NCBI RefSeq assembly: GCF_026151205.1
Contig: NC_087074.1
Location: 20,447,765 to 20,511,764, forward strand
Source: Bolinopsis microptera
Lineage: Eukaryota; Ctenophora; Tentaculata; Lobata; Bolinopsidae
Length of the DNA: 64,000 nucleotides
Direction of reading: 5' to 3'
The notes beneath the pieces were generated by a model. It had not been told where the DNA came from and did not search any database. It saw nothing but the letters and a program-made list of their open reading frames with translations. The translations under genes were made by a program, and so were the position numbers. This document shows positions 1-64,000 of the stretch, in pieces. The first letter of the stretch is position 1. Each line of letters opens with the position of its first letter.

Positions 1-323
1 ATGGTAAATGTTGAGAAGTTGACTGATAGCACATAGCCCAGAACTGCATAACTCTCGAGACTGCTTATCAGAGATAACACCCAGAAACATACCTTCTAAT
101 CTGGAGGGAGATTAGCGGATTACTATGGTAACAAGTTAGAAGTTATTATTGGCCCGGTTACCTGACTTCCAATATAGTTTAAAGAGTAACCCGTTTGGCT
201 GTAGTAAAAATGAAGATACATTTTTTCAATGACTCCGTAGATATTAATGAAAAGGTTCATCCTCGAACCTACTTTTTCCACTGAAAGTGGTTAACAGCGG
301 CTGTGGCTCTAGCAGGTTCACAC

Positions 324-3300
324 TGCATATCTCCCAGTAAAGTTACCATTTCATCTAATATTATCTGCTTCACATTGGCTTCTGTGTGCTCTAGAAATCG
401 GTCTGTAAACCAATCCAGGCAATGCTCTGCTACCAAACCACTTCCTGCTCCTGAGAATACATCCTTCATTAGGTAGTGGAAAGACTCAGAGGAGAAATCG
501 GTTATAATCAATTAAACCATCGGGATGTAACATACTGCATGGATCAAGCATGGTCACCATCTATCCACAAACGCGCGCGCTAAAATCACGTGGGTATAAA
601 TCACTTTCGCCAAAATGTTGTTTACGCGGCTTCCATAAAAATTATTTTCCAGAAAATTCCTATAATATTGCCACACTGTCCCACAAAAATTAAGAATCAA
701 AAAAAGTAAATTAAAAGTTACCTGAACTCTTAACGATAGCAGTAAGAATACACGCTGTAGGTCGGAGATACTTAATTTCACTGTAACTAAGTTTCTCTTT
801 GCAGTAATCAAACACCACACCCATGAACTGAGACGGATCTAAAGATTTGTTCTTCGCATTAGGAATAGTCAGCACCCAAAACAGCGAGGATATTACTTCT
901 AGACACCTGATACAAAAACCGGGTTTACATCGAGAACATTCTTGTCTTGGTTTTCTTATCTAGATTAACGAATCTATTTGTTAGTAAGAAAAACACTACT
1001 CCTCCATAATATAAAATGTTTTAAAAAGAGGTTTTTTACCTTTCACGTAAGTCTCTATTAACTCCTCCAAATATTTCCTGTTTCACATCGTTCCAAATAA
1101 GAATTAAGTGTTCTTCAGTACATCCGATACCATACGACGTTATACATAACTTCAACGTTTCACAACTCTGGATTCTGGTCTGAGATAATGTATATATGTA
1201 ATATGTATTATAATAACTTAAGTAAGTACTAAGTACCCTAAACAATTAAAAAGGAAGACTCCTGATTAGGATCCCCTTGAACAATATATTGTTCAAAGTC
1301 TGTTTGTTTACCTAAAAAACACAAACCTGCATAACAGAGCTGGTAAACTTGTCCAGCAAGAAGGGAATAGCGTGTTTAGCCAGTTTGTTGTTAGCTTTAA
1401 AGCAGTTGTTAAGTCTGTCTCTCAGATCTTCTGGACTGACTTTTACATCAGCGTCATCCGGTGGGGTGAAATCAATAGGGTAGTAACAGGATATAACGTC
1501 AAATAGTGTTTCTTCTATATTATCTGATAGTAAATCACCAAATTATTGATAGAATAATAGTATATAGCTAACAGTATGACATATTCGAATTTCAGCTTTC
1601 CGCGACCCAAATTTTGCTGTTTCGACTGAATTTTTCTTTAATGACCATCTTACAAGGTCACTGAGGGTGGCACAAGACACGATTGAGGTACTCAAAGTTC
1701 TATTCCCTAAGAAAGCTTTGATAAACGGAAAATCATCACAATATAAAAAGAGGTTTTGGACTATTTTTAAAGAGAAGCTTTTCTGCCGTCCCCTTGACCG
1801 AAATTTCGCGGTTTTGACTGAAATCAGAATTTCAGAATATAGTGCAATTTGTTGTGCCATGTATTTTGCTGCCAAATTCCGCCTTTTTTTCTTCATTACG
1901 CCAAAACTTTCAAGTTTTTAGCATTTATCAAAGTATAAAAGTAAGTAAATTATAAAGATAACAAATATTACCAAGGTTGAAGTGTTGAAGTACAATTACT
2001 GTCATGTTAAATATAAGCATCAGATTCCGCGGGTCCTGCTCTCCATCGATCAGATTAATGTAACTCACAACAAACTCATTGTTCATTCCTTCCAGTAAAC
2101 CTGAAACAAACACAAATAAATACACATGGGAGGGGGGAGTTCGTCTGAGGAGTACTTATGGGATGAATCATGAATGGAGAAAAATGTTGGTTAAATTATT
2201 ACGAACTGTTCTCCATTCTTGCGGTCACGAACAGAGCTATTAGAATTCAGTATTGGATATTATATCTGTTAATAAGTTTGAATTATGTTCCAGTATAGAT
2301 ACCTAATACTATTACTACTAGTTCTTACTGAGTAAGTTGCAGTGTAATAGGGAGTATAGGAGGGTGTATGCCTTGTGTCTTGTGTCCTGAGAATGTTCAT
2401 TATAAATATACGGAATAAAGTGTTAAGAATTTAGAATATACAATAACATTTTAAGGCGTTCATAAACCAGGGATTGTTAATGATTTTAATCGGCTAATTT
2501 TGGAGGTTTAGAAATTGACCACTCAGATTTCTCGGGAAAACACTGAAAGGATTGGCCATTTTCTTGGACATTGGACAAGAACAATATCAAACAATGAATG
2601 ATGATAATTCCCTGAAGTACAGTACCCTCTAGATTCTAGAATAAACCATTCGTTACAACCCTGTCCCACCTGATGCAGTGCCTGTACATCAACCGACTGA
2701 GCTAACTCTTTAGCTATCAAACAAGCAGTGCTAGAGTCTACTTCTCTCTCCTTCACGTAGCCTGTCAGTCCTGACAGTATCTTGGGAACTATGCTGTACT
2801 TCTCTGAGAGTCTCCCGCATAGAAACTTTATTAGAACTACCACTGGGAATTGTGTGTTGTGAGAATATGGTGCATAGTATTATTAGGAGCAATATTCATT
2901 ATAAATCTGATAGCTATTTAAAGGTATTAGTTGAGATGTTGTTGTTATCAGAGCTTAATTGTTAACTTCTTCAGATTTGTGTTCGATAAGTTCGATAATG
3001 GCAATAGGTGAGATATTTTAATTTTAAACAAACCTTCAGAATCGTTAAGTTTAGACTTGACAGATACGTCCACTAGCAAAGTAATAGCATTAAGTCGGAC
3101 ATCATCAACTTTAGAGGTAATATGCTGCCTGGGTGAGGGAAAGAGTTACGAATTAATTAACGTATTTTAAGTTATGCATCTTCCTTTTTGTTTAATTAAA
3201 TTAGCAAGTTCATCAAATAGGCCTCCAAACTGTAAACTATTTCATGTGCTTTATATTATGTTACAGACCAGTACACTCACTGAAGCAGCTGAACAAATTG

Positions 3301-3453
3301 CAGTATTGAGAATCTGTGACCATTCTCAGCCACAAATTCGAATGCTTCCTTATTCGGTTCTCTGATGTAGTCATTGCACGCCAGCTCAAATCTTATCTTT
3401 GCTTCTTCGTCAGTCATTTTATCTAAGTTGGATTGAATCGAAATTTCAACCAT
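324..3453 (-). CDS. MMS19: MMS19-like cytosolic Fe-S assembly scaffold, N-terminal part
   Basis: MMS19 is the HEAT-repeat scaffold that hands iron-sulfur clusters to DNA polymerases and helicases together with CIAO1 and CIAO2B. I assembled nine minus-strand exons: 3281-3453 (ATG at 3451-3453), 3034-3128, 2670-2842, 2329-2386, 1972-2100, 1327-1523, 1040-1179, 722-906 and 324-450. All have AG/GT borders and the phases agree through all eight junctions, giving about 425 residues. Diagnostic stretches are DGEQDPRNL (exon 5) and YYPIDFTPPDDAD (exon 6), which align with my memory of the animal family. The family is about 1000 residues, so more than half of the gene lies left of the window. The last donor (324) is the weakest call. 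The intron 1524-1971 holds imperfect direct repeats (around 1595-1640 and 1795-1840) of unknown origin. Confidence 0.85.
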
Positions 3454-4088
3454 GTTCTATACATCTATCTAGAGATAAGACAGCATTATACATAAAGTAT
3501 ATGATATGTAATATGTATTATGTATACGTTATTATAATGTAACCTTTCAAACCCACAACGTTCAATATCTTATGTAAAACTGTAATTCCAATAGTTAAGC
3601 CCTGATTTACTTGGATTCTTTGGGTTAATTAAGCTAAAAGATTTGGGTTTCTGATTCACACTTAAGAACAGTGAACTTTTGAATGGACACTACTAAAGAA
3701 CCTTGAGTGCTTGTACAATTTACATTTATGTACAAGACATGATAATTCAGGATTTTCATAGTAAAACCAGCTTGTTAGTATACTGAATAAAACTTCAATA
3801 TGTATAGTTTGTATACTGTAGTATCGACTATAGAGCAATAAATATACCATCATGTCATAAATAATAAATTAATGATCTATGAAGTACAAGTATAGTTAGT
3901 GGATATATAGAAAGTCCTAAATCCTTATATTTAGGTACATAGATATTATATTCTGAGATGTTTCTATTTCTTTAAACTTTAATAATCGCAAGTTTCTGTT
4001 GTTCCATTCTTCTATTGCACTGGAAAATCTTGTTACTCACTGCATTATCTACAGTATTATTGCTCACACTTTCTTCTTTTCCAGAGAT

Positions 4089-4253
4089 CTAATTCAATGC
4101 ATCCTCTTCCATGCGCTCTGGTTTCAAGCCACCCTTACTGCCTCCAATCTCAGTTGCAGCTTTTTCCCTCAAATCCAAAGCAAAAGCCTGGCCTTCTGCC
4201 AGATTTGGCCTCCGTCTTGCTTCCACTTCTCTTATCCTGTGATATTTGGTCAT
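4089..4253 (-). CDS. possible 54-residue microprotein
   Basis: This short open frame lies between the MMS19 start (3453) and the mL54 stop (4517), on the same strand. An in-frame TGA directly precedes its ATG, so the start is well defined. The product is strongly charged, with an arginine-rich first third (VEARRRPNLAEGQ), a leucine/alanine-rich middle suggesting a helix, and an acidic end (ERMEEDALN). No signal peptide or membrane segment is visible. Its composition looks more protein-like than the surrounding AT-rich spacer. I recognise no family. It could also be a chance frame or an isolated exon. Confidence 0.35.
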   Translation of the reverse strand: MTKYHRIREVEARRRPNLAEGQAFALDLREKAATEIGGSKGGLKPERMEEDALN

Positions 4254-4456
4254 TCAACACACTTTTCGTTGTACATGACACAAAAGTTTTAAAATGATAA
4301 TCATCAAAGCAGTACAGAGGATAATAAGTGAGAAATAGTTTAGAATATTACAATATTTAAAACAATCACCTTGCTTAATAAATCAACACGTTATTAGTGT
4401 GATAAAAAACTCAAAGACAAGGTTTCAAGTTGCTCAATGTAGAATGTAGATCTACC

Positions 4457-4520
4457 TTCCGGAGTTACTTCCGGAGTTACTTCCGGAGTTACTTCCGGAG
4501 TTACTTCCGGAGTCACTTAC
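4457..4520. repeat. 12-bp tandem repeat at the mL54 3' end
   Basis: About five copies of TTCCGGAGTTAC abut the mL54 stop codon. On the minus strand the array begins right after the TAA, so it lies in the 3' untranslated region. Confidence 0.8.
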
Positions 4521-5947
4521 TCGTCAATAATTTCCTCCTCCGTTGGGAACTTCAACTGACTGTATAAGTCTGGGTGTTTGTGTCTCAGCTTCATGACCCT
4601 GTTGTTCATGTTCATTCTAAAGTCATTTATCTTGGTAAACAGATTATGATCTGGCTTCTGAAGATGCTCGTCAATGGGCATGTTGTAGGTATCAGCAATT
4701 TCCCACAACCAATCTGGATAATCTTCATCAGGTCCTAGGATTGGATCTTCTTCCCCTTCTAAAGGAGATGCCCCTCTGCATCTAGTGAAGAAAATAAGCT
4801 CATTATTCGTTGTTATCATTTCAAGACAGATCAATGGATCCCTTACTAAGATTCCTGAGAAAATGCGATGAGTCTGGATTTTGGGCAATTGAAAGTGCGA
4901 TTCCCAGCCCCCCACCCACTGCCCCCACATGTCTTGTGCCAACTGAAGAACTAAGGTACCTCAGGGCCAATCTCATCTACCTCTGGAGAGGAATTATGAA
5001 ACTTCAATTTAAATAGTTCTCAGGAATATGCAGGAATCTAGCCGGCTATAGTTGGTTAGCTCGCAGAATCTAGTTATGAAGATTGCGTGTTCGAGGCTAG
5101 GTTGAATATAATTTTCTTCCCACTTTTTTGGCAAATATGAGTAACTAATGATACCTCGGTAATATAATTAGCAAAGTACGATACAGTGTGGTATGGAATT
5201 GAGGATGAGACATAATAAAATCGTCATCCGGCCCCGAAGCAGCCGAAACATTTGCATTTATAGCCGTTATAAAAATATATAGCCTTATTTTTTCTTTTCC
5301 AGACTGTATTCCTAGCCACCTTTTAAATTTATGCCACTGCGGATACCCGTCGTCTAGTCTTAGACAACAGACGAGGAGATCGCATAGATTCAATGGATCC
5401 TTAGCTACTCCCTAGACGCGTTACGTCGAAGTTTTTATAATATAAACAACTGATAAAATACACCATACACGTGTATATTTATTTTATTTATAGTTATTTA
5501 TTTTGTGCGATAAGCCTAACTCACAGTCTCGCATGAATCTTGACCTGGGCAATGGATCTTTTGTTATAGCTTATTCAAGTTTTACTGCTATATTATGAAT
5601 AATTACACTGTAAAATATTCAATATTAACCTAGTGAAATCAGGATCACAAGTTCGGGGTGCTTTCCTAGCCAAAGCTGCCACTTGTGGTTTCTTCAAACA
5701 CAGTGCTGAAAGATTTATCAATTAAGATTAATTAGTTCAAATTCAAATTTGTTTTGGAAAAGCATCTCAAAAAAATCTCTCAAGACAAATTAAAATTCTT
5801 CATTAAATAGGTAGTTAGCAATAAGAACGATTTGGTTTTATAAGAAAATTGATTTGATTTTCTCACGTTAAAGATAAAATAAATTAACAAACCTGTTGTT
5901 GTAATAGATCTGTGGAACATTCCATGAACTCTCTTCACATGATTCAT
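4517..5947 (-). CDS. MRPL54: mitochondrial large-subunit ribosomal protein mL54
   Basis: This is a component of the mitochondrial ribosome large subunit, made in the cytosol and imported. Three minus-strand exons join in phase: 5893-5947 (ATG 5945-5947), 5630-5705 and 4517-4781, coding for 131 residues. The N terminus (MNHVKRVHGMFHRSITTT) is basic and Ser/Thr-rich with no acidic residue, as expected for a mitochondrial presequence. The family hallmark is the DEDYPDWLWEI segment in exon 3, followed by a basic, Asn/Arg-rich helix region. The length suits the family (about 130-140 residues). The gene reads in the same direction as MMS19 and starts about 2.5 kb upstream of it. No other family I know carries this YPDWLW context. 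Confidence 0.8.
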
Positions 5948-6990
5948 ATTTACATAAAGCTGCAAATAATTGCTGACATCAGGATATTTTATTGAGTGAT
6001 TAATCTTGAGCCCTGAACAAATATTAAAAGCAACTATTTTAGTTGATGCTGCCACTACCACATGTGATGGGTAAAGTCGTGATTTGATGGGTTGCTCTGT
6101 TATAAGAGCCCGGCCACATTCCCGGGTACACCTTGCATTGTCAAGCTTTACTTTCTCAAAGGACACACTAATAATATCAAAATATGATGAACATTGAATA
6201 AAATTACATTCCAAATATTAGATCATAAGATCCAAGTGCTCTATCCAATCCGCTTTACCATTGACATCCCAAACAATAGCTATATTTAAGTTTAGATTTT
6301 CAAAAGGAGAACGTTATTTTCGAGATTTCAAATAACCCGGAATGTTATACATTGGGCGTTTGATAATAGTGGTCAAATGTCACATATTATAACGTACTCT
6401 ATCTATGTGCAGTATGCTGCAAACATATCGTCATGGTATTATATTGGAAGGGCAAATGTCCACAACGATATCTGGTACAATTCCACTTGTCTCTGTAACC
6501 CCCAAATCTATGCAGTATGCACAGTTTTTATTCCCATTTGAGCATGAGCCAATATCTCACACATTGTTTTAGCTACCTATATACTATGTAGTGATTTCAA
6601 TCATCTATATGCTTTATGGACCCTTGTTACTTCTTTTGGATCACAAGATAGCCAAAATGTAGCTTTACGCAGGAAGTCTTTTTTTTAAAGTTGATACTTG
6701 ATACAAGAGGAAAAAAGTTGATACTTGATACAAGAGGAAATGCCAAGCTCTTGGATGTGAGAAAGATTGTTTCACCACAAACGTCATTATATATTATCTT
6801 CCTTCTGTGTCATCCTGAACAATTATAACATCCTTCAACACAACTTAGAAACAGAAACTAATCATGTGACTTAAAAATTAACCGCTTATAAGCCACGGGA
6901 AATAACCAATTGAATAACCAATTACCAACAGCATTGTGCAAATTATTTTATGGAACAACTACAGTGCAACTGCACTGTTCAACTGTCTGA
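5948..6990. other. gene-free spacer
   Basis: I see no supported gene. A 24-nt direct duplication (GTTGATACTTGATACAAGAG and the next four bases) occurs around 6690-6740. The 144-residue minus frame covering 5780-6214 is only a shadow around mL54 exon 1. Confidence 0.5.
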
Positions 6991-8445
6991 TTGACCATTG
7001 TTAATGGTCTGGCCCGGCACGTGCTACTTCGTACTAGATATTTTATTTATTTTCTAACAGACGACAACTTCCTGTTGTTTTTTTTTTCTATATTAGTTAC
7101 TCATATCTCTTGTACAGACTGTTTTACAAGGACATTGACAGATGATACTCACATTAGGCATTCATTATTGCATCTAAATTATTTCACTTGCTTTAGGTTT
7201 AGAAATTTATTCTCTGGTTAACAGATTTCAATTGTTTAATTAATTTGTAGTATGACAGTAATTAGGTAATTAGGTATATAAGAAGTTATTTAATTTTGCT
7301 TGGGCTATTATATTGACTATTGAGGTTTAATGATGATATGGAATTTGAATTTCATATAAATTTACACTATGTGGTTGGGGCATTTTGCATAGTAAATATG
7401 GTTACTACTCCTATATATCATATTATTTGATTGGTATTCGATTTCTGATTATTTCCCTAGGAATATGATTATTATATCTCAATTTGGCTTTAGGTAGGGT
7501 GCCCCGCTAAAAGAACTGGATTCTTCCAGGAAGCATCCCGTGCACAGAGCTTGTTCTACATATATATTAAATTATTAACCATTCATTCTGTATGTGCACG
7601 AAAATTTATTTCAATCAAAGCACTTGCCATTAACATTTCGAGAAGGAAGCGGCGCGCTACTTTGAAGAAATTTAGACGAGTAACATCCGTCAACTGTCTG
7701 ATAGCACCCGGGTTACATTGATTTGTGTGGCGTGTATTCACAGACTGTATTTTCAGCGAGTAGCAAGAGCAGGGGGCCGGGGCTAGTTAAATAAAACAAT
7801 GAGACAGCATTTCTATTACTGGACAGCGCCAGCCTATCGCTCCCCTATATATTCAATCAGATTTTGTGAGACAGTAACATCTGCGCCGAATATTTTTTTC
7901 GATCTATGACTTAGGTGCCAAAGGCACAAAAGGAAAAAGAGTCAAGGCCAATTAGGGTTAGCGAACAACGTTTTTTGTATTATATGTAATAACTCGCCCA
8001 CGTTCGCGTTAGTTACTGCGTAAAGTTATTTTGCGCAACATTCTGAATTAAATTATTGTCGCGGCGCTAAACGGGCGTATTTAAATTTTGATCGTTCGGC
8101 GTTCAATACTTTGTACATTTTACATAATTGTAAATGTTGATTTCGATTTTAATGGTAAGTATTTAAAGTTAAGGTGTACAAATTTGTACTTCATATTTTA
8201 AATTTTTATATTATCTTCACGATAACAAATTTATTTAAAACCAAAATTAACTCGAATCCTAAAGCATAAACAATAAACAGCTCAAATATCGTTTTACAAT
8301 CCTGTCACGTGCATGCGTTTGACAAAAATGGTTATGATTTGCTCATAACTCGTCAAAAAATGATTTTTGTGCTATGTAATAACAAATAAGTCTCATTTGA
8401 AATCATCCTAGTCTTTTTGAGAGCTGGTTAGACGCTGGTTCTGTT

Positions 8446-11400
8446 ATGTCAACCTCACTATCTGCTACAAAGGTGTGCCATATATGTAATGCTAAAGCAA
8501 CAAGAGGATTTTCTTGTCTTGGGCCATGTAAACAGTGGTACCATGTTAAATGTGCTGGACTGAAGAAAAGAGAAGAAGAGGTGTGTAAAACATGCAACGA
8601 TATATATGTAAATGTAAATAAATGTAAACAGTCTGATGTAAATAAGACCAAAGACGATGTAAACATACACAAAGAAACTGACGATAGTGTAATCCTTTGC
8701 CCAGCATGCAGCACAACAGCCGATCGTGGAGGGGATGTTGTTGGATGTGACGGTGTTTGTGGAAAATGGTTCCATGTTACATGCCTTACAGAGGGCGATC
8801 AAGCAGTTGGTGATGGATATTGGTACTGTTCCTCTTGTTATGGTAAAGAGGCTTTCCCTGGCTTTCCAAGTTTTGTGAAGACAGCTGACTCAACACCCGC
8901 AACATGGGGTTTGCTCAAGGGACCTTTTATCAAAGAGACATTTGGCAATGCCTATGATGAAATAATCAAGTGGAAGAAAAACCTGTTCAAGGTTCCTTCT
9001 GGTGCTCAAGGTAAAGCATATGTGAAAGCGACTACTAAAGTCATCAACTTTTATGTTAACAACTCCCCCCTCCAAAATGTGGCCATGACTGCACTTATGG
9101 TTATGCCAGCCCTGCTCCTTCAAAAACCCTCCAAACGATCCAAAACAAAGGACACCGTCAGACATCTTGAAGATTGCCTCAAACTTTGGGAAAAAGGAGA
9201 CATCAAGGGCCTCATCAAAGAAGGTAAAGCTATTCAGAAGCGTATAACATCAAGCAAGTTTACTCCCCAACATACACACAAAATATTCTCCAAGCTCATG
9301 CTTCAAGGAAAGGTGTCAGCAGCGCTCAGATGGGTAACAAATAAAGCTGGGGGCCTCCTAGAGCCAACACCAGAAACTATCAAGTTGCTAGAGAGCAAAC
9401 ATCCTGACCCACAGCCTGAAGAGTCCTTCCTCGTAAGCAGTCTACTCAGCAAGGTGGGCCTGGAAAAAGTAGACAATGTTATATTCGAAAACATAGATAG
9501 TGAAGCAATCCAGAAGGCAGCAAAGAACACCAATGGATCAGCCGGCCCCTCTGGCTTAGATTCTGATGGTTGGCAACGTATCCTTTGCTCTAAGTCTTTC
9601 AAGACATGTGGTGCTGAACTATGTGAATCAGTTGCCTTACTGACCAGAAAACTTTGCACTGAATTAGTCGACCCTGATCCCCTAGCATCCTTCATATCTT
9701 GTCGCCTCATTCCTTTGGACAAGAAGCCTGGTGTTAGACCAATAGGGATCGGTGAAGTTCTCCGCCGAATAATCGGCAAGTCAGTTACTACTCTGCTTAA
9801 ACCAGAGATCCTAGCAGCCACTGCACCGCTTCAAGCGTCAGCAGGCCTAGAAGGTGGAGTAGAAGCTGCTATTCATGCTCTTAGAACTATGTATGAAGAT
9901 GATGACACTCACGGTATCCTTCTGGTTGATGCAGATAATGCCTTCAACCGTTTAAACCGGAGAGTTGCCCTCCACAACACAAGTGTGATGTGTCCCGAGC
10001 TGTATAAATATCTTGTTAATACCTACAGAAAAGCAGCAAAACTGTACATACCAAACTCCAAGGGATTGTTTATTTTATCCCAAGAAGGTACTACTCAGGG
10101 GGATAACTGTGCTTCTGCATTTTACTCCTGTAGCCTGATGCCCCTTATGGGCAAACTCCCCACAGAGCCACCAGATATCTCCCCCGTGGTCTGTGAGAAC
10201 ACGAAACCTCCCCAGAAGCCTCCAGAGGAGAACAATAAGATTGAGACACCGCCAGATACTACTCCAGATAGGACTCCGGAGGTAAATAAGCCCTCCAACA
10301 AAGCTGCTAAACACATATGGTTTGCAGATGATTCTGGAGCAGCAGGAAGGCTTAAAGCCCTGAAGATTTGGTGGGATACCCTACAGGCATCTGGCCCCGT
10401 TTATGGCTATTTTCCCAAACCTTCCAAGACCTGGCTTATAGTTAAAGAGGAGTATCAAGAGGAAGCCAAGTCTCTCTTCCCGACCTTAACATCACCACCG
10501 AAGGTTGTCGTTACCTGGGTTCCTTTATTGGTACAGAGTCTGGAAAGAATAAGTTTATCCAAGCCAAATGTGTTGAATGGATAGAAGAGATCGAGGGATT
10601 GGCATCAATTGCACAGCATGAGCCACACCTTGCTTACGCCGCTTTTGTTTACGGCTCCTCTCGCAGATGGTCTTTCCTGATGAGGACCACCCCTGACATA
10701 GCAGTGAACTTGCAGCCCATTGAGGACAAGATCAGGAATTTGCTCATTCCCAACATGACAGGACACACAATTAGGTCCAACTTTGAGCGCAGCCTGTTCT
10801 CCCTCCCAGCCAAGTTAGGTGGACTAGCTATCATCAATCCAGTAGAAATTGCTGATAATGAGTACAAGAACTCACTCATGGCTAACCAGCAGCTTACAGA
10901 CCACATCCTGAAGCAACACACCACTCTCAATACCAACAGAGAGGCTGGGAAAGCAGTCAAGTCTGCCATAAGCGGACTATACACGTTTCATTAACGTGTA
11001 TTTTGTGCAAAGTGTATGAAAAGTTGGTGAGAGCACATGTATTAAATTTTCTAGAACATCGAATTTCGAAGCATCAGCATGGATTTGTTAAGGGTAAATC
11101 GTGTTTATCTAATCTTTTAGAGACATTTGATGACATTCTTGACATTTTAGATGAAGGTGCTCCGGTTGATCTTCTATACTTTGATTTTAGTAAGGCATTC
11201 GACACAGTCCCCCACTTTAGACTTCTGTCTAAATTGGAAGGCTTTGGTGTCAAAGGAAAGGTTTTAGATGTTATTAAAGATTTTCTTACAGACAGGACTA
11301 TGAGGGTTTCTGTAGAAGGACAATGGTCCGAGGTTAAACATGTTTTATCTGGTGTTCCTCAGGGGTCAGTTCTAGGCCCTCTCCTATTCATTCTGTATAT

Positions 11401-13539
11401 TAATGATTTGCCTGACCTTGTAAAAAATAAGATAAAGTTATTTGCTGATGATCTTAAATTAATTGGTAATGCAGCTAACCACGGTAGTGTTGCTGAAGAT
11501 ATCGAAGAATTAGAAGTTTGGGAAAGTATTTGGCTTTTACAATTTAATCCTGCCAAGTGCAAAGTAGTGCACATTAATTTTAACAACAATCCTAATTTAA
11601 ATTATAAGGTAAATGGTATAGAACTTGAAGTATCTGCACAGGAAAAAGATTTGGGGGTTATTACCCATAGCTCCCTGCTTTGGAACGAACAGATCAAAGC
11701 ATGTATCGCTAAGGCAAATCGTATGATTTGTTGGATTGTAAGGAATTTAGTTATTAGAGAAAAGGTTGTTATGATTGCTATATATAAAGCTTTAATAAGA
11801 CCTCATCTTGAGTATTGTGTCCAATTGTGGAATCCACCTGCGGCTCATGGAAGTTGGGGGACTGTTTTGGAGCTGGAGAGCGTCCAGAGGCGGTTTACCC
11901 GTCTGATTGATGAGGTGGGTACTCTTCCTTACAGCCGTAGACTGGAAATCCTCAATTTGACAACGCTGGCAGAGCGGCGAATACGTGGGGACCTTATTGA
12001 AGCTTTTAAGGTTATTAATGCTATGACTGATTATGGTTCAGACTTGTTCAGACCAAGCAGATCAGGTCTTAATCTGGTTTCATCCAATAGATGTAGTAAA
12101 AGTGTGACAAAGGTCAAGAATATCCAGAAGTCTTTTCTCCCGGAGCGAGTTATTCCATATTGGAACAAACTCCCTCCGGACGTCAAGAACTCTGTGACAG
12201 TTTTAGGTTTTAAAATTAAATTAGAAGGATATAAGATAGATATGATTTCTAAAAGTATTACAAATGATTGCTTTTTTTGGAATGTTTCTAATGAAGTTTT
12301 AGTAAGAATTGAGGGAGCCAGTTATGTCAGTAATAAAGAGAAACATAACAATTATCTTTGGTTCCATCCTTATGTGGCAAAGAAGCGTTTTATAAATCTT
12401 TATTCCACTGGGAAGTTTTTAAAATAGGATAATGTTTTTGATGAAATTGTTTTTAAATATTGTATTTGATAATCAATTAATGTTGGTGGGGAAATATTTA
12501 TTATATATTTTTTCACACAGTGCGATGATAGTTTGTAGACATGTGTGATGATGTGATGTCATAAATTTTACTTTACTTTACTTTACTAAGCATGTCTAAT
12601 GCCAAGAGGTATGAGTCACTCAAAAACCAGCTGATGAACGATCTTCCACCTTCGATCAGTGAGAAGATCCCACATGCATGTGAAAAAGGTGCATCAAGCT
12701 GGCTGACCGGACTTCCCTATGAGAAGTACGGCTTTGTCTTGAACAAGCGAGGGTTCAAAGACGCGATAGCATTGAGATATGCTCTACCCATTGCCAACAT
12801 AGCCAAGAAATGCATTTGTGGCAAAGATAACACCTACAACCACATTCTTATTTGCAAGAAAGGGGGCTTTGTCAACAGCAGACACAACCGACTGAGAGAC
12901 ACTGTTGCAAGCATTCTTGAAAAAATCTGTAATGAGGTTGTTGTAGAGCCCACACTCCAGCCATGCACTGGAGAAAGCCTTCGCCCTGGTACCATTCTGG
13001 ATGATGGGGCAAGGCTCGACATAGCAGCTAGAGGTTTGTGGTCACCAATGGAGATGGCATTTTTTGATATCAGGGTTTTACACCCCGGAGCCAAATCCAA
13101 CGCTAATCACAACACCCCAGCAAAGATGTACAGCAAGCATGAAAGAGAGAAAGAAAGGAAATATGGAGACCGCTGTGTACAAATTGAAAAAGGAACCTGC
13201 AATGGCCTTGTATTCTCGACCACCGGAGGTATGGGCCCACAGGCTACCATGTTCCTTAAACGAGTAGCAACACTTCTGGCAGCCAAGACCAGCCAGGACA
13301 AAAGCCTCATTATGGCAAATCTAAGACGTCGTTTGAGGTTTGAGCTACTTAAGACAGTATTGATTGCAGTGAGAGGACACAGAGGACGGTATTATGAGAA
13401 AGCAATACCTGTTGACGAACTGTACCTAAATCTTGCACACACCACCAACGATGAAGACAGGGGTGATGATGTTGATGATGAAGATAATGAAGTTGATGAT
13501 GAGGCTGAGAATGTAGAGGAAGATGTTTCAGAAGAGTGA
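8446..13539 (+). CDS. PHD-PHD-reverse transcriptase-restriction-like endonuclease polyprotein (disrupted)
   Basis: The frame is open from 8446 to about 10480, then shifts to the frame ending at 10973, and resumes at 12587-13539 beyond the inserted LINE. Residues about 11-49 and 84-130 form two C4HC3 zinc fingers (CHIC..CKQWYHVKC..CKTC and CPAC..CGKWFHVTC..CSSC). Reverse-transcriptase motif A is LLVDADNAFNRLN (D495, D497), motif B is EGTTQGD, and motif C is FADD (about 626-629). An unusual Pro/Glu/Lys-rich stretch of about 60 residues sits between B and C. The last part (12592-13539) has a C-x-C-x7-H-x4-C knuckle, then GARLDIAARG and FFDIRVLHP, like the restriction-like endonuclease of R2/NeSL-type LINEs, and an acidic tail. 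The clade is not assigned. Confidence 0.75.
10974..12586 (+). mobile_element. 5'-truncated CR1/L2-like LINE nested in the PHD LINE
   Basis: The insertion is bounded by TAAGC at 10969-10973 and 12587-12591. Removing it with one TAAGC rejoins the host frame exactly (SAIS followed by MSNAKR). The 3' end is a short (TTTAC)n microsatellite at about 12568-12586, the kind of tail seen in CR1/L2-type LINEs. The left end cuts into the reverse-transcriptase fingers, so the copy is 5'-truncated. Confidence 0.85.
11003..12427 (+). CDS. CR1/L2-like reverse transcriptase, truncated but open
   Basis: This is 474 residues with no stop, and the same frame is readable back to the insertion point. Motifs are YFDFSKAFDTVPH (A), SGVPQGSVLGPLLF (B), LFADDLKLI (C) and the LGV..SSLLWNEQI thumb region, followed by the usual C-terminal VQRRFTRLI segment. 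The N-terminal endonuclease and ORF1 are missing. An open frame of this length suggests a young insertion. Confidence 0.85.
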   Translation: MCKVYEKLVRAHVLNFLEHRISKHQHGFVKGKSCLSNLLETFDDILDILDEGAPVDLLYFDFSKAFDTVPHFRLLSKLEGFGVKGKVLDVIKDFLTDRTMRVSVEGQWSEVKHVLSGVPQGSVLGPLLFILYINDLPDLVKNKIKLFADDLKLIGNAANHGSVAEDIEELEVWESIWLLQFNPAKCKVVHINFNNNPNLNYKVNGIELEVSAQEKDLGVITHSSLLWNEQIKACIAKANRMICWIVRNLVIREKVVMIAIYKALIRPHLEYCVQLWNPPAAHGSWGTVLELESVQRRFTRLIDEVGTLPYSRRLEILNLTTLAERRIRGDLIEAFKVINAMTDYGSDLFRPSRSGLNLVSSNRCSKSVTKVKNIQKSFLPERVIPYWNKLPPDVKNSVTVLGFKIKLEGYKIDMISKSITNDCFFWNVSNEVLVRIEGASYVSNKEKHNNYLWFHPYVAKKRFINLYSTGKFLK

Positions 13540-13806
13540 GCTGAAAAGAAGACAAGTTTCTATTCTAATTTATTGATTATTATATTTATTGAAATAAACA
13601 TATAATATCCATTACTCCAAGAGTGATGACAGGATATTTGAAATCATCCTAAATTACATTGGTATAAATTATTTACTTGACGGATGTTACTCGTCTAAAT
13701 TTCATCGAAGTAGCGCGCGCCGCTTTCTTCTCGAAATGGCCCGATGGCAAGTGCTACAAACTGGCGCGCTCCGGGCCAGACTGCAGACCAAATTAACAAT
13801 GGTCAA

Positions 13807-15391
13807 ATTCACAATCACACAGCTACTACATACTATAGTAATCAGCGTCCAAAATACACCGAACCAGATCAATTTCATACCCAAAGGGCCTTTTCACAAG
13901 AATTTTCTTAAAATTTGGGCGATCGATTTAGTAGGAGCGCCCTTTACTAAATAAAATTGATCAAAAGACGGTTCATGGTAATAATAAATCATTGTGCATT
14001 TGGAGGTTGTAAAACCGTGAGGGAAAAGACACCAGTAGCAGGAGAAGGTTTTTGGCTTTTCACTCCGTCCCAAGAGATGCAAAACGTCGAAAAATATTCA
14101 GGGTTCACATAGCCATGTGTCTACGCTTCACATACAACATAGCCATGTGTATACGCAAGCTAAGCGAGAGGGCTCTGGTTAGAGCAAATGCCGGAGTAAC
14201 AAAACTGAAAACAAGCCCAGTTTCTTTTGTTCCGTAAAATTATATGCGTGCCGGACAAGGGTTGATCCATGTTACGTATCCCAAATATCAGAGATATATA
14301 TGGATACACCAGGAAGGAGCATCTCTGCGCGGCGTCAACCAATTAATGCGCGGCGTCAGTAAATTCACAAGTTGTCTTATTGTCCCATGGCGCTTTTCGG
14401 CGGCACGCGCTTCGCGCGCGAAAAGTGGCATGCAACGTATGTCAAGATAATGGCTTCCATGCTTTCCAGTCGTTTTAGGTAGTTAAAGACTTGGGGACTG
14501 GTTTCTATGACAAGTATCACCCACACTCTAACTCACTTTCGAGAAAAAATGTTTTCTTTTTGGAAATTTTGAGAAGTCTGTCGCTGTAAATGTAATACTT
14601 GTATAATTATAACCTACCAAGACGCGCACCGAGTTGGACTCGACAAATATTTTACGAGTATCACCCGTTAATGTAATACCGATACTTCAGTCATTTTAAA
14701 CCATGAACGTCTTTGGATGATTTTTTTGAGCGTGCTAATGGAGCTAAATCACTCTACAGTCTATCTTCGAGATTGTTCTAAAATTAACTGTGTGTTAAAT
14801 CCAGAAGGATATTACATATTTTATCTAATAGGCAACAAAACATTTTCTTTAGGGTAACTTAAATGGTTGGTATGGTAAATAAACATTAGCTGTATTACTT
14901 ATACTACTAAACGCAAAACGTATAAATACTTTCAAACTTAACTTACGACTAAAATATCATTACACTTTTAAAAATTAGGCTCAGTTGAAACACAGAAAAG
15001 GTTCACATTTGAAGTAGATTAACGCTGTCAAACCTCAGTTTAACTAATAAAAGTAACGTTGCTGAACTTGAGCAAGTGCTACTCACTTAAATTCAACAGT
15101 GTAACTTAAGTATAAAGCGCACAAATAATATAAGAACACAAGCGATAAAATTAATACTAAATCTAATTTTCCGCTAAAAATGGCTTACTTCCCCGGCTCA
15201 ACACAAGAGTGAATACTAACTGTAGGAACGGACACAAATGTGAACATCTTATTCATAAAATACTATTCTAGAAAACATCTGACTATATTATAATAATATC
15301 AATTATCAGTAGCATGATGCATGGGTCACATACGAGGGATCATCAGGGAATTTGATTAATAAATAGCATGTTCTAAGATTCAAATAAGATG
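13807..15391. other. gene-free spacer with CG-rich palindrome
   Basis: No supported gene. Around 14389-14430 a GCGCGC-rich stretch forms a strong stem (CTTTTCG .. CGCGCGCGAAAAG). A block with CATAGCCATGTGT is duplicated near 14110 and 14140. The rest is AT-rich. If the CXXC-PHD gene uses the donor at the end of its last listed exon, further exons could lie here, but I could not find one. Confidence 0.4.
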
Positions 15392-18300
15392 TCAAAAGAT
15401 AAAACTGATTGACCGTTTCTTACGAATAGTTCTCATGGAATACGTTCTGAGAGGAGGTTCACATCCTCTAACTGAACCTCCTATATTCTCGTCATTAATC
15501 TTCTTCCCTTCAGTATCCCGTGCACTATTCTGATATTTTACTAATTTAGTGACAGCTTTTAAAGAAGCTGCACCTCTCTTAGTACCACGCTTTTTGTTCT
15601 GCTTTAGTGAAGATGATGTAAGGGATCTAGGGAGGGGCGCCACTGATCCAGGTACAACATTCTGAACGCTGAAAAACACAACACCAAGTCTGGGGTAAGG
15701 AGATAAATCGTTTTCAGGAGCAGGGAACCGGAACAGTATAGGGTAGCTGAGTCTGGAGGAGAGAAGCATCTCCGTCTGGGACAGAACACCTGACATTGCC
15801 AGAGTAGGGTCCGGAACTGAGGTGATATCAGAGTCAGCAGGTACGTAGCTCTTTGTTAGAGAGGGAGAACAAATAGGGCGAGGACTGGATATGATATCAG
15901 AGTCAGCAGGTACGTAGCTCTTTGTTAGAGAGGGAGAACAAATAGGGCGAGGACTGGATATGATATCAGAGTCAGCAGGTACGTAGCTCTTTGTTAGGGA
16001 GGGAGAACAAATAGGGCGAGGACTGGTTATGGTTCCGTATCTTCCTGGTAACAGGCAGTTGTTTAATATGTGGGGTGACTTTACCAGACCTGCTTTAGGA
16101 ACGGTTATACTGTTTTTGAGTGTGTCCAACACTGCTCGCAGGTTAGGACAGCTATTTTGTAGAACAGAAGACTGGTTTTTAGGTGTTAGTGTCGGAACAT
16201 TATCCCTTGAAGAACAAAGTCCTGGGTTCCAGGTGTTGTGTTTATTAGGAAGAGGTGGAGTTACTGTGGCCACTGTTGGGGGCGGAAGTTTCGGAAGCGG
16301 CACAAAACACAGCATGTTACGGTAAAGTGTTTCCAGTGGTCTTAGATGTCGGTATATCGTGAGGGGGTGGGTCACCTGAAATATAGGTTGTTGTCAGCAT
16401 CATTTGGACACAAAACTATGACAAAATTATCTGAACAACTATAAAAATATAAAAACACTATATATGAACAATTAATAAACCAAATTTGATGAACTCAAAA
16501 TAGACTATATTTTATGTACACAACTATAACTGCATTATCTGAACAACTTATACAACATTAAATTAACAACTAAGACATGCGAATACAAGGTTAGACAGAT
16601 GACAAAGTTATACAGATGACAAGATTAGACAGATGATAAGGTTAGACAGATGACAAGATTAGACAGATGACACGATTAGACAAATGACAAGGTTAGACAG
16701 ATGACAAGATTAGACAGATGACAAGGTTAGACAGATGACAAGGTAAGACCGATGACAAGATTAGACAGATGACAAGGTTAGACAGATGACAAGGTAAGAC
16801 CGATGACAAAGTTATACAGATGACAAGATTAGACAGATGACAAGATTAGACAGATGACAAGATTAGACAGATGACAAGGTTAGACAGATGACAAGGTTAG
16901 ACAAATGACAAGATTGGACAAATGAAAAGGTTAGACAAATGACAAGGTCAGACAGATGACAAGGTTAGACAGATGACAAGGTTAGACAAATGACAAGATT
17001 GGACAAATGACAAGATTAGACAAATGACAAGATTGGACAAATGACAAGATTAGACAAATGACAAGATTAGACAGATGACAAGATTAGACAGATGACAAGG
17101 TTAGACAAATGACAAGATTAGACAGATGACAAGATTAGACAAATGACAAGATTAGACAGATGACAAGATTAGACAGATGACAAGATTAGACAGATGACAA
17201 GGTTAGACAAATGACAAGATTAGGCAGATGACAAGGTTAGACAGATGACAAGATTAGACACATGACAAGATTAGACAGATGACAAGGTTAGACAGATGAC
17301 AAGATTAGACAGATGACAAGGTTAGACAGATGACAAGATTAGACAGATGACAAGATTAGACAAATGACAAGATTAGACAAATGACAAGATTAGACAAATG
17401 ACAAGATTAGACAGATGACAAGGTTAGACAAATGACAAGATTAGACAAATGACAAGATTAGACAGATGACAAGGTTAGACAGATGACAAGATTAGACAGA
17501 TGACAAGGTTAGACAGATGACAAGATTAGACAGATGACAAGGTTAGACAGATGACAACTGTACCTCATACCGATGGAAGTCTGGTAAGGGTTACAACAGG
17601 TTGTATTTTCTGTAAGGTTAAGGGGGGAGGGGCCCCAGCACCATACGCTAGATTTGAAGAGCTGGAACTTTCCTCACACCCCTCTTTACCGAGGGTATCA
17701 GTAGTTGTAGATGCTTGCGGAGTGATAGAATCTGACCTGTCCGATTGTTCTGGAGTATTCTGAGGTTCTGAACTAGAATTTGATGGTTTTAGCTCGGAGG
17801 CTGAGTTCACATTGTTACTGAGGAGAGGGACTCTATTTCCAAACTTATTGGAGTCCTTTAGCTCAAGTCTAGGCAGTCTGACTGACTTTAACGCACTGAT
17901 GGAAGGCCCGGCAAGTAAGGGTAGTTTACTGGGACTTATCAAAGATTTGGTTTCTAGAACAGTCTTTGCCTGTTTTAGTATCTCTCTCTTTATCACTACT
18001 TTGGGTTGGAACTTACTGAACTGAAAAAGATTTGAATGAGTATTGTTAGTAAGTTTTGTGGTAGTAACCTATTAACCTAATAGTAACCTAGTAGCTAGAT
18101 AATAACCTGGTAGCCAGCTAGAAACCTGGTAACCAGATAGTATCCTAGTAACCAGATAGTAACCTAACAACTACAGATATTACTCACGATGTTACTGGTA
18201 GGCGTGGGGGTTGTTTCAGGTTGTTTTTCTGTTCGTGTAGCAGGAGTCGCCGCTAATTTAGAAAACTGAAAATATTGTAGAGCCAACTTTTCTTGTGAGA

Positions 18301-21300
18301 ACTGTTTGTTGTCAAACAATTATAATTTATACAATTATCCTACAATAAGAGGAGTGTGGGTTTTACAGAGTTAATTTTCAATGTTAACCGGAACTAATGT
18401 CGAGATTAGTTCTTACGTGACTCTTATAATTTTAATAATTTACTAATACTACACAGTATATTGTAACATCTCGGTGACGCGGGGTAAACAAAGAAACTAA
18501 CAATGTTGCCGACAGGATTAGTAGCAAAGTTGGTGTAGGGGACAGATAGAGTTACGGGGACTGCAACATTTCGGTGGGGAACTTCTAGAGTCAGAGGAAT
18601 ACCGTACTTCTGTTGCTGGGGTGGAATCACGTGACTTTAGTAACCAGCTAGTAACCTAGTAACCAGCTAGTAACCTAGTAACCAGCTAGTAATCACGTGA
18701 CTTAACAAAACTACAATAGCTTTGTCTTTTATCATTAAAATAAAATTATAACGTTAACGTAAGGTCCGTGTAAGCGAAAGTGAAAGCGAAAGTGAAAGCG
18801 AAAGTGAAATTACCCGTTGCTGGAGACAAGGTTTGCACCTCCATCTCCACATGATGGTTAGCTCCTGGTCGGTGGGAGACAGTGTACTGACCGGTTCTGT
18901 CTGACATGCCCAGTGGAGGGTAATGTTACAGTTCCAACATGTCATCATAGGGTCTGAAAAGAGAGTAATTCTGATACATTGCTTTCTTTACCCGATCATA
19001 GTATTTAAGCAAAACATAATATCCGTAAATTCTCGATTCTTTTGGCTCTTGGTGAAGACTGAAGCGTGTTTGCTCCAGATTTTCCACAAAAATATATTAT
19101 TGGTAAGGTTCATTATCTGTTTCGAGCACCATGATCAGACCTTTTTGTGGTTACAAGTAATTGGGTGTAACTAAGTGACTGACTGGAAGCTGGGATGAAG
19201 CCAGGTACCTTGGCTGGAACAGAGTAGAATAGATAGAGATAGTTCACATATTAGCTAAGCCCATTCATTTTAGAACTGCTCACCCTCGCTTAACCACAAT
19301 GTATAGAAATCACAATTTTCCTAACCCTCTCCTCTCAGGCTCTCCCCCTTCGTGGGGTTGCCTAATTTCATAGGGGAATGATCCTATAAAGACAGTATAA
19401 ATTTGACTAAAGGTTCAATATTCATATATTGTAGAGTCTCCTGCTTTGTTGTGGTAAGCAAACCCGTTGCTAACTCCCCATAAACTGAGTATTAAAACTA
19501 AGGCCATTATGTCATTAGAAAAGACCGATTACCCTAGGTAAGAAGGTAAGAGCGTCGATGCGACCTTGAGCGTGAGAGAGCTGGATCATTGGTTGTATTT
19601 CTAGAACACTCTTAACGATTAAGTTGAGCAAGGCACTGTGATGCAAAGCATGTTTTTTTTGATATTCCCTCAATTTATTTCGCTCGTATCTAAATCTTAC
19701 CCTTGCCCGTACGTTACCCTTGTTTATTTTAACCGACCCTGACATATGGGGGTGATTTGAGGTATCCCGCATAGCAAATGAAGCGGTATGTAGTACAATA
19801 CAAAACAAGTCACAGTAGATGTTGGAAGGTGTATTTACAGTTGCTTCCTAGCTGTTCCTTAGTTTCCCTGGTCTTTTCTTGCCTTCTTCGAGCTGTAAAT
19901 GAGCCATGAGGCCAAGTAGACGTTTTCGTGATAAACTGTAAAACCTCTCTGTACCGGGTTTCTCGCGGTATAAAACGTTTCATATACCGCATTAAGGGCC
20001 ATATAATATACACGTATTGTGTCGTATTGTGATTGAATACAGCTCGATATGTACTTACATCACCCACCAAATGCGATATGAACAACTCGGTTTGATTGTT
20101 GAGGAAAAGAGGTCTGGTAAGGTAGGCCGGTTTAGATTAGAACAATTGACGGTACATATTATACAGAAAGGTTTTATTTATTACAAATGTGATTATCTTA
20201 ATCCCACTGATTCATCATTGAAATCAATAAAACGATAGTACAGCAGGCTATTGGTTCGATCTTGACTGTGCCATTGGTGCAGTTTCTGTGAAAATCGATA
20301 AGGCTGTATTGTAATTAGTTATGAAACTCTAATATCGTATGGTTTACGTTTTTCAGTTTCAGACCTTTCCACTTAGTAATTCCTGATTACTAAAATCAGC
20401 CGAGATTTACTGAACTCCGACTACAAATATTGGTTATTTAAGTATTCTTGAAACGAAAAAATTCAAGAAGTTTTTTGAAAAGCATTTTTCTCCGCGTTTC
20501 ATGCAATTTGATCACTTTTGGCGAAAAAAAATTTAGAATTTTCGAAAAAAAATATAAGTGACAAATTTTCAAAGATTTTCGAAAAACTGCTTTTCTCCGT
20601 GTTTTAAGCTATTCCGATAATTTTGAGCCAAAAAAACTGAAGATATTCGACAAACAAGAAAGGTGGTAAAAAGTGGTAAAAGTGGCAAAAAGTGGCCTTA
20701 AGACACGTGGAAAAGTTTGGAAAAGTTGGTCAGCCATAAAGGGCACCTAATGGGACTCAAAAACGTCAAAAATCCTTAGAAAGCTTCTGCCTTCTTGTGT
20801 CGGCAGATCGATTTTTTCAGACGGATCTGTCTGTACTAATAAGTAGGATCTCAGACCTTAGTTTAAGAACAAACATCTCCCACAAGCGTCTGCTTGTCCG
20901 CGGCCGGACAATGGACCCCTGAATGACCATTTAGCCATCTGGGACAATGCTTACATTACCCATTAGAACAAGATGGTGCTGCCAGATAGGAGCATAAAAG
21001 AGTAGCACCTCTGTTTTGTAGAGGGCGTGTCTGTCCGGAGACACAGAATACTTTTACTACTAAATAATATTACTCTTTAACAGTTCGCTCTTTCACCACC
21101 CCATTCTTGTAAGGAAGTTATTGTATATATTTACAAAGTTGCTTCATATGTGTATATTAAGAGGGATTAAGAGGGATGGCAGGGTCTCATTAGGAGGGCT
21201 TATGAGTGTAGTTATCGTTAGAAAAACTATAATAATACCCCTAGCTACCTTTAAATGTATCACACAATACGATTAGCTCCTTACCGTTAGAAAAAACTAT

Positions 21301-24300
21301 AATAATACCCCTGGCTATCTTTAAATGTACCACAGAATACGATTAGCTCCTTCCCTTCGTATAATAATACCCCTAGCTACCTTTAAATGTATCACACAAT
21401 ACGATTAGCTCCTTCCCTTCGTATAATAATACCCCTAGCTACCTTTAAATGTATCACACAATACGATTAGCTCCTTACCGTTAGAAAAAACTATAATAAT
21501 ACCCCTGGCTATCTTTAAATGTACCACAGAATACGATTAGCTCCTTCCCTTCGTATAATAATACCCCTAGCTACCTTTAAATGTATCACACAATACGATT
21601 AGCTCCTTCCCTTCGTATAATAATACCCCTAGCTACCTTTAAATGTATCACACAATACGATTAGCTCCTTCCCTTCGTATAATAATACCCCTAGCTACCT
21701 TTAAATGTATCACACAATACGATTAGCTCCTTACCGTTAGAAAAAACTATAATAATACCCCTGGCTATCTTTAAATGTACCACAGAATACGATTAGCTCC
21801 TTCCCTTCGTATAATAATACCCCTAGCTACCTTTAAATGTATCACACAATACGATTAGCTCCTTCCCTTCGTATAATAATACCCCTAGCTACCTTTAAAT
21901 GTATCACACAATACGATTAGCTCCTTCCCTTCGTATAATAATACCCCTAGCTACCTTTAAATGTATCACACAATACGATTAGCTCCTTCGTATGGGACCG
22001 CACGTGCATGCTGGGTAATGAGTTTGCTTATGACTATGTAACGTTGGGGGTTGGGATAGACACACCAGTTATCAGCATAGTAGCTTACTCTTATTGGTTA
22101 CCTACTACTGATTCTAAACGATAATGACTACAGTAATTGCAAATCTAACGGGTTTCATCAAACATAGGAATATGTTTGAGATGCAGATGTTTCAATAAGT
22201 TCGGGTCACGAACCAAACTGTAAGTATAGTGTTACCGTGCCCTCAGTTATCTCTTTATCTCTAACCAGTTAGGACGTCGTCCAGCTGTTACACCTACAAA
22301 ATTGCTTGCATACTCATTTGGGAAGGTGGCCAACTGCCAAGTCCTTGTAATGAAATCACTAGTCCCAGTGCAAGCGGCAGATCTCCAGATTCGACACGAT
22401 CTATCTACCACGTGTTTTATGGCTATCTTGTCGGGTTACCGGATGGAGATTCAGTTTGGTAGGTTCCTACTTCTGCTTAAATTTCGAACAAAGACTTAAA
22501 GAAGGCATTTGCTTGTACGGCGTCGAATGCCCCCTCAATGTCCCGCCTATCCATTTCATCGATCGGGCAGCATTTACAAACAAAATGACTGCGGTTATTT
22601 CCAGGGCTTTTAGGTCACAATATGGATTGATAGCTGTGTATTATTTTCACACAATTATCTCCTTATCATCACGCGTGTCCTCTTCATACAGCAAAATTAG
22701 GGTAAAATGCAAGGTTTAGTGCTTTGAAATATCATTAAATAAATACACAGAAAATAATTTCAGGCCTGACCGTTTTTGGGCATTTTTTACAGTTTAAAAC
22801 CCCCTCCCAACTTTTAAAGATAAATAAAACTTACTGAGTTTCCAGTCTGATTGAGAGAGACTACACCGTACACAAGAAGTGCTCCTCTCCTCCACATGGA
22901 ATATCTGCTGCTGCAAAGTGTATTATAACTAATCTCCTTATATATGGGCATTTTAAAATGAACACCGTTCATTGAACACAACATATGGCTGCGTGGGGGA
23001 TGTTATGCACTTTTGCTTTCCAGAAATCAGCCACTGATATGATAACAGTAAAATAATGAACTTGTAAACAGTGCAAATAAACAGTGCAAATAAACAGTGC
23101 AAATAAACAGTGCAAATAAACAGTGCTATTACTATTAGTATTGAACAGCATGATATTGTTACACCCCATTAAGAACAGCTTCAGCAAAGTAAAGGATTAA
23201 AATCACACCGCCCAAAATCAGACACACGTCACAGACCACGTTTAACACGTGTAACACTTTACAGACCACGTTTAACACGTGTAACACTTTACAGAACACG
23301 TGACACACGTGACACAACACGTGACACACGTGACACAACACAACAAAAGTGCAGTTTAAGCTGATTACTAGAGTGCTAACTTACATGATCATTGCCTGTC
23401 AAAAACTTTGGTGCACCCTAATAGTGAGTGATCAGAAGGGAATCAACAAAACTAATTAAAAACTAATTAAAAACTAATTAAAAACTAATTAAAAACTAAT
23501 TAAAAACGGTAAATAACGTTAAATAAAGTAGAGTATTTGTAGTAGTGTTGGTGATGCTTGAGTGAGTCACAAGATAACAATTTCAGACACGTGGTGATTA
23601 ATTAATTTAAGGCACTTGATAAGCTAGTCAATGGCTTTCGAGGAAAACGCTGGATAAAATTATTATATATATTATATTATTAAGAAACTGTTTACACCAT
23701 TAAAATATTCAAAACCCCTAAAAGAAATCAAGTCATCCTAAAATGGTGATCAGTACAGATCAAGACAGCTAGAGTTAAAATTTGTTTCTCCAAGCAACTC
23801 TATCATCGGCTAATATCTTAAGCTTATTAAGATCATTCAAAGAGTTAAGTTTTAAACCTCTACGGGTCAAATCATTCACAATTATCTTGAACAAATTCTT
23901 ACGATGCGCACCGACGCGCCCTTTACAGTTTGTTGTGACAGCAAACTTTAACGCTAATGCAGCGGGGGAGTCATCAGCACTACGCAAGATATGACCTAGG
24001 AGCTTCCACCTAGCTTTAGGGACACGATCTGATAGCTTTACTGAGTTACATCTTAGGTATAAGTTTGCATTGGATATTGTTCCATGAGGCCAATAAATGT
24101 TCAGTAATGATCTAAGGTGTTTTCTATGGCAAATGTCTAGTTTTTCTAGTGACTTTGCAGTAGGACACCAACTACTGCAATTGTACATGATGATTGATAC
24201 AATTTGGGCTTCGTATACTGCTATCTTTCTGGTAACGGAGATATTCTGCTGAGACCAGATCTTGGTGAACTTATAGAAGGCATTGTTCCCAGCAATGCAT

Positions 24301-27300
24301 CGAGCAGCTATATCACTTTCACTACACAACAATGACCCAAGAATCTTACTCTTCCGCCAATCTTCATTTCCACGTAACATGGTATCATCACGACCAGGGA
24401 TTGTTTCTCCAACAGGAGCGAGGAAAACATGGGTAAATTCTGTTTTCTCTGTGTTAATGAACAGGTTAAACTCCTTGAAGACTTCCTTAGCTATTGGTAG
24501 GATAGCTTCTAAGGATTATTTTTCCACGTTCATGAAGTTACAATCATCTGAATACGCTGACTCCAGTGGCATACCTTCTTTTGAAATAGGGGGATTGGGT
24601 ATGTGTGGGGGAGACTCTGCTAGTCGATGGCGTAGTTCTATAAGAGCTCCTGCTAGGACAAGAGTGAAAAGCTTGCCGGAGAGACTGTCACCTTGAAAGG
24701 ACCCAAGAAGACTCTCGAATACAGCAGATAGTTCTCCTTCCACTCTGACCTTGAGCATGGTGTTGGTTAAGAGGAGTCTTACTAGCCTGAGGTCGTCGTC
24801 TGTGCATCCAGCTTTGACAAGAAGGTCAAGTATAGTCTGGCGTTTGATTGTGTCAAATGCTCGAGACATATCTATGCCCATCTTGTGATACTGGAAGTGT
24901 TTACGCGTGACAACCGATATCAACATCCGCTCAGCCCACACTAGATCACCACAACTTCTACCATGTTTGTACCCCGCCTGCGTGCTACCAGTGAAAGCAT
25001 CAACTTTGTCTTCAATTCTCTTCAGTACAATCATGGATAATATCTTACGAGCACCATTTGATAGACATAGAGGTCGTAGACTAGTGACAGGACCAGCTGG
25101 TTTGCGAGGTTTCGGTAAGGGGGTGATGATGGCTTCACCTATAACATCAGGAAATGAATTGGTCTCCAATGCGCTATTGATGATCTCGGCATATTTTGAC
25201 CAGAATTTTGTACCAGCATTTTTCAACCACTCGTTGTAGACTGAACTCACTTGGTCCTCGCCTGGACAGTCTCCAAATTACTGATCCAGCGCTTATAGAA
25301 CTTAAATTTATTTTAAATACTGTGATTACGCAGCTTATCGAGGTTATGACCGACCTTGTTATTTCGTCTATCACTCAGCAGGAAAGTTTTATCCGTACTG
25401 CCAAAACTGAGCAGTATAGTCGACGAAATACGTGTGTTGTTGTTGGATTAAAGGTTGATGCATCTGAATCAAATAATACACACAGTAAGCTTGCTGATAA
25501 TGTTTGTAAAACTCTTTCTACGGTGTCAGGTACCCCGGTTAAGCCGACAGATTTATCTGCCGTACATCGTAATGGCAGTGGTAAAACACAGTCGCAAGAG
25601 GGTCGTTCTACCCGATCTAATAATAAAACCCCTCCGTCGGTCACCGTTTGTTTCTATAACAGTAATTTGAAGGATAAAATTATGCAAAACTTCTCAAACT
25701 TTGACTCATCGGCTGATAAGCCACGTGATGTCAGACTTTATCAATCGTTAACTAAGTTCTATTCTGATCTCAAGACCCAAATATCTGGTCAAGTTGAGTC
25801 TAGTCTAGGTAAGAACAAGGTTCGTTGGATCCACTGGAGATCGCAGTCTGCTGGTTTAGTCGTAAAACTGAAAGATAGCAATCAAACCGTCATCAAGAGT
25901 ATCTTCTGCTTTGATGATTTCAAGAAGCAATTTCAATCTCTAAACCTAAACTAGTCAGATTTCGATATTTTCTTAATTCTCCATGGTTCTATCAGCTAAC
26001 CATTTGATTCACTAATACAGTTTTGATCTCTATAGTTTACCGCTTGGAACTGTCTAATACGGTTTAAACTACGATTTTTAGATTATTACGGTGCTAACTA
26101 TACCACACATTATTGACCGCTTGATTACGTCACTAGCTTTTATTGCGTCACCCGTTGTCTTGTTTTCCCGCGCTGGTCGTATTATTGTGAGTTTTTATCT
26201 ACATTTTATCATCATTTAATCATTTAGTTTTTCACCCTCTGTCTATTGTTGAACAACCTTATCTACTATACTGCCCGTTTAATCACCATTTTCACCATCT
26301 TTTCCCATTAAGTTGATATCTAATCTGACATTTTATCTTTTCATCGCTGAAAAACTTAAATATGAAAATCTTATTTCTGATCGACAAGGTTCGAGCTATT
26401 TTAGCAAATTGTGGGGTTTTAAGGTTAAACCTTATAATTTCGCTTCGCCTTCAATAATTTATAAAAAGAAAAGAAAAGAAAAAGACAACAAAAAAAAAGA
26501 AAAAAATACATTGGTAAAAAAGTCGTAAAAAAAAGAAAAAGAAAAGTTGAATTAAATAGACAGTTTATGCAAAACATGTTTTAAAATAAAGTTTCCATTA
26601 CTCAAGTGTACGTTAACAAGGTTAGGGACTTGCTTTCGATACTATGTCACATTCAATATCCCTTAAAACCAACGAGGTAAAACGTGAAAATTGTTACGTT
26701 TGTTCAAAGCACGTTTATCTACATGATTCGGTAGTTGTCTGCTCACTTGACGGCAGAATTTATCATAGCAGATGTTTTAAGATTGACAATTACTCCGCAT
26801 CGGAGATTCGTAGATATGACGATTGGTATTGTCCTCTCTGTTGCAGAGAGATGTTTCCATTTTTTGATGATACCACTGATTCAAATGTTGATAATTCGCT
26901 CAATTGGTCAGATCATATAAACTATATCGGGAAGAAGGTTTCCAAAGTTAATGGTGTGCTTTATCAACTTCGTAAAACCGCCCCTAAAATGTTAAGAATT
27001 GCTATTTTTAATGCACTCGTACAGTCGCATCTCTCCTATGGGATCACGGTTTGGGGAAGCAGCACAGCAACTAATAAGTTGAATAAACTTTTTATCAATC
27101 AAAAAAAGGCATTAAGAAATGTGTTCGGGATTCGCAGAGTTAACAAACATCAGCAAGGAAATACGAAGCGTGTTTTCAGTGAAAACAAAGTGCTTACCGT
27201 GTATGGACTTTATCATAAATTTATTCTCACTGAGGGATTTCAGGTAGTGCATGCTGGTGGTTACCCAACGTTACTAAGAAAACACTTTCAAACTTCAGCT

Positions 27301-30300
27301 GTTAACGATAAACGGCTTATTTGTCCCAGAGTGTATTATAAAGATAATATGCACAACATGTTATACGCTGTTCCCAGAATCTGGAATGCTGTTAACAACT
27401 CAAGTTATCTCACTAGAAATATTACCACAATTTCATCCTTCAAGAACAATATTAAGCAGTTCATTCTCATGTACCAATCTAATGGTTCAAATAACACATG
27501 GGAACCATCCAATCTTGATGCGCAAACATTTTTTGTCACTGCATCTAAGAACCCCGAGTCATACTCAGTTACACGTTAACACCATGCATGTTGTTACCAT
27601 ATTGCATGTTTTTGATATTTTGGTATGTGACTGCATGTACATTGTATGTTCAAATTGGACATTTTTTAGATTCTTATTCAAGCTGGGTAATTCCGACTGC
27701 ATGTGCATGTTCATGTTCAATTTGTGACAATTCTTATTCAGTGTGTGTGATCATTTGAGCTGCGTTTTTAGCTGTTTTACCTTGCTTAATGTTCTATTTT
27801 GAATCTTAAATTACCCCCTGAGGGGCATAGCTCCAACACTTCCCCCTCATTAAACGCCCCGTTTCTTTACTATGTGGGGGTTTGATAACCCCCCCCCATT
27901 TTCCGTAACCTTATTTCAGCAGCTTTTCTCACTTGGTGTCGCACAGTACATGTATTGTGCGACACCGGGTGAGAAGAGTCAAACGGGGTTCGAGATGCTC
28001 GGGTTTAAGATCACCAGATTACCTGATCTTACTGGAAGTCACAACTTTGACACTACACCTAAAGCATGGACGCATACGGGAAAACTCTCTGCATCCTGAT
28101 GCTGACTATTCCCTCATCTTTCTCACTGATAGCAAATTTATCCCTACTCTGCTATTACTACTAAGTTACTGCCTACTACTTTAGTTACCCTGTCTTGACT
28201 ACCTTTTGATTGGGTAGCTAGTTGAACTTTATTATTTTATTATGGACACATTGGATCTCTGTTAATAACAATTTTTGACATCTGTTGTAATACAGTAATG
28301 TATGTGATTTTCGCGTTTTTCCTCATTTATTCTGATCATGGATATTGATTGATACTAAGATTTTCACATTTATGAGAGTTTTTGAATTTTGGTCGCGTAA
28401 TTTTGATTTTATTTGATTTTTGAACAAAATCTTTATTTAATTAGATTTCACTTTTTTTTTGACCAGTGGCTTACAAGCTTCTGGGTCCTGTTTTGAATTA
28501 TTTTGAGTGGATTGTTAGGGCCCTGGCATTTGCCGACAAAGCGGTTTTTATTTTTATGTTTTATAATCCTGTTGATTTGTATATACCGTTTTGAAAATTT
28601 TTCAAATCTAAATCATCTTTATCTGGGCCAGTGGCTTTGTTGTTCTTGAGAGATTGGGCGGCTTTCTTTACTTCATCACATGTGATGGGTATGTCTAGGC
28701 AGCGTCCATCCCCTATAAATGCTTGAAGTGGTTCATCCTCACACGTGAACTGCTTTTCGTAGTAGTCTCTGATCACTTGAGCTTTACCAGCATCTGTGGC
28801 AACAAAGTTACCTTCTTCATTGTGGACACTGATAGTAGATTTGGGCTTAGTGTCAGCTAGAGTACGCACAGCTTCAAACATCTGCCTTGTGTCATCTGTT
28901 GACATGATGGTTCGAGCGATGTCATCGGCACGTGTGTCAGCAAGGTTCTTGAGATGCTTACGGATGTCTTTCTGTAACCTGTTGATCCTTGTACGGACTT
29001 GAGTTCTGTCAGCAACTTGGTTGTTACAGTTAAGTGCAGCTTGCAGGGTTTGTCTCTCTTTTACAAGGGCTTCAACAGTTGAGTCACTACTGAAGTTACG
29101 GTTATATACAATATAGAACAATATAAGTGTTTTAATATTGAATGGGCGTGGTCTAAAATATTCGAATTTTCAAATTTTGGTGACGGAATCCTCGAACCAG
29201 TAGGTACAGTTAACCATCTGCAAAGCAACAACCCTCAAATATAAAACACGGCGGAGGTATAAGACCCAACGTTTGCACACTGACTTTTGGCCCACCCTGT
29301 ATTATATATATACTAGAAAGCCCGTGGTAACAGGGACGAAGCTAGTAGTATTCTTTGAAAGAAAGTTTTAATCGCATCAAAAAATATCCATCCCAACCGA
29401 AGATACAGCCGATTTAAATATAAAACACTTTAAACACAACGTAATTACCACAAAACCGATCAAAATGACGTTAAAACAATCTTTGCACGTGCATGTGTGC
29501 ATTAAAACACCGTTGCTATGGAACGTTTTGGTTGTTACCTAAATTCCTATTTTTCATCTAATTTGCACGTGGGCGGTCGTACAGTGTACAGACAACAGAA
29601 ATTAATTCTTTGAATTATAGTAGAGATACAGGGTGGGCCAAAAGTCAGTACCCATACGTTGGCCTTTATAGCTCAGTCACTGAGTGCCCAATTTAAATAC
29701 TTCTTTCTGGTATGACTTAGTACCACCACTGGTTCGAGGAATTTGTCAACTCGAAAAATATTCGCGTTCATTTTTTTCAAATGGAGGTTCATTTTCACAT
29801 TTATTTGATAGTTTGGATAGTCAGATCAAGCTAAATGATATTGAATTGTGTTTGGATTCTCGAATTACCTTTGTCCTGAAAGAATTAGAACTGTAGCTTC
29901 TCAGATGACAAAGATATAAAGCATAACGAGTTTATTCATTACGTGTGATCAGGTGATTGGTTTACCTAATCACGTGATAATGTGACCCCGTTAACTACCC
30001 CGTTAAACATTATGGTCATTTGATTCTATGATTGTTCTTGTAAGACAGTTTTTTAGTTTTTACCGTAAATATATAAATATATACCTGCAAATCGATCATT
30101 ATTCTGTTTAGCTGTAGCAAGACACGGAATTTAAAAAATTCAAAATCTTTTCAACATCTGGCTTGGGTTCTTCGATAATATTTTGATATTCATCAAGGGC
30201 CTGTTTTCTTTAAGTCTTTATTTGTTTTACTTGTATTCATTATTTTATTAGGGTTCACCTATTTATTAGAAGCTGATATTCAAACATTACACTTATATAA

Positions 30301-33300
30301 CACGAGGTCTCCAGTTAGCAAGTGAAGACAACTATGAAAATCTACCAGGTATTGCTGATACTTCTCCTCATTATGGGAACCACAACTGGTGATGAAGGTA
30401 GGACCACGTTCTACAGTATACCAACTTCATTGTTATACATTGTGTGTTGTTGATGTTTTTATAGAGTATCTGGAGATAATATGCTTACTCGTCCACTCTG
30501 TCAACACCTGCAGGTTTGCAGGTTTCAGGTTGCAGGTTGCAGGTTTGCAGGTTGCAGGTTTATCGAGACAGTTAAGTAGTAGTCGACAAATAAATAAGCT
30601 TACCTGGCGTCACATTATAAAGCTACTATCAAGTATTACCACACAGGTTGGATACCAACAATACGTCGTGAGAAAATAAGCTTGGACCTAGAATCCTTCC
30701 CACTAGAGATAAAGACAACCAGCGAGCTCGGGAGTGGCGATCAAATTCAGTTATCCTTCTACTCTGTTCAGGGAGCCAGTGCAGGAAAAATCTTCATCTA
30801 TTTCGGTAATCCCGCTCGGTACCAACTCTTAGGATGCACCAAGAAAAATATCTGGACAAACTTCCCGACAAGCTTCCCTTCTGCTTCAGATAAGGTATGG
30901 AGGATCACTCTCACACGAAGCTCCGGAACGAAAGCAGTAGTGATACATTGCAACGAGGTGGAGCTGGTCAACACAAAGTTATCAGAATCAACGTGTGTTG
31001 GTACTGACTGGAACCCAGACTGGAACACAGACGTAGCACAGATACAGTTCCCCCCCTGGCCCCATGACAAAGCATCTGATAGCTACAGATTAGGTACCAA
31101 ATATGGTTAAATAAATACCTTAGTTTAAGTTGTTTTCCACAAGCATTTGTGATTGTTAATGATTAAGGAATAAATATCTTTGAATACCCAAGTGCAACTG
31201 AGCAGTATTTATTGATCATCTCAATTTCAATATTGGTAATTATCTTATCATTCCCTAATTATTGTTGCATATAATAATTAAACGGCTGCAAAATGCGAAT
31301 TATAATTATAATCGCAAAATCTCATAAGTAATACAAATAACACAATTAATCAATATCGAATCACCATATCAGTCGGGTGCATTGGCCTAAGAGCTGAATG
31401 GACGAGTACGATCACAACAAAGTTCCCAGTAGCACGAGGAACTGTGGTGGAAGTGACTTGCTCGAGCTTAGAAGTTCTCAAAGGGAGCAGTGAAGTGACC
31501 TGTAAATCTGAGCGTCATTTCACTTACTTACAAGAACCCTGCTCAAAGCCAGGTATAAATATCACACTCTGAGTCAAAATTGGGCAACATTTGGGTAGTT
31601 CTGCATCGCAGGAACCGGTGGGCGCCCAGGGTCCGCTCAAAGGCTCGGCCAAGCCCCCCCCCCACCCCCCCCCCACCCCCCCCCCCCCCATGAACCAGAA
31701 CAAGCTATCAATACAATTAACATAGATATCACTTTGGTCACCTTTATACTCCCAATTATAAGCCATGAAAGATACCGTCTTCACCTCGTTGCAATGTATC
31801 ACTACTGCTTTCGTTCCTGAGCTTCGTGTGAGAGTTATCTTCCATACCTTATCTGAAGCAGAAGGGAAGCTTGTCGGGAAGTTTGTCCAGGTATTTTTCT
31901 TGGTGCATCCTAAGAGTTGGTACCGAGCGATAGTTGGATAGTTCTTTTATTCAAATTTCTGATTGTTTCTGAATAGACTCAGTGAAGACAGATCCTAATT
32001 TATTTCCATTAGAATCTGTCTTCACTGAGTCTATTCAGAAACAATCAGAAATTTGAATAAAAGAACTATCAAATCAAAGACCACGTTAGTGTTGAGCGAG
32101 AGCAGTGTTGAGGTAGTTTGTAGTGTTCACTGTTCACAGTTTCCAGACACAGATCATGGATATGGGGTGTCTTCCTGGAATATGTGCTGCGCAAGTGGAA
32201 GTGACTTGCTCGAGCTCAGAAGTTCTCAAAGGGAGCAGTGAAGTGACCTGTAAATCTGAGCGTCATTTCACTTACTTACAAGAACCCTGCTCAAAGCCAG
32301 GTATAAATATCACACTCTGAGTCAAAATTGGGCAACATTTGGGTAGTTCTGCATCGCAGGAACCGGTGGGCGCCCAGGGTCCGCTCAAAGGCTCGGCCAA
32401 GCCCCCCCCCCCACCCCCCCCCACCCCCCCCCCCCCCCATGAACCAGAACAAGCTATCAATACAATTAACATAGATATCACTTTGGTCACCTTTACACTC
32501 CCAATTATAAGCCATGAAAGATACCGTCTTCGTACCAGGGAACATTATGGCCACAGAAATGTGCATTTTTAGAACTGTGTGATTATTCGTTCACCATTTT
32601 CTGACGCAATTGTTCTGCTTCAAAGATAGTTTAAATTTATTTTCATAAAAACCTCGAGGAGTGATAAGGATTTTCGGGTTAAAATGTTGTAGAACTTCAA
32701 CTTGTAACCAGATATTTCAACTAGATCTAAGTCGAATCAGAGAAATGGCAAGACGGGAACAGCTTCTCAGACCTTCCTTCTTCAATGTTTCAGGTGGGGT
32801 GGGTGCATCAGCTCACAGAGAGTAACATGGTTAATATTTGACGAGAATAAATCTCATTTTACACGCAGTCAAGGTTTTAGATATTTATCTTTTAAATCTT
32901 TCAGGGTAACTCTTGTTGACGCAAGCACAAGTTCACCTAAGCAAACTGATGATAATCCGCTGGCTCTAGCAAAGCAATCGTAAGTTTCCTTATTTTAATT
33001 AAGTTGTAGTAGAATGGAGATTTTAAGTTAATATAAGTTTTTATATTTTTATATTCCAACTGTTACTCTGGGACAGTAAGTAAGAATAATAGAGCAGGTT
33101 TTCTTGTAGTAGTAAGTATTACGTCATCACCGAGTAAGTATTACGTCATCACCGAGTAAGTATTACGTCATCACGATAGAGTAAGAATTACTGGTGCTCA
33201 TGTGAATCTTCTAGCTGATGTATATATATATCAGTAATGGAATAGAGAGGACCATGATCTGAAAATGTAAGATGCAAAGTGCACACGTTGAGGTTCTTAT

Positions 33301-36300
33301 GGTGGGATAATGTGTATTATATTGGGGGGGGGGTGTCACGTCCGTCTATGTCCGCCTATGTCCTGTCCTTTTTGGATTCTATGAGACAACGGACGTGTTT
33401 TTTGGGACATTGGCGGACACGGACGGACATTGGCGGACTCGGACGGACATTGGCGGACACGGACGGACATTGGCGGACTCGGACGGACATTGGCGGACTC
33501 GGACGGACATTTGCGGACCCGGACGGACATTGGCGGACTCGGACGGACATTGGTGGACATTAGCGGACATTGGTGGACATTAGCGGACAAACATTTTGAG
33601 AATTTTTCGCAACTTCTATGTATTATAATTTTGTACAAAACAAACGACTTATTAATCACACTAAAGCTATCAATAGTTTTAACTTACCTTACGAGACATA
33701 TTTATATGGTACGAAATTTGGGGATTTTTGGAAAAAATCCCCATATTTTCGTACTACCAAAATTGTGGCCGCCATTTCAAAATCCCACACATTAATTTTT
33801 TATGTTATTGTAATTGGCTTATATAGGGCTAATTTGAGGTGAATTTGTAAAATAAGTTGTTTTACGAGTTTTGTGAGACAAGGATACGCATTTCTCAGGT
33901 AAATAAAAAGTTACTTAGTATAAAAATTACTGAATAGAAAATACTGGTTTTTTGACTTAATCGACAAGCTCAAACTCGTGTTGAGGGAGGCATACACCTG
34001 GGACTACACCGGTGAGCAGACTCAAGGTGAAAGAGACGATGATGAAGACGATTTAAACAAAGAGAATGATTTTTAATTAATTTAGTTTTTCACGATTTTT
34101 AAAAATTCCATCAAAAACTGATTTTGATTTCTCTGAAATAATTTAGCGTGAAAATGCGACAATTTAATCTGGGGTACGAAATTTGGGGATTTCTGAAAAA
34201 AATCCCCATATTTTCGTTCCCCCATAATTCCGATCCCCAGAATTATGATCCACATAAATATGTCTTGTAAGGTATTATATCAAATTATATAGGGACCCAG
34301 GAAAAGGCCCCAGGAGGAGGACTGGGGAGGAGGAGGACTGTTGAGGACTGATGAGGAGGACTGAGGACGAGGAGGAGGAGTAGGAGGAGGACTGAGGAGG
34401 GGAGGAGGAAGAGGACTGGGGAGGATCAGGAAGACCCAGGAGGAGGACCCAGGAGGAGGAGGAGGACTCAGGAGGAGGACTCAGGAGGACTGAGAAGGAG
34501 GAAGACTGAAGAGTACTGAAGAGTACTGAGGAGGATGGCTGAGGAGGATGGCTGAGGAGGATGGCTGAGGAGGATGGCTGAGGAGGATGGCTGAGGAGGA
34601 TGGCTGAGGAGGATGACTGAGGAGGATGACTGAGAGGGAGGAGGAGGATCAGGAAGACCCAGGAGGAGGAGGAGGAGGAGGACCCAGAAGGAGGACCTAG
34701 GAGGAGGAGGAGAACTGAGGAGGATGACTCAGGAGGAGGAGGACTCAGGAGGAGGACTCAGGAGGACTGAGAAGGAGGAGGACTGAGGAGGATGGCTGAG
34801 GAGGATGGCTGAGGAGGATGACTGAGAGGGAGGAGGAGGAGGAAGAGGAGGACCCAGGAGGAGGAGGACCCAGGAGGAGGAGGACCCAGGAGGAGGACCC
34901 AGGAAAAAGCCCCAGGAGGAGGAGGAGGACTGGGGAGGAGGAGGACTGTTGAGGACTGATGAGGAGAACTGAGGAGTAGGAGGAGGACTGAGGAGGGGAG
35001 GAGGAAGAGGACTGGGGAGGATCAGGAAGACCCAGGAGGAGGACCCAGGAGGAGGAGGACCCAGGAGGACCCAGGAGGAGGAGGAGGACTGAGGAGGACT
35101 GAGGAGGAGGACTGACGATGACTGAGAAGGAGGAGGACTGAGGAGTACTGAGGAGGATGGCTGAGGAGGATGGCTGAGGAGGATGGCTGAGGAGGATGAC
35201 TGAGAGGGAGGAGGAGGAGGACTCAGGAGGAGGACTCAGGAGGAAGAGGAGGACTCAGGAGGAGGACTTAGGAGAAATGAGAAGGAGGACTGAGGAGAAC
35301 TGAGGAGGAGGAGGAGGAGGACTGAATAGGAGGAGGAGAAGGAGGGGACTGGGAGAGGACTGAGGAGGAGGAGGACTGATGAGAAGGATGAGGAGGAGGA
35401 CTGAGGAGGAGGACTGAGGACCGAGGAGGAAGAGGAGGAGGATGAAGAGGAGGAGGATGACCCAGGAGGAGGAGGACTGAGGAGGAGGACTGAGGAGGAC
35501 TGAGGAGGATGGCTGAGGAGGATGACTGAGAGGGAAGAGGAGGAGGACTCAGGAGGAGGAGGAGGAGGACTGAGGAAGACTGAGAAGGAGGAGGACTGAG
35601 GAGGAGGAAGAGGACTGAATAGGAGGAGGAGGAGGGGGACTGGGGGAGGACTGAGGAGGATGGAGGACTGAGGAGAAGGATGAGGAGGAGGACTGAGGAG
35701 GACTGAGGACTGAGGAGGAAGAGGAGGAGGAGGAGGACCCAGGAGGAGGACCCAGGAGGAGGACTCAGGAGGAGGAGGAGGACTGGGGAGGAGGAGGACT
35801 GTTGAGGACTGATGAGGAGGACTGAGGACGAGGAGGAGGAGTAGGAGGAGGACTGAGGAGGGGAGGAGGAAGAGGACTGAGGAAGATCAGGAAGACCCAG
35901 GAGGAGGAGGAGGAAGAGTAGGAGGAGGAAGCATCTAAATGTTATTTCCATTTTTGTCTGTTTTTGTCCGTTTTTGTCCGCTCTATTTTTTGTCCGTTTT
36001 GAAAATATAGGGTACCGGACAAAAAACATGATCCCCATATTACAGCAAAAATTGAACATTTTATTTAGCAATTTAGGTGTCCATTAATGTCCGCTAATGT
36101 CCGTATATGTCCGTCTATGTCCGCCTATGTCCGTCTATGTCCGCCTATGTCCGCCTATGTCCGCCTATGTCCTGTCCTTTTTGGATTCTATGAGACAAGC
36201 GGACATAGACGGACGTGACACCCCCCCCCCCCCCCTATATTGTATATTATACTGATTTAAGGAATTTCTTCTCTGGATTTGACTCAGTGAGAAACAATGT

Positions 36301-39300
36301 TAGAATGAAATGCAAACGGAATTTTATTAACATATTCCAGGAAGACACCCGGCCATATCCATGATCTGTGTCTGGAAACTGTGAACAGTAAACACTACAA
36401 ACTACCTCAACACTGCTCTCGCTCAACACTAACGTGGTCACCACCCTGACAGTGCAGTAGTAACCCTCAGTATATCCATCTTTAGGAGGCACAAACATTG
36501 TCAACCGTAGATTGCAGAGGATTTATCTAGAAAAATAAACATTCTATATTAAATTGAATGATAGACAAGAATTAAATGAACTGCAGCAGTTCTTGTTTTA
36601 AATTATTTGAAATTCCTCAGATTTGCCGCTTCTTCAGTTATTTTGTCAGTACAGATTACTTATTTATAAGACTAAACACTAATCACTGCTGTGATTAACT
36701 GTTGATCTACTTTATAAAATCCTGTGGGCTGTGTATACAGTACAGTTTTTGGGAATATGGTTGGGTTCTCACATGATTGTAATATGATTAATTATAACAG
36801 TATATTTATTCTATATCTTTTTAAAAGCCTTGATAAAAACTATGTCGAAATTTCCAACGGTTTTCAATAACAATTTTGCTATTTTTAGTGTGTAGTCAGT
36901 GTAGCTTACGTTGCAATTATCGAGCTCTCTTATCTTTTGTAAATTGCGATAAGTTCAGTTTGCTGCTACTGCGTAGTTAGCCTTTGCGTGTGTACTTGTA
37001 CATTCCTATACAAGTACATTATGGAGGATGATCGTAAGGTGACCCAATCTCTGGACCAAATTCAAGGATTCGAGTATGATGAACAGACAAAATTGAAGGA
37101 CAGTGTTACTAAGTGGTTCATTACGCTGGGAAAAGAACTGAAAATCGACGACAGAGATATTTGTGGAGATATGGACAGAGAAATATTTATGGCTCCAACT
37201 GTCTATAAAAAGCATCTGGCACTTCGGCTTGTGGAAGCAATAGACCTCGTTCAACGGCATGAATGCCAGATGGGTAAAATGGAGGAGATCATATATTTCT
37301 TGAAGACGGAAGCGTTAGAAGACAAGGATAAGTTGATCAGGCTGCAGGGCCAGCTGCTTGTGCAGAAGGACAAAGAACTAGAGTTGTTTAAGACGTCGGT
37401 TAAGAAGACAGTGCAAACAACGGTGGAGTCAGGGATAAAGAGCTACAGTGCAGCTGTACAACAGAACAGTGCAAGTGGTACGGTCTGCAACAGTAACATC
37501 CTGAAGAAGGTGATGAAGAGTGTGGCTGCAGAGGAGGACAGGAGCAAGAACCTGATCGTGTTTGGGTTGAAAGAAGAAGAGGGAGAACAGCTTCCAGCGC
37601 TAGTAACCGCAGTTCTGGAGGAGATTGGGGAGAAACCTCACTTCGAAGCGACTAGAGTCGGCAGGAAGAGGCCAGGTAGTACGACTATCCGACCAGTAAA
37701 GATCACTGTCCCAAGCTCTACAGCGGTTCAACAGATTCTGACGAAAACAGGAAGACTGAGGCTAGTTGAGACCCACAAAAATGTATGGATCTGTCCAGAT
37801 AGATCTAGCGAAGAACGAGCAACGAGGAAACATCTGGTTACGGACCTGAAGAAGAAGAGGGTTGAACAGACTCATCTCGACCACTATATCCGGTACGGGA
37901 AAGTCTGTAGCCGTGATAAGAAACCACCGTGAAGCAATTCATGTCTCTCGGACACTGATCAGTATTTGAATGAGTATTGTGTATCTTAATAGTTCTCGGA
38001 CGTTATCTGTATTTGAGAGACAATTTTATAATTTATATACAAGCTATTTCTTGATTGTTTCACACTTCATATTTCATAATTTGTTTCACACTTCATATTT
38101 CATAATTTTATTACTAGGTGGAGGTGACGTTATTGAGACTTTGGGCGGCCATAAACCTCGTGTTTTAAAAGTTGTCCTCTGAACTTGTTTCACTGACCCA
38201 CGCTTTATAGCATTTATACATTTCGGCCCATTTTATATGTTTGTTCGATTTGCTGTACATTTGTATATTTGCTATTTTGTAAAAGTTTCAAATCAAATCA
38301 AATCATGTCATTGTGTCTGAAAGGTACCACGTGACTGAAAGGTACCACGTGATCCATTGGTGATGTTTTTTAAACATAACATGTAGTGAAAGTGAAAATA
38401 AAAGTGAAAGCGAAAATGAAAACAAGAGTGAAAGAGTCCTACCTTGTTGGTGCCGATGTTAACGCAGCGTCTGAGAATGCAGGATTGTCTCTTAAGGTTG
38501 GGTCCCCCGAAACACCTCATATCCAGACAGAACTTGCACGTTCCACAATTCTTACTAGTGCACTGTTCACACTTCCCACACCTCCTGTTTTTCTTCTTCA
38601 CCTCACCTGGAAGATGTTAAGTTAGTAGTGTCTAGACTCTTATCTAGTCGAGGATCACTCTCAAACCTGCAATTAATTTAATAGCTCAACATATAAGAGA
38701 AATATAGTATATTTAATTACATTAAATATATACTTGTAATTAATAACTAAAACTAACAGGAGGGAGACTTTCTCTTCTTCTTCTTTTTCTTCTTGGTAAC
38801 AGAGTCAGGTACCTCCTCCTCCTCCTCCTCGTCATCATCTAACTCAAATGTCTTCAGATAGGAGTTCATAATACTCGGCTTTAGTTTCCGTCTCTTTCTC
38901 TGCGAGGCATGATTAATGAACATCACGTTCATTGGATTTAGGTTATGATTACCAGTATCAGTCACAATTTTACCTTTCTTGATATATTGGGGATACGACT
39001 AACAAAAACAAAAACTAGTAAATTAACTGAAAACATACTAAGCAAAAGATAATTAAACTTACGGGGGTATCAGGAGACGTGATCTCGGTAGAACTAGCAG
39101 AGGAAGATAACATCTTATCAGGGCTGAGGTCTGAGAAGTCACTCTTTATATCTATATCTTCATGGGACCTGTCTTTTTCTTCCGCACAATCTGATAATAA
39201 CAAAAAGTTAAGTGAACTTACTGATAGTGGACATTAAAAGCAGGATTATTAGTCTACCCCTCCCCCCCCCCCCCCCCCGGCCCCCCCCCCCCTATTATTA

Positions 39301-39804
39301 TGATCCTATTACTGTACTTGTCTGACATGACCAACCCCCCCCCCCCCCCCCGCCCCCACCCTGTACCCACTGTACTAAGAAACTAAACACAAAACACTTG
39401 ACTACTGACCAGGCAGGGGCTCGTCCTCACTGGGCTCACCCTCACTTGTATCTGACGAGGACATCTTGAAGGGCCGGTTGCTGGCGATAAGACGAGTCTG
39501 AACAGGATATAGCTATTAGAAATGTTGAAAGGTTTGTAATTCACTTGTTATGAAAAGTAACTACACGGGTATAGTGAAAGTGAAACTAAAACCGAGGACT
39601 AAAGTGAAAGTGGTAGTACTAACGTTGCAGAGTTTCTTAGGGGAGGAGTCACTAAGGGATACGTTCATGTCACGTGATATGAGAGGTTCGGAGTAGTCGG
39701 TGTAAACTCTGTCTATCTCAGCGTGCAGCAGTAGATCTCTAACTTCCTGGTGGTGGAACACGTGATAAATACTCTTCATATCATAGTGTTTCACTTGGGA
39801 CCAT
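15392..39804 (-). CDS. CXXC and PHD zinc-finger chromatin protein, eleven exons
   Basis: Minus-strand exons: 39624-39804, 39410-39497, 39063-39190, 38758-38998, 38443-38606, 22835-22910, 18814-18953, 18502-18615, 18188-18265, 17571-18020 and 15392-16375. Every junction has AG/GT and phases agree throughout, giving at least 880 residues. Exon 4 ends with an acidic run and a Lys-rich run. Exon 5 is a CXXC finger (CGKCEQCTSKNCGTCKFC, FGGPNLKRQSC) that would bind unmethylated CpG. Exons 6+7 form a C4HC3 PHD finger (CVRC, CWNC, LHWAC, CKPC). Short CXXC spacing and an adjacent PHD resemble KDM2/FBXL19, but no JmjC, F-box or LRR is seen; KMT2-like remains possible. Exons 8-11 are Ser/Thr/Pro-rich, and exon 11 has three tandem 22-residue repeats. 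The first exon starts in phase 2, so the N terminus lies further right. Exon 11 may end at a GTAAGA donor near 15424 instead of the stop. Confidence 0.75.
15826..16024 (-). repeat. 66-bp coding tandem repeat, three copies
   Basis: Three near-identical 66-bp units inside the last listed exon of the CXXC-PHD gene code for repeated SPRPICSPSLTKSYVPADSD modules. The unit length is a multiple of three, so copy number can change without breaking the frame. Confidence 0.85.
16590..17557. repeat. 17-bp minisatellite (TTAGACAGATGACAAGR)
   Basis: Almost 1 kb of tandem 17-bp units with G/A variation at a few sites (CAGATG/CAAATG, AAGATT/AAGGTT). It lies wholly within the intron between 17571 and 16375 of the CXXC-PHD gene and stops about 14 bp before the exon end at 17571. 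Confidence 0.9.
18066..18172. repeat. degenerate GTAACCAGATA repeats
   Basis: Imperfect tandem units based on GGTAACCAGATAGTA lie in an intron. A related short array (AGTAACCTAGTAACCAGCT) occurs at about 18640-18695 in the next intron. Confidence 0.6.
18954..21210. other. intron sequence without a supported gene
   Basis: This is part of the CXXC-PHD intron 18954-22834. Around 20455-20650 there are two diverged copies of a block with CTTTTCTCCGYGTTT and GATTTTCGAAAAA. About 20790-21130 has a GC-richer, LTR-like look (CATAAAAGAG followed by CTCTTTCACCACCCC), but I found no paired copy, so no call is made. Confidence 0.35.
21211..21992. repeat. 62/70-bp satellite with higher-order arrangement
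   Basis: About twelve units share ATACCCCTAGCTACCTTTAA and ATACGATTAGCTCCTT. Two classes alternate: A (62 bp, beginning CTTCGTATAATAA) and B (70 bp, beginning CGTTAGAAAAAACTA, with GGCTATC and CCACAGA variants). The order runs B-A-A, B-A-A-A, B-A-A-A, which points to block-wise amplification. It lies in a CXXC-PHD intron. Confidence 0.9.
23060..23510. repeat. three short tandem arrays
   Basis: AACAGTGCAAATA repeats lie at about 23065-23125, CACGTGACACA/CACGTGTAACA repeats at about 23220-23340 (rich in CACGTG E-box palindromes), and AAAAACTAATT repeats at about 23455-23510. All are within the large CXXC-PHD intron. Confidence 0.8.
25262..25954 (+). CDS. LINE ORF1-like RNA-binding protein, 5'-truncated
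   Basis: The frame is open into the left junction and ends at 25954. A heptad-like N-terminal part is followed by EQYSRRNTCVVVGL, the short motif that begins the RRM-like domain in many LINE ORF1 proteins, and by an FDDFKKQFQ C-terminal helix. ORF1 proteins coat the element RNA. No zinc knuckle is visible. Confidence 0.65.
   Translation: MDSLQITDPALIELKFILNTVITQLIEVMTDLVISSITQQESFIRTAKTEQYSRRNTCVVVGLKVDASESNNTHSKLADNVCKTLSTVSGTPVKPTDLSAVHRNGSGKTQSQEGRSTRSNNKTPPSVTVCFYNSNLKDKIMQNFSNFDSSADKPRDVRLYQSLTKFYSDLKTQISGQVESSLGKNKVRWIHWRSQSAGLVVKLKDSNQTVIKSIFCFDDFKKQFQSLNLN
26644..27579 (+). CDS. PHD finger fused to the C-terminal tail of a LINE reverse transcriptase
   Basis: This is a 311-residue intact ORF. 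Residues about 18-65 form a PHD-type finger (CYVC, CSLDGRIYHSRC, WYCPLCC). At about residue 83 the sequence changes to the post-motif-C region of a CR1/L2-type reverse transcriptase (LNWSDHINYIGKKVSKVNG, then LSYGITVWG). The endonuclease and all catalytic RT motifs are absent, so an internal deletion joined the two ends without breaking the frame. It cannot reverse transcribe. It may be a passive deletion product or a tolerated chimera. Confidence 0.75.
   Translation: MSHSISLKTNEVKRENCYVCSKHVYLHDSVVVCSLDGRIYHSRCFKIDNYSASEIRRYDDWYCPLCCREMFPFFDDTTDSNVDNSLNWSDHINYIGKKVSKVNGVLYQLRKTAPKMLRIAIFNALVQSHLSYGITVWGSSTATNKLNKLFINQKKALRNVFGIRRVNKHQQGNTKRVFSENKVLTVYGLYHKFILTEGFQVVHAGGYPTLLRKHFQTSAVNDKRLICPRVYYKDNMHNMLYAVPRIWNAVNNSSYLTRNITTISSFKNNIKQFILMYQSNGSNNTWEPSNLDAQTFFVTASKNPESYSVTR
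29119..29305. mobile_element. mariner-like terminal segment
   Basis: The segment ends in the complement of TACAGGGTGGGCCAAAAGTC, a mariner-type terminus. It is closely similar to 46677-46862, including ATTGAATGGGCGTGGTC and TGACGGAATCCTCGAACCA. Its inner end abuts the LINE piece at 29121. Confidence 0.6.
29322..29500. repeat. dispersed repeat, copy 1
   Basis: It starts with CTAGAAAGCCCGTGGTAACA and is similar over about 170 bp to 41830-42000, including ACACAACGTAATTAC and ACCGATCAAAATG. The family is unknown. It lies between two mariner-like ends. Confidence 0.6.
29632..29925 (+). mobile_element. mariner-like left end and body fragment
   Basis: It begins with TACAGGGTGGGCCAAAAGTC and continues CAGTACCCATACG. 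The later part (29811-29920) matches 42716-42836 (TGAATTGTGTTTGG, CGTAGCTTCTCAGATGAC in the other copy), where the related element runs on to 46862. No intact transposase is present. Confidence 0.55.
30334..31552 (+). CDS. secreted protein: signal peptide, unknown domain, CCP-like module
   Basis: Exon 1 (30334-30397) codes for a clear signal peptide (MKIYQVLLILLLIMGTTTG) and ends in phase 1. Exon 2 starts at 30647 and codes for about 150 residues of an extracellular domain I do not recognise, ending WPHDKASDSYRL. It can end at a stop (31108-31110), giving a 175-residue protein, or use a GT donor after 31093 in phase 1. A third phase 1-1 exon, 31373-31552, codes for a 60-residue CCP/sushi-like module with four cysteines (VEVTC, EVTC, EPC). 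All three join in phase, the classic pattern of shuffled extracellular modules. The gene lies inside a CXXC-PHD intron on the opposite strand. Confidence 0.6.
31937..32070. repeat. near-perfect 63-bp hairpin
   Basis: 31937-31999 and 32008-32070 are inverted copies with a single mismatch and an 8-nt loop (TTATTTCC). Confidence 0.95.
32195..32301 (+). pseudogene. partial duplicate of the CCP exon
   Basis: The second half of the CCP-like exon is repeated here with its GTATAAAT donor. The first half, with the leading cysteine, is replaced by sequence related to 36.3-36.5 kb. It is probably a broken copy, although a hybrid exon cannot be excluded. Confidence 0.6.
33131..33178. repeat. AGTAAGTATTACGTCATCACCG repeat unit, three copies
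   Basis: Three tandem units near 33131-33178 each contain TTACGTCATC, close to a CRE/ATF palindrome. It may be coincidental. Confidence 0.6.
33955..34074 (+). pseudogene. possible coding remnant inside the TIR element
   Basis: A short open stretch ends in TAA and codes for LIDKLKLVLREAYTWDY followed by an acidic tail ERDDDEDDLNKENDF. Its composition is protein-like and it could be the last exon of a lost transposase. There is no homolog I recognise. Confidence 0.3.
34290..35935. repeat. 1.6-kb purine-rich GGAGGA/GACTGA array
   Basis: Almost every base on the plus strand is G or A, in overlapping units such as GGAGGATGGCTGA, GGAGGACTGAGGA and GACCCAGGAGGAGGA. Long internal blocks (about 34300-34460, 34905-35045 and 35770-35905) are near-copies of one another. 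The Ser/Pro frame on the complement (35268-36071) is an artefact of this composition. Confidence 0.9.
36325..36504 (-). pseudogene. inverted extracellular exon related to 32.1 kb
   Basis: The minus strand reads VPPKDGYTEGYYCTVRV, then a segment with SSVEVVCSVYCSQFPDTDH. The latter part recurs on the plus strand at 32077-32170. Cysteine spacing and context suggest an extracellular module from the same gene family as 30334-31552. No complete exon borders are certain. Confidence 0.45.
36880..38306 (+). mobile_element. ORF1-only non-LTR retroelement
   Basis: A 5' leader, one intact ORF1 (37021-37932), a leader of about 350 bp and a terminal (AAATC)n run (38288-38306) follow each other with no endonuclease or reverse transcriptase between. 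The left edge is approximate and no target duplication was found. Confidence 0.65.
37021..37932 (+). CDS. LINE ORF1 protein, intact
   Basis: This is 303 residues from ATG 37021. The first half is acidic and Lys/Glu-rich with a coiled-coil look (about 80-140). SKNLIVFGLKEEEGE begins an RRM-like domain near residue 178. The C-terminal ATRVGRKRPGS and TKTGRLRLVETH segments match the usual ORF1 C-terminal domain. Such proteins bind element RNA as trimers. Absence of stops suggests recent activity or selection. Confidence 0.8.
   Translation: MEDDRKVTQSLDQIQGFEYDEQTKLKDSVTKWFITLGKELKIDDRDICGDMDREIFMAPTVYKKHLALRLVEAIDLVQRHECQMGKMEEIIYFLKTEALEDKDKLIRLQGQLLVQKDKELELFKTSVKKTVQTTVESGIKSYSAAVQQNSASGTVCNSNILKKVMKSVAAEEDRSKNLIVFGLKEEEGEQLPALVTAVLEEIGEKPHFEATRVGRKRPGSTTIRPVKITVPSSTAVQQILTKTGRLRLVETHKNVWICPDRSSEERATRKHLVTDLKKKRVEQTHLDHYIRYGKVCSRDKKPP
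39255..39355. repeat. long C tracts in an intron
   Basis: Two C runs (about 39260-39292 with two G interruptions and about 39336-39352) lie in the intron between exons 39410-39497 and 39063-39190 of the CXXC-PHD gene. Confidence 0.85.
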
Positions 39805-39929
39805 CTGCATTAATGGATCCCAATACTCTTCATATCATAGTGTTTCACTTGGGACCATCTGCATTAATGGATCCCAATACTCTTCATATCATAGTGTTTC
39901 ACTTGGGACCATCTGCATTAATGGATCCC
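39768..39929. repeat. 54-bp repeat, three copies, spanning a splice acceptor
   Basis: Units 39768-39821, 39822-39875 and 39876-39929 are essentially identical. Each includes, on the minus strand, the acceptor TTAATGCAG and the first bases of the 39624-39804 exon. Using either outer acceptor would read into an in-frame TAA (CATTAA), so only the inner copy looks productive. Confidence 0.9.
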
Positions 39930-40170
39930 AATTACCCAAAATACCTTGGATTATACGCTCATATTTGATTGTAACGATAACGTGTCGCAGTCACAGTGAG
40001 TTTACTTGGCCAATTGACTTTAAATTACGTTATGTGAGTAGACCCGACCAGTCGACCAGAAGACACTGAAAGTCGCAGGTTGATAGAAATGCACATAATA
40101 ACATATTATTACAATTTTACACTAGACATATCTGAGATCGGTACATATTTTATAAAGACGTACCAACAGA

Positions 40171-41244
40171 GGCACATATTAGGTGCGGTAAAAAAATCGA
40201 AATTATGCAGTACCGCACCCGACTATGAAGGTAAAATGTGCGGTAAGGTGCGGTAAATTTTTACCAATTATGCGGCAAATGTGCGGCGATTTTTTCGAAA
40301 TTTGTGCGGGAATTGTGCGGTTTTGTGATATAGAGTAATCAGATGATGTGGTGAAGTTACGAATGATAACTGATACACTATAATCGAAGTACGGTAACGA
40401 CGAGGGTTCCATAACGGCCTGGGTCACGGTCCCGAAAGGGCCTGGGTCACGGCCCCGAAAGGGCCTGGGTAACGGTCCCGAAAGGGCCTCGGTCACGTGG
40501 CTTAAGTATGAGTTCCAAAAGGGCCTGGGTCACGGTCCCGAAAGGGCCTGGGTCAGGGTCCCGAAAGGGCCTGGGTAACGGTCCCGAAAGGGCCTCGGTC
40601 ACGGTCCCGAAAGGGCCTCGGTCACGTGGCCTAAGCATGAGTTCCAAAAGGGCCTGGGTCACGGTCCCAAAAGGGCCTGGGTCAGGGTCCCGAAAGGGCC
40701 TGGGTAACGGTCCCAAAAGGGCCTGGGTCACGGTCCCGAAAGGGCCTCGGTCACGTGGTAACCAGGTCACGTGGCCTAAGCATGAGTTCCAAAAGGGCCT
40801 GAGTCACGGTCCCGAAAGGGCCTGGGTCAGGGTCCCGAATGGGCCTGGGTCAGGGTCCCGAAAGGGCCTGGGTCAGGGTCCCGAAAGGGCCTGAGTTACG
40901 TGGTAACTAGGTCACGTGGCCTAGGTATGAGTTCCAAAAGGGCCTGGGTCACGGTCCCGAAAGGGCCTGGGTCAGGGTCCCGAAAGGGCCTGGGTCAGGG
41001 TCCCGAAAGGGCCTGAGTCACTATAAAAGGGCCCGACTTTTAACATATTTTTGTTTTTACACTCGAAAATCTTAACGCGAAAATTTCAAAATTATGCGAA
41101 ATTACGCGGAAAATGCTAGATTATGCGGAAATATGCAGATAATTACAAAATGTGCGGAAATGTGCGGAAAACAATAAATTATGCGGAAGTGTGCGGGAAA
41201 CGGTAAATTGTGCGATCCCGCACCCATCGCACCTAATATGTGCC
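40171..41244. mobile_element. TIR element with 23-bp minisatellite core
   Basis: GGCACATATTAGGTGCG at 40171-40187 is inverted exactly at 41228-41244. The subterminal regions are rich in TGTGCGGTAA/TGCGGAAA words (40185-40320, 41090-41220). The core (about 40414-41025) is tandem GGTCACGGTCCCGAAAGGGCC units with GGTCACGTGGCCTAAG spacers. No coding capacity is seen. I found no convincing target duplication. Confidence 0.7.
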
Positions 41245-41449
41245 CATGCGTACCAATGCAATAACCAAGTCTTATTTATAGAATTCACTTATATCAGTCC
41301 TGGGATTTTGATTCGTATGACCATATATGGAATAATAGCACGTTATGTGATGCGTGCAATTTTTAAAAGAAAACCGCGCACATAATACCGGACAATTTAG
41401 TTGCGTTCTTTACTGTTTTCTTTTTTTGGGATAGGAGTTTGATCGCCAG

Positions 41450-42836
41450 TCATGCGCAACGTTGAGCTGCGATCTGCATCATCTTATGTGCACAGTTGTG
41501 TGTTGATTTTAACGATTTTCGGTGATGGCTACGTTCTCCAAACTTATATTTTCTGCAATTCTCGAAATCTAGTAACTTAATGTTCAGCATAGTTGGTTCT
41601 TCTTCTCCGTAGCATAGTTGGTTAGTACGCACTCAACGTACTTTTAAAGCACCACGCACTTAACGTACTTTTAAAGCAAAATTGCGAACTTTTCGTTGCC
41701 TAAAATAGTGTAATTCATAATTCTTTAAATAGCAACATTTGTTTCCATAAGTGACTGGCAGTTTAATACTACACAGCGCTAGTGTGCCTAGTAATATTAG
41801 TAGTAGTACTGTTATTACTTTATATATATGTAGAAAGCCCGTGGTCACAGGAAAGAAGAAAATAGCATTCTTTGATAGTAAGTTTTTATCGTATCAAAAA
41901 ATATTCATCACAACAGAAGATATAGCCGATAATTGTATATAAAACACCGGAAAACACTCCACACAACGTAATTACGAAAATACCGATCAAAATGTCGCTC
42001 GAAAAAGCCATTATAAGTAAAAACTGGCTGGAGAGCTGGTGGAGGTTCGTAGTCCCCAGTAGCCCGGTTCATAAAACAAAAATATTATCCAATAATTGCG
42101 GTTATATGCTTATCTGTTGAATGACTCCTCAGAACGGGCACTTGTCAAGACTTAACTCACATATGACGAGAAACGCTGAGTCCTTCCAGGAACTAGTCCA
42201 AGCGGTCGAATCTCACCGGAAGAGATACGGACTAGAAACAAAGGACGATCTTAAGAAGCTTTATTAGATTTTATGTGTAAATGTTGTTTGATATTGATTT
42301 TATTTTATTCTTAAACATAAACTGTCGTATTCAATCTATTAGCAAACCAAATATATGAACCGGGCTAGTCCCCAGTATAGCAAACCTAAGTAGTTGTTTT
42401 CATGCCAGCTTTTTGGAAAGAGGGGAGCACTTGGCCGAAGCCCCCGGAAAATGTCGCTAGATAATGGCTTTCTAGAAGCTCGGAGAGCATTATACAATGT
42501 GAAATTTGACCGTATTTCCATAATATGTTCTAGATTGTCCTTACGCTATTTTTTTATGAATTTAATTCAGAAAAGTGCTCTCAAGGGCCGGCAGGGAGCA
42601 GTGCCCCCTGCCTGTCCCAAAAGGAAGATCACGTTCCCCGGCCCCACTGGGCCAGTGCTTCCCCTGGCTACGGGCATGGTTGTTTTCGTATATTATCACA
42701 TCTTATTAATAAACTGCATTTATTTGATAGTTATGATAGTCGGATCGAGCAAAATTTTGTTGAATTGTGTTTGGCCATTCGAATAACGTTTGTCCTGAAA
42801 AATATTAGAACGTAGCTTCTCAGATGACCGAGATAT
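41450..42836. other. repeat-derived region without a supported gene
   Basis: 41830-42000 is the second copy of the dispersed AGAAAGCCCGTGG repeat. 42716-42836 matches the mariner-like fragment at 29811-29920. A GCACTTAACGTACTTTTAAA block is duplicated near 41630 and 41655. The mariner-like sequence resumes at 46613, on the other side of the G-capped element. Confidence 0.5.
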
Positions 42837-43231
42837 GATTTGCCGGGGGGGGGGGGGCCAATGACTACCAATGGAGACTTTTGGGGACTAATGGGGACTA
42901 AAAATCATGGGGACTAGAGGTCAACTCGTTGACGTAATTCACCATTTGTCCCCATAAGTCCCCAGAATTTTTGACAGTTATTTATGGTTTTCAAGTTAGT
43001 TTAATAACGATACGATCGAGATGTTTTGTCCAAGATAAGAGTAGGATAAATCTGACTTAAAAGTAAAATGATAAGCCCGGTTGTAATGTGTTCTACCACT
43101 GTACAAGTCAGTTCAGATTGAGGTAAATTGAAGTTTAGCTCTCGTGAAGGTAGAAGTAGCCGACTCGCTGAACTCTTGAATCTTTTGACCCATCAGCATG
43201 GACATTATCGGGGAAAAGGGTATAGGACACA

Positions 43232-46068
43232 AGGGCGGAAGACGCGTGGGCGGAGGTCGCGTAGGACGCAAGGGCGGAAGTTTCCTAAAAGGTTGGACAC
43301 GAGGGCGGAGGTCGCGAGGGCGGAGGTCGATCCCATGATTTGGGCGGAAGACTCGTAAAACGATCACATGTCCTAAATGCTCGACTGGTAATACTACAAA
43401 ACCGGAAACATCACACAACGTACTTCAAATTGTATAAATTTTATAAGTTATATTCAATCAAAGTTATATTCAATCATTTTAGTGGTACTGATTTCGAATT
43501 CTTTGTAACTTTACAAACAAAATACACAGGGTTATACTTATAGAGAACGCTTAACGGTAATATAAATCACAATGTAATCAATCAATTTTGTCAAACCCGA
43601 ATAGAATAATATCACAATAACATAAACATTTCACATAGCACAACATCATCCTCGTACGAATGGTAGTTCTGAACTATGCTGAAGATTCTTCTATCCTTGT
43701 CGCTATTGGCCTTCCTCCTCTTAGGCTGCTGCTCTCCAAGCGAATTCGCTAAGGTCTTCTTGTCTGTCGAGGACTGTTCCATCTGGACTAGGAGATTCTG
43801 ACGTTGTGACTCAAGTTGTTCGTTTCACTGTGCAATCTTTTCGTGTGAAAACTGTTGATCATATCCCAGAAGCCCTTGTGTCATGTGACTCAAACTATCG
43901 AATCGAGTCACGTGATACATAACTTCGACTCACGTCATGAATCACCATGGTCATGATCTCATATAACACAACGGTATGTGAGGACATCACAACATCACGA
44001 GCGATCTGGGATCTGATCTGGCATCTGTAAACTGATCTGGGATATGATCAACTGTTTTCACACGAAGAGATTGCACAGTGAAACGAACAACTTGAGTCAC
44101 AACGTAGACGACTCGAGAGACAACTAGTATATTTAAGACCGATGTTGGGAATAGAAGTATCTTATTATTTAGTTCCAGCTACATCTCAACTACTACAATA
44201 ACAACCATGTACGATGAAGATACAGTAAAGATTATCAGAGGAAGGACTCCTACCAGTCAGAATCTCCTACACGGTGGTTTCCGCTACTCTAAGGATGGAA
44301 AGCTTACCACCGATGGACGCCAAGCCTGGAGATGTGTGAGGAAGAAAGACTGTTGCCGTGGTCGTCTGTATACCCTGAACGAATCCTTGGTGAAAGTGAA
44401 GTGACACAGATACATAACCACGACGCTGATATCGCTGACTGTGAATTGAAAGAAGTCCTCGCTAAAGTCCAGGATCTGGCTGCTACGACGATGACTACTA
44501 ACCACAACATCGTTTGCTCCGTTACTGGTCCCATGTCTCAGGATGCACGTGCCCGCCTCCCCAACGAACAAGCGGTGAAGAAGAGGGCACAGAGAGCCCG
44601 CTGATACGGAAACCCTAGACCTAGAGCGCCTACATCCCTCGCAACTGGAAGAGGACGACTGCAGATCCCTCTCCGGTGAACCTATGCTTCAATACGACAA
44701 CAACCTGGACGATCGACGTGTCATCATCTTCGCAACAAAAAACAACCTGACAGCCCTAGAGCAGAGCAGCAGCTGGTATATCGACGCAACCTTCTCATCC
44801 TCACCGCAGCTGTTCTATCAGTTACTGACTGTCCACGCGGAGATGGTGAACTTCACGGAGGATTCAACCTGGTGCTTCCCTTGCGTCTACATTCTCCTGA
44901 CCCACAAGGACACTCCCATCTACATGGAAGCGTTCGGCGCCCTCAAAAACCTTGGTTCCTTTTCTCCAGACCGAATCATGGTGGACTTTGAGCTCGCCCT
45001 GAGGAACGCCCTATCGTCTACATTCGAGTCAGCCCAAGTGGATGGGTGCTTCTTTCATATCTGCCAGGCTGTCATGAGAGCTGTCGGGAGGCTTGGATAC
45101 AAGGAGGAGTATGAAAAAGTCCTGACAGATCCCTCATCTGGCCAGAAGAACTACACCCCTACACGAATCTGGATACGGAGACTGATGCTCCTAGCCTTCA
45201 TCCCCACCGAGGACGTCATCGAAGCGTTTTTCAGAATCCTGGATGATATACCGATAGGCCTCGACATTGACGATCTCCTGGCATACTTCCAGACCACTTG
45301 GATCCAGGGACTAACGACTGCCTCCGGCACCGGACGAGCTAAATTCCCTCCGTCCACGTAGAATGCCTATGAACGCAGCCACTTCAACATGAACCGGACA
45401 AACAACGTGGTGGAGTCCTGGAACAAGAAGTTCTCTGCTCTAGTCGGACACGCAAACCCGACCATCTACAATTTCATTGCAGCAGTCCAGATGGAACAGT
45501 CCTCGACAGACAAGAAGATCTTAGCGAATTCGCTTGGAGAGCAGCCGCCTAAGAGGAAGAAGGCCAACAGCGACAAGGATAGAAGAATCCTCAGCATAGT
45601 TCAGAACTACCATTCGTACGAGGATGATGTTTTAACCTATATTGATTTGCTAAAGAGTGCTATGTGAAATGTTTATGTTATTGCATGATATTATTCTATT
45701 CGGGTTTTGACAAAATTGATTGATTACATTGTGATTTATATTACCTTTAAGCGTTCTCTATAACCCTGTGTATTTTGTTTTTAAAGTTACAAAGAATTCG
45801 AAATCAGTACCACTAAAATGATTGAATATAACTTATATAATTTATACAATTTGAAGTACGTTGTGTGATGTTTCAGGTTTTGTAGTATTACCAGTCGAGC
45901 ATTTAGGACATGTGATCGTTTTACGAGACTTCCGCCCAAATCATGGGATCGACCTCCGCCCTCGCGACCTCCGCCCTCGTGTCCAACCTTTTAGGAAACT
46001 TCCGCCCTTGCGTCCTCCGCCCTCAAGTCTTCCGCCTACGCGACCTCCGCCCACGCGTCTTCCGCCCT
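43232..46068 (+). mobile_element. MULE with arms of about 580 bp that include transposase coding sequence
   Basis: 43232-43790 is an inverted copy of 45486-46068. The outer part is GC-rich repeats of GCGGAGGTCGCG/GGGCGGAAG type. The inner part of the left arm is an inverted copy of the 3' end of the transposase frame. A second inverted pair, 43802-43869 and 44037-44104 (68 bp, two mismatches), follows. A related GC-rich end occurs alone at 51650-51690. Confidence 0.75.
44207..45667 (+). pseudogene. FLYWCH/MULE transposase, degenerate
   Basis: The N-terminal part (44207-44404) has a FLYWCH-like zinc finger (GFRYSKDGK, WRC, CCRGRL), with HNH continuing in another frame. The 44684-45361 part carries the catalytic region: WYIDATF (first Asp), DRIMVDFELAL (second Asp), GCFFHICQAV (C..H), and after a stop NNVVESWN (Glu). 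At least two frameshifts (near 44398 and before 44684) and an in-frame TAG (45359-45361) disable it. Confidence 0.8.
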
Positions 46069-46612
46069 CCTGACTGGTTCCCCGGGGAAAATGATGATCG
46101 ATTAGAATCTTACAGTTACTCCTCCTTGCACGATGCACAGGTCTCTAGAGTAACGGTACTGCACCACCTGACAGGGCTTTCCAATATCCATTATTCATTC
46201 AAAAGTAATAAGAAAAATTGATAATGTGTTTATTTTCCTTGCGCTACAACTCGTGTTACTAGATCAATCTGATAAAATAAGCGTATTATATATGCAATAT
46301 GTCTCCTCAATGTTGTCATTGGTAGTCGCCCCCGCCCCCTCCCTTAATTTACCTGAGGTACTCTAACAGCCCTCAAGTAGCTCCCAAGAAGTCAGGAATG
46401 TCCAGTGACCATTTATAAATATTCTAGACTTCAGTCTTGAGAAGTTTACGATCTGGTCTGGAGAAGCCAGATTTTTTGAAATCTAAATGGGGACTAATGG
46501 AGACTTTTGGGGACTAATGGGGACTAAAAATCATGGGGACTCGGGGTAAAATCGTTGACGTAATTCCCCAAGTCCCCAAAAGTAGTCATTGGCCCCCCCC
46601 CCCCGATTTGCC

Positions 46613-46862
46613 TCATGTTTTCAGATCATATGCAACATGTAATAATCTACCGTCTCTGAAAATATTAGGCGTTCAGAGAAAACAATATAGGTGTTTTAAT
46701 ATTGAATGGGCGTGGTCTAAAATATTCCATCAAATTTTGATGACGGAATCCTCGAACCATTTAGTACAGTATGCCATCTGCAAAGCAACAGCTCTCAAAT
46801 ATAAAACACGGCGGAATTATTAAGGCCAACGTATGTCCACTGACTTTTGGCCCACCCTGTAT
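46613..46862. mobile_element. mariner-like right end
   Basis: The segment runs from the target duplication of the G-capped element to the complement of TACAGGGTGGGCCAAAAGTC. Its last 185 bp match 29119-29305. Confidence 0.6.
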
Positions 46863-47051
46863 CAAATCGAAATTTATTTGACAAATTTGGTTTTTCTTTT
46901 TCAAATCAATTTTAAAACGACATGGCGGGTTTGAGCCATAAAATTCCAATTCAATTTCAATATTAAAATAGAAAACGATTTGACATCAGTTTTTTTATCA
47001 ATTTTAAAACGATGGCGGGTCTGAGCCACCATACCCCTCTTATTTCATAAT

Positions 47052-48845
47052 ATGTTATGTCATCGCAGTGAAATGTTGACGAGAATCGAGTTTACCAAAC
47101 CGCTCAAAATACTCCTGATGTCTACCAAACACAACGCGCTCAGTCAGCGAATTGCACTGGAACTCCAACGGAAAAACTGCAACATCAAAATCCAGGAAGT
47201 TCAAACAGGAGAATGCATGATATCCGCTGAGCAGAGAGAAAATCCCGATCTGATTATCTGTCCCTTCCTGAAGACGAGGATCCCCAGGGAGCTATGGAGT
47301 AGGAAGCCCTGCTTGATCCTGCATCCGGGAATAGAGGGGGACCGTGGAGCCACGTCTCTGGACTGGGCTATCAAAGACAAGAGGGCTGAGTGGGGTGCCA
47401 CCGTCTTACAGGCTGATGATCAGTTTGATCATGGTCCCATTTGGAGTACGGGAAACTTTCCCATGAACCGTCCTGACCAGAATACCCTGACTAAAGCGAT
47501 TGTATACGGGCACGAAGTTACGGACACAGCCGCTCATTGCATGACCCAAGCCATAGAGCACTTCACCAACAACACCCCTCCTCGCACCCTGGACTACAGC
47601 AGAGCGGAAGTGCAGGGTGAACTTGTACGCAACATGCGACGACAGGACCGTGTCATCAATTGGAACGAGGATCAGGAGAGTGTGGCTCTGCGTGTAAGAA
47701 TGTCTGACTCCTCTCCGGGCGCCATTGCCAGCTTTCAACTGACTAGTTACCATGGTAACACAGCTTGTGATAGCCAGCCGTTCTGGAGTGAATTGTTCCG
47801 GGCCTTCGGGGCACATCTGGAGACGGGGGATCTGAGGAACCTAAAGGGAGAGCCGGGCCAAATCTTAGGACAGCGTGATAACGCCATCCTGGTAAAATGT
47901 GGCAAGGGAGCCTTGTGGCTCTCGCATTTGAAATGTGACTTAATTAAGCTCCCTGCTATGACTTGGATTAGAAGAAAAAACCCCCACTGTGACCACATCC
48001 CAGTCCTGGGAGAGAACATACTTACAGACAGTCGGGCACCACTTCCCTATGTGCCGTACGGTCAGACCCCAGCAACATTCCAGGAAATTTGGGTTACCAT
48101 GACAGCAGACGGAGTGTTCTTTGTTAACTTTAACTTCTACAACGGCGCCATGACCACTTACCAGGCCAAGAATTTGGAGTCAATTCTACGACGAGTTGAA
48201 GAGAGTGGTCTTTGCAAAGTTATCGTTCTTAGGGGTGGGTACAACTTCTTCAGTAACGGAATAAACCTGAACACGATTGAGAGCTCGTCCGATCCAGTAA
48301 GTGAGTCGTGGAGTAACATAAACGCTATTAACGACGTAGTGCGCCGTATCGCAACCAGCAGCAAGGTGACAATCTCAGCTCTGCAAGGTAACGCTGGAGC
48401 GGGGGGTTTCATGATGTCACTTGCGAGTGACATGGTGGTGGCACGACAGGGGGTCATACTGAACCCCCATTACCGGCGCATGCATCTCACTGGATCAGAG
48501 TACCACACCTACTTCCTGGCTGAGCGGTTGGGTGAGGCGGAGGCGAGTCAACTGTTGGACACAGCAGAGCCTGTGCTAGCGGAGACAGCAGTGGATACAG
48601 GGCTAGTGGACCAGGTGATGGGGTATGGTGTGGTGCAGTTTCAGGAGCAGGTGGAGGACCTGGCGAGAAGGATGGCCCGGTACGGTACAGTTCCACGGGT
48701 TACTTTGAGGAGGGAAGAGCGGAAGAAGGTACAGGACTTTCCTCAGTTACTGGAGCGGCGAAGGGCCATGGAGCTGGAAGCCATGGCAAGGGACTTTAGA
48801 GGGGCCTCGTACGCGGAGGCTCGCCGAGCTTTTGTTCTTCATTAG
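47052..48845 (+). CDS. HypX/HoxX-type formyltransferase-enoyl-CoA hydratase protein
   Basis: This is 597 residues, intronless and undamaged, visibly GC-richer than its flanks. Residues about 17-180 are a formyltransferase-type domain (KILLMSTKHNALSQR, IICPFLKTRIP, H91PG..GDRG, SLDWAI), and about 210-330 its C-terminal subdomain. From about 345 on it is an enoyl-CoA hydratase/crotonase domain, with NAGAGG (447-452) in the oxyanion-hole position and NPHYRR..GSEYHTY (E483, Y484, Y487). This domain order and the GSEYxTY block are the signature of bacterial HypX, which makes CO from formyl-tetrahydrofolate via formyl-CoA for [NiFe]-hydrogenase maturation in air. Bacterial proteins have about 550-580 residues. 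A second ATG lies at 47073. Its role in an animal is unknown; a one-carbon or formyl-CoA function is a guess. Confidence 0.85.
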   Translation: MLCHRSEMLTRIEFTKPLKILLMSTKHNALSQRIALELQRKNCNIKIQEVQTGECMISAEQRENPDLIICPFLKTRIPRELWSRKPCLILHPGIEGDRGATSLDWAIKDKRAEWGATVLQADDQFDHGPIWSTGNFPMNRPDQNTLTKAIVYGHEVTDTAAHCMTQAIEHFTNNTPPRTLDYSRAEVQGELVRNMRRQDRVINWNEDQESVALRVRMSDSSPGAIASFQLTSYHGNTACDSQPFWSELFRAFGAHLETGDLRNLKGEPGQILGQRDNAILVKCGKGALWLSHLKCDLIKLPAMTWIRRKNPHCDHIPVLGENILTDSRAPLPYVPYGQTPATFQEIWVTMTADGVFFVNFNFYNGAMTTYQAKNLESILRRVEESGLCKVIVLRGGYNFFSNGINLNTIESSSDPVSESWSNINAINDVVRRIATSSKVTISALQGNAGAGGFMMSLASDMVVARQGVILNPHYRRMHLTGSEYHTYFLAERLGEAEASQLLDTAEPVLAETAVDTGLVDQVMGYGVVQFQEQVEDLARRMARYGTVPRVTLRREERKKVQDFPQLLERRRAMELEAMARDFRGASYAEARRAFVLH

Positions 48846-48907
48846 ATTTAGTGTGAGTTACTTGTGCAGGCACTACCCAAGAAGCTCGACCAGCGGAATT
48901 CCATGCA

Positions 48908-49576
48908 AGTTTATGGTTATGTTTATGGTTATGTTTATGGTTATGTTTATGGTTATGTTTATGGTTATGTTTATGGTTATGTTTATGGTTATGTTTATGG
49001 TTATGTTTATGGTTATGTTTATGGTTATGTTTATGGTTATGTTTATGGTTATGTTTATGGTTATGTTTATGGTTATGTTTATGGTTATGTTTATGGTTAT
49101 GTTTATGGTTATGTTTATGGTTATGTTTATGGTTATGTTTATGGTTATGTTTATGGTTATGTTTATGGTTATGTTTATGGTTATGTTTATGGTTATGTTT
49201 ATGGTTATGTTTATGGTTATGTTTATGGTTATGTTTATGTTTATGTTTATGGTTATGTTTATGGTTATGTTTATGGTTATGTTTATGGTTATGTTTATGG
49301 TTATGTTTATGGTTATGTTTATGTTTATGTTTATGGTTATGTTTATGGTTATGTTTATGGTTATGTTTATGGTTATGTTTATGGTTATGTTTATGGTTAT
49401 GTTTATGGTTATGTTTATGGTTATGTTTATGGTTATGTTTATGGTTATGTTTATGGTTATGTTTATGGTTATGTTTATGGTTATGTTTATGGTTATGTTT
49501 ATGGTTATGTTTATGGTTATGTTTATGGTTATGTTTATGGTTATGTTTATGGTTATGTTTATGGTTATGTTTATGG
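48908..49576. repeat. 12-bp minisatellite TTTATGGTTATG
   Basis: About 55 nearly perfect copies begin some 60 bp after the HypX stop. Two places (about 49236 and 49320) have TTTATG substitutions. Because 12 is a multiple of three and the unit lacks stops in several frames, long VYGY, MVMF and TINI frames appear; they are not genes. Confidence 0.95.
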
Positions 49577-50172
49577 TAAGAATTATCGCGGATTGCGGAA
49601 TACCTATGGTCGGGTGCTTGGATACTGCCTTGATAAATTCAATATGTTTTTTCACTTTTGAGAATTATTTATAAATTAAAACAATTCGAAAATTTTATTT
49701 TATTTCAAACTTGGTATTAACTACTAGTAAACATCTTGATTCCCCATTTCTCAATCGATTATTTTATCATTATCAATAAGTGCTGGGCGTGAGAAGAAAG
49801 TGGCCCGCACCACTTTCCTAGTGATGGCCCTCGACCGTTAATCACTGGTCCAGTCAATGGCTTAAGAATACCAAAATATCAAAAAATCGAAATATTAAAT
49901 ACTACTATTCGAGAATGAGTCACTCTTATAATTCAGAGTTTTCCCCTGCGATCGCCCATACGTGCAAACTGCAAATTCAGGGTTGCTTTTGTTTACTGTG
50001 CGAGTACTAAGCAAATGCGGGAGCATTTTAATTTGCTGTTAGTTGCCAAATATTTAGCATTCACGTGTACGCATTGTCTGAAATTTGGAATTTACATCGT
50101 TGTAAGTACGGTAATTTAATGCACAAATGCACGTTTGTCATGCAAAGATGACGGCTTTATTGGCACGACATT
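49577..50172. other. gene-free spacer
   Basis: AT-rich sequence with no recognised gene or repeat. Confidence 0.4.
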
Positions 50173-50481
50173 ATGATGGTTTATATTGTCATTGCGTTGT
50201 GTTCAGTGTGTTTTACACTATCACCGGTTTTGTCTCAGGCTGGGATTGATAATTTAAAGTTAGAAGGACGTGCTACCTGTGGTCCTCATTACACGAGGTT
50301 GTCTATAACTGTCACCAGGGAGGTGTTACTAGGTGTTACTAGGGAGGTGTTACTAGGTGTTACTAGGAAGGTGTTACTAGGTGTTACCAGGGAGTTAGAA
50401 GAACGTGCTACCTGTGGTCCTCATTGCACGAGGTTGTCTATAACTGTCACCTGTTGTATTATCGGTGATTTGGCGGAGTGA
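50173..50481 (+). CDS. small secreted protein or first exon of an extracellular gene
   Basis: The frame starts with a convincing signal peptide (MMVYIVIALCSVCFTLSP) and continues EGRATCGPHYTRLSITVT, which faintly resembles the start of a ZP-N domain. A 54-bp segment with GTGCTACCTGTGGTCCTCAT is duplicated (about 50267 and 50405), and between the copies lie 24-bp AGGTGTTACTAGGGAGGTGT units. The duplication suggests local expansion of an exon; the stop may not be the natural end. Confidence 0.4.
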   Translation: MMVYIVIALCSVCFTLSPVLSQAGIDNLKLEGRATCGPHYTRLSITVTREVLLGVTREVLLGVTRKVLLGVTRELEERATCGPHCTRLSITVTCCIIGDLAE

Positions 50482-50634
50482 ACATTGCCAATGCCACCCA
50501 ATTAGCCGCTCAGCTTATTTAATACAAATAGTGAAATTCTTTAACTACATTTTGAATAGCATTTAAATGCAGATAACTATTGCTCCACCGATAGTCCCTA
50601 CTACTCTTTATATTAAAGTGTCAATGTATAGTGT

Positions 50635-51020
50635 ATAAACAATGTATAGTGTATAAACCATGTCAGCTTGTACAATGTATAGTGTATAAACCATGTCAGC
50701 TTGTACAATGTATAGTGTATAAACCATGTCAGCTTGTACAATGTATAGTGTATAAACCATGTCAGCTTGTACAATGTATAGTGTATAAACCATGTCAGCT
50801 TGTACAATGTATAGTGTATAAACCATGTCAGCTTGTACAATGTATAGTGTATAAACCATGTCAGCTTGTACAATGTATAGTGTATAAACCATGTCAGCTT
50901 GTACAATGTATAGTGTATAAACCATGTCAGCTTGTACAATGTATAGTGTATAAACCATGTCAGCTTGTACAATGTATAGTGTATAAACCATGTCAGCTTG
51001 TACAATGTATAGTGTATAAA
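50635..51020. repeat. 33-bp minisatellite
   Basis: About eleven near-perfect units contain AATGTATAGTGTATAAACCA and GTCAGCTTGTAC. The 33-bp length keeps three frames open, creating false repeat proteins on both strands. Confidence 0.95.
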
Positions 51021-51188
51021 GTGTCAATGGTTGGTTTCATTACAATCATATATGAGCGTATAATCTCAATATTTTGGGTAATTGAGATCCATCATCCACG
51101 CATTCACAATTAGAAAATTTCACTCAAAAAAAAACAAAGAAAAACAAAGTAATACCCGTGAAATGAACAAAACGAAAGGAAATGTTAC

Positions 51189-51581
51189 CTGTAAGAGTAT
51201 CTTAGGTTCCTTGATTTGCGCTGGTATTGCAGCTTGAAACGTGGGATTTTCCTCCAGTCGGGAAATGAGAAGATTCAACCCTTCCACTTCTTCTTCCAGT
51301 AAGACAGAATTACCTAGACACAAACACAATTATAACTTGATAATAACAACCACTCAACTGAAAACTTCTTCTAAATTTACAACACATTGGAACAAGCTGT
51401 GTTACCATGGTAACTGGCAGTGTTACCATGGTAAGTATGCTGTGTAAAGCTTAGTGTAGTGTAACTAGGGTAACGTGCTGGGTAAAGCTTACCCTTTCCT
51501 CTCTCTTCCATGTACTTGAGATGGCTGTGGTATTTCTCCATAACAAACCAGACCATTTCCACAAAGTAGGGGTACAGATAC
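51189..51581 (-). CDS. two exons of an unidentified gene
   Basis: Exons 51493-51581 and 51189-51313 have AG/GT borders and join in phase 1. They code for about 71 residues: YLYPYFVEMVWFVMEKYHSH, then KYMEERGK, then EEEVEGLNLLISRLEENP and PKILLQ. The sequence is helical and charged and looks conserved. I do not recognise the family. Flanking exons were not found; CTGAAATATTTGTAG is duplicated just upstream of the first acceptor. Confidence 0.6.
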
Positions 51582-51717
51582 CTGAAATATTTGTAGTTTA
51601 AATATTACAGATACCTGAAATATTTGTAGGCCAGGGGGTCTAGGACATATAAGGGTGTACCGCCCTTGTGTCCTCCGCCCTCGTGTCTGGTTTCCCAATC
51701 TTAGGGGATTAGCACGT

Positions 51718-52100
51718 CAAGGTTGTTAAATACGTCAAATTTTCGTGAAAGAATACGACGTATTCGGTTCTAATAAAGAATACGTCGTAATACGCCGGAA
51801 TACGGTAATTTCTATGGATTGTTAAATACGTCCACGAATACGCCATAATACGCCGTAATACGCTGAATTGTCAAAATTAAACATTACAGCTGCGCGCCAC
51901 CCTCATCATTGATCATGCATTAAATAAAGGAGTACAGTTATACATGATAACTTAAATTTGTAATCAAATTTCATGGATAATCCGATAAGATAACATTTTT
52001 TGCGAACGACACACCTTTTCGTAATACGTCAATTTTCGAGGAGGAATACGTATTCGTATTCCAATACGTATTCCCTCCTAATACGTATTTAACAACCTTG
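51718..52100. mobile_element. hAT-like MITE with perfect 8-bp TSD
   Basis: The 383-bp element begins CAAGGTTGTTAAATACGT and ends with its complement. TAGCACGT flanks it on both sides (51710-51717, 52101-52108). The interior is rich in AATACGTATTC palindromes and has no ORF. CA.. ends with 8-bp duplications fit hAT. Confidence 0.85.
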
Positions 52101-52108
52101 TAGCACGT

Positions 52109-53654
52109 GACCGTTATGGAGAGAAGTTGTAACCAAAATTTGATGCAGCGAAGTGATTTAATGGTTAAGCCATTAATTGTCTTGTGAAGGTGTGATTTTT
52201 GCCATTTCTATTGATTGTTATATTTTGATAATAGTACTGTCATATTATACTGGGGCCACGCCCTTATACTATTAAACTGTGCAACATACGTAATAATAGG
52301 CACCAATAGATTAGGAGGCGATCAATAAAGCATCAAGTTAAGGGTATAACAATATGAATAATATTGTGATATTAAAGGTCAGGTAATTATTATACACTTG
52401 TGTTCGTTCTCTTAGTACGTTAACAGCGAAACCAGGGAGGTAATGAATGTGCCTGTGTAACAAGCGTATACTTGCTTTTATTTTTAATTGTGTTTCTTAG
52501 CCATATGGTATTTGGTTAGCATATAAACAGGTATAATATAATATATAGTGAGCGGACTTATGAAATACAACACTACGCAGTGAAAAGTTGGTCACATTAT
52601 TATTCCTAGCAGGAACCCGTCTAACTCTTAAGTGGTGTCAAGACTCAAGAGACTAAATAAATCATTACCTATTTAATTCGTGTTTTTGACACCACTTGGG
52701 GGTCCTAATTTTGGGCACTATTTCTTGGCCAATTTTTTATTTTTTGATGCTGATTTGAAGGCCATTAAGGCATTTGAGCCAGTCAAAAAAGTTTCAGTTT
52801 TATATCTTTTACGGTTTTTGCGGAACGTCGTGTTAAAGTTGATGCCGTGGTGTCAGTGAAAAATGTTACGGATATATATATATCATCTTGCTTTATATAT
52901 AGTAAGATATTTATTTATATAATTAGGGTATGTAATATATTATATAATTCTATTATATCATATAGTATATTATAAAACTGGTCAAGTTATCAGAGCAGAG
53001 TAATATTAGACAGGCTTTGGAACAGTTACATATCCAGAGAACACGGCTCAAATAATAGTATACATTCTCACAAACTGAAACAATTTGCTAGAAACTATTG
53101 ATATTTTGTGTTTTTAAATATTTTTTGATATCTTTCGTTTTTGTTTTACTCAAGTTTTGGTAACTTTCTGTTTCCAGAAAACCATGAGACACACTAAGAA
53201 TACATATATAATTGACAGTGGTACCTTGAATAAATCCGGTAGGAAGGATTCATATCACAAGGATACAAGTAGTATAATAAAGCGAATATTTTGACGGTAG
53301 TCCTTGCAGACTACTTATTCAGATCTGACAAAAATGAGGAGCTGGCCAAGAGGTATTGTTCGTTGAGTTCGGGATTTGTGCCGCACATTTAACAGAACAA
53401 TCGACCAGTCACCACTTTACATTAGCCAGTTCTTTTCAAGAGTTGATTACGTTAGCCTATCGTCTACCACTCGTCCACATGAGCAGTAAGTGAATGAAGG
53501 ATTGGTGAATCTATCTAGGTAAACTATAGGTAAAAAGGATTGGTGAAGTGGTCCTGACGACCGTTACTAATTAGAAGTGCTTACATTCAAATAATACTAC
53601 CAATACTGCAAATATCGGCTTATAATGCCAGCAAATCGCACCGTTTTTGTGATT
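52109..53654. other. gene-free AT-rich spacer
   Basis: Nothing supported. There are short AT runs (TATATA around 52870-52980) and no repeat family I can pair within the window. Confidence 0.4.
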
Positions 53655-53656
53655 CT

Positions 53657-53990
53657 CAGTTCTCAGTTGTTAGTGAGTTTCTCAGTTCTCAGTTGTTAGT
53701 GAGTTTCTCAATTCTCAGTTGTTAGTGAGTTTCTCAGTTCTTAGTTGTTAGTGAGTTTCTCAGTTCTCAGTTAATAGTGAGTTTCTCAGTTATTAGTTGT
53801 TAGCGAGTTTCTCAGTTCTCAGTTAATAGTGAGTTTCTCAGTTATTAGTTAATAGTGAGTTTCTCAGTTCTCAGTTAATAGTGAGTTTCTCAGTTCTCAG
53901 TTAAGAGTGAGTTTCTCAGTTCTCAGTTGTTAGTGAGTTTCTCAGTTCTCAGTTGTTAGTGAGTTTCTCAGTTGTTAGTAAGCCTGTCCG
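53657..53990. repeat. 26-bp minisatellite
   Basis: About thirteen units of TCAGTTGTTAGTGAGTTTC with TTC flank, including GTTAATAGT and GTTAAGAGT variants. 53991-54759 after it has no supported gene; GATATTAGAGATATTACT is duplicated near 54100. Confidence 0.9.
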
Positions 53991-54759
53991 TTCTCTCTAA
54001 ATGAGCTCGCTGTTACGAGCCAGAATCTGCCTGAATTCCTTTAGAAAGTAGACATTGCGATATTTAAATGATTTTGCTGATGTAGTAATCATTACTGATA
54101 TTAGAGATATTACTGATATTAGAGATATTAAGGGGACATACACCAAAAGCTTTTATGCCGTGGCCCTGTTGTTAACTTCATAGACTTTTCCCGATTTCTT
54201 ATTTGATACGGAATATTTAATGAAAATTAGCAACTTACTATCTGCTAATTTAAAGTGACTACCCAATTTATATTTATTCGTGACCACGTAAATACTCTAT
54301 AAAAATGTGGGCCGCTAACTTGCCAATTAGATGGAATATAGTCTCCTCTTCCGAAGGATTACTTATTTGTCGTTCGTATATCGACTTTGTTGTGATATAA
54401 TGTATATGAGCCTTGTATCGGACTTGTCATATATGATCCATATGGGCCTTGTATCGGCCGTATAATGTATTAGTGCCTTTCAATACAAATTAGAACGAGG
54501 CCTTCATGTTATGGAGCCAAGGTTTAGACTGGCTTTTACCCGCTTAAAATATCTCCATCACGATACATAATACTGAAATATGATACATTTACAATAAATT
54601 ATGTAATCACAACATTACAATCAAAAAATGAATTTGTGCTATTATCCTTATAACATCCTAATCGACCACATAATCCCCCAAATCCCCGGCAGCTAAGTTA
54701 GAAATGTAGTTAGTGTGACCTACAGTCCATGACGTATAGTGTGACGTATAGTCCATGAC

Positions 54760-55288
54760 ATGGGCCCTGAGACCGAGTCAGCAGTCTGTAAACCCTCCAA
54801 CATGTTCAGTAAGTTCGTGGGAATAGCAGTTTCGGGCTTAGGAACAGCGGCTGTCTTCGTTATAACAGCCCTGGGGTTCGGTATGTGGCCTGATACGTAC
54901 GCTAAGAACTACTACGTGGTGGCGCTGACTGCGCTGTTTGGCTTCTTTCTCAGAGCTGTGGACTTCCTTGATAGTGTTGGTAGGTTTTTATTCTCATCAT
55001 TATCATTAGTGATAACAGTGCAGTATCATTTGCAAGAAATCAGAATAATCAGAAATTATTTGGAACTCCCAAAAACTGTCTATTATCATTAGTAGCAGGT
55101 TATAACCCAATATTTTAGGAGTATGAGATAGCCTTGGAAATGTTCAGTTCAATATTTTACACGCTATTATTAGCTTTTGTTTGAGCACATTCCACGGAAA
55201 AATTTTTTCAAGCTTCGATTTTTATTTCCTATTTTATTAATTGTATTCTTTACTTCAGGTTCAGCGCAAGTCTCTATTCCGATATTAG
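54760..55288 (+). CDS. candidate membrane protein, 5' exons
   Basis: Exon 54760-54979 starts MGPETESAVCKPSN and has two hydrophobic segments, GIAVSGLGTAAVFVITALGF and YYVVALTALFGFFL, separated by a short polar loop. It ends at GTAGGT in phase 1. A 30-nt exon, 55259-55288, would follow in phase (GSAQVSIPIL) with good AG/GT borders. No family is recognised and the rest of the gene was not found. Confidence 0.4.
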
Positions 55289-55761
55289 GTGAGCAGATAT
55301 TCTTTGTTCTAACAGTGCTCAGTATAACAGACGTTTTGTCTCCCAGAGATTATACCGCATTCTACAATTATTCTTGTCTGGTATTTACAGCATAATAAAG
55401 TTTAATCATTCGATTAAATGCATGGTAGCCACAATAGGTTTACCACCAAATTGGACAGGGTGAGAAAATTCTCTAAACTGTCAAATATTGAAGAATAGAC
55501 TTTATCATGCCTCACTTTATCATGTCTCACATAGTGTGATATAATAAATGGCATTCTCGCCCGCACCCCGCCCTAGGCAATAGGCATGGACAATAATGCA
55601 ACAACCACTAGCGCAGAATACGGTACATACCATGTACTGCATACCAGGTAAAACAACCGTATGTAGAATAACTTTGCGAAGGAACAAAACAATTTGTGGA
55701 GGAGTATTAACTGCCAATTTAATGCGTGCAAACTTTGTATAACATACTGCACTATTAGATT

Positions 55762-55776
55762 GGGGGGGGGGGGGGT

Positions 55777-55816
<40 letters not shown>
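55762..55816. repeat. 55-nt G run
   Basis: 55 plus-strand bases are all G except one T. The run ends in TGTAACTACGATG, a junction reminiscent of the G-capped TIR ends at 33324 and 42845, but I found no partner end. Assembly length is uncertain for such tracts. Confidence 0.9.
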
Positions 55817-55817
<1 letters not shown>

Positions 55818-55929
55818 GTAACTACGATGAAGTCCATGGGTAAAATGATAGTCCTAGCAGGTGGTTGAAGAGGTTGAGGACTGCTGTTTGAGCATGGATC
55901 GTGTTGAGGCTTTGAAGAATTCATTAAAA

Positions 55930-56600
55930 TGTAGATCTTCGGAAACTGCCTTGTCCTTTTTAGTGGCCTTAATGCAAGCACACAGCTCTCCATCTTATAT
56001 CTTGATCCAAAAGCTTGGACAGGTCGTCACAAATGTTGATTTCTGCATCTTTGACTGTAGCATCTGCATCTGAGTCTTTGATTGTTCTTTTTGCCCGTAA
56101 ATTCACATGAAGAAACTTGCAACAAGTTCATCATAACGAAGGCATCAAGACTGGTTGCAAGCGATTTTTGTATTTTAAGAAAGAGCTTGTGAAGTATTTC
56201 CAGTCAGATGTGTTCCCTGTTTTCTATGGTCCTGCAAAGCTTTCTCAAGAACCTCTGTGATGCTTATGTCTGATCATCCTTTCTATATTGTCGCCGTGTG
56301 TCGTAATAAGATCCCCTGAGGTAGCTTGTCCAATGGGGATCTTCCTACTTTTTTTGCTAGAATGTTGAGTGTCTCTTAAGACGGATACATTCACTGTCAA
56401 ACCATGCCATTTTTTGGCTTCATTCCGACTCTCTTTGGGTGCTACCGATATTTATTATATGTCTCGGCCCGTTTCTGACGACTTGAGGCGTTTTTTCTTG
56501 GCAACACTTGTTCGCAACCTGAAGATACAGCTCAACTACTTGGTTGTTAAGGTTAAGAACGTCTTGAGGTGTTTTGCATGAACTTGTATCCAGAGTTTCC
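55930..56600 (-). pseudogene. degenerate LINE ORF2 fragment
   Basis: On the minus strand, scattered over frames, are words typical of the linker between LINE endonuclease and RT: a WHG-L-DSEC-RL-like stretch, a KKSRK/AKKVGRSPLDKL segment and a helical run after it. Many stops and shifts are present. The call rests on weak pattern memory. Confidence 0.3.
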
Positions 56601-56981
56601 GTCTTTTTTCCTTTATACTAGGGGTCTCCCATAGCTAGCAAGAATTTGAGTCCAGCATTATCCTCACATGGCCATTGTGTGCTTCCTAGGGCGCGTCCTC
56701 GAGGCACGCAGTCTTTCTTCTGAAAGGGTTCTATTTATGTGGTCTCAGGCTAAGTGTTGTGACAAGAGGTTTGTGATCGTGAATTTGTTCAAATCAAGGA
56801 CTCTAAAACTCTTAACGATCGCTTTTTTAATGTCAGTCTCCTACAGCAACATAGTCACAACGCTAGCTCCGCCATAATTCAACCGATGTGAATTCGCCCT
56901 AAGGAATCGCCAAGTACGCTGCCGTTTAGATGTTTAGATTTGCACAGGCCAGAAAGTCCAAGGAGTAACTTTCGCTCAGGA

Positions 56982-59900
56982 TTATCCACTGGTCCATGCT
57001 ATATAATGTCGTATTACTATTGATGCCTTGACAAAATTATAACCATAACGATAACCAGTACACAACGCTTCATCAAGACAACCGTGATCTTCACAAAATC
57101 CATTGCATGTAGTAAAATCACCAATAAAATCCGATGGCACAATAAGATCTAATGGCACATCGAGACCGGGTAATGAGTACTTCAAAGTGAAAATTGTAGG
57201 TGTTACCATCCCAACCTCTTTCGAAAACTTTGTGTCACAAAATGGTTCTGAAATGTTTGATCCTGAACACAATGTTTGAGGCGTTGGGTACCAACTTGAT
57301 ATCCTCGAGGATCGTCGGAACAGATCTCTGTAACACTATCTGAACCTCTTGTGCCGAAGCCCTCTGCTGATTTCACTGGTAAATATACGTAATATTTTGA
57401 GGAATCGAGGCATTCAATAATTTCAAAATATGCATCTTGTTGACAAACATTTCTCAGAAATCGATTACTTCGGCAATGGTACACACTTCTGAAATAAATG
57501 GTATGAGAAATAGAGATATCAACGTTGTTTTAAAACCAATGTGCACTGTACAGTGATAATCTTATTCGATCGTTATAAAAGTGAAAATAAGAATGAGCTG
57601 AAAATCAGTGTCGAATTTCCAATGTTACATTCATTTAGCATATTTCTTAATCAAATGAAATATGCTAAGATAAATGTGACACATTGAGGACTTACCGGGC
57701 TGTATATTGCAAAGAATTCCCAATGTATAAAAGATTATATTGTATTATAACCCTTTCTGATATCCAAGGAATAAGAACAGGTTATCGAAATCGTGACACG
57801 GGGGGGTGGTGGCCGTTTTAGTTCATCACAAGCAATATTTTCATCGCTTTAGTATTATTCTATTTGATTTTGCAAAGCCACTTTACGCCGTGTTTATTCT
57901 TTAGATTTTCTTGTACATCATCAATAGCACTGCTCCTTTATTTAAAATTGTGAGGACATTATGTGCAAAGCTAAATGAAAATGTAATTTTTTTTTTTGTC
58001 ACCGTGCAGTGACAATCTTATTCGATCGTTATAAAGGTGAAAATAAGAATAAGCTGAAAATCAGTGTCGAATTTCCAATGTTATATTCATTTATGCTAAG
58101 ATAAATGTGACACATTGAGGACTTACCGGGCTGTATATTGCAAAGAAGTCCCAATGTATAAAGATTATATTTATTATAACCCTTTCTGATATCCAAGGAA
58201 TAAGAACAGTTATCGAAATCGAAATCAGTTTTAGTTTCATCACAAGCAATATTTGTCATAGCTTTAGTATTATCTAGTCGATTTCGCAAAGCCCACTTAT
58301 CGTCGTGGTTTTCTTTAGATTTTTCTTGTACATCATCTAATACACTGTTCCTGTATTTAGAATTTGAGGACATTATGTGCAAAACTAAATTAAAATGTAA
58401 CTTTAATTACATTATGTTGGAGCAGTTTTTAATGGAGCGTTCAAGTATTACGTCAGCAACCGAGGGGAGAAATGCCGACGGGGGGAGGGGATGGCCTTGG
58501 AGTTGGCCTTCATGACTTCAAGAAAAATACCTGAATTTGGGCCAACAATCAACATATTATTTTGGAGTTGAGGCTTCCCTTTTGAGATGCGATCTCGGGA
58601 GGCATGCCTCCCCAGTTCAGCTCAGAAGCGGTCAGCCTCCCTTGAGGGTGGGCAAAAAGTCTGTACCCATACGTTGGGTCTAGTATCAGCTAGAATTAGT
58701 ACGGTTATAAAATTTATCGAGGCAACCAATAGACTATTAAAGGAGGATCTTTTCGAGGATCCCATTAACCACTAATACATCTAGGACATCTTGCAGTTTA
58801 CTAGGCATTGACCGTCCCTGGAAGTCCCTGTCTCCCCATCGTTAACCCGTAAGGGGTTGCACCAGGGGCGGTAGTAACAGAACTTCAAGACTCTCGGAGT
58901 CTGTTGTCGATATCTATGTATAATATATTTATGGTATATAATTTGGGAGTCTCTCTCTCCAGCAGCAGGAGTTGGAGAATGGGGACGCGTTGTGAAAGCC
59001 ACCGCAGGGAAGGCTTACAGTCGACGCCGACCAATCAAAAGAAGATGTTGGAGCAGTTTTTAATGGAGCGTTCAAATATTACGTCAGCAACCGAGGGGGA
59101 TGCTGACGGGGGGAGGGGATGGCCTTGGAGTTGGCTTCATGACGTCAAGAAAAATACCTGAATCTTAGCCAACAATCGACATATTATTTTGGAGTTGAGG
59201 CTTCCCCTTTGAGATGCAATCTCAGGAGGCTTGCCTGTCTTCAGGTATGTATCGAGAATGACTCGGGCCGAATTTTCAATTTTGTTCAGAGTTTTAAAGG
59301 AAACCACTTTTCTCTACGTTTCACGCTACCTTGGTCATTATCAGTTGAAAATATTTCTGGTCTGGGGCAAATGCTGACGTAATTATTATTGCCTATTGCT
59401 GACATGGGGGGGGGGGGGTGAAAATGACCAAATACTCGCTGACTTAATACGTGAACACTCCCCAATTTTAAATTGAGATTTATCGCTGAAATTTAAAATA
59501 TAACATGCTTATGGTTAATGGAGGCTGTATTTTGGAACATCTTGGGTAGCGTGAAGAAGCAAAATGTAACGTTTTGCCTGTGATCAAGATTATGGAATCA
59601 ACTCGCAAACTCAAAATTTGCTCGTTAATTTACAACCTCACTATTCACTTATCAATAATCCAATTCTAATCAAAATTATACTAAATCAAAAGCTTCCCCG
59701 CTTTCACAGACACACATGCAGTTTGGCATCGTCACAAAATTTGTGAATATTAAGCACTAAAATAGTTATAAATGAAGTGTTACTTACCAGGCTTCTGTTG
59801 CATCCAACAAATACGATTTATCTAAAGCAAACCAATCCTCAGCATGGTTATAACCAAGCTTCTTGCAGATAGCATTTGCTTTGTAGTCTGAGAAGCCCAA

Positions 59901-62900
59901 AAGGGAGACGGTTGCAGTCTGAAAACAAAAACAGATGTAAATATGGTCATATTTATAAGTTATGTATCACAGATCCTCATACTCGAACTTTATTTACTGT
60001 ATTACCTTAAATTATTATAGACGATCTTCTTTTATTTTCGTGAAATTGTAAACGGTTAAATTTTATTATTTTTAAATGATTCAGTTTTGATAATTTTATT
60101 TATTCATTTATTCATTCTTGTATAGCCAAGACGAGTCCGTTAGTGTTCTCTCTGGTAATTTCATGTTTAATCCTTTAATCCTGTTTAATCCAGATACTGT
60201 TGTTCGACTGTGCTTACCCATGGAAAAGAACTATGCGGAAGCGCAGTTTGTGCTGACAAAAACAATGTTTTGATTGACAATTTCATAATTAATTATAAAC
60301 ATTGTTGGCGGTGTAAATTATTTTCACTGTATTTCCAGTAAGTATTATGCACAGATCTGTGTCAGGTTGCATAAACAATAAACATAGGATTGCATTGAAA
60401 TATACACGATTTTCCATCACGGATCGGGAAATTGAGCGGCCATCCACAAAAGAAAAGCGGCCGCATACCTTTTTATTCCTTGAACTAGTGTAAATTTATT
60501 AAAGACGGAGCCATTATAGTTGCTTCCAGAAAGACAGCTTCAATAATTATGTGGAAACACAGTTTGTGCTTTAAAAAACAATGTTTTGATTGACAATTTC
60601 ACAAATTGAAAATTCATTTGCAATCTATCCAATGTTTTTGGATGCATATTGTTATTTCTTGAACTGTGTGTAGTTAAACACAGAGCCTTTATAGTTACTT
60701 CCAGAAAGACAGTTACAATAATACAATATATAAACGAATTAGTAGTCAGACCCGGTTTAGCGCTTTCGCCAAAACTACGCCGGCGCTTCCATTACTCAGT
60801 TTACCGTCTGTCCCGTAAAGAGCAAACTGGACTTCATCTGCAATAATAGATAATTATGTATTAATATAATTATGTAATAATACGATTACGATTATCAACT
60901 TATCAAGTACGCAGGATTTAATTTTTCAATTAAAACACATTAAGACTTTTCCAGTCTGATCAGTTAATTTGGTATAATATATTTACCATTTATTCCTAAA
61001 TTGAAATTATGTCAGTGAAAAGTTATGCTACACTTACAAGGACATTTGTGTACATCGCAGGTCTGGTATTCGAAATTGCTCCCTTCACAATTTGAACTGT
61101 TCACAGATATGGATCCAGGTCTACTTTTAATTTGACACAGCCTAAATCTGGAACGAGTGCCTTCTCCACAGACGGCCGAACAATCTGACCAGCTGTAGAA
61201 ATCAGACCAAGAAAATCTTTCACGACCTTGAGCATTGCCTACCGTAAAGTAGACATTTTTCTAAGACAATAGAGAAGCTGACCCTGCCTCACATATTCAA
61301 CCACTTGCCATAATATAAATACAAACAATCAAATAAAGTTTAATAAATAAGTATATACAATCACCATAGGATATTTCCTCAATTTTATTTATAGTTAACT
61401 AATTCTTGGTTTAAGCTCTTATCTTATTTATGATTTAAGGATTGTAAAATAACATTGTTAAATTGAATGTTTGCGATAGGCCTTATAGAATAAAGATAGT
61501 TCATGCATAGTTCTAGTTGTCCAACTATGCCTGACTCTCTCACTCAATTTTAAAATTTCGCTTAATATAAACACACGATAGTGACGGTTGGGGGCGAAGT
61601 GGGCCAAATATTTAACTTAAACAAACCTTCACATCCATCTTCGTCTGATCCATCAGTACAGTGTACAATTCCGTCACAGTACAAAGCATTTGGTACACAC
61701 TTACTGTAAACATCTCTACATCTTATCAGTCCATCTTCTACACACGCTGATTGAAAATCAAATCAAAATTTAGTACGGTTAACAGTTTCAAAATACAATA
61801 CGAAATATTAACTAGGTCGTAGAATTATTAGTATCATGTATATCGTGCAATTGTAAACAACGTGACTTGTGTGGTTATTGTGGTTAACTCACAATCATAC
61901 AACCACATTGACCTAATAAATGTTTATGAACAAATTTAGTTGTCAAACGAGGCCCGATTCTCTCATACAATTTTAAAATGTCGTGTAATTTAAACACACA
62001 GTTGGGGCCAATCAACCAAAATTTAGTCGGGTTAACACAATCTTTGGACTCTGAGTCTGACCGAACTGGTTTTAAATTATCACAACGAAATACTATATGA
62101 AATATTAAAAAGGCCGTATAGAATTATTAATACCCTGTGTATCGTGCAATCGTAAAAGAACATGAATCATGTGATTAATGTAATTAACTTACAATAATCG
62201 ACCATATTTCCCTTCTATGCCTGACTCTCTCACTCAATTTTATAATACCTCCTCTTCTTCGTGCCCGCTGTCGGGAATTATCGCGCTCAGCACTCAGTAG
62301 CGGTGGTATTATAGTATTATAATTTTGTGTTATTTAATACATGTCAAACAAATATTGATAATTCAAACAAACCGTCACAACCAGCTTCGTCTGATCCATC
62401 ATTACAGTCTTCTTTTCCGTCACAAAAATCATCATTTCTGAAACAACCGTCACCGTCTGCACAATTTATGGAGAACCCACAATCTGGACAAAAGCAAGAA
62501 TTATACAAAATATTGTGGAGTAAAAGAACCGACTGTTGATCGTCGAGATTGTTTTATAAGAGCTGAAGATATATGTGCTACCCGTGCGTTAAACGTGCGG
62601 TTCTTTCAACTGTGTGTTAACCATATTTAAACTGTGTCTTAACGGTGCCTAAACTGTGTCTTAACCGTTCCTTAATTTTGTTTTAACCGTGCATTAACCT
62701 TGCGTTATCGACAGATCTAACGAATTGCCAATTTTAAAACTATGTATTTTAAATTTAAGTCGAATTGATTAAAAAGTTTTAATTTTAAATTTGATGGTAT
62801 AAATTTTGTTTATTGTGACAGTAAAGCAAAAAGGATCGCTCACCTATCTCGTGACTCAAATGAAATAGCCAACACATGAGAGCACCAACAATTAAATTCA

Positions 62901-62901
62901 T
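56982..62901 (-). CDS. secreted LDLa-LDLa-TSP1-SRCR-like protein
   Basis: Minus-strand exons: 62844-62901 (signal peptide MNLIVGALMCWLFHLSH, ATG 62899-62901), 62373-62483 (LDLa, six Cys, DGSDEAGC), 61627-61746 (LDLa, six Cys, DGSDEDGC), 61038-61238 (TSP1, YSWSDCSAVCGEGT, six Cys), 60752-60837, 59788-59918 and 58127-58350 (together SRCR-like: GVVLAKALN, NAICKKLGY, LGLLC). All junctions are in phase, and the module exons are phase 1-1. Cys-rich frames at 57203-57484 and 56982-57272 on the same strand probably continue the protein, but they overlap in different frames and do not join exon 7 in phase, so a shift, a missed exon or an error lies there. The protein is likely an adhesion or recognition molecule. 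Confidence 0.75.
57560..57960 (-). pseudogene. decayed duplicate of SRCR-like exon 7
   Basis: This stretch is a diverged tandem copy of 58010-58400, including the exon 58127-58350 and its donor ACTTACCGGG. Small indels and a GGGGGGG insertion (57800) break the frame. It lies in the intron downstream of the intact exon. Confidence 0.75.
58421..59250. repeat. direct repeat of about 195 bp flanking a mariner-like fragment
   Basis: 58421-58640 recurs at 59046-59240 (GTTTTTAATGGAGCGTTCAA, GGGGAGGGGATGGCCTTGGA). The segment between begins with GGGTGGGCAAAAAGTC and CCCATACGTTGGGTC, a diverged mariner-type end like those at 29632. It sits in an SRCR-gene intron. Confidence 0.75.
61495..62250. repeat. 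tandemly duplicated intron blocks around LDLa exons
   Basis: Words such as ATGCCTGACTCTCTCACTC, AATTTTAAAATTTCG, GAATTATTAGTATCATGTAT and TATCGTGCAATTGTAAA recur two or three times with drift. They suggest that the LDLa exon and its introns were duplicated as a unit of several hundred bp and that one middle copy lost its exon. Confidence 0.65.
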
Positions 62902-64000
62902 TCAACTAAAAGAGAAGATATGTAAAATGAAATTTTAGAACATTTAGAACATTTGAATATAATTTGAAACATTACAGAAATGTTGTACAAATCGCTCAAA
63001 CACACACACTAGGTTTTAATTCGGTAAAGTTCCATTCGAAAATTAAATGATTCTCAAAATGTAGGTGTCTAATGAAAATGTGATACTGTGTGACAAAGTT
63101 AAGAATGTCGTAGTGAAAGAGAGTTAACTGTCGATAAATTCATGTGAGGTACTATCGAAGTTCAAAATGTTGAGATGGGTGACATGATAATGACTGATAA
63201 GAAAAAGTTTTCATGTCAACTGTGCCATATAATCCATAACAGTGTGATGACTGTCAAAGTGTCGACCACTAGGTACTTAGACGAACAAGTGTACCCGAGG
63301 TGTTCTGAGAGAAAAAGGGGGCAGGCTCGGGAACACGAACGCGCGCTAGTCGCTAGGGCAAAAAAGTGAAATGCACAGTAAGCAAGTTAAAAACAGGAAA
63401 ATTAAAATGCCGCTTGGGCCAAATGCAGTGAGCCAGTACGGTACGGTCGTAGGAGCAAGTGGCTCTGAAGACTAAAACTTGTGAGACTGATGAGGCTGAT
63501 GCTGAAAAAGAAGACTAAAAGAGGGGGAAGCAAAGGAGAAGGAAAGGATGCAGGGGGACAAGAAAAAAAGAAACAAGAGTGGAGACAAACCACCTGCTGA
63601 GGTCTGGCTAAAATCAGAATGCAGTGAGCGGCCCGTGTAACATAATCGTCCGTGGCAGTCTACCCCGTACGCAGACTACGGTCCAAGATTTCAGGCGCCA
63701 GAATACACCTTTTGGTGCAGAGCTGGTCACGACCAGGGTCCTCTCGGATACCCCGTCTCGGAGGTCGGGCCAATGGAGCGATCCATTGCTGTACTAACAA
63801 CCATTGTAACCCTATCACTCTGAAGGCCCCACAGTTCCTACATGGACGCACGGCCGGAAGCCCATGTAGGGACGGAAAGTCCCAAGAGTCGCTCATAGCA
63901 TCCGTCACAGATCCAAAGCAGAAGGAGAAGGAAAGAAAGAACGAGAAAAGCAGAAGAGAGCTGAAGGACTACTTTCCATCTTCATCACGAAGGCTGTCTT
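62902..64000. other. upstream flank and GC-richer terminal region
   Basis: Upstream of the signal-peptide exon there is no gene I can support. 63400-64000 is GC-richer and purine-rich, then has ordinary-complexity sequence (63660-63908) that looks repeat-derived, possibly a LINE 5' region. No motif is firm. Confidence 0.3.

Follow-up and report, generated by a model that had tools for sequence, protein, structure and literature searches.

An intact, duplicated HypX-family gene in an animal nuclear genome

The window, by which we mean the whole 64,000-nucleotide stretch analysed here, contains an open reading frame on the + strand at 47052..48845 that extends for 597 codons, from ATG to TAG, with 0 internal stops. 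An earlier note, made from the letters alone, had described an intact single-frame HypX-type gene at this position, and one uninterrupted frame was indeed found there. The gene and the features around it are as follows.

47052..48845, + strand: HypX-family coding sequence, 597 codons plus stop; alternative start Met8 at 47073
47211..47450, + strand: Formyl_trans_N, formyl transferase N-terminal domain (Pfam, residues 54-133, above cut-off)
47322..47342, + strand: codons H91 to D97, equivalent to Aquifex His74 and Asp80, putative formyl-transfer site (alignment; available parts of PMC6802093)
47427..47429, + strand: codon D126, equivalent to Aquifex Asp109, putative formyl-transfer site (alignment; same source)
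47634..47936, + strand: Formyl_trans_C, formyl transferase C-terminal domain (Pfam, residues 195-295, above cut-off)
48147..48797, + strand: ECH_1, enoyl-CoA hydratase/isomerase (crotonase) domain (Pfam, residues 366-582, above cut-off)
48471..48500, + strand: codons Y474 to E483, equivalent to Aquifex Tyr416 and Glu426, putative decarbonylation site (alignment; same source)
41670..50520, no strand assigned: block duplicated on contig C10, in matching pieces 41670-42006, 42034-42061, 42366-42838, 46665-48929, 49557-50313 and 50393-50520
42846..46604, + strand: probable MULE-type DNA transposon 5' of HypX, in the window copy only (inverted ends and a transposase match)
48909..49577, + strand: 12-bp tandem array of 55.8 units with 99% match, where the C10 copy has about two

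The three Pfam domains lie in one chain in the order Formyl_trans_N, Formyl_trans_C, ECH_1, as in HypX. In a phmmer comparison with PDB sequences, the top match was Aquifex aeolicus HypX (E 9e-95, query residues 17-595), while the best non-HypX match was a crotonase (E 8.3e-11). The 25 matching NCBIfam families listed, of 72, were all in the crotonase half and far under their cut-offs. The three-part order and the full-length Aquifex match confirmed the proposed HypX identity, and the window gene is almost certainly a nuclear member of the HypX family. Bacterial HypX aligns from about residue 18, which leaves about 17 extra N-terminal residues in the window protein, so Met8 (47073) may be the true start. 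An acceptor-like string, TCATCGCAG, was read by eye 5' of Met8 and ends at 47068.

The genome searched (G000) comprises 264.65 Mb in 232 contigs. The best PDB match of a glutamate-receptor ORF in this genome was the iGluR ML032222a (E 1.2e-61), and 4zdm, which we take to be a glutamate receptor from the ctenophore Pleurobrachia, also scored high. Names beginning with ML are Mnemiopsis leidyi gene names, according to usage in the available parts of PMC6005172. The closeness of this ORF to a ctenophore receptor supports the animal host assumed from the start, and the host is probably the ctenophore Bolinopsis microptera. Nematostella was set aside as host because the TRPM exons retrieved match the Nematostella TRPM2 chain at no more than 64%, except for a single 16-residue piece at 87.5%.

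A HypX search of this genome returned two matches, the window copy on contig C3 (21.28 Mb) and a second copy at C10:5396372-5398147 on the - strand; C10 (18.27 Mb) is likewise of chromosome size. The C10 copy is 98% identical to the window copy and has no stops. The non-coding 5' and 3' flanks were duplicated along with the gene, in pieces collinear with the C10 locus at 90-97% identity, apart from one 28-bp piece at 100%, and flank pieces were also found at window 29.1-30.0 kb. Since both flanks are common to the two copies and no poly-A junction was seen by eye, the duplication was at the DNA level. Retroposition, one of two histories that the earlier note had offered for the gene, is thereby ruled out for the second copy. 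In a search bearing on transposon cargo, no convincing terminal inverted repeats were found at the ends of the duplicated block.

The probable MULE has inverted end matches (42846-42887 versus 46565-46604; 42 columns, 86%), and ORF 44579-45361 within it matches a MULE transposase (E 2.5e-11). A second tandem array occupies window 50639-51020 (33 bp x 11.6, 100% match). Both arrays lie no more than 2.2 kb from the stop codon of HypX, and the 12-bp array is expanded in the window copy only. Ten window ORFs were scanned; five had Pfam matches, mostly to transposon or PHD domains, and none of the ten matched a hyp family. Elsewhere in the window, positions 34000-36000 are strongly skewed (two 1-kb windows with GC skews of 0.53 and 0.67 and AT skews of 0.36 and 0.48) and resemble a purine-rich simple repeat. 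A frame at 38308-38616 on the - strand has CxxCxxC-type repeats by eye and resembles a CXXC zinc finger exon.

The second copy, on another chromosome-size contig and with duplicated flanks, argues strongly for a nuclear animal gene and not a bacterial contig misjoined at this point, a concern that had been raised for this locus and that the flank pieces recurring in the window also answer. HypX is integrated in the animal nucleus with animal flanks. Bacterial contamination or misassembly would fit a bacterial-type, intronless gene whose GC exceeds that of eight host ORFs, but is extremely improbable given two chromosome-size contigs, duplicated non-coding flanks, a probable MULE beside one copy and the recurring flank pieces. 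The CpG ratio of the HypX copies (0.67-0.69) is likewise near that of the window (0.71). If the assembly is the one described in PMC10232365, the available parts of that paper add that bacterial scaffolds were removed and that Hi-C curation was done. COX1 gave no match in G000, while 8 of 14 control genomes were positive; we read this as the absence of a mitochondrial contig from G000. Searches for the STING and GFP families likewise gave no match, but with none of the 14 controls positive they are uninformative.

To characterize selection since duplication, the two copies were compared over 590 aligned codons. They show 32 differences, 17 synonymous and 15 non-synonymous, over 402.3 synonymous and 1367.7 non-synonymous sites (binomial p = 1.8e-4). 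The NG86 estimates were dN 0.0107 and dS 0.0448, for a dN/dS of about 0.24. The two coding indels, of 7 and 2 codons, both keep the frame, while the 3' flank has seven indels (20, 10, 2, 2, 5, 1 and 2 bp) and the 5' flank has one (3 bp). Flank divergence is 1.8% on the 5' side (7/384) and 3.6% on the 3' side (26/716), and dN is below both. These comparisons indicate that both HypX copies are held by purifying selection since duplication; the selection that had been read from the open frame is borne out by the synonymous excess and the frame-keeping indels. A gene intact only through recent arrival or duplication, and functionless, is very unlikely. The 5' flank divergence of only 1.8% does suggest a short time since duplication, but the low dN/dS with its p value, the frame-keeping coding indels and the retention of catalytic residues at about 31-41% identity to bacteria all argue against a dying gene.

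A predicted model of the window protein, built from 14 sequences, had a mean pLDDT of 74.3 and a pTM of 0.78. A Foldseek search with the model placed HypX entries at all of ranks 1-8, with TM scores of 0.81-0.82 (query) and 0.86-0.89 (target), and the model thus indicates that the overall HypX fold is kept. The pLDDT is below 50 at residues 399-411 and 476-481, and the latter stretch falls between the two putative decarbonylation residues. In Aquifex HypX, according to the available parts of PMC6802093, the proposed formyl-transfer residues are His74, Asp80 and Asp109 and the proposed decarbonylation residues Tyr416 and Glu426; the reaction steps themselves are also marked there as proposed. 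The window equivalents are H91, D97, D126, Y474 and E483. Both ctenophore copies carry all five residues, so the conservation of formyltransferase and crotonase key blocks noticed earlier holds for the pair. Among 42 other HypX rows (41 extracted sequences plus Aquifex, with L014 and L068 incomplete), equivalents of His74, Asp80 and Asp109 were present in 42/42 and those of Tyr416 and Glu426 in 40/42, the two remaining rows being gapped there. These putative catalytic residues are retained despite an identity to bacterial HypX of only about 31-41%.

The CoA contacts are less uniform. The comparison covered R9, Q15, R131, S194, Q195 and N306 in Aquifex numbering, R542 lying beyond the Aquifex stretch used. 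Gln15, Ser194 and Asn306 are kept in the window protein, while Arg9 is changed to K, Arg131 to G and Gln195 to S. Positions R9 and Q195 vary widely across the other rows, R131, S194 and N306 vary in some, and Gln15 does not vary; glycine at the Arg131 position occurs in 0 of the 42. An insert near residues 229-240 is absent from six aligned bacterial rows and is unlike between the two ctenophore copies.

Partners of a [NiFe]-hydrogenase were then sought in the host genome. Exon-by-exon searches of G000, which can miss split genes, gave 0 matches for HypD (PF01924; 4 of 14 control genomes positive) and 0 for the [NiFe]-hydrogenase large subunit (PF00374; 5 of 14 positive, four over cut-off). 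CO supply to [NiFe]-hydrogenase cannot be the role of HypX here, unless a hydrogenase was missed, and another job for the ctenophore protein is probable because the hydrogenase partners were not found in G000.

Bacterial relatives were collected for comparison. Of 398 genomes around the Malaciobacter genome G001, 89 gave a HypX match (E 1e-20), as did 81 of 398 around genome G118 (E 1e-60), the two sets overlapping, and the closest bacterial identity to the ctenophore protein was 43% in the genome search and 41% in alignment A1. HypD was checked in 50 of the 89 HypX genomes in one scan and in nine in another, and 49 of the 50 had it. It was also found in 10 of the 13 genomes behind the first loci, and in 0 of 3 plasmid records, where the plasmid sequence alone was searched. 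The counts of 49/50 and 10/13 indicate that HypX goes with hydrogenase maturation in these genomes. HypX also matched 68 plasmid records. Among the annotated records examined, those with hypX by hyp or hydrogenase genes were from Rhizobium T1470, C. necator, Kitasatospora, Bradyrhizobium, Mesorhizobium, Sulfurimonas, Acidovorax and R. leguminosarum. In PLSDB gene tables, which are incomplete, no hyp or hydrogenase genes were annotated near hypX in Mycetohabitans, Acaryochloris or two Nocardia plasmids (L017 10001-11755, L018 8001-9734, L020 7995-9668 and L062 6016-7716), and records from Nonomuraea, two Embleya, Variovorax and Streptantibioticus carry no annotation around hypX. Some of the bacterial loci with no annotated hydrogenase neighbour are close to genes of acyl-carrier or redox enzymes. 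Roles of HypX apart from hydrogenase may thus exist in bacteria as well.

The hypX of G118 (L069:204-1901) is at the edge of its contig, and inspection by eye of the next 10 kb revealed no recognisable hyp gene. The HypD of G118 is on a different contig from its hypX. This hypX may still serve a hydrogenase, since HypD is present elsewhere in the genome and hypX is at the contig edge. G118 sits among Malaciobacter relatives with a HypX outside the Campylobacterota clade, which represents either a foreign HypX or a binning error. Two scans of viral_contigs gave no close viral relatives, and in the phages collection the one match, a partial one, was to an unverified contig from faeces. That contig, L068 7027-8136 (MT837797.1), was deposited as a faecal phage, ends in a HypX-like frame and is probably bacterial DNA.

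A tree was built from 42 proteins and 576 columns under LG+C20 PMSF, with prokaryote rows plus the two ctenophore copies and an arbitrary root. The incomplete rows L014 and L068 were left out, and stops in L011 (1), L013 (2), L055 (2), L061 (1) and L067 (1), taken as upstream of the true start, were set to X. Sampling is uneven, with many Campylobacterota and with plasmids elsewhere, and 23 rows have unusual letter make-up. The ctenophore copies joined G118 (97/95) and then Acaryochloris (93/86), outside a 22-row clade (100/99) of named Campylobacterota rows and nine further genomes. Within the visible stretch, neither of these two nearest rows has hyp genes next to hypX. The stem leading to the ctenophore copies is long, at 1.57 changes per column. 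In AU tests of groups chosen after tree inspection, placement with the 22-row Campylobacterota-type clade was disfavoured by the tree and not rejected (p 0.069), and placement with four actinobacterial rows was not rejected either (p 0.116). Sister relationships to seven proteobacterial rows (p 0.00014), to Mycetohabitans alone (p 0.032) and to Acaryochloris without G118 (p 0.016) were rejected or disfavoured. This phylogeny of prokaryote rows and the two ctenophore copies groups the latter with G118, while two other placements are not rejected by the AU test.

The intronless state and the GC content of the gene had also been taken to fit horizontal transfer or retroposition. Intronlessness is a weak sign, since long open frames are ordinary in G000: 24 of 32 iGluR matches were in open frames of 316-989 aa, and three TRPM-like matches were in frames of 414, 847 and 1386 aa. 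Many glutamate-receptor and TRPM-like genes of this ctenophore have long intronless frames, for example at C9:7533364, C8:6755619 and C11:5324936. The available parts of PMC6005172 describe nine horizontal transfers in Mnemiopsis leidyi, eight of them with introns and one without. GC retains some force. The HypX ORF is 52.3% GC versus 39.8% for the window, and its total GC of 0.52 is above that of all eight compared host ORFs (0.39-0.47), a small, hand-picked set chosen for open frames. Third-position GC of the HypX copies (0.59-0.60) is just over the host ORF range (0.35-0.57). Codon-use correlation to the host pool was 0.69-0.70 for HypX, 0.69 for the Acaryochloris gene and 0.77-0.94 for the eight host ORFs, whose values are inflated because each ORF is itself part of the pool. 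GC and codon use, as read from the sequence, fit a foreign origin of HypX. Bacterial promoter and terminator signals numbered 4 and 2, versus means of 3.1 and 2.6 in shuffles.

Together, these data suggest that a bacterial-type HypX became fixed in a ctenophore nuclear genome and was then duplicated to a second chromosome. We infer that the origin was very probably horizontal, directly or through another eukaryote. Transfer, as proposed from the start, is the likeliest history, although the tree holds bacterial rows only and the placement within it is not firm. Some eukaryotic records are annotated as HypX/HoxX-like. The family could be older or wider in eukaryotes, with the ctenophore gene either derived from another eukaryote or inherited vertically and lost elsewhere, and the bacterial grouping a product of sampling. 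The stem of 1.57 and the distance to the closest bacterial relatives (43% and 41%) are in keeping with such a history, which we consider unlikely; every relative found was from a prokaryote genome or a plasmid, save one from a contig labelled as phage, in searches of such collections only.

What the protein does can be approached through bacterial HypX, which in the available parts of PMC12134894 is shown in vitro to make CO from 10-formyl-THF through formyl-CoA. By analogy, the N-terminal half of the ctenophore protein would take the formyl group from 10-formyl-tetrahydrofolate and pass it to bound CoA; the crotonase half would act on the resulting formyl-CoA, most likely decarbonylating it to CO. 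Since the fold and all five residues are retained, these two steps are the simplest chemistry to assume. Retention of formyl transfer to CoA is likely from the conserved residues, and CO could well be the physiological product, although on this we lean slightly to the negative. In bacteria the CO goes to iron on HypCD, a consumer not found in this genome; either CO would act elsewhere or the second step would be changed. The product would then serve something besides [NiFe]-hydrogenase, with CO as a haem-independent signal or ligand; alternatively, a formyl-CoA or folate-balance reaction could be the use.

A protein that kept formyl transfer or hydrolysis and lost CO release would be a 10-formyl-THF deformylase, or a formyl-CoA maker feeding folate or acyl-CoA metabolism. 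The changed CoA contacts, the insert near 229-240 that differs between the copies, the want of a hydrogenase partner to take CO and the weak match of the N-terminal half to 10-formyl-THF dehydrogenase hydrolase domains all speak for it. However, the Tyr/Glu pair is kept in both copies and would be unneeded for a pure N-domain role, and we regard this possibility as rather unlikely. The explanation that we prefer, with somewhat more confidence than doubt, is a transferred bacterial-type HypX that was duplicated, with both copies selected in a hydrogenase-free role. More tentatively, an early-branching animal lineage may use a captured bacterial enzyme, decoupled from hydrogenase, to make haem-independent CO from 10-formyl-tetrahydrofolate via formyl-CoA, the CO serving in signalling or as a ligand of metals.

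In animals, haem oxygenase is regarded as the main source of CO. A selected, duplicated ctenophore HypX would add a second enzymatic source, supplied by one-carbon metabolism, in a lineage that branches near the root of the animals. Retention of HypX without hydrogenase, as suggested here, would also make the annotation "hydrogenase maturation protein" potentially misleading. Multigenerational rearing of B. microptera has been achieved, according to the available parts of PMC10232365. No report of an animal HypX was found in the titles and abstract openings of the HypX/HoxX and ctenophore-transfer papers listed, a body of text that mostly excludes subscription papers, and the HypX tree legend in the available parts of PMC2974642 names bacteria only.

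The locus places a familiar protein family in new surroundings: an intact, selected HypX in an animal nucleus, where its usual partner system was not found. In three-part architecture, fold and putative catalytic residues, the ctenophore protein resembles HypX/HoxX of aerobic [NiFe]-hydrogenase systems (Aquifex aeolicus 6J0P; Cupriavidus necator pHG1). It differs from the Aquifex and C. necator proteins in its N-terminal extension of about 17 residues and in the insert near 229-240. The C. necator gene comes after hypA, B, F, C, D and E, whereas the ctenophore gene is on an animal chromosome in a genome where neither HypD nor the [NiFe] large subunit was found. Full-length bacterial HypX genes with no visible hyp neighbours (Acaryochloris marina pREC3, Mycetohabitans rhizoxinica pBRH01, the Nocardia plasmids and G118) are similar in this respect; unlike the ctenophore gene, those of G118 and the plasmids are bacterial, the plasmid hosts being judged from the plasmids alone. 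As a foreign enzyme gene settled in a ctenophore nuclear genome, HypX resembles the Mnemiopsis leidyi transfers reported in the available parts of PMC6005172, although 0 of the 9 transfers in Table 3 of that paper are HypX-like.
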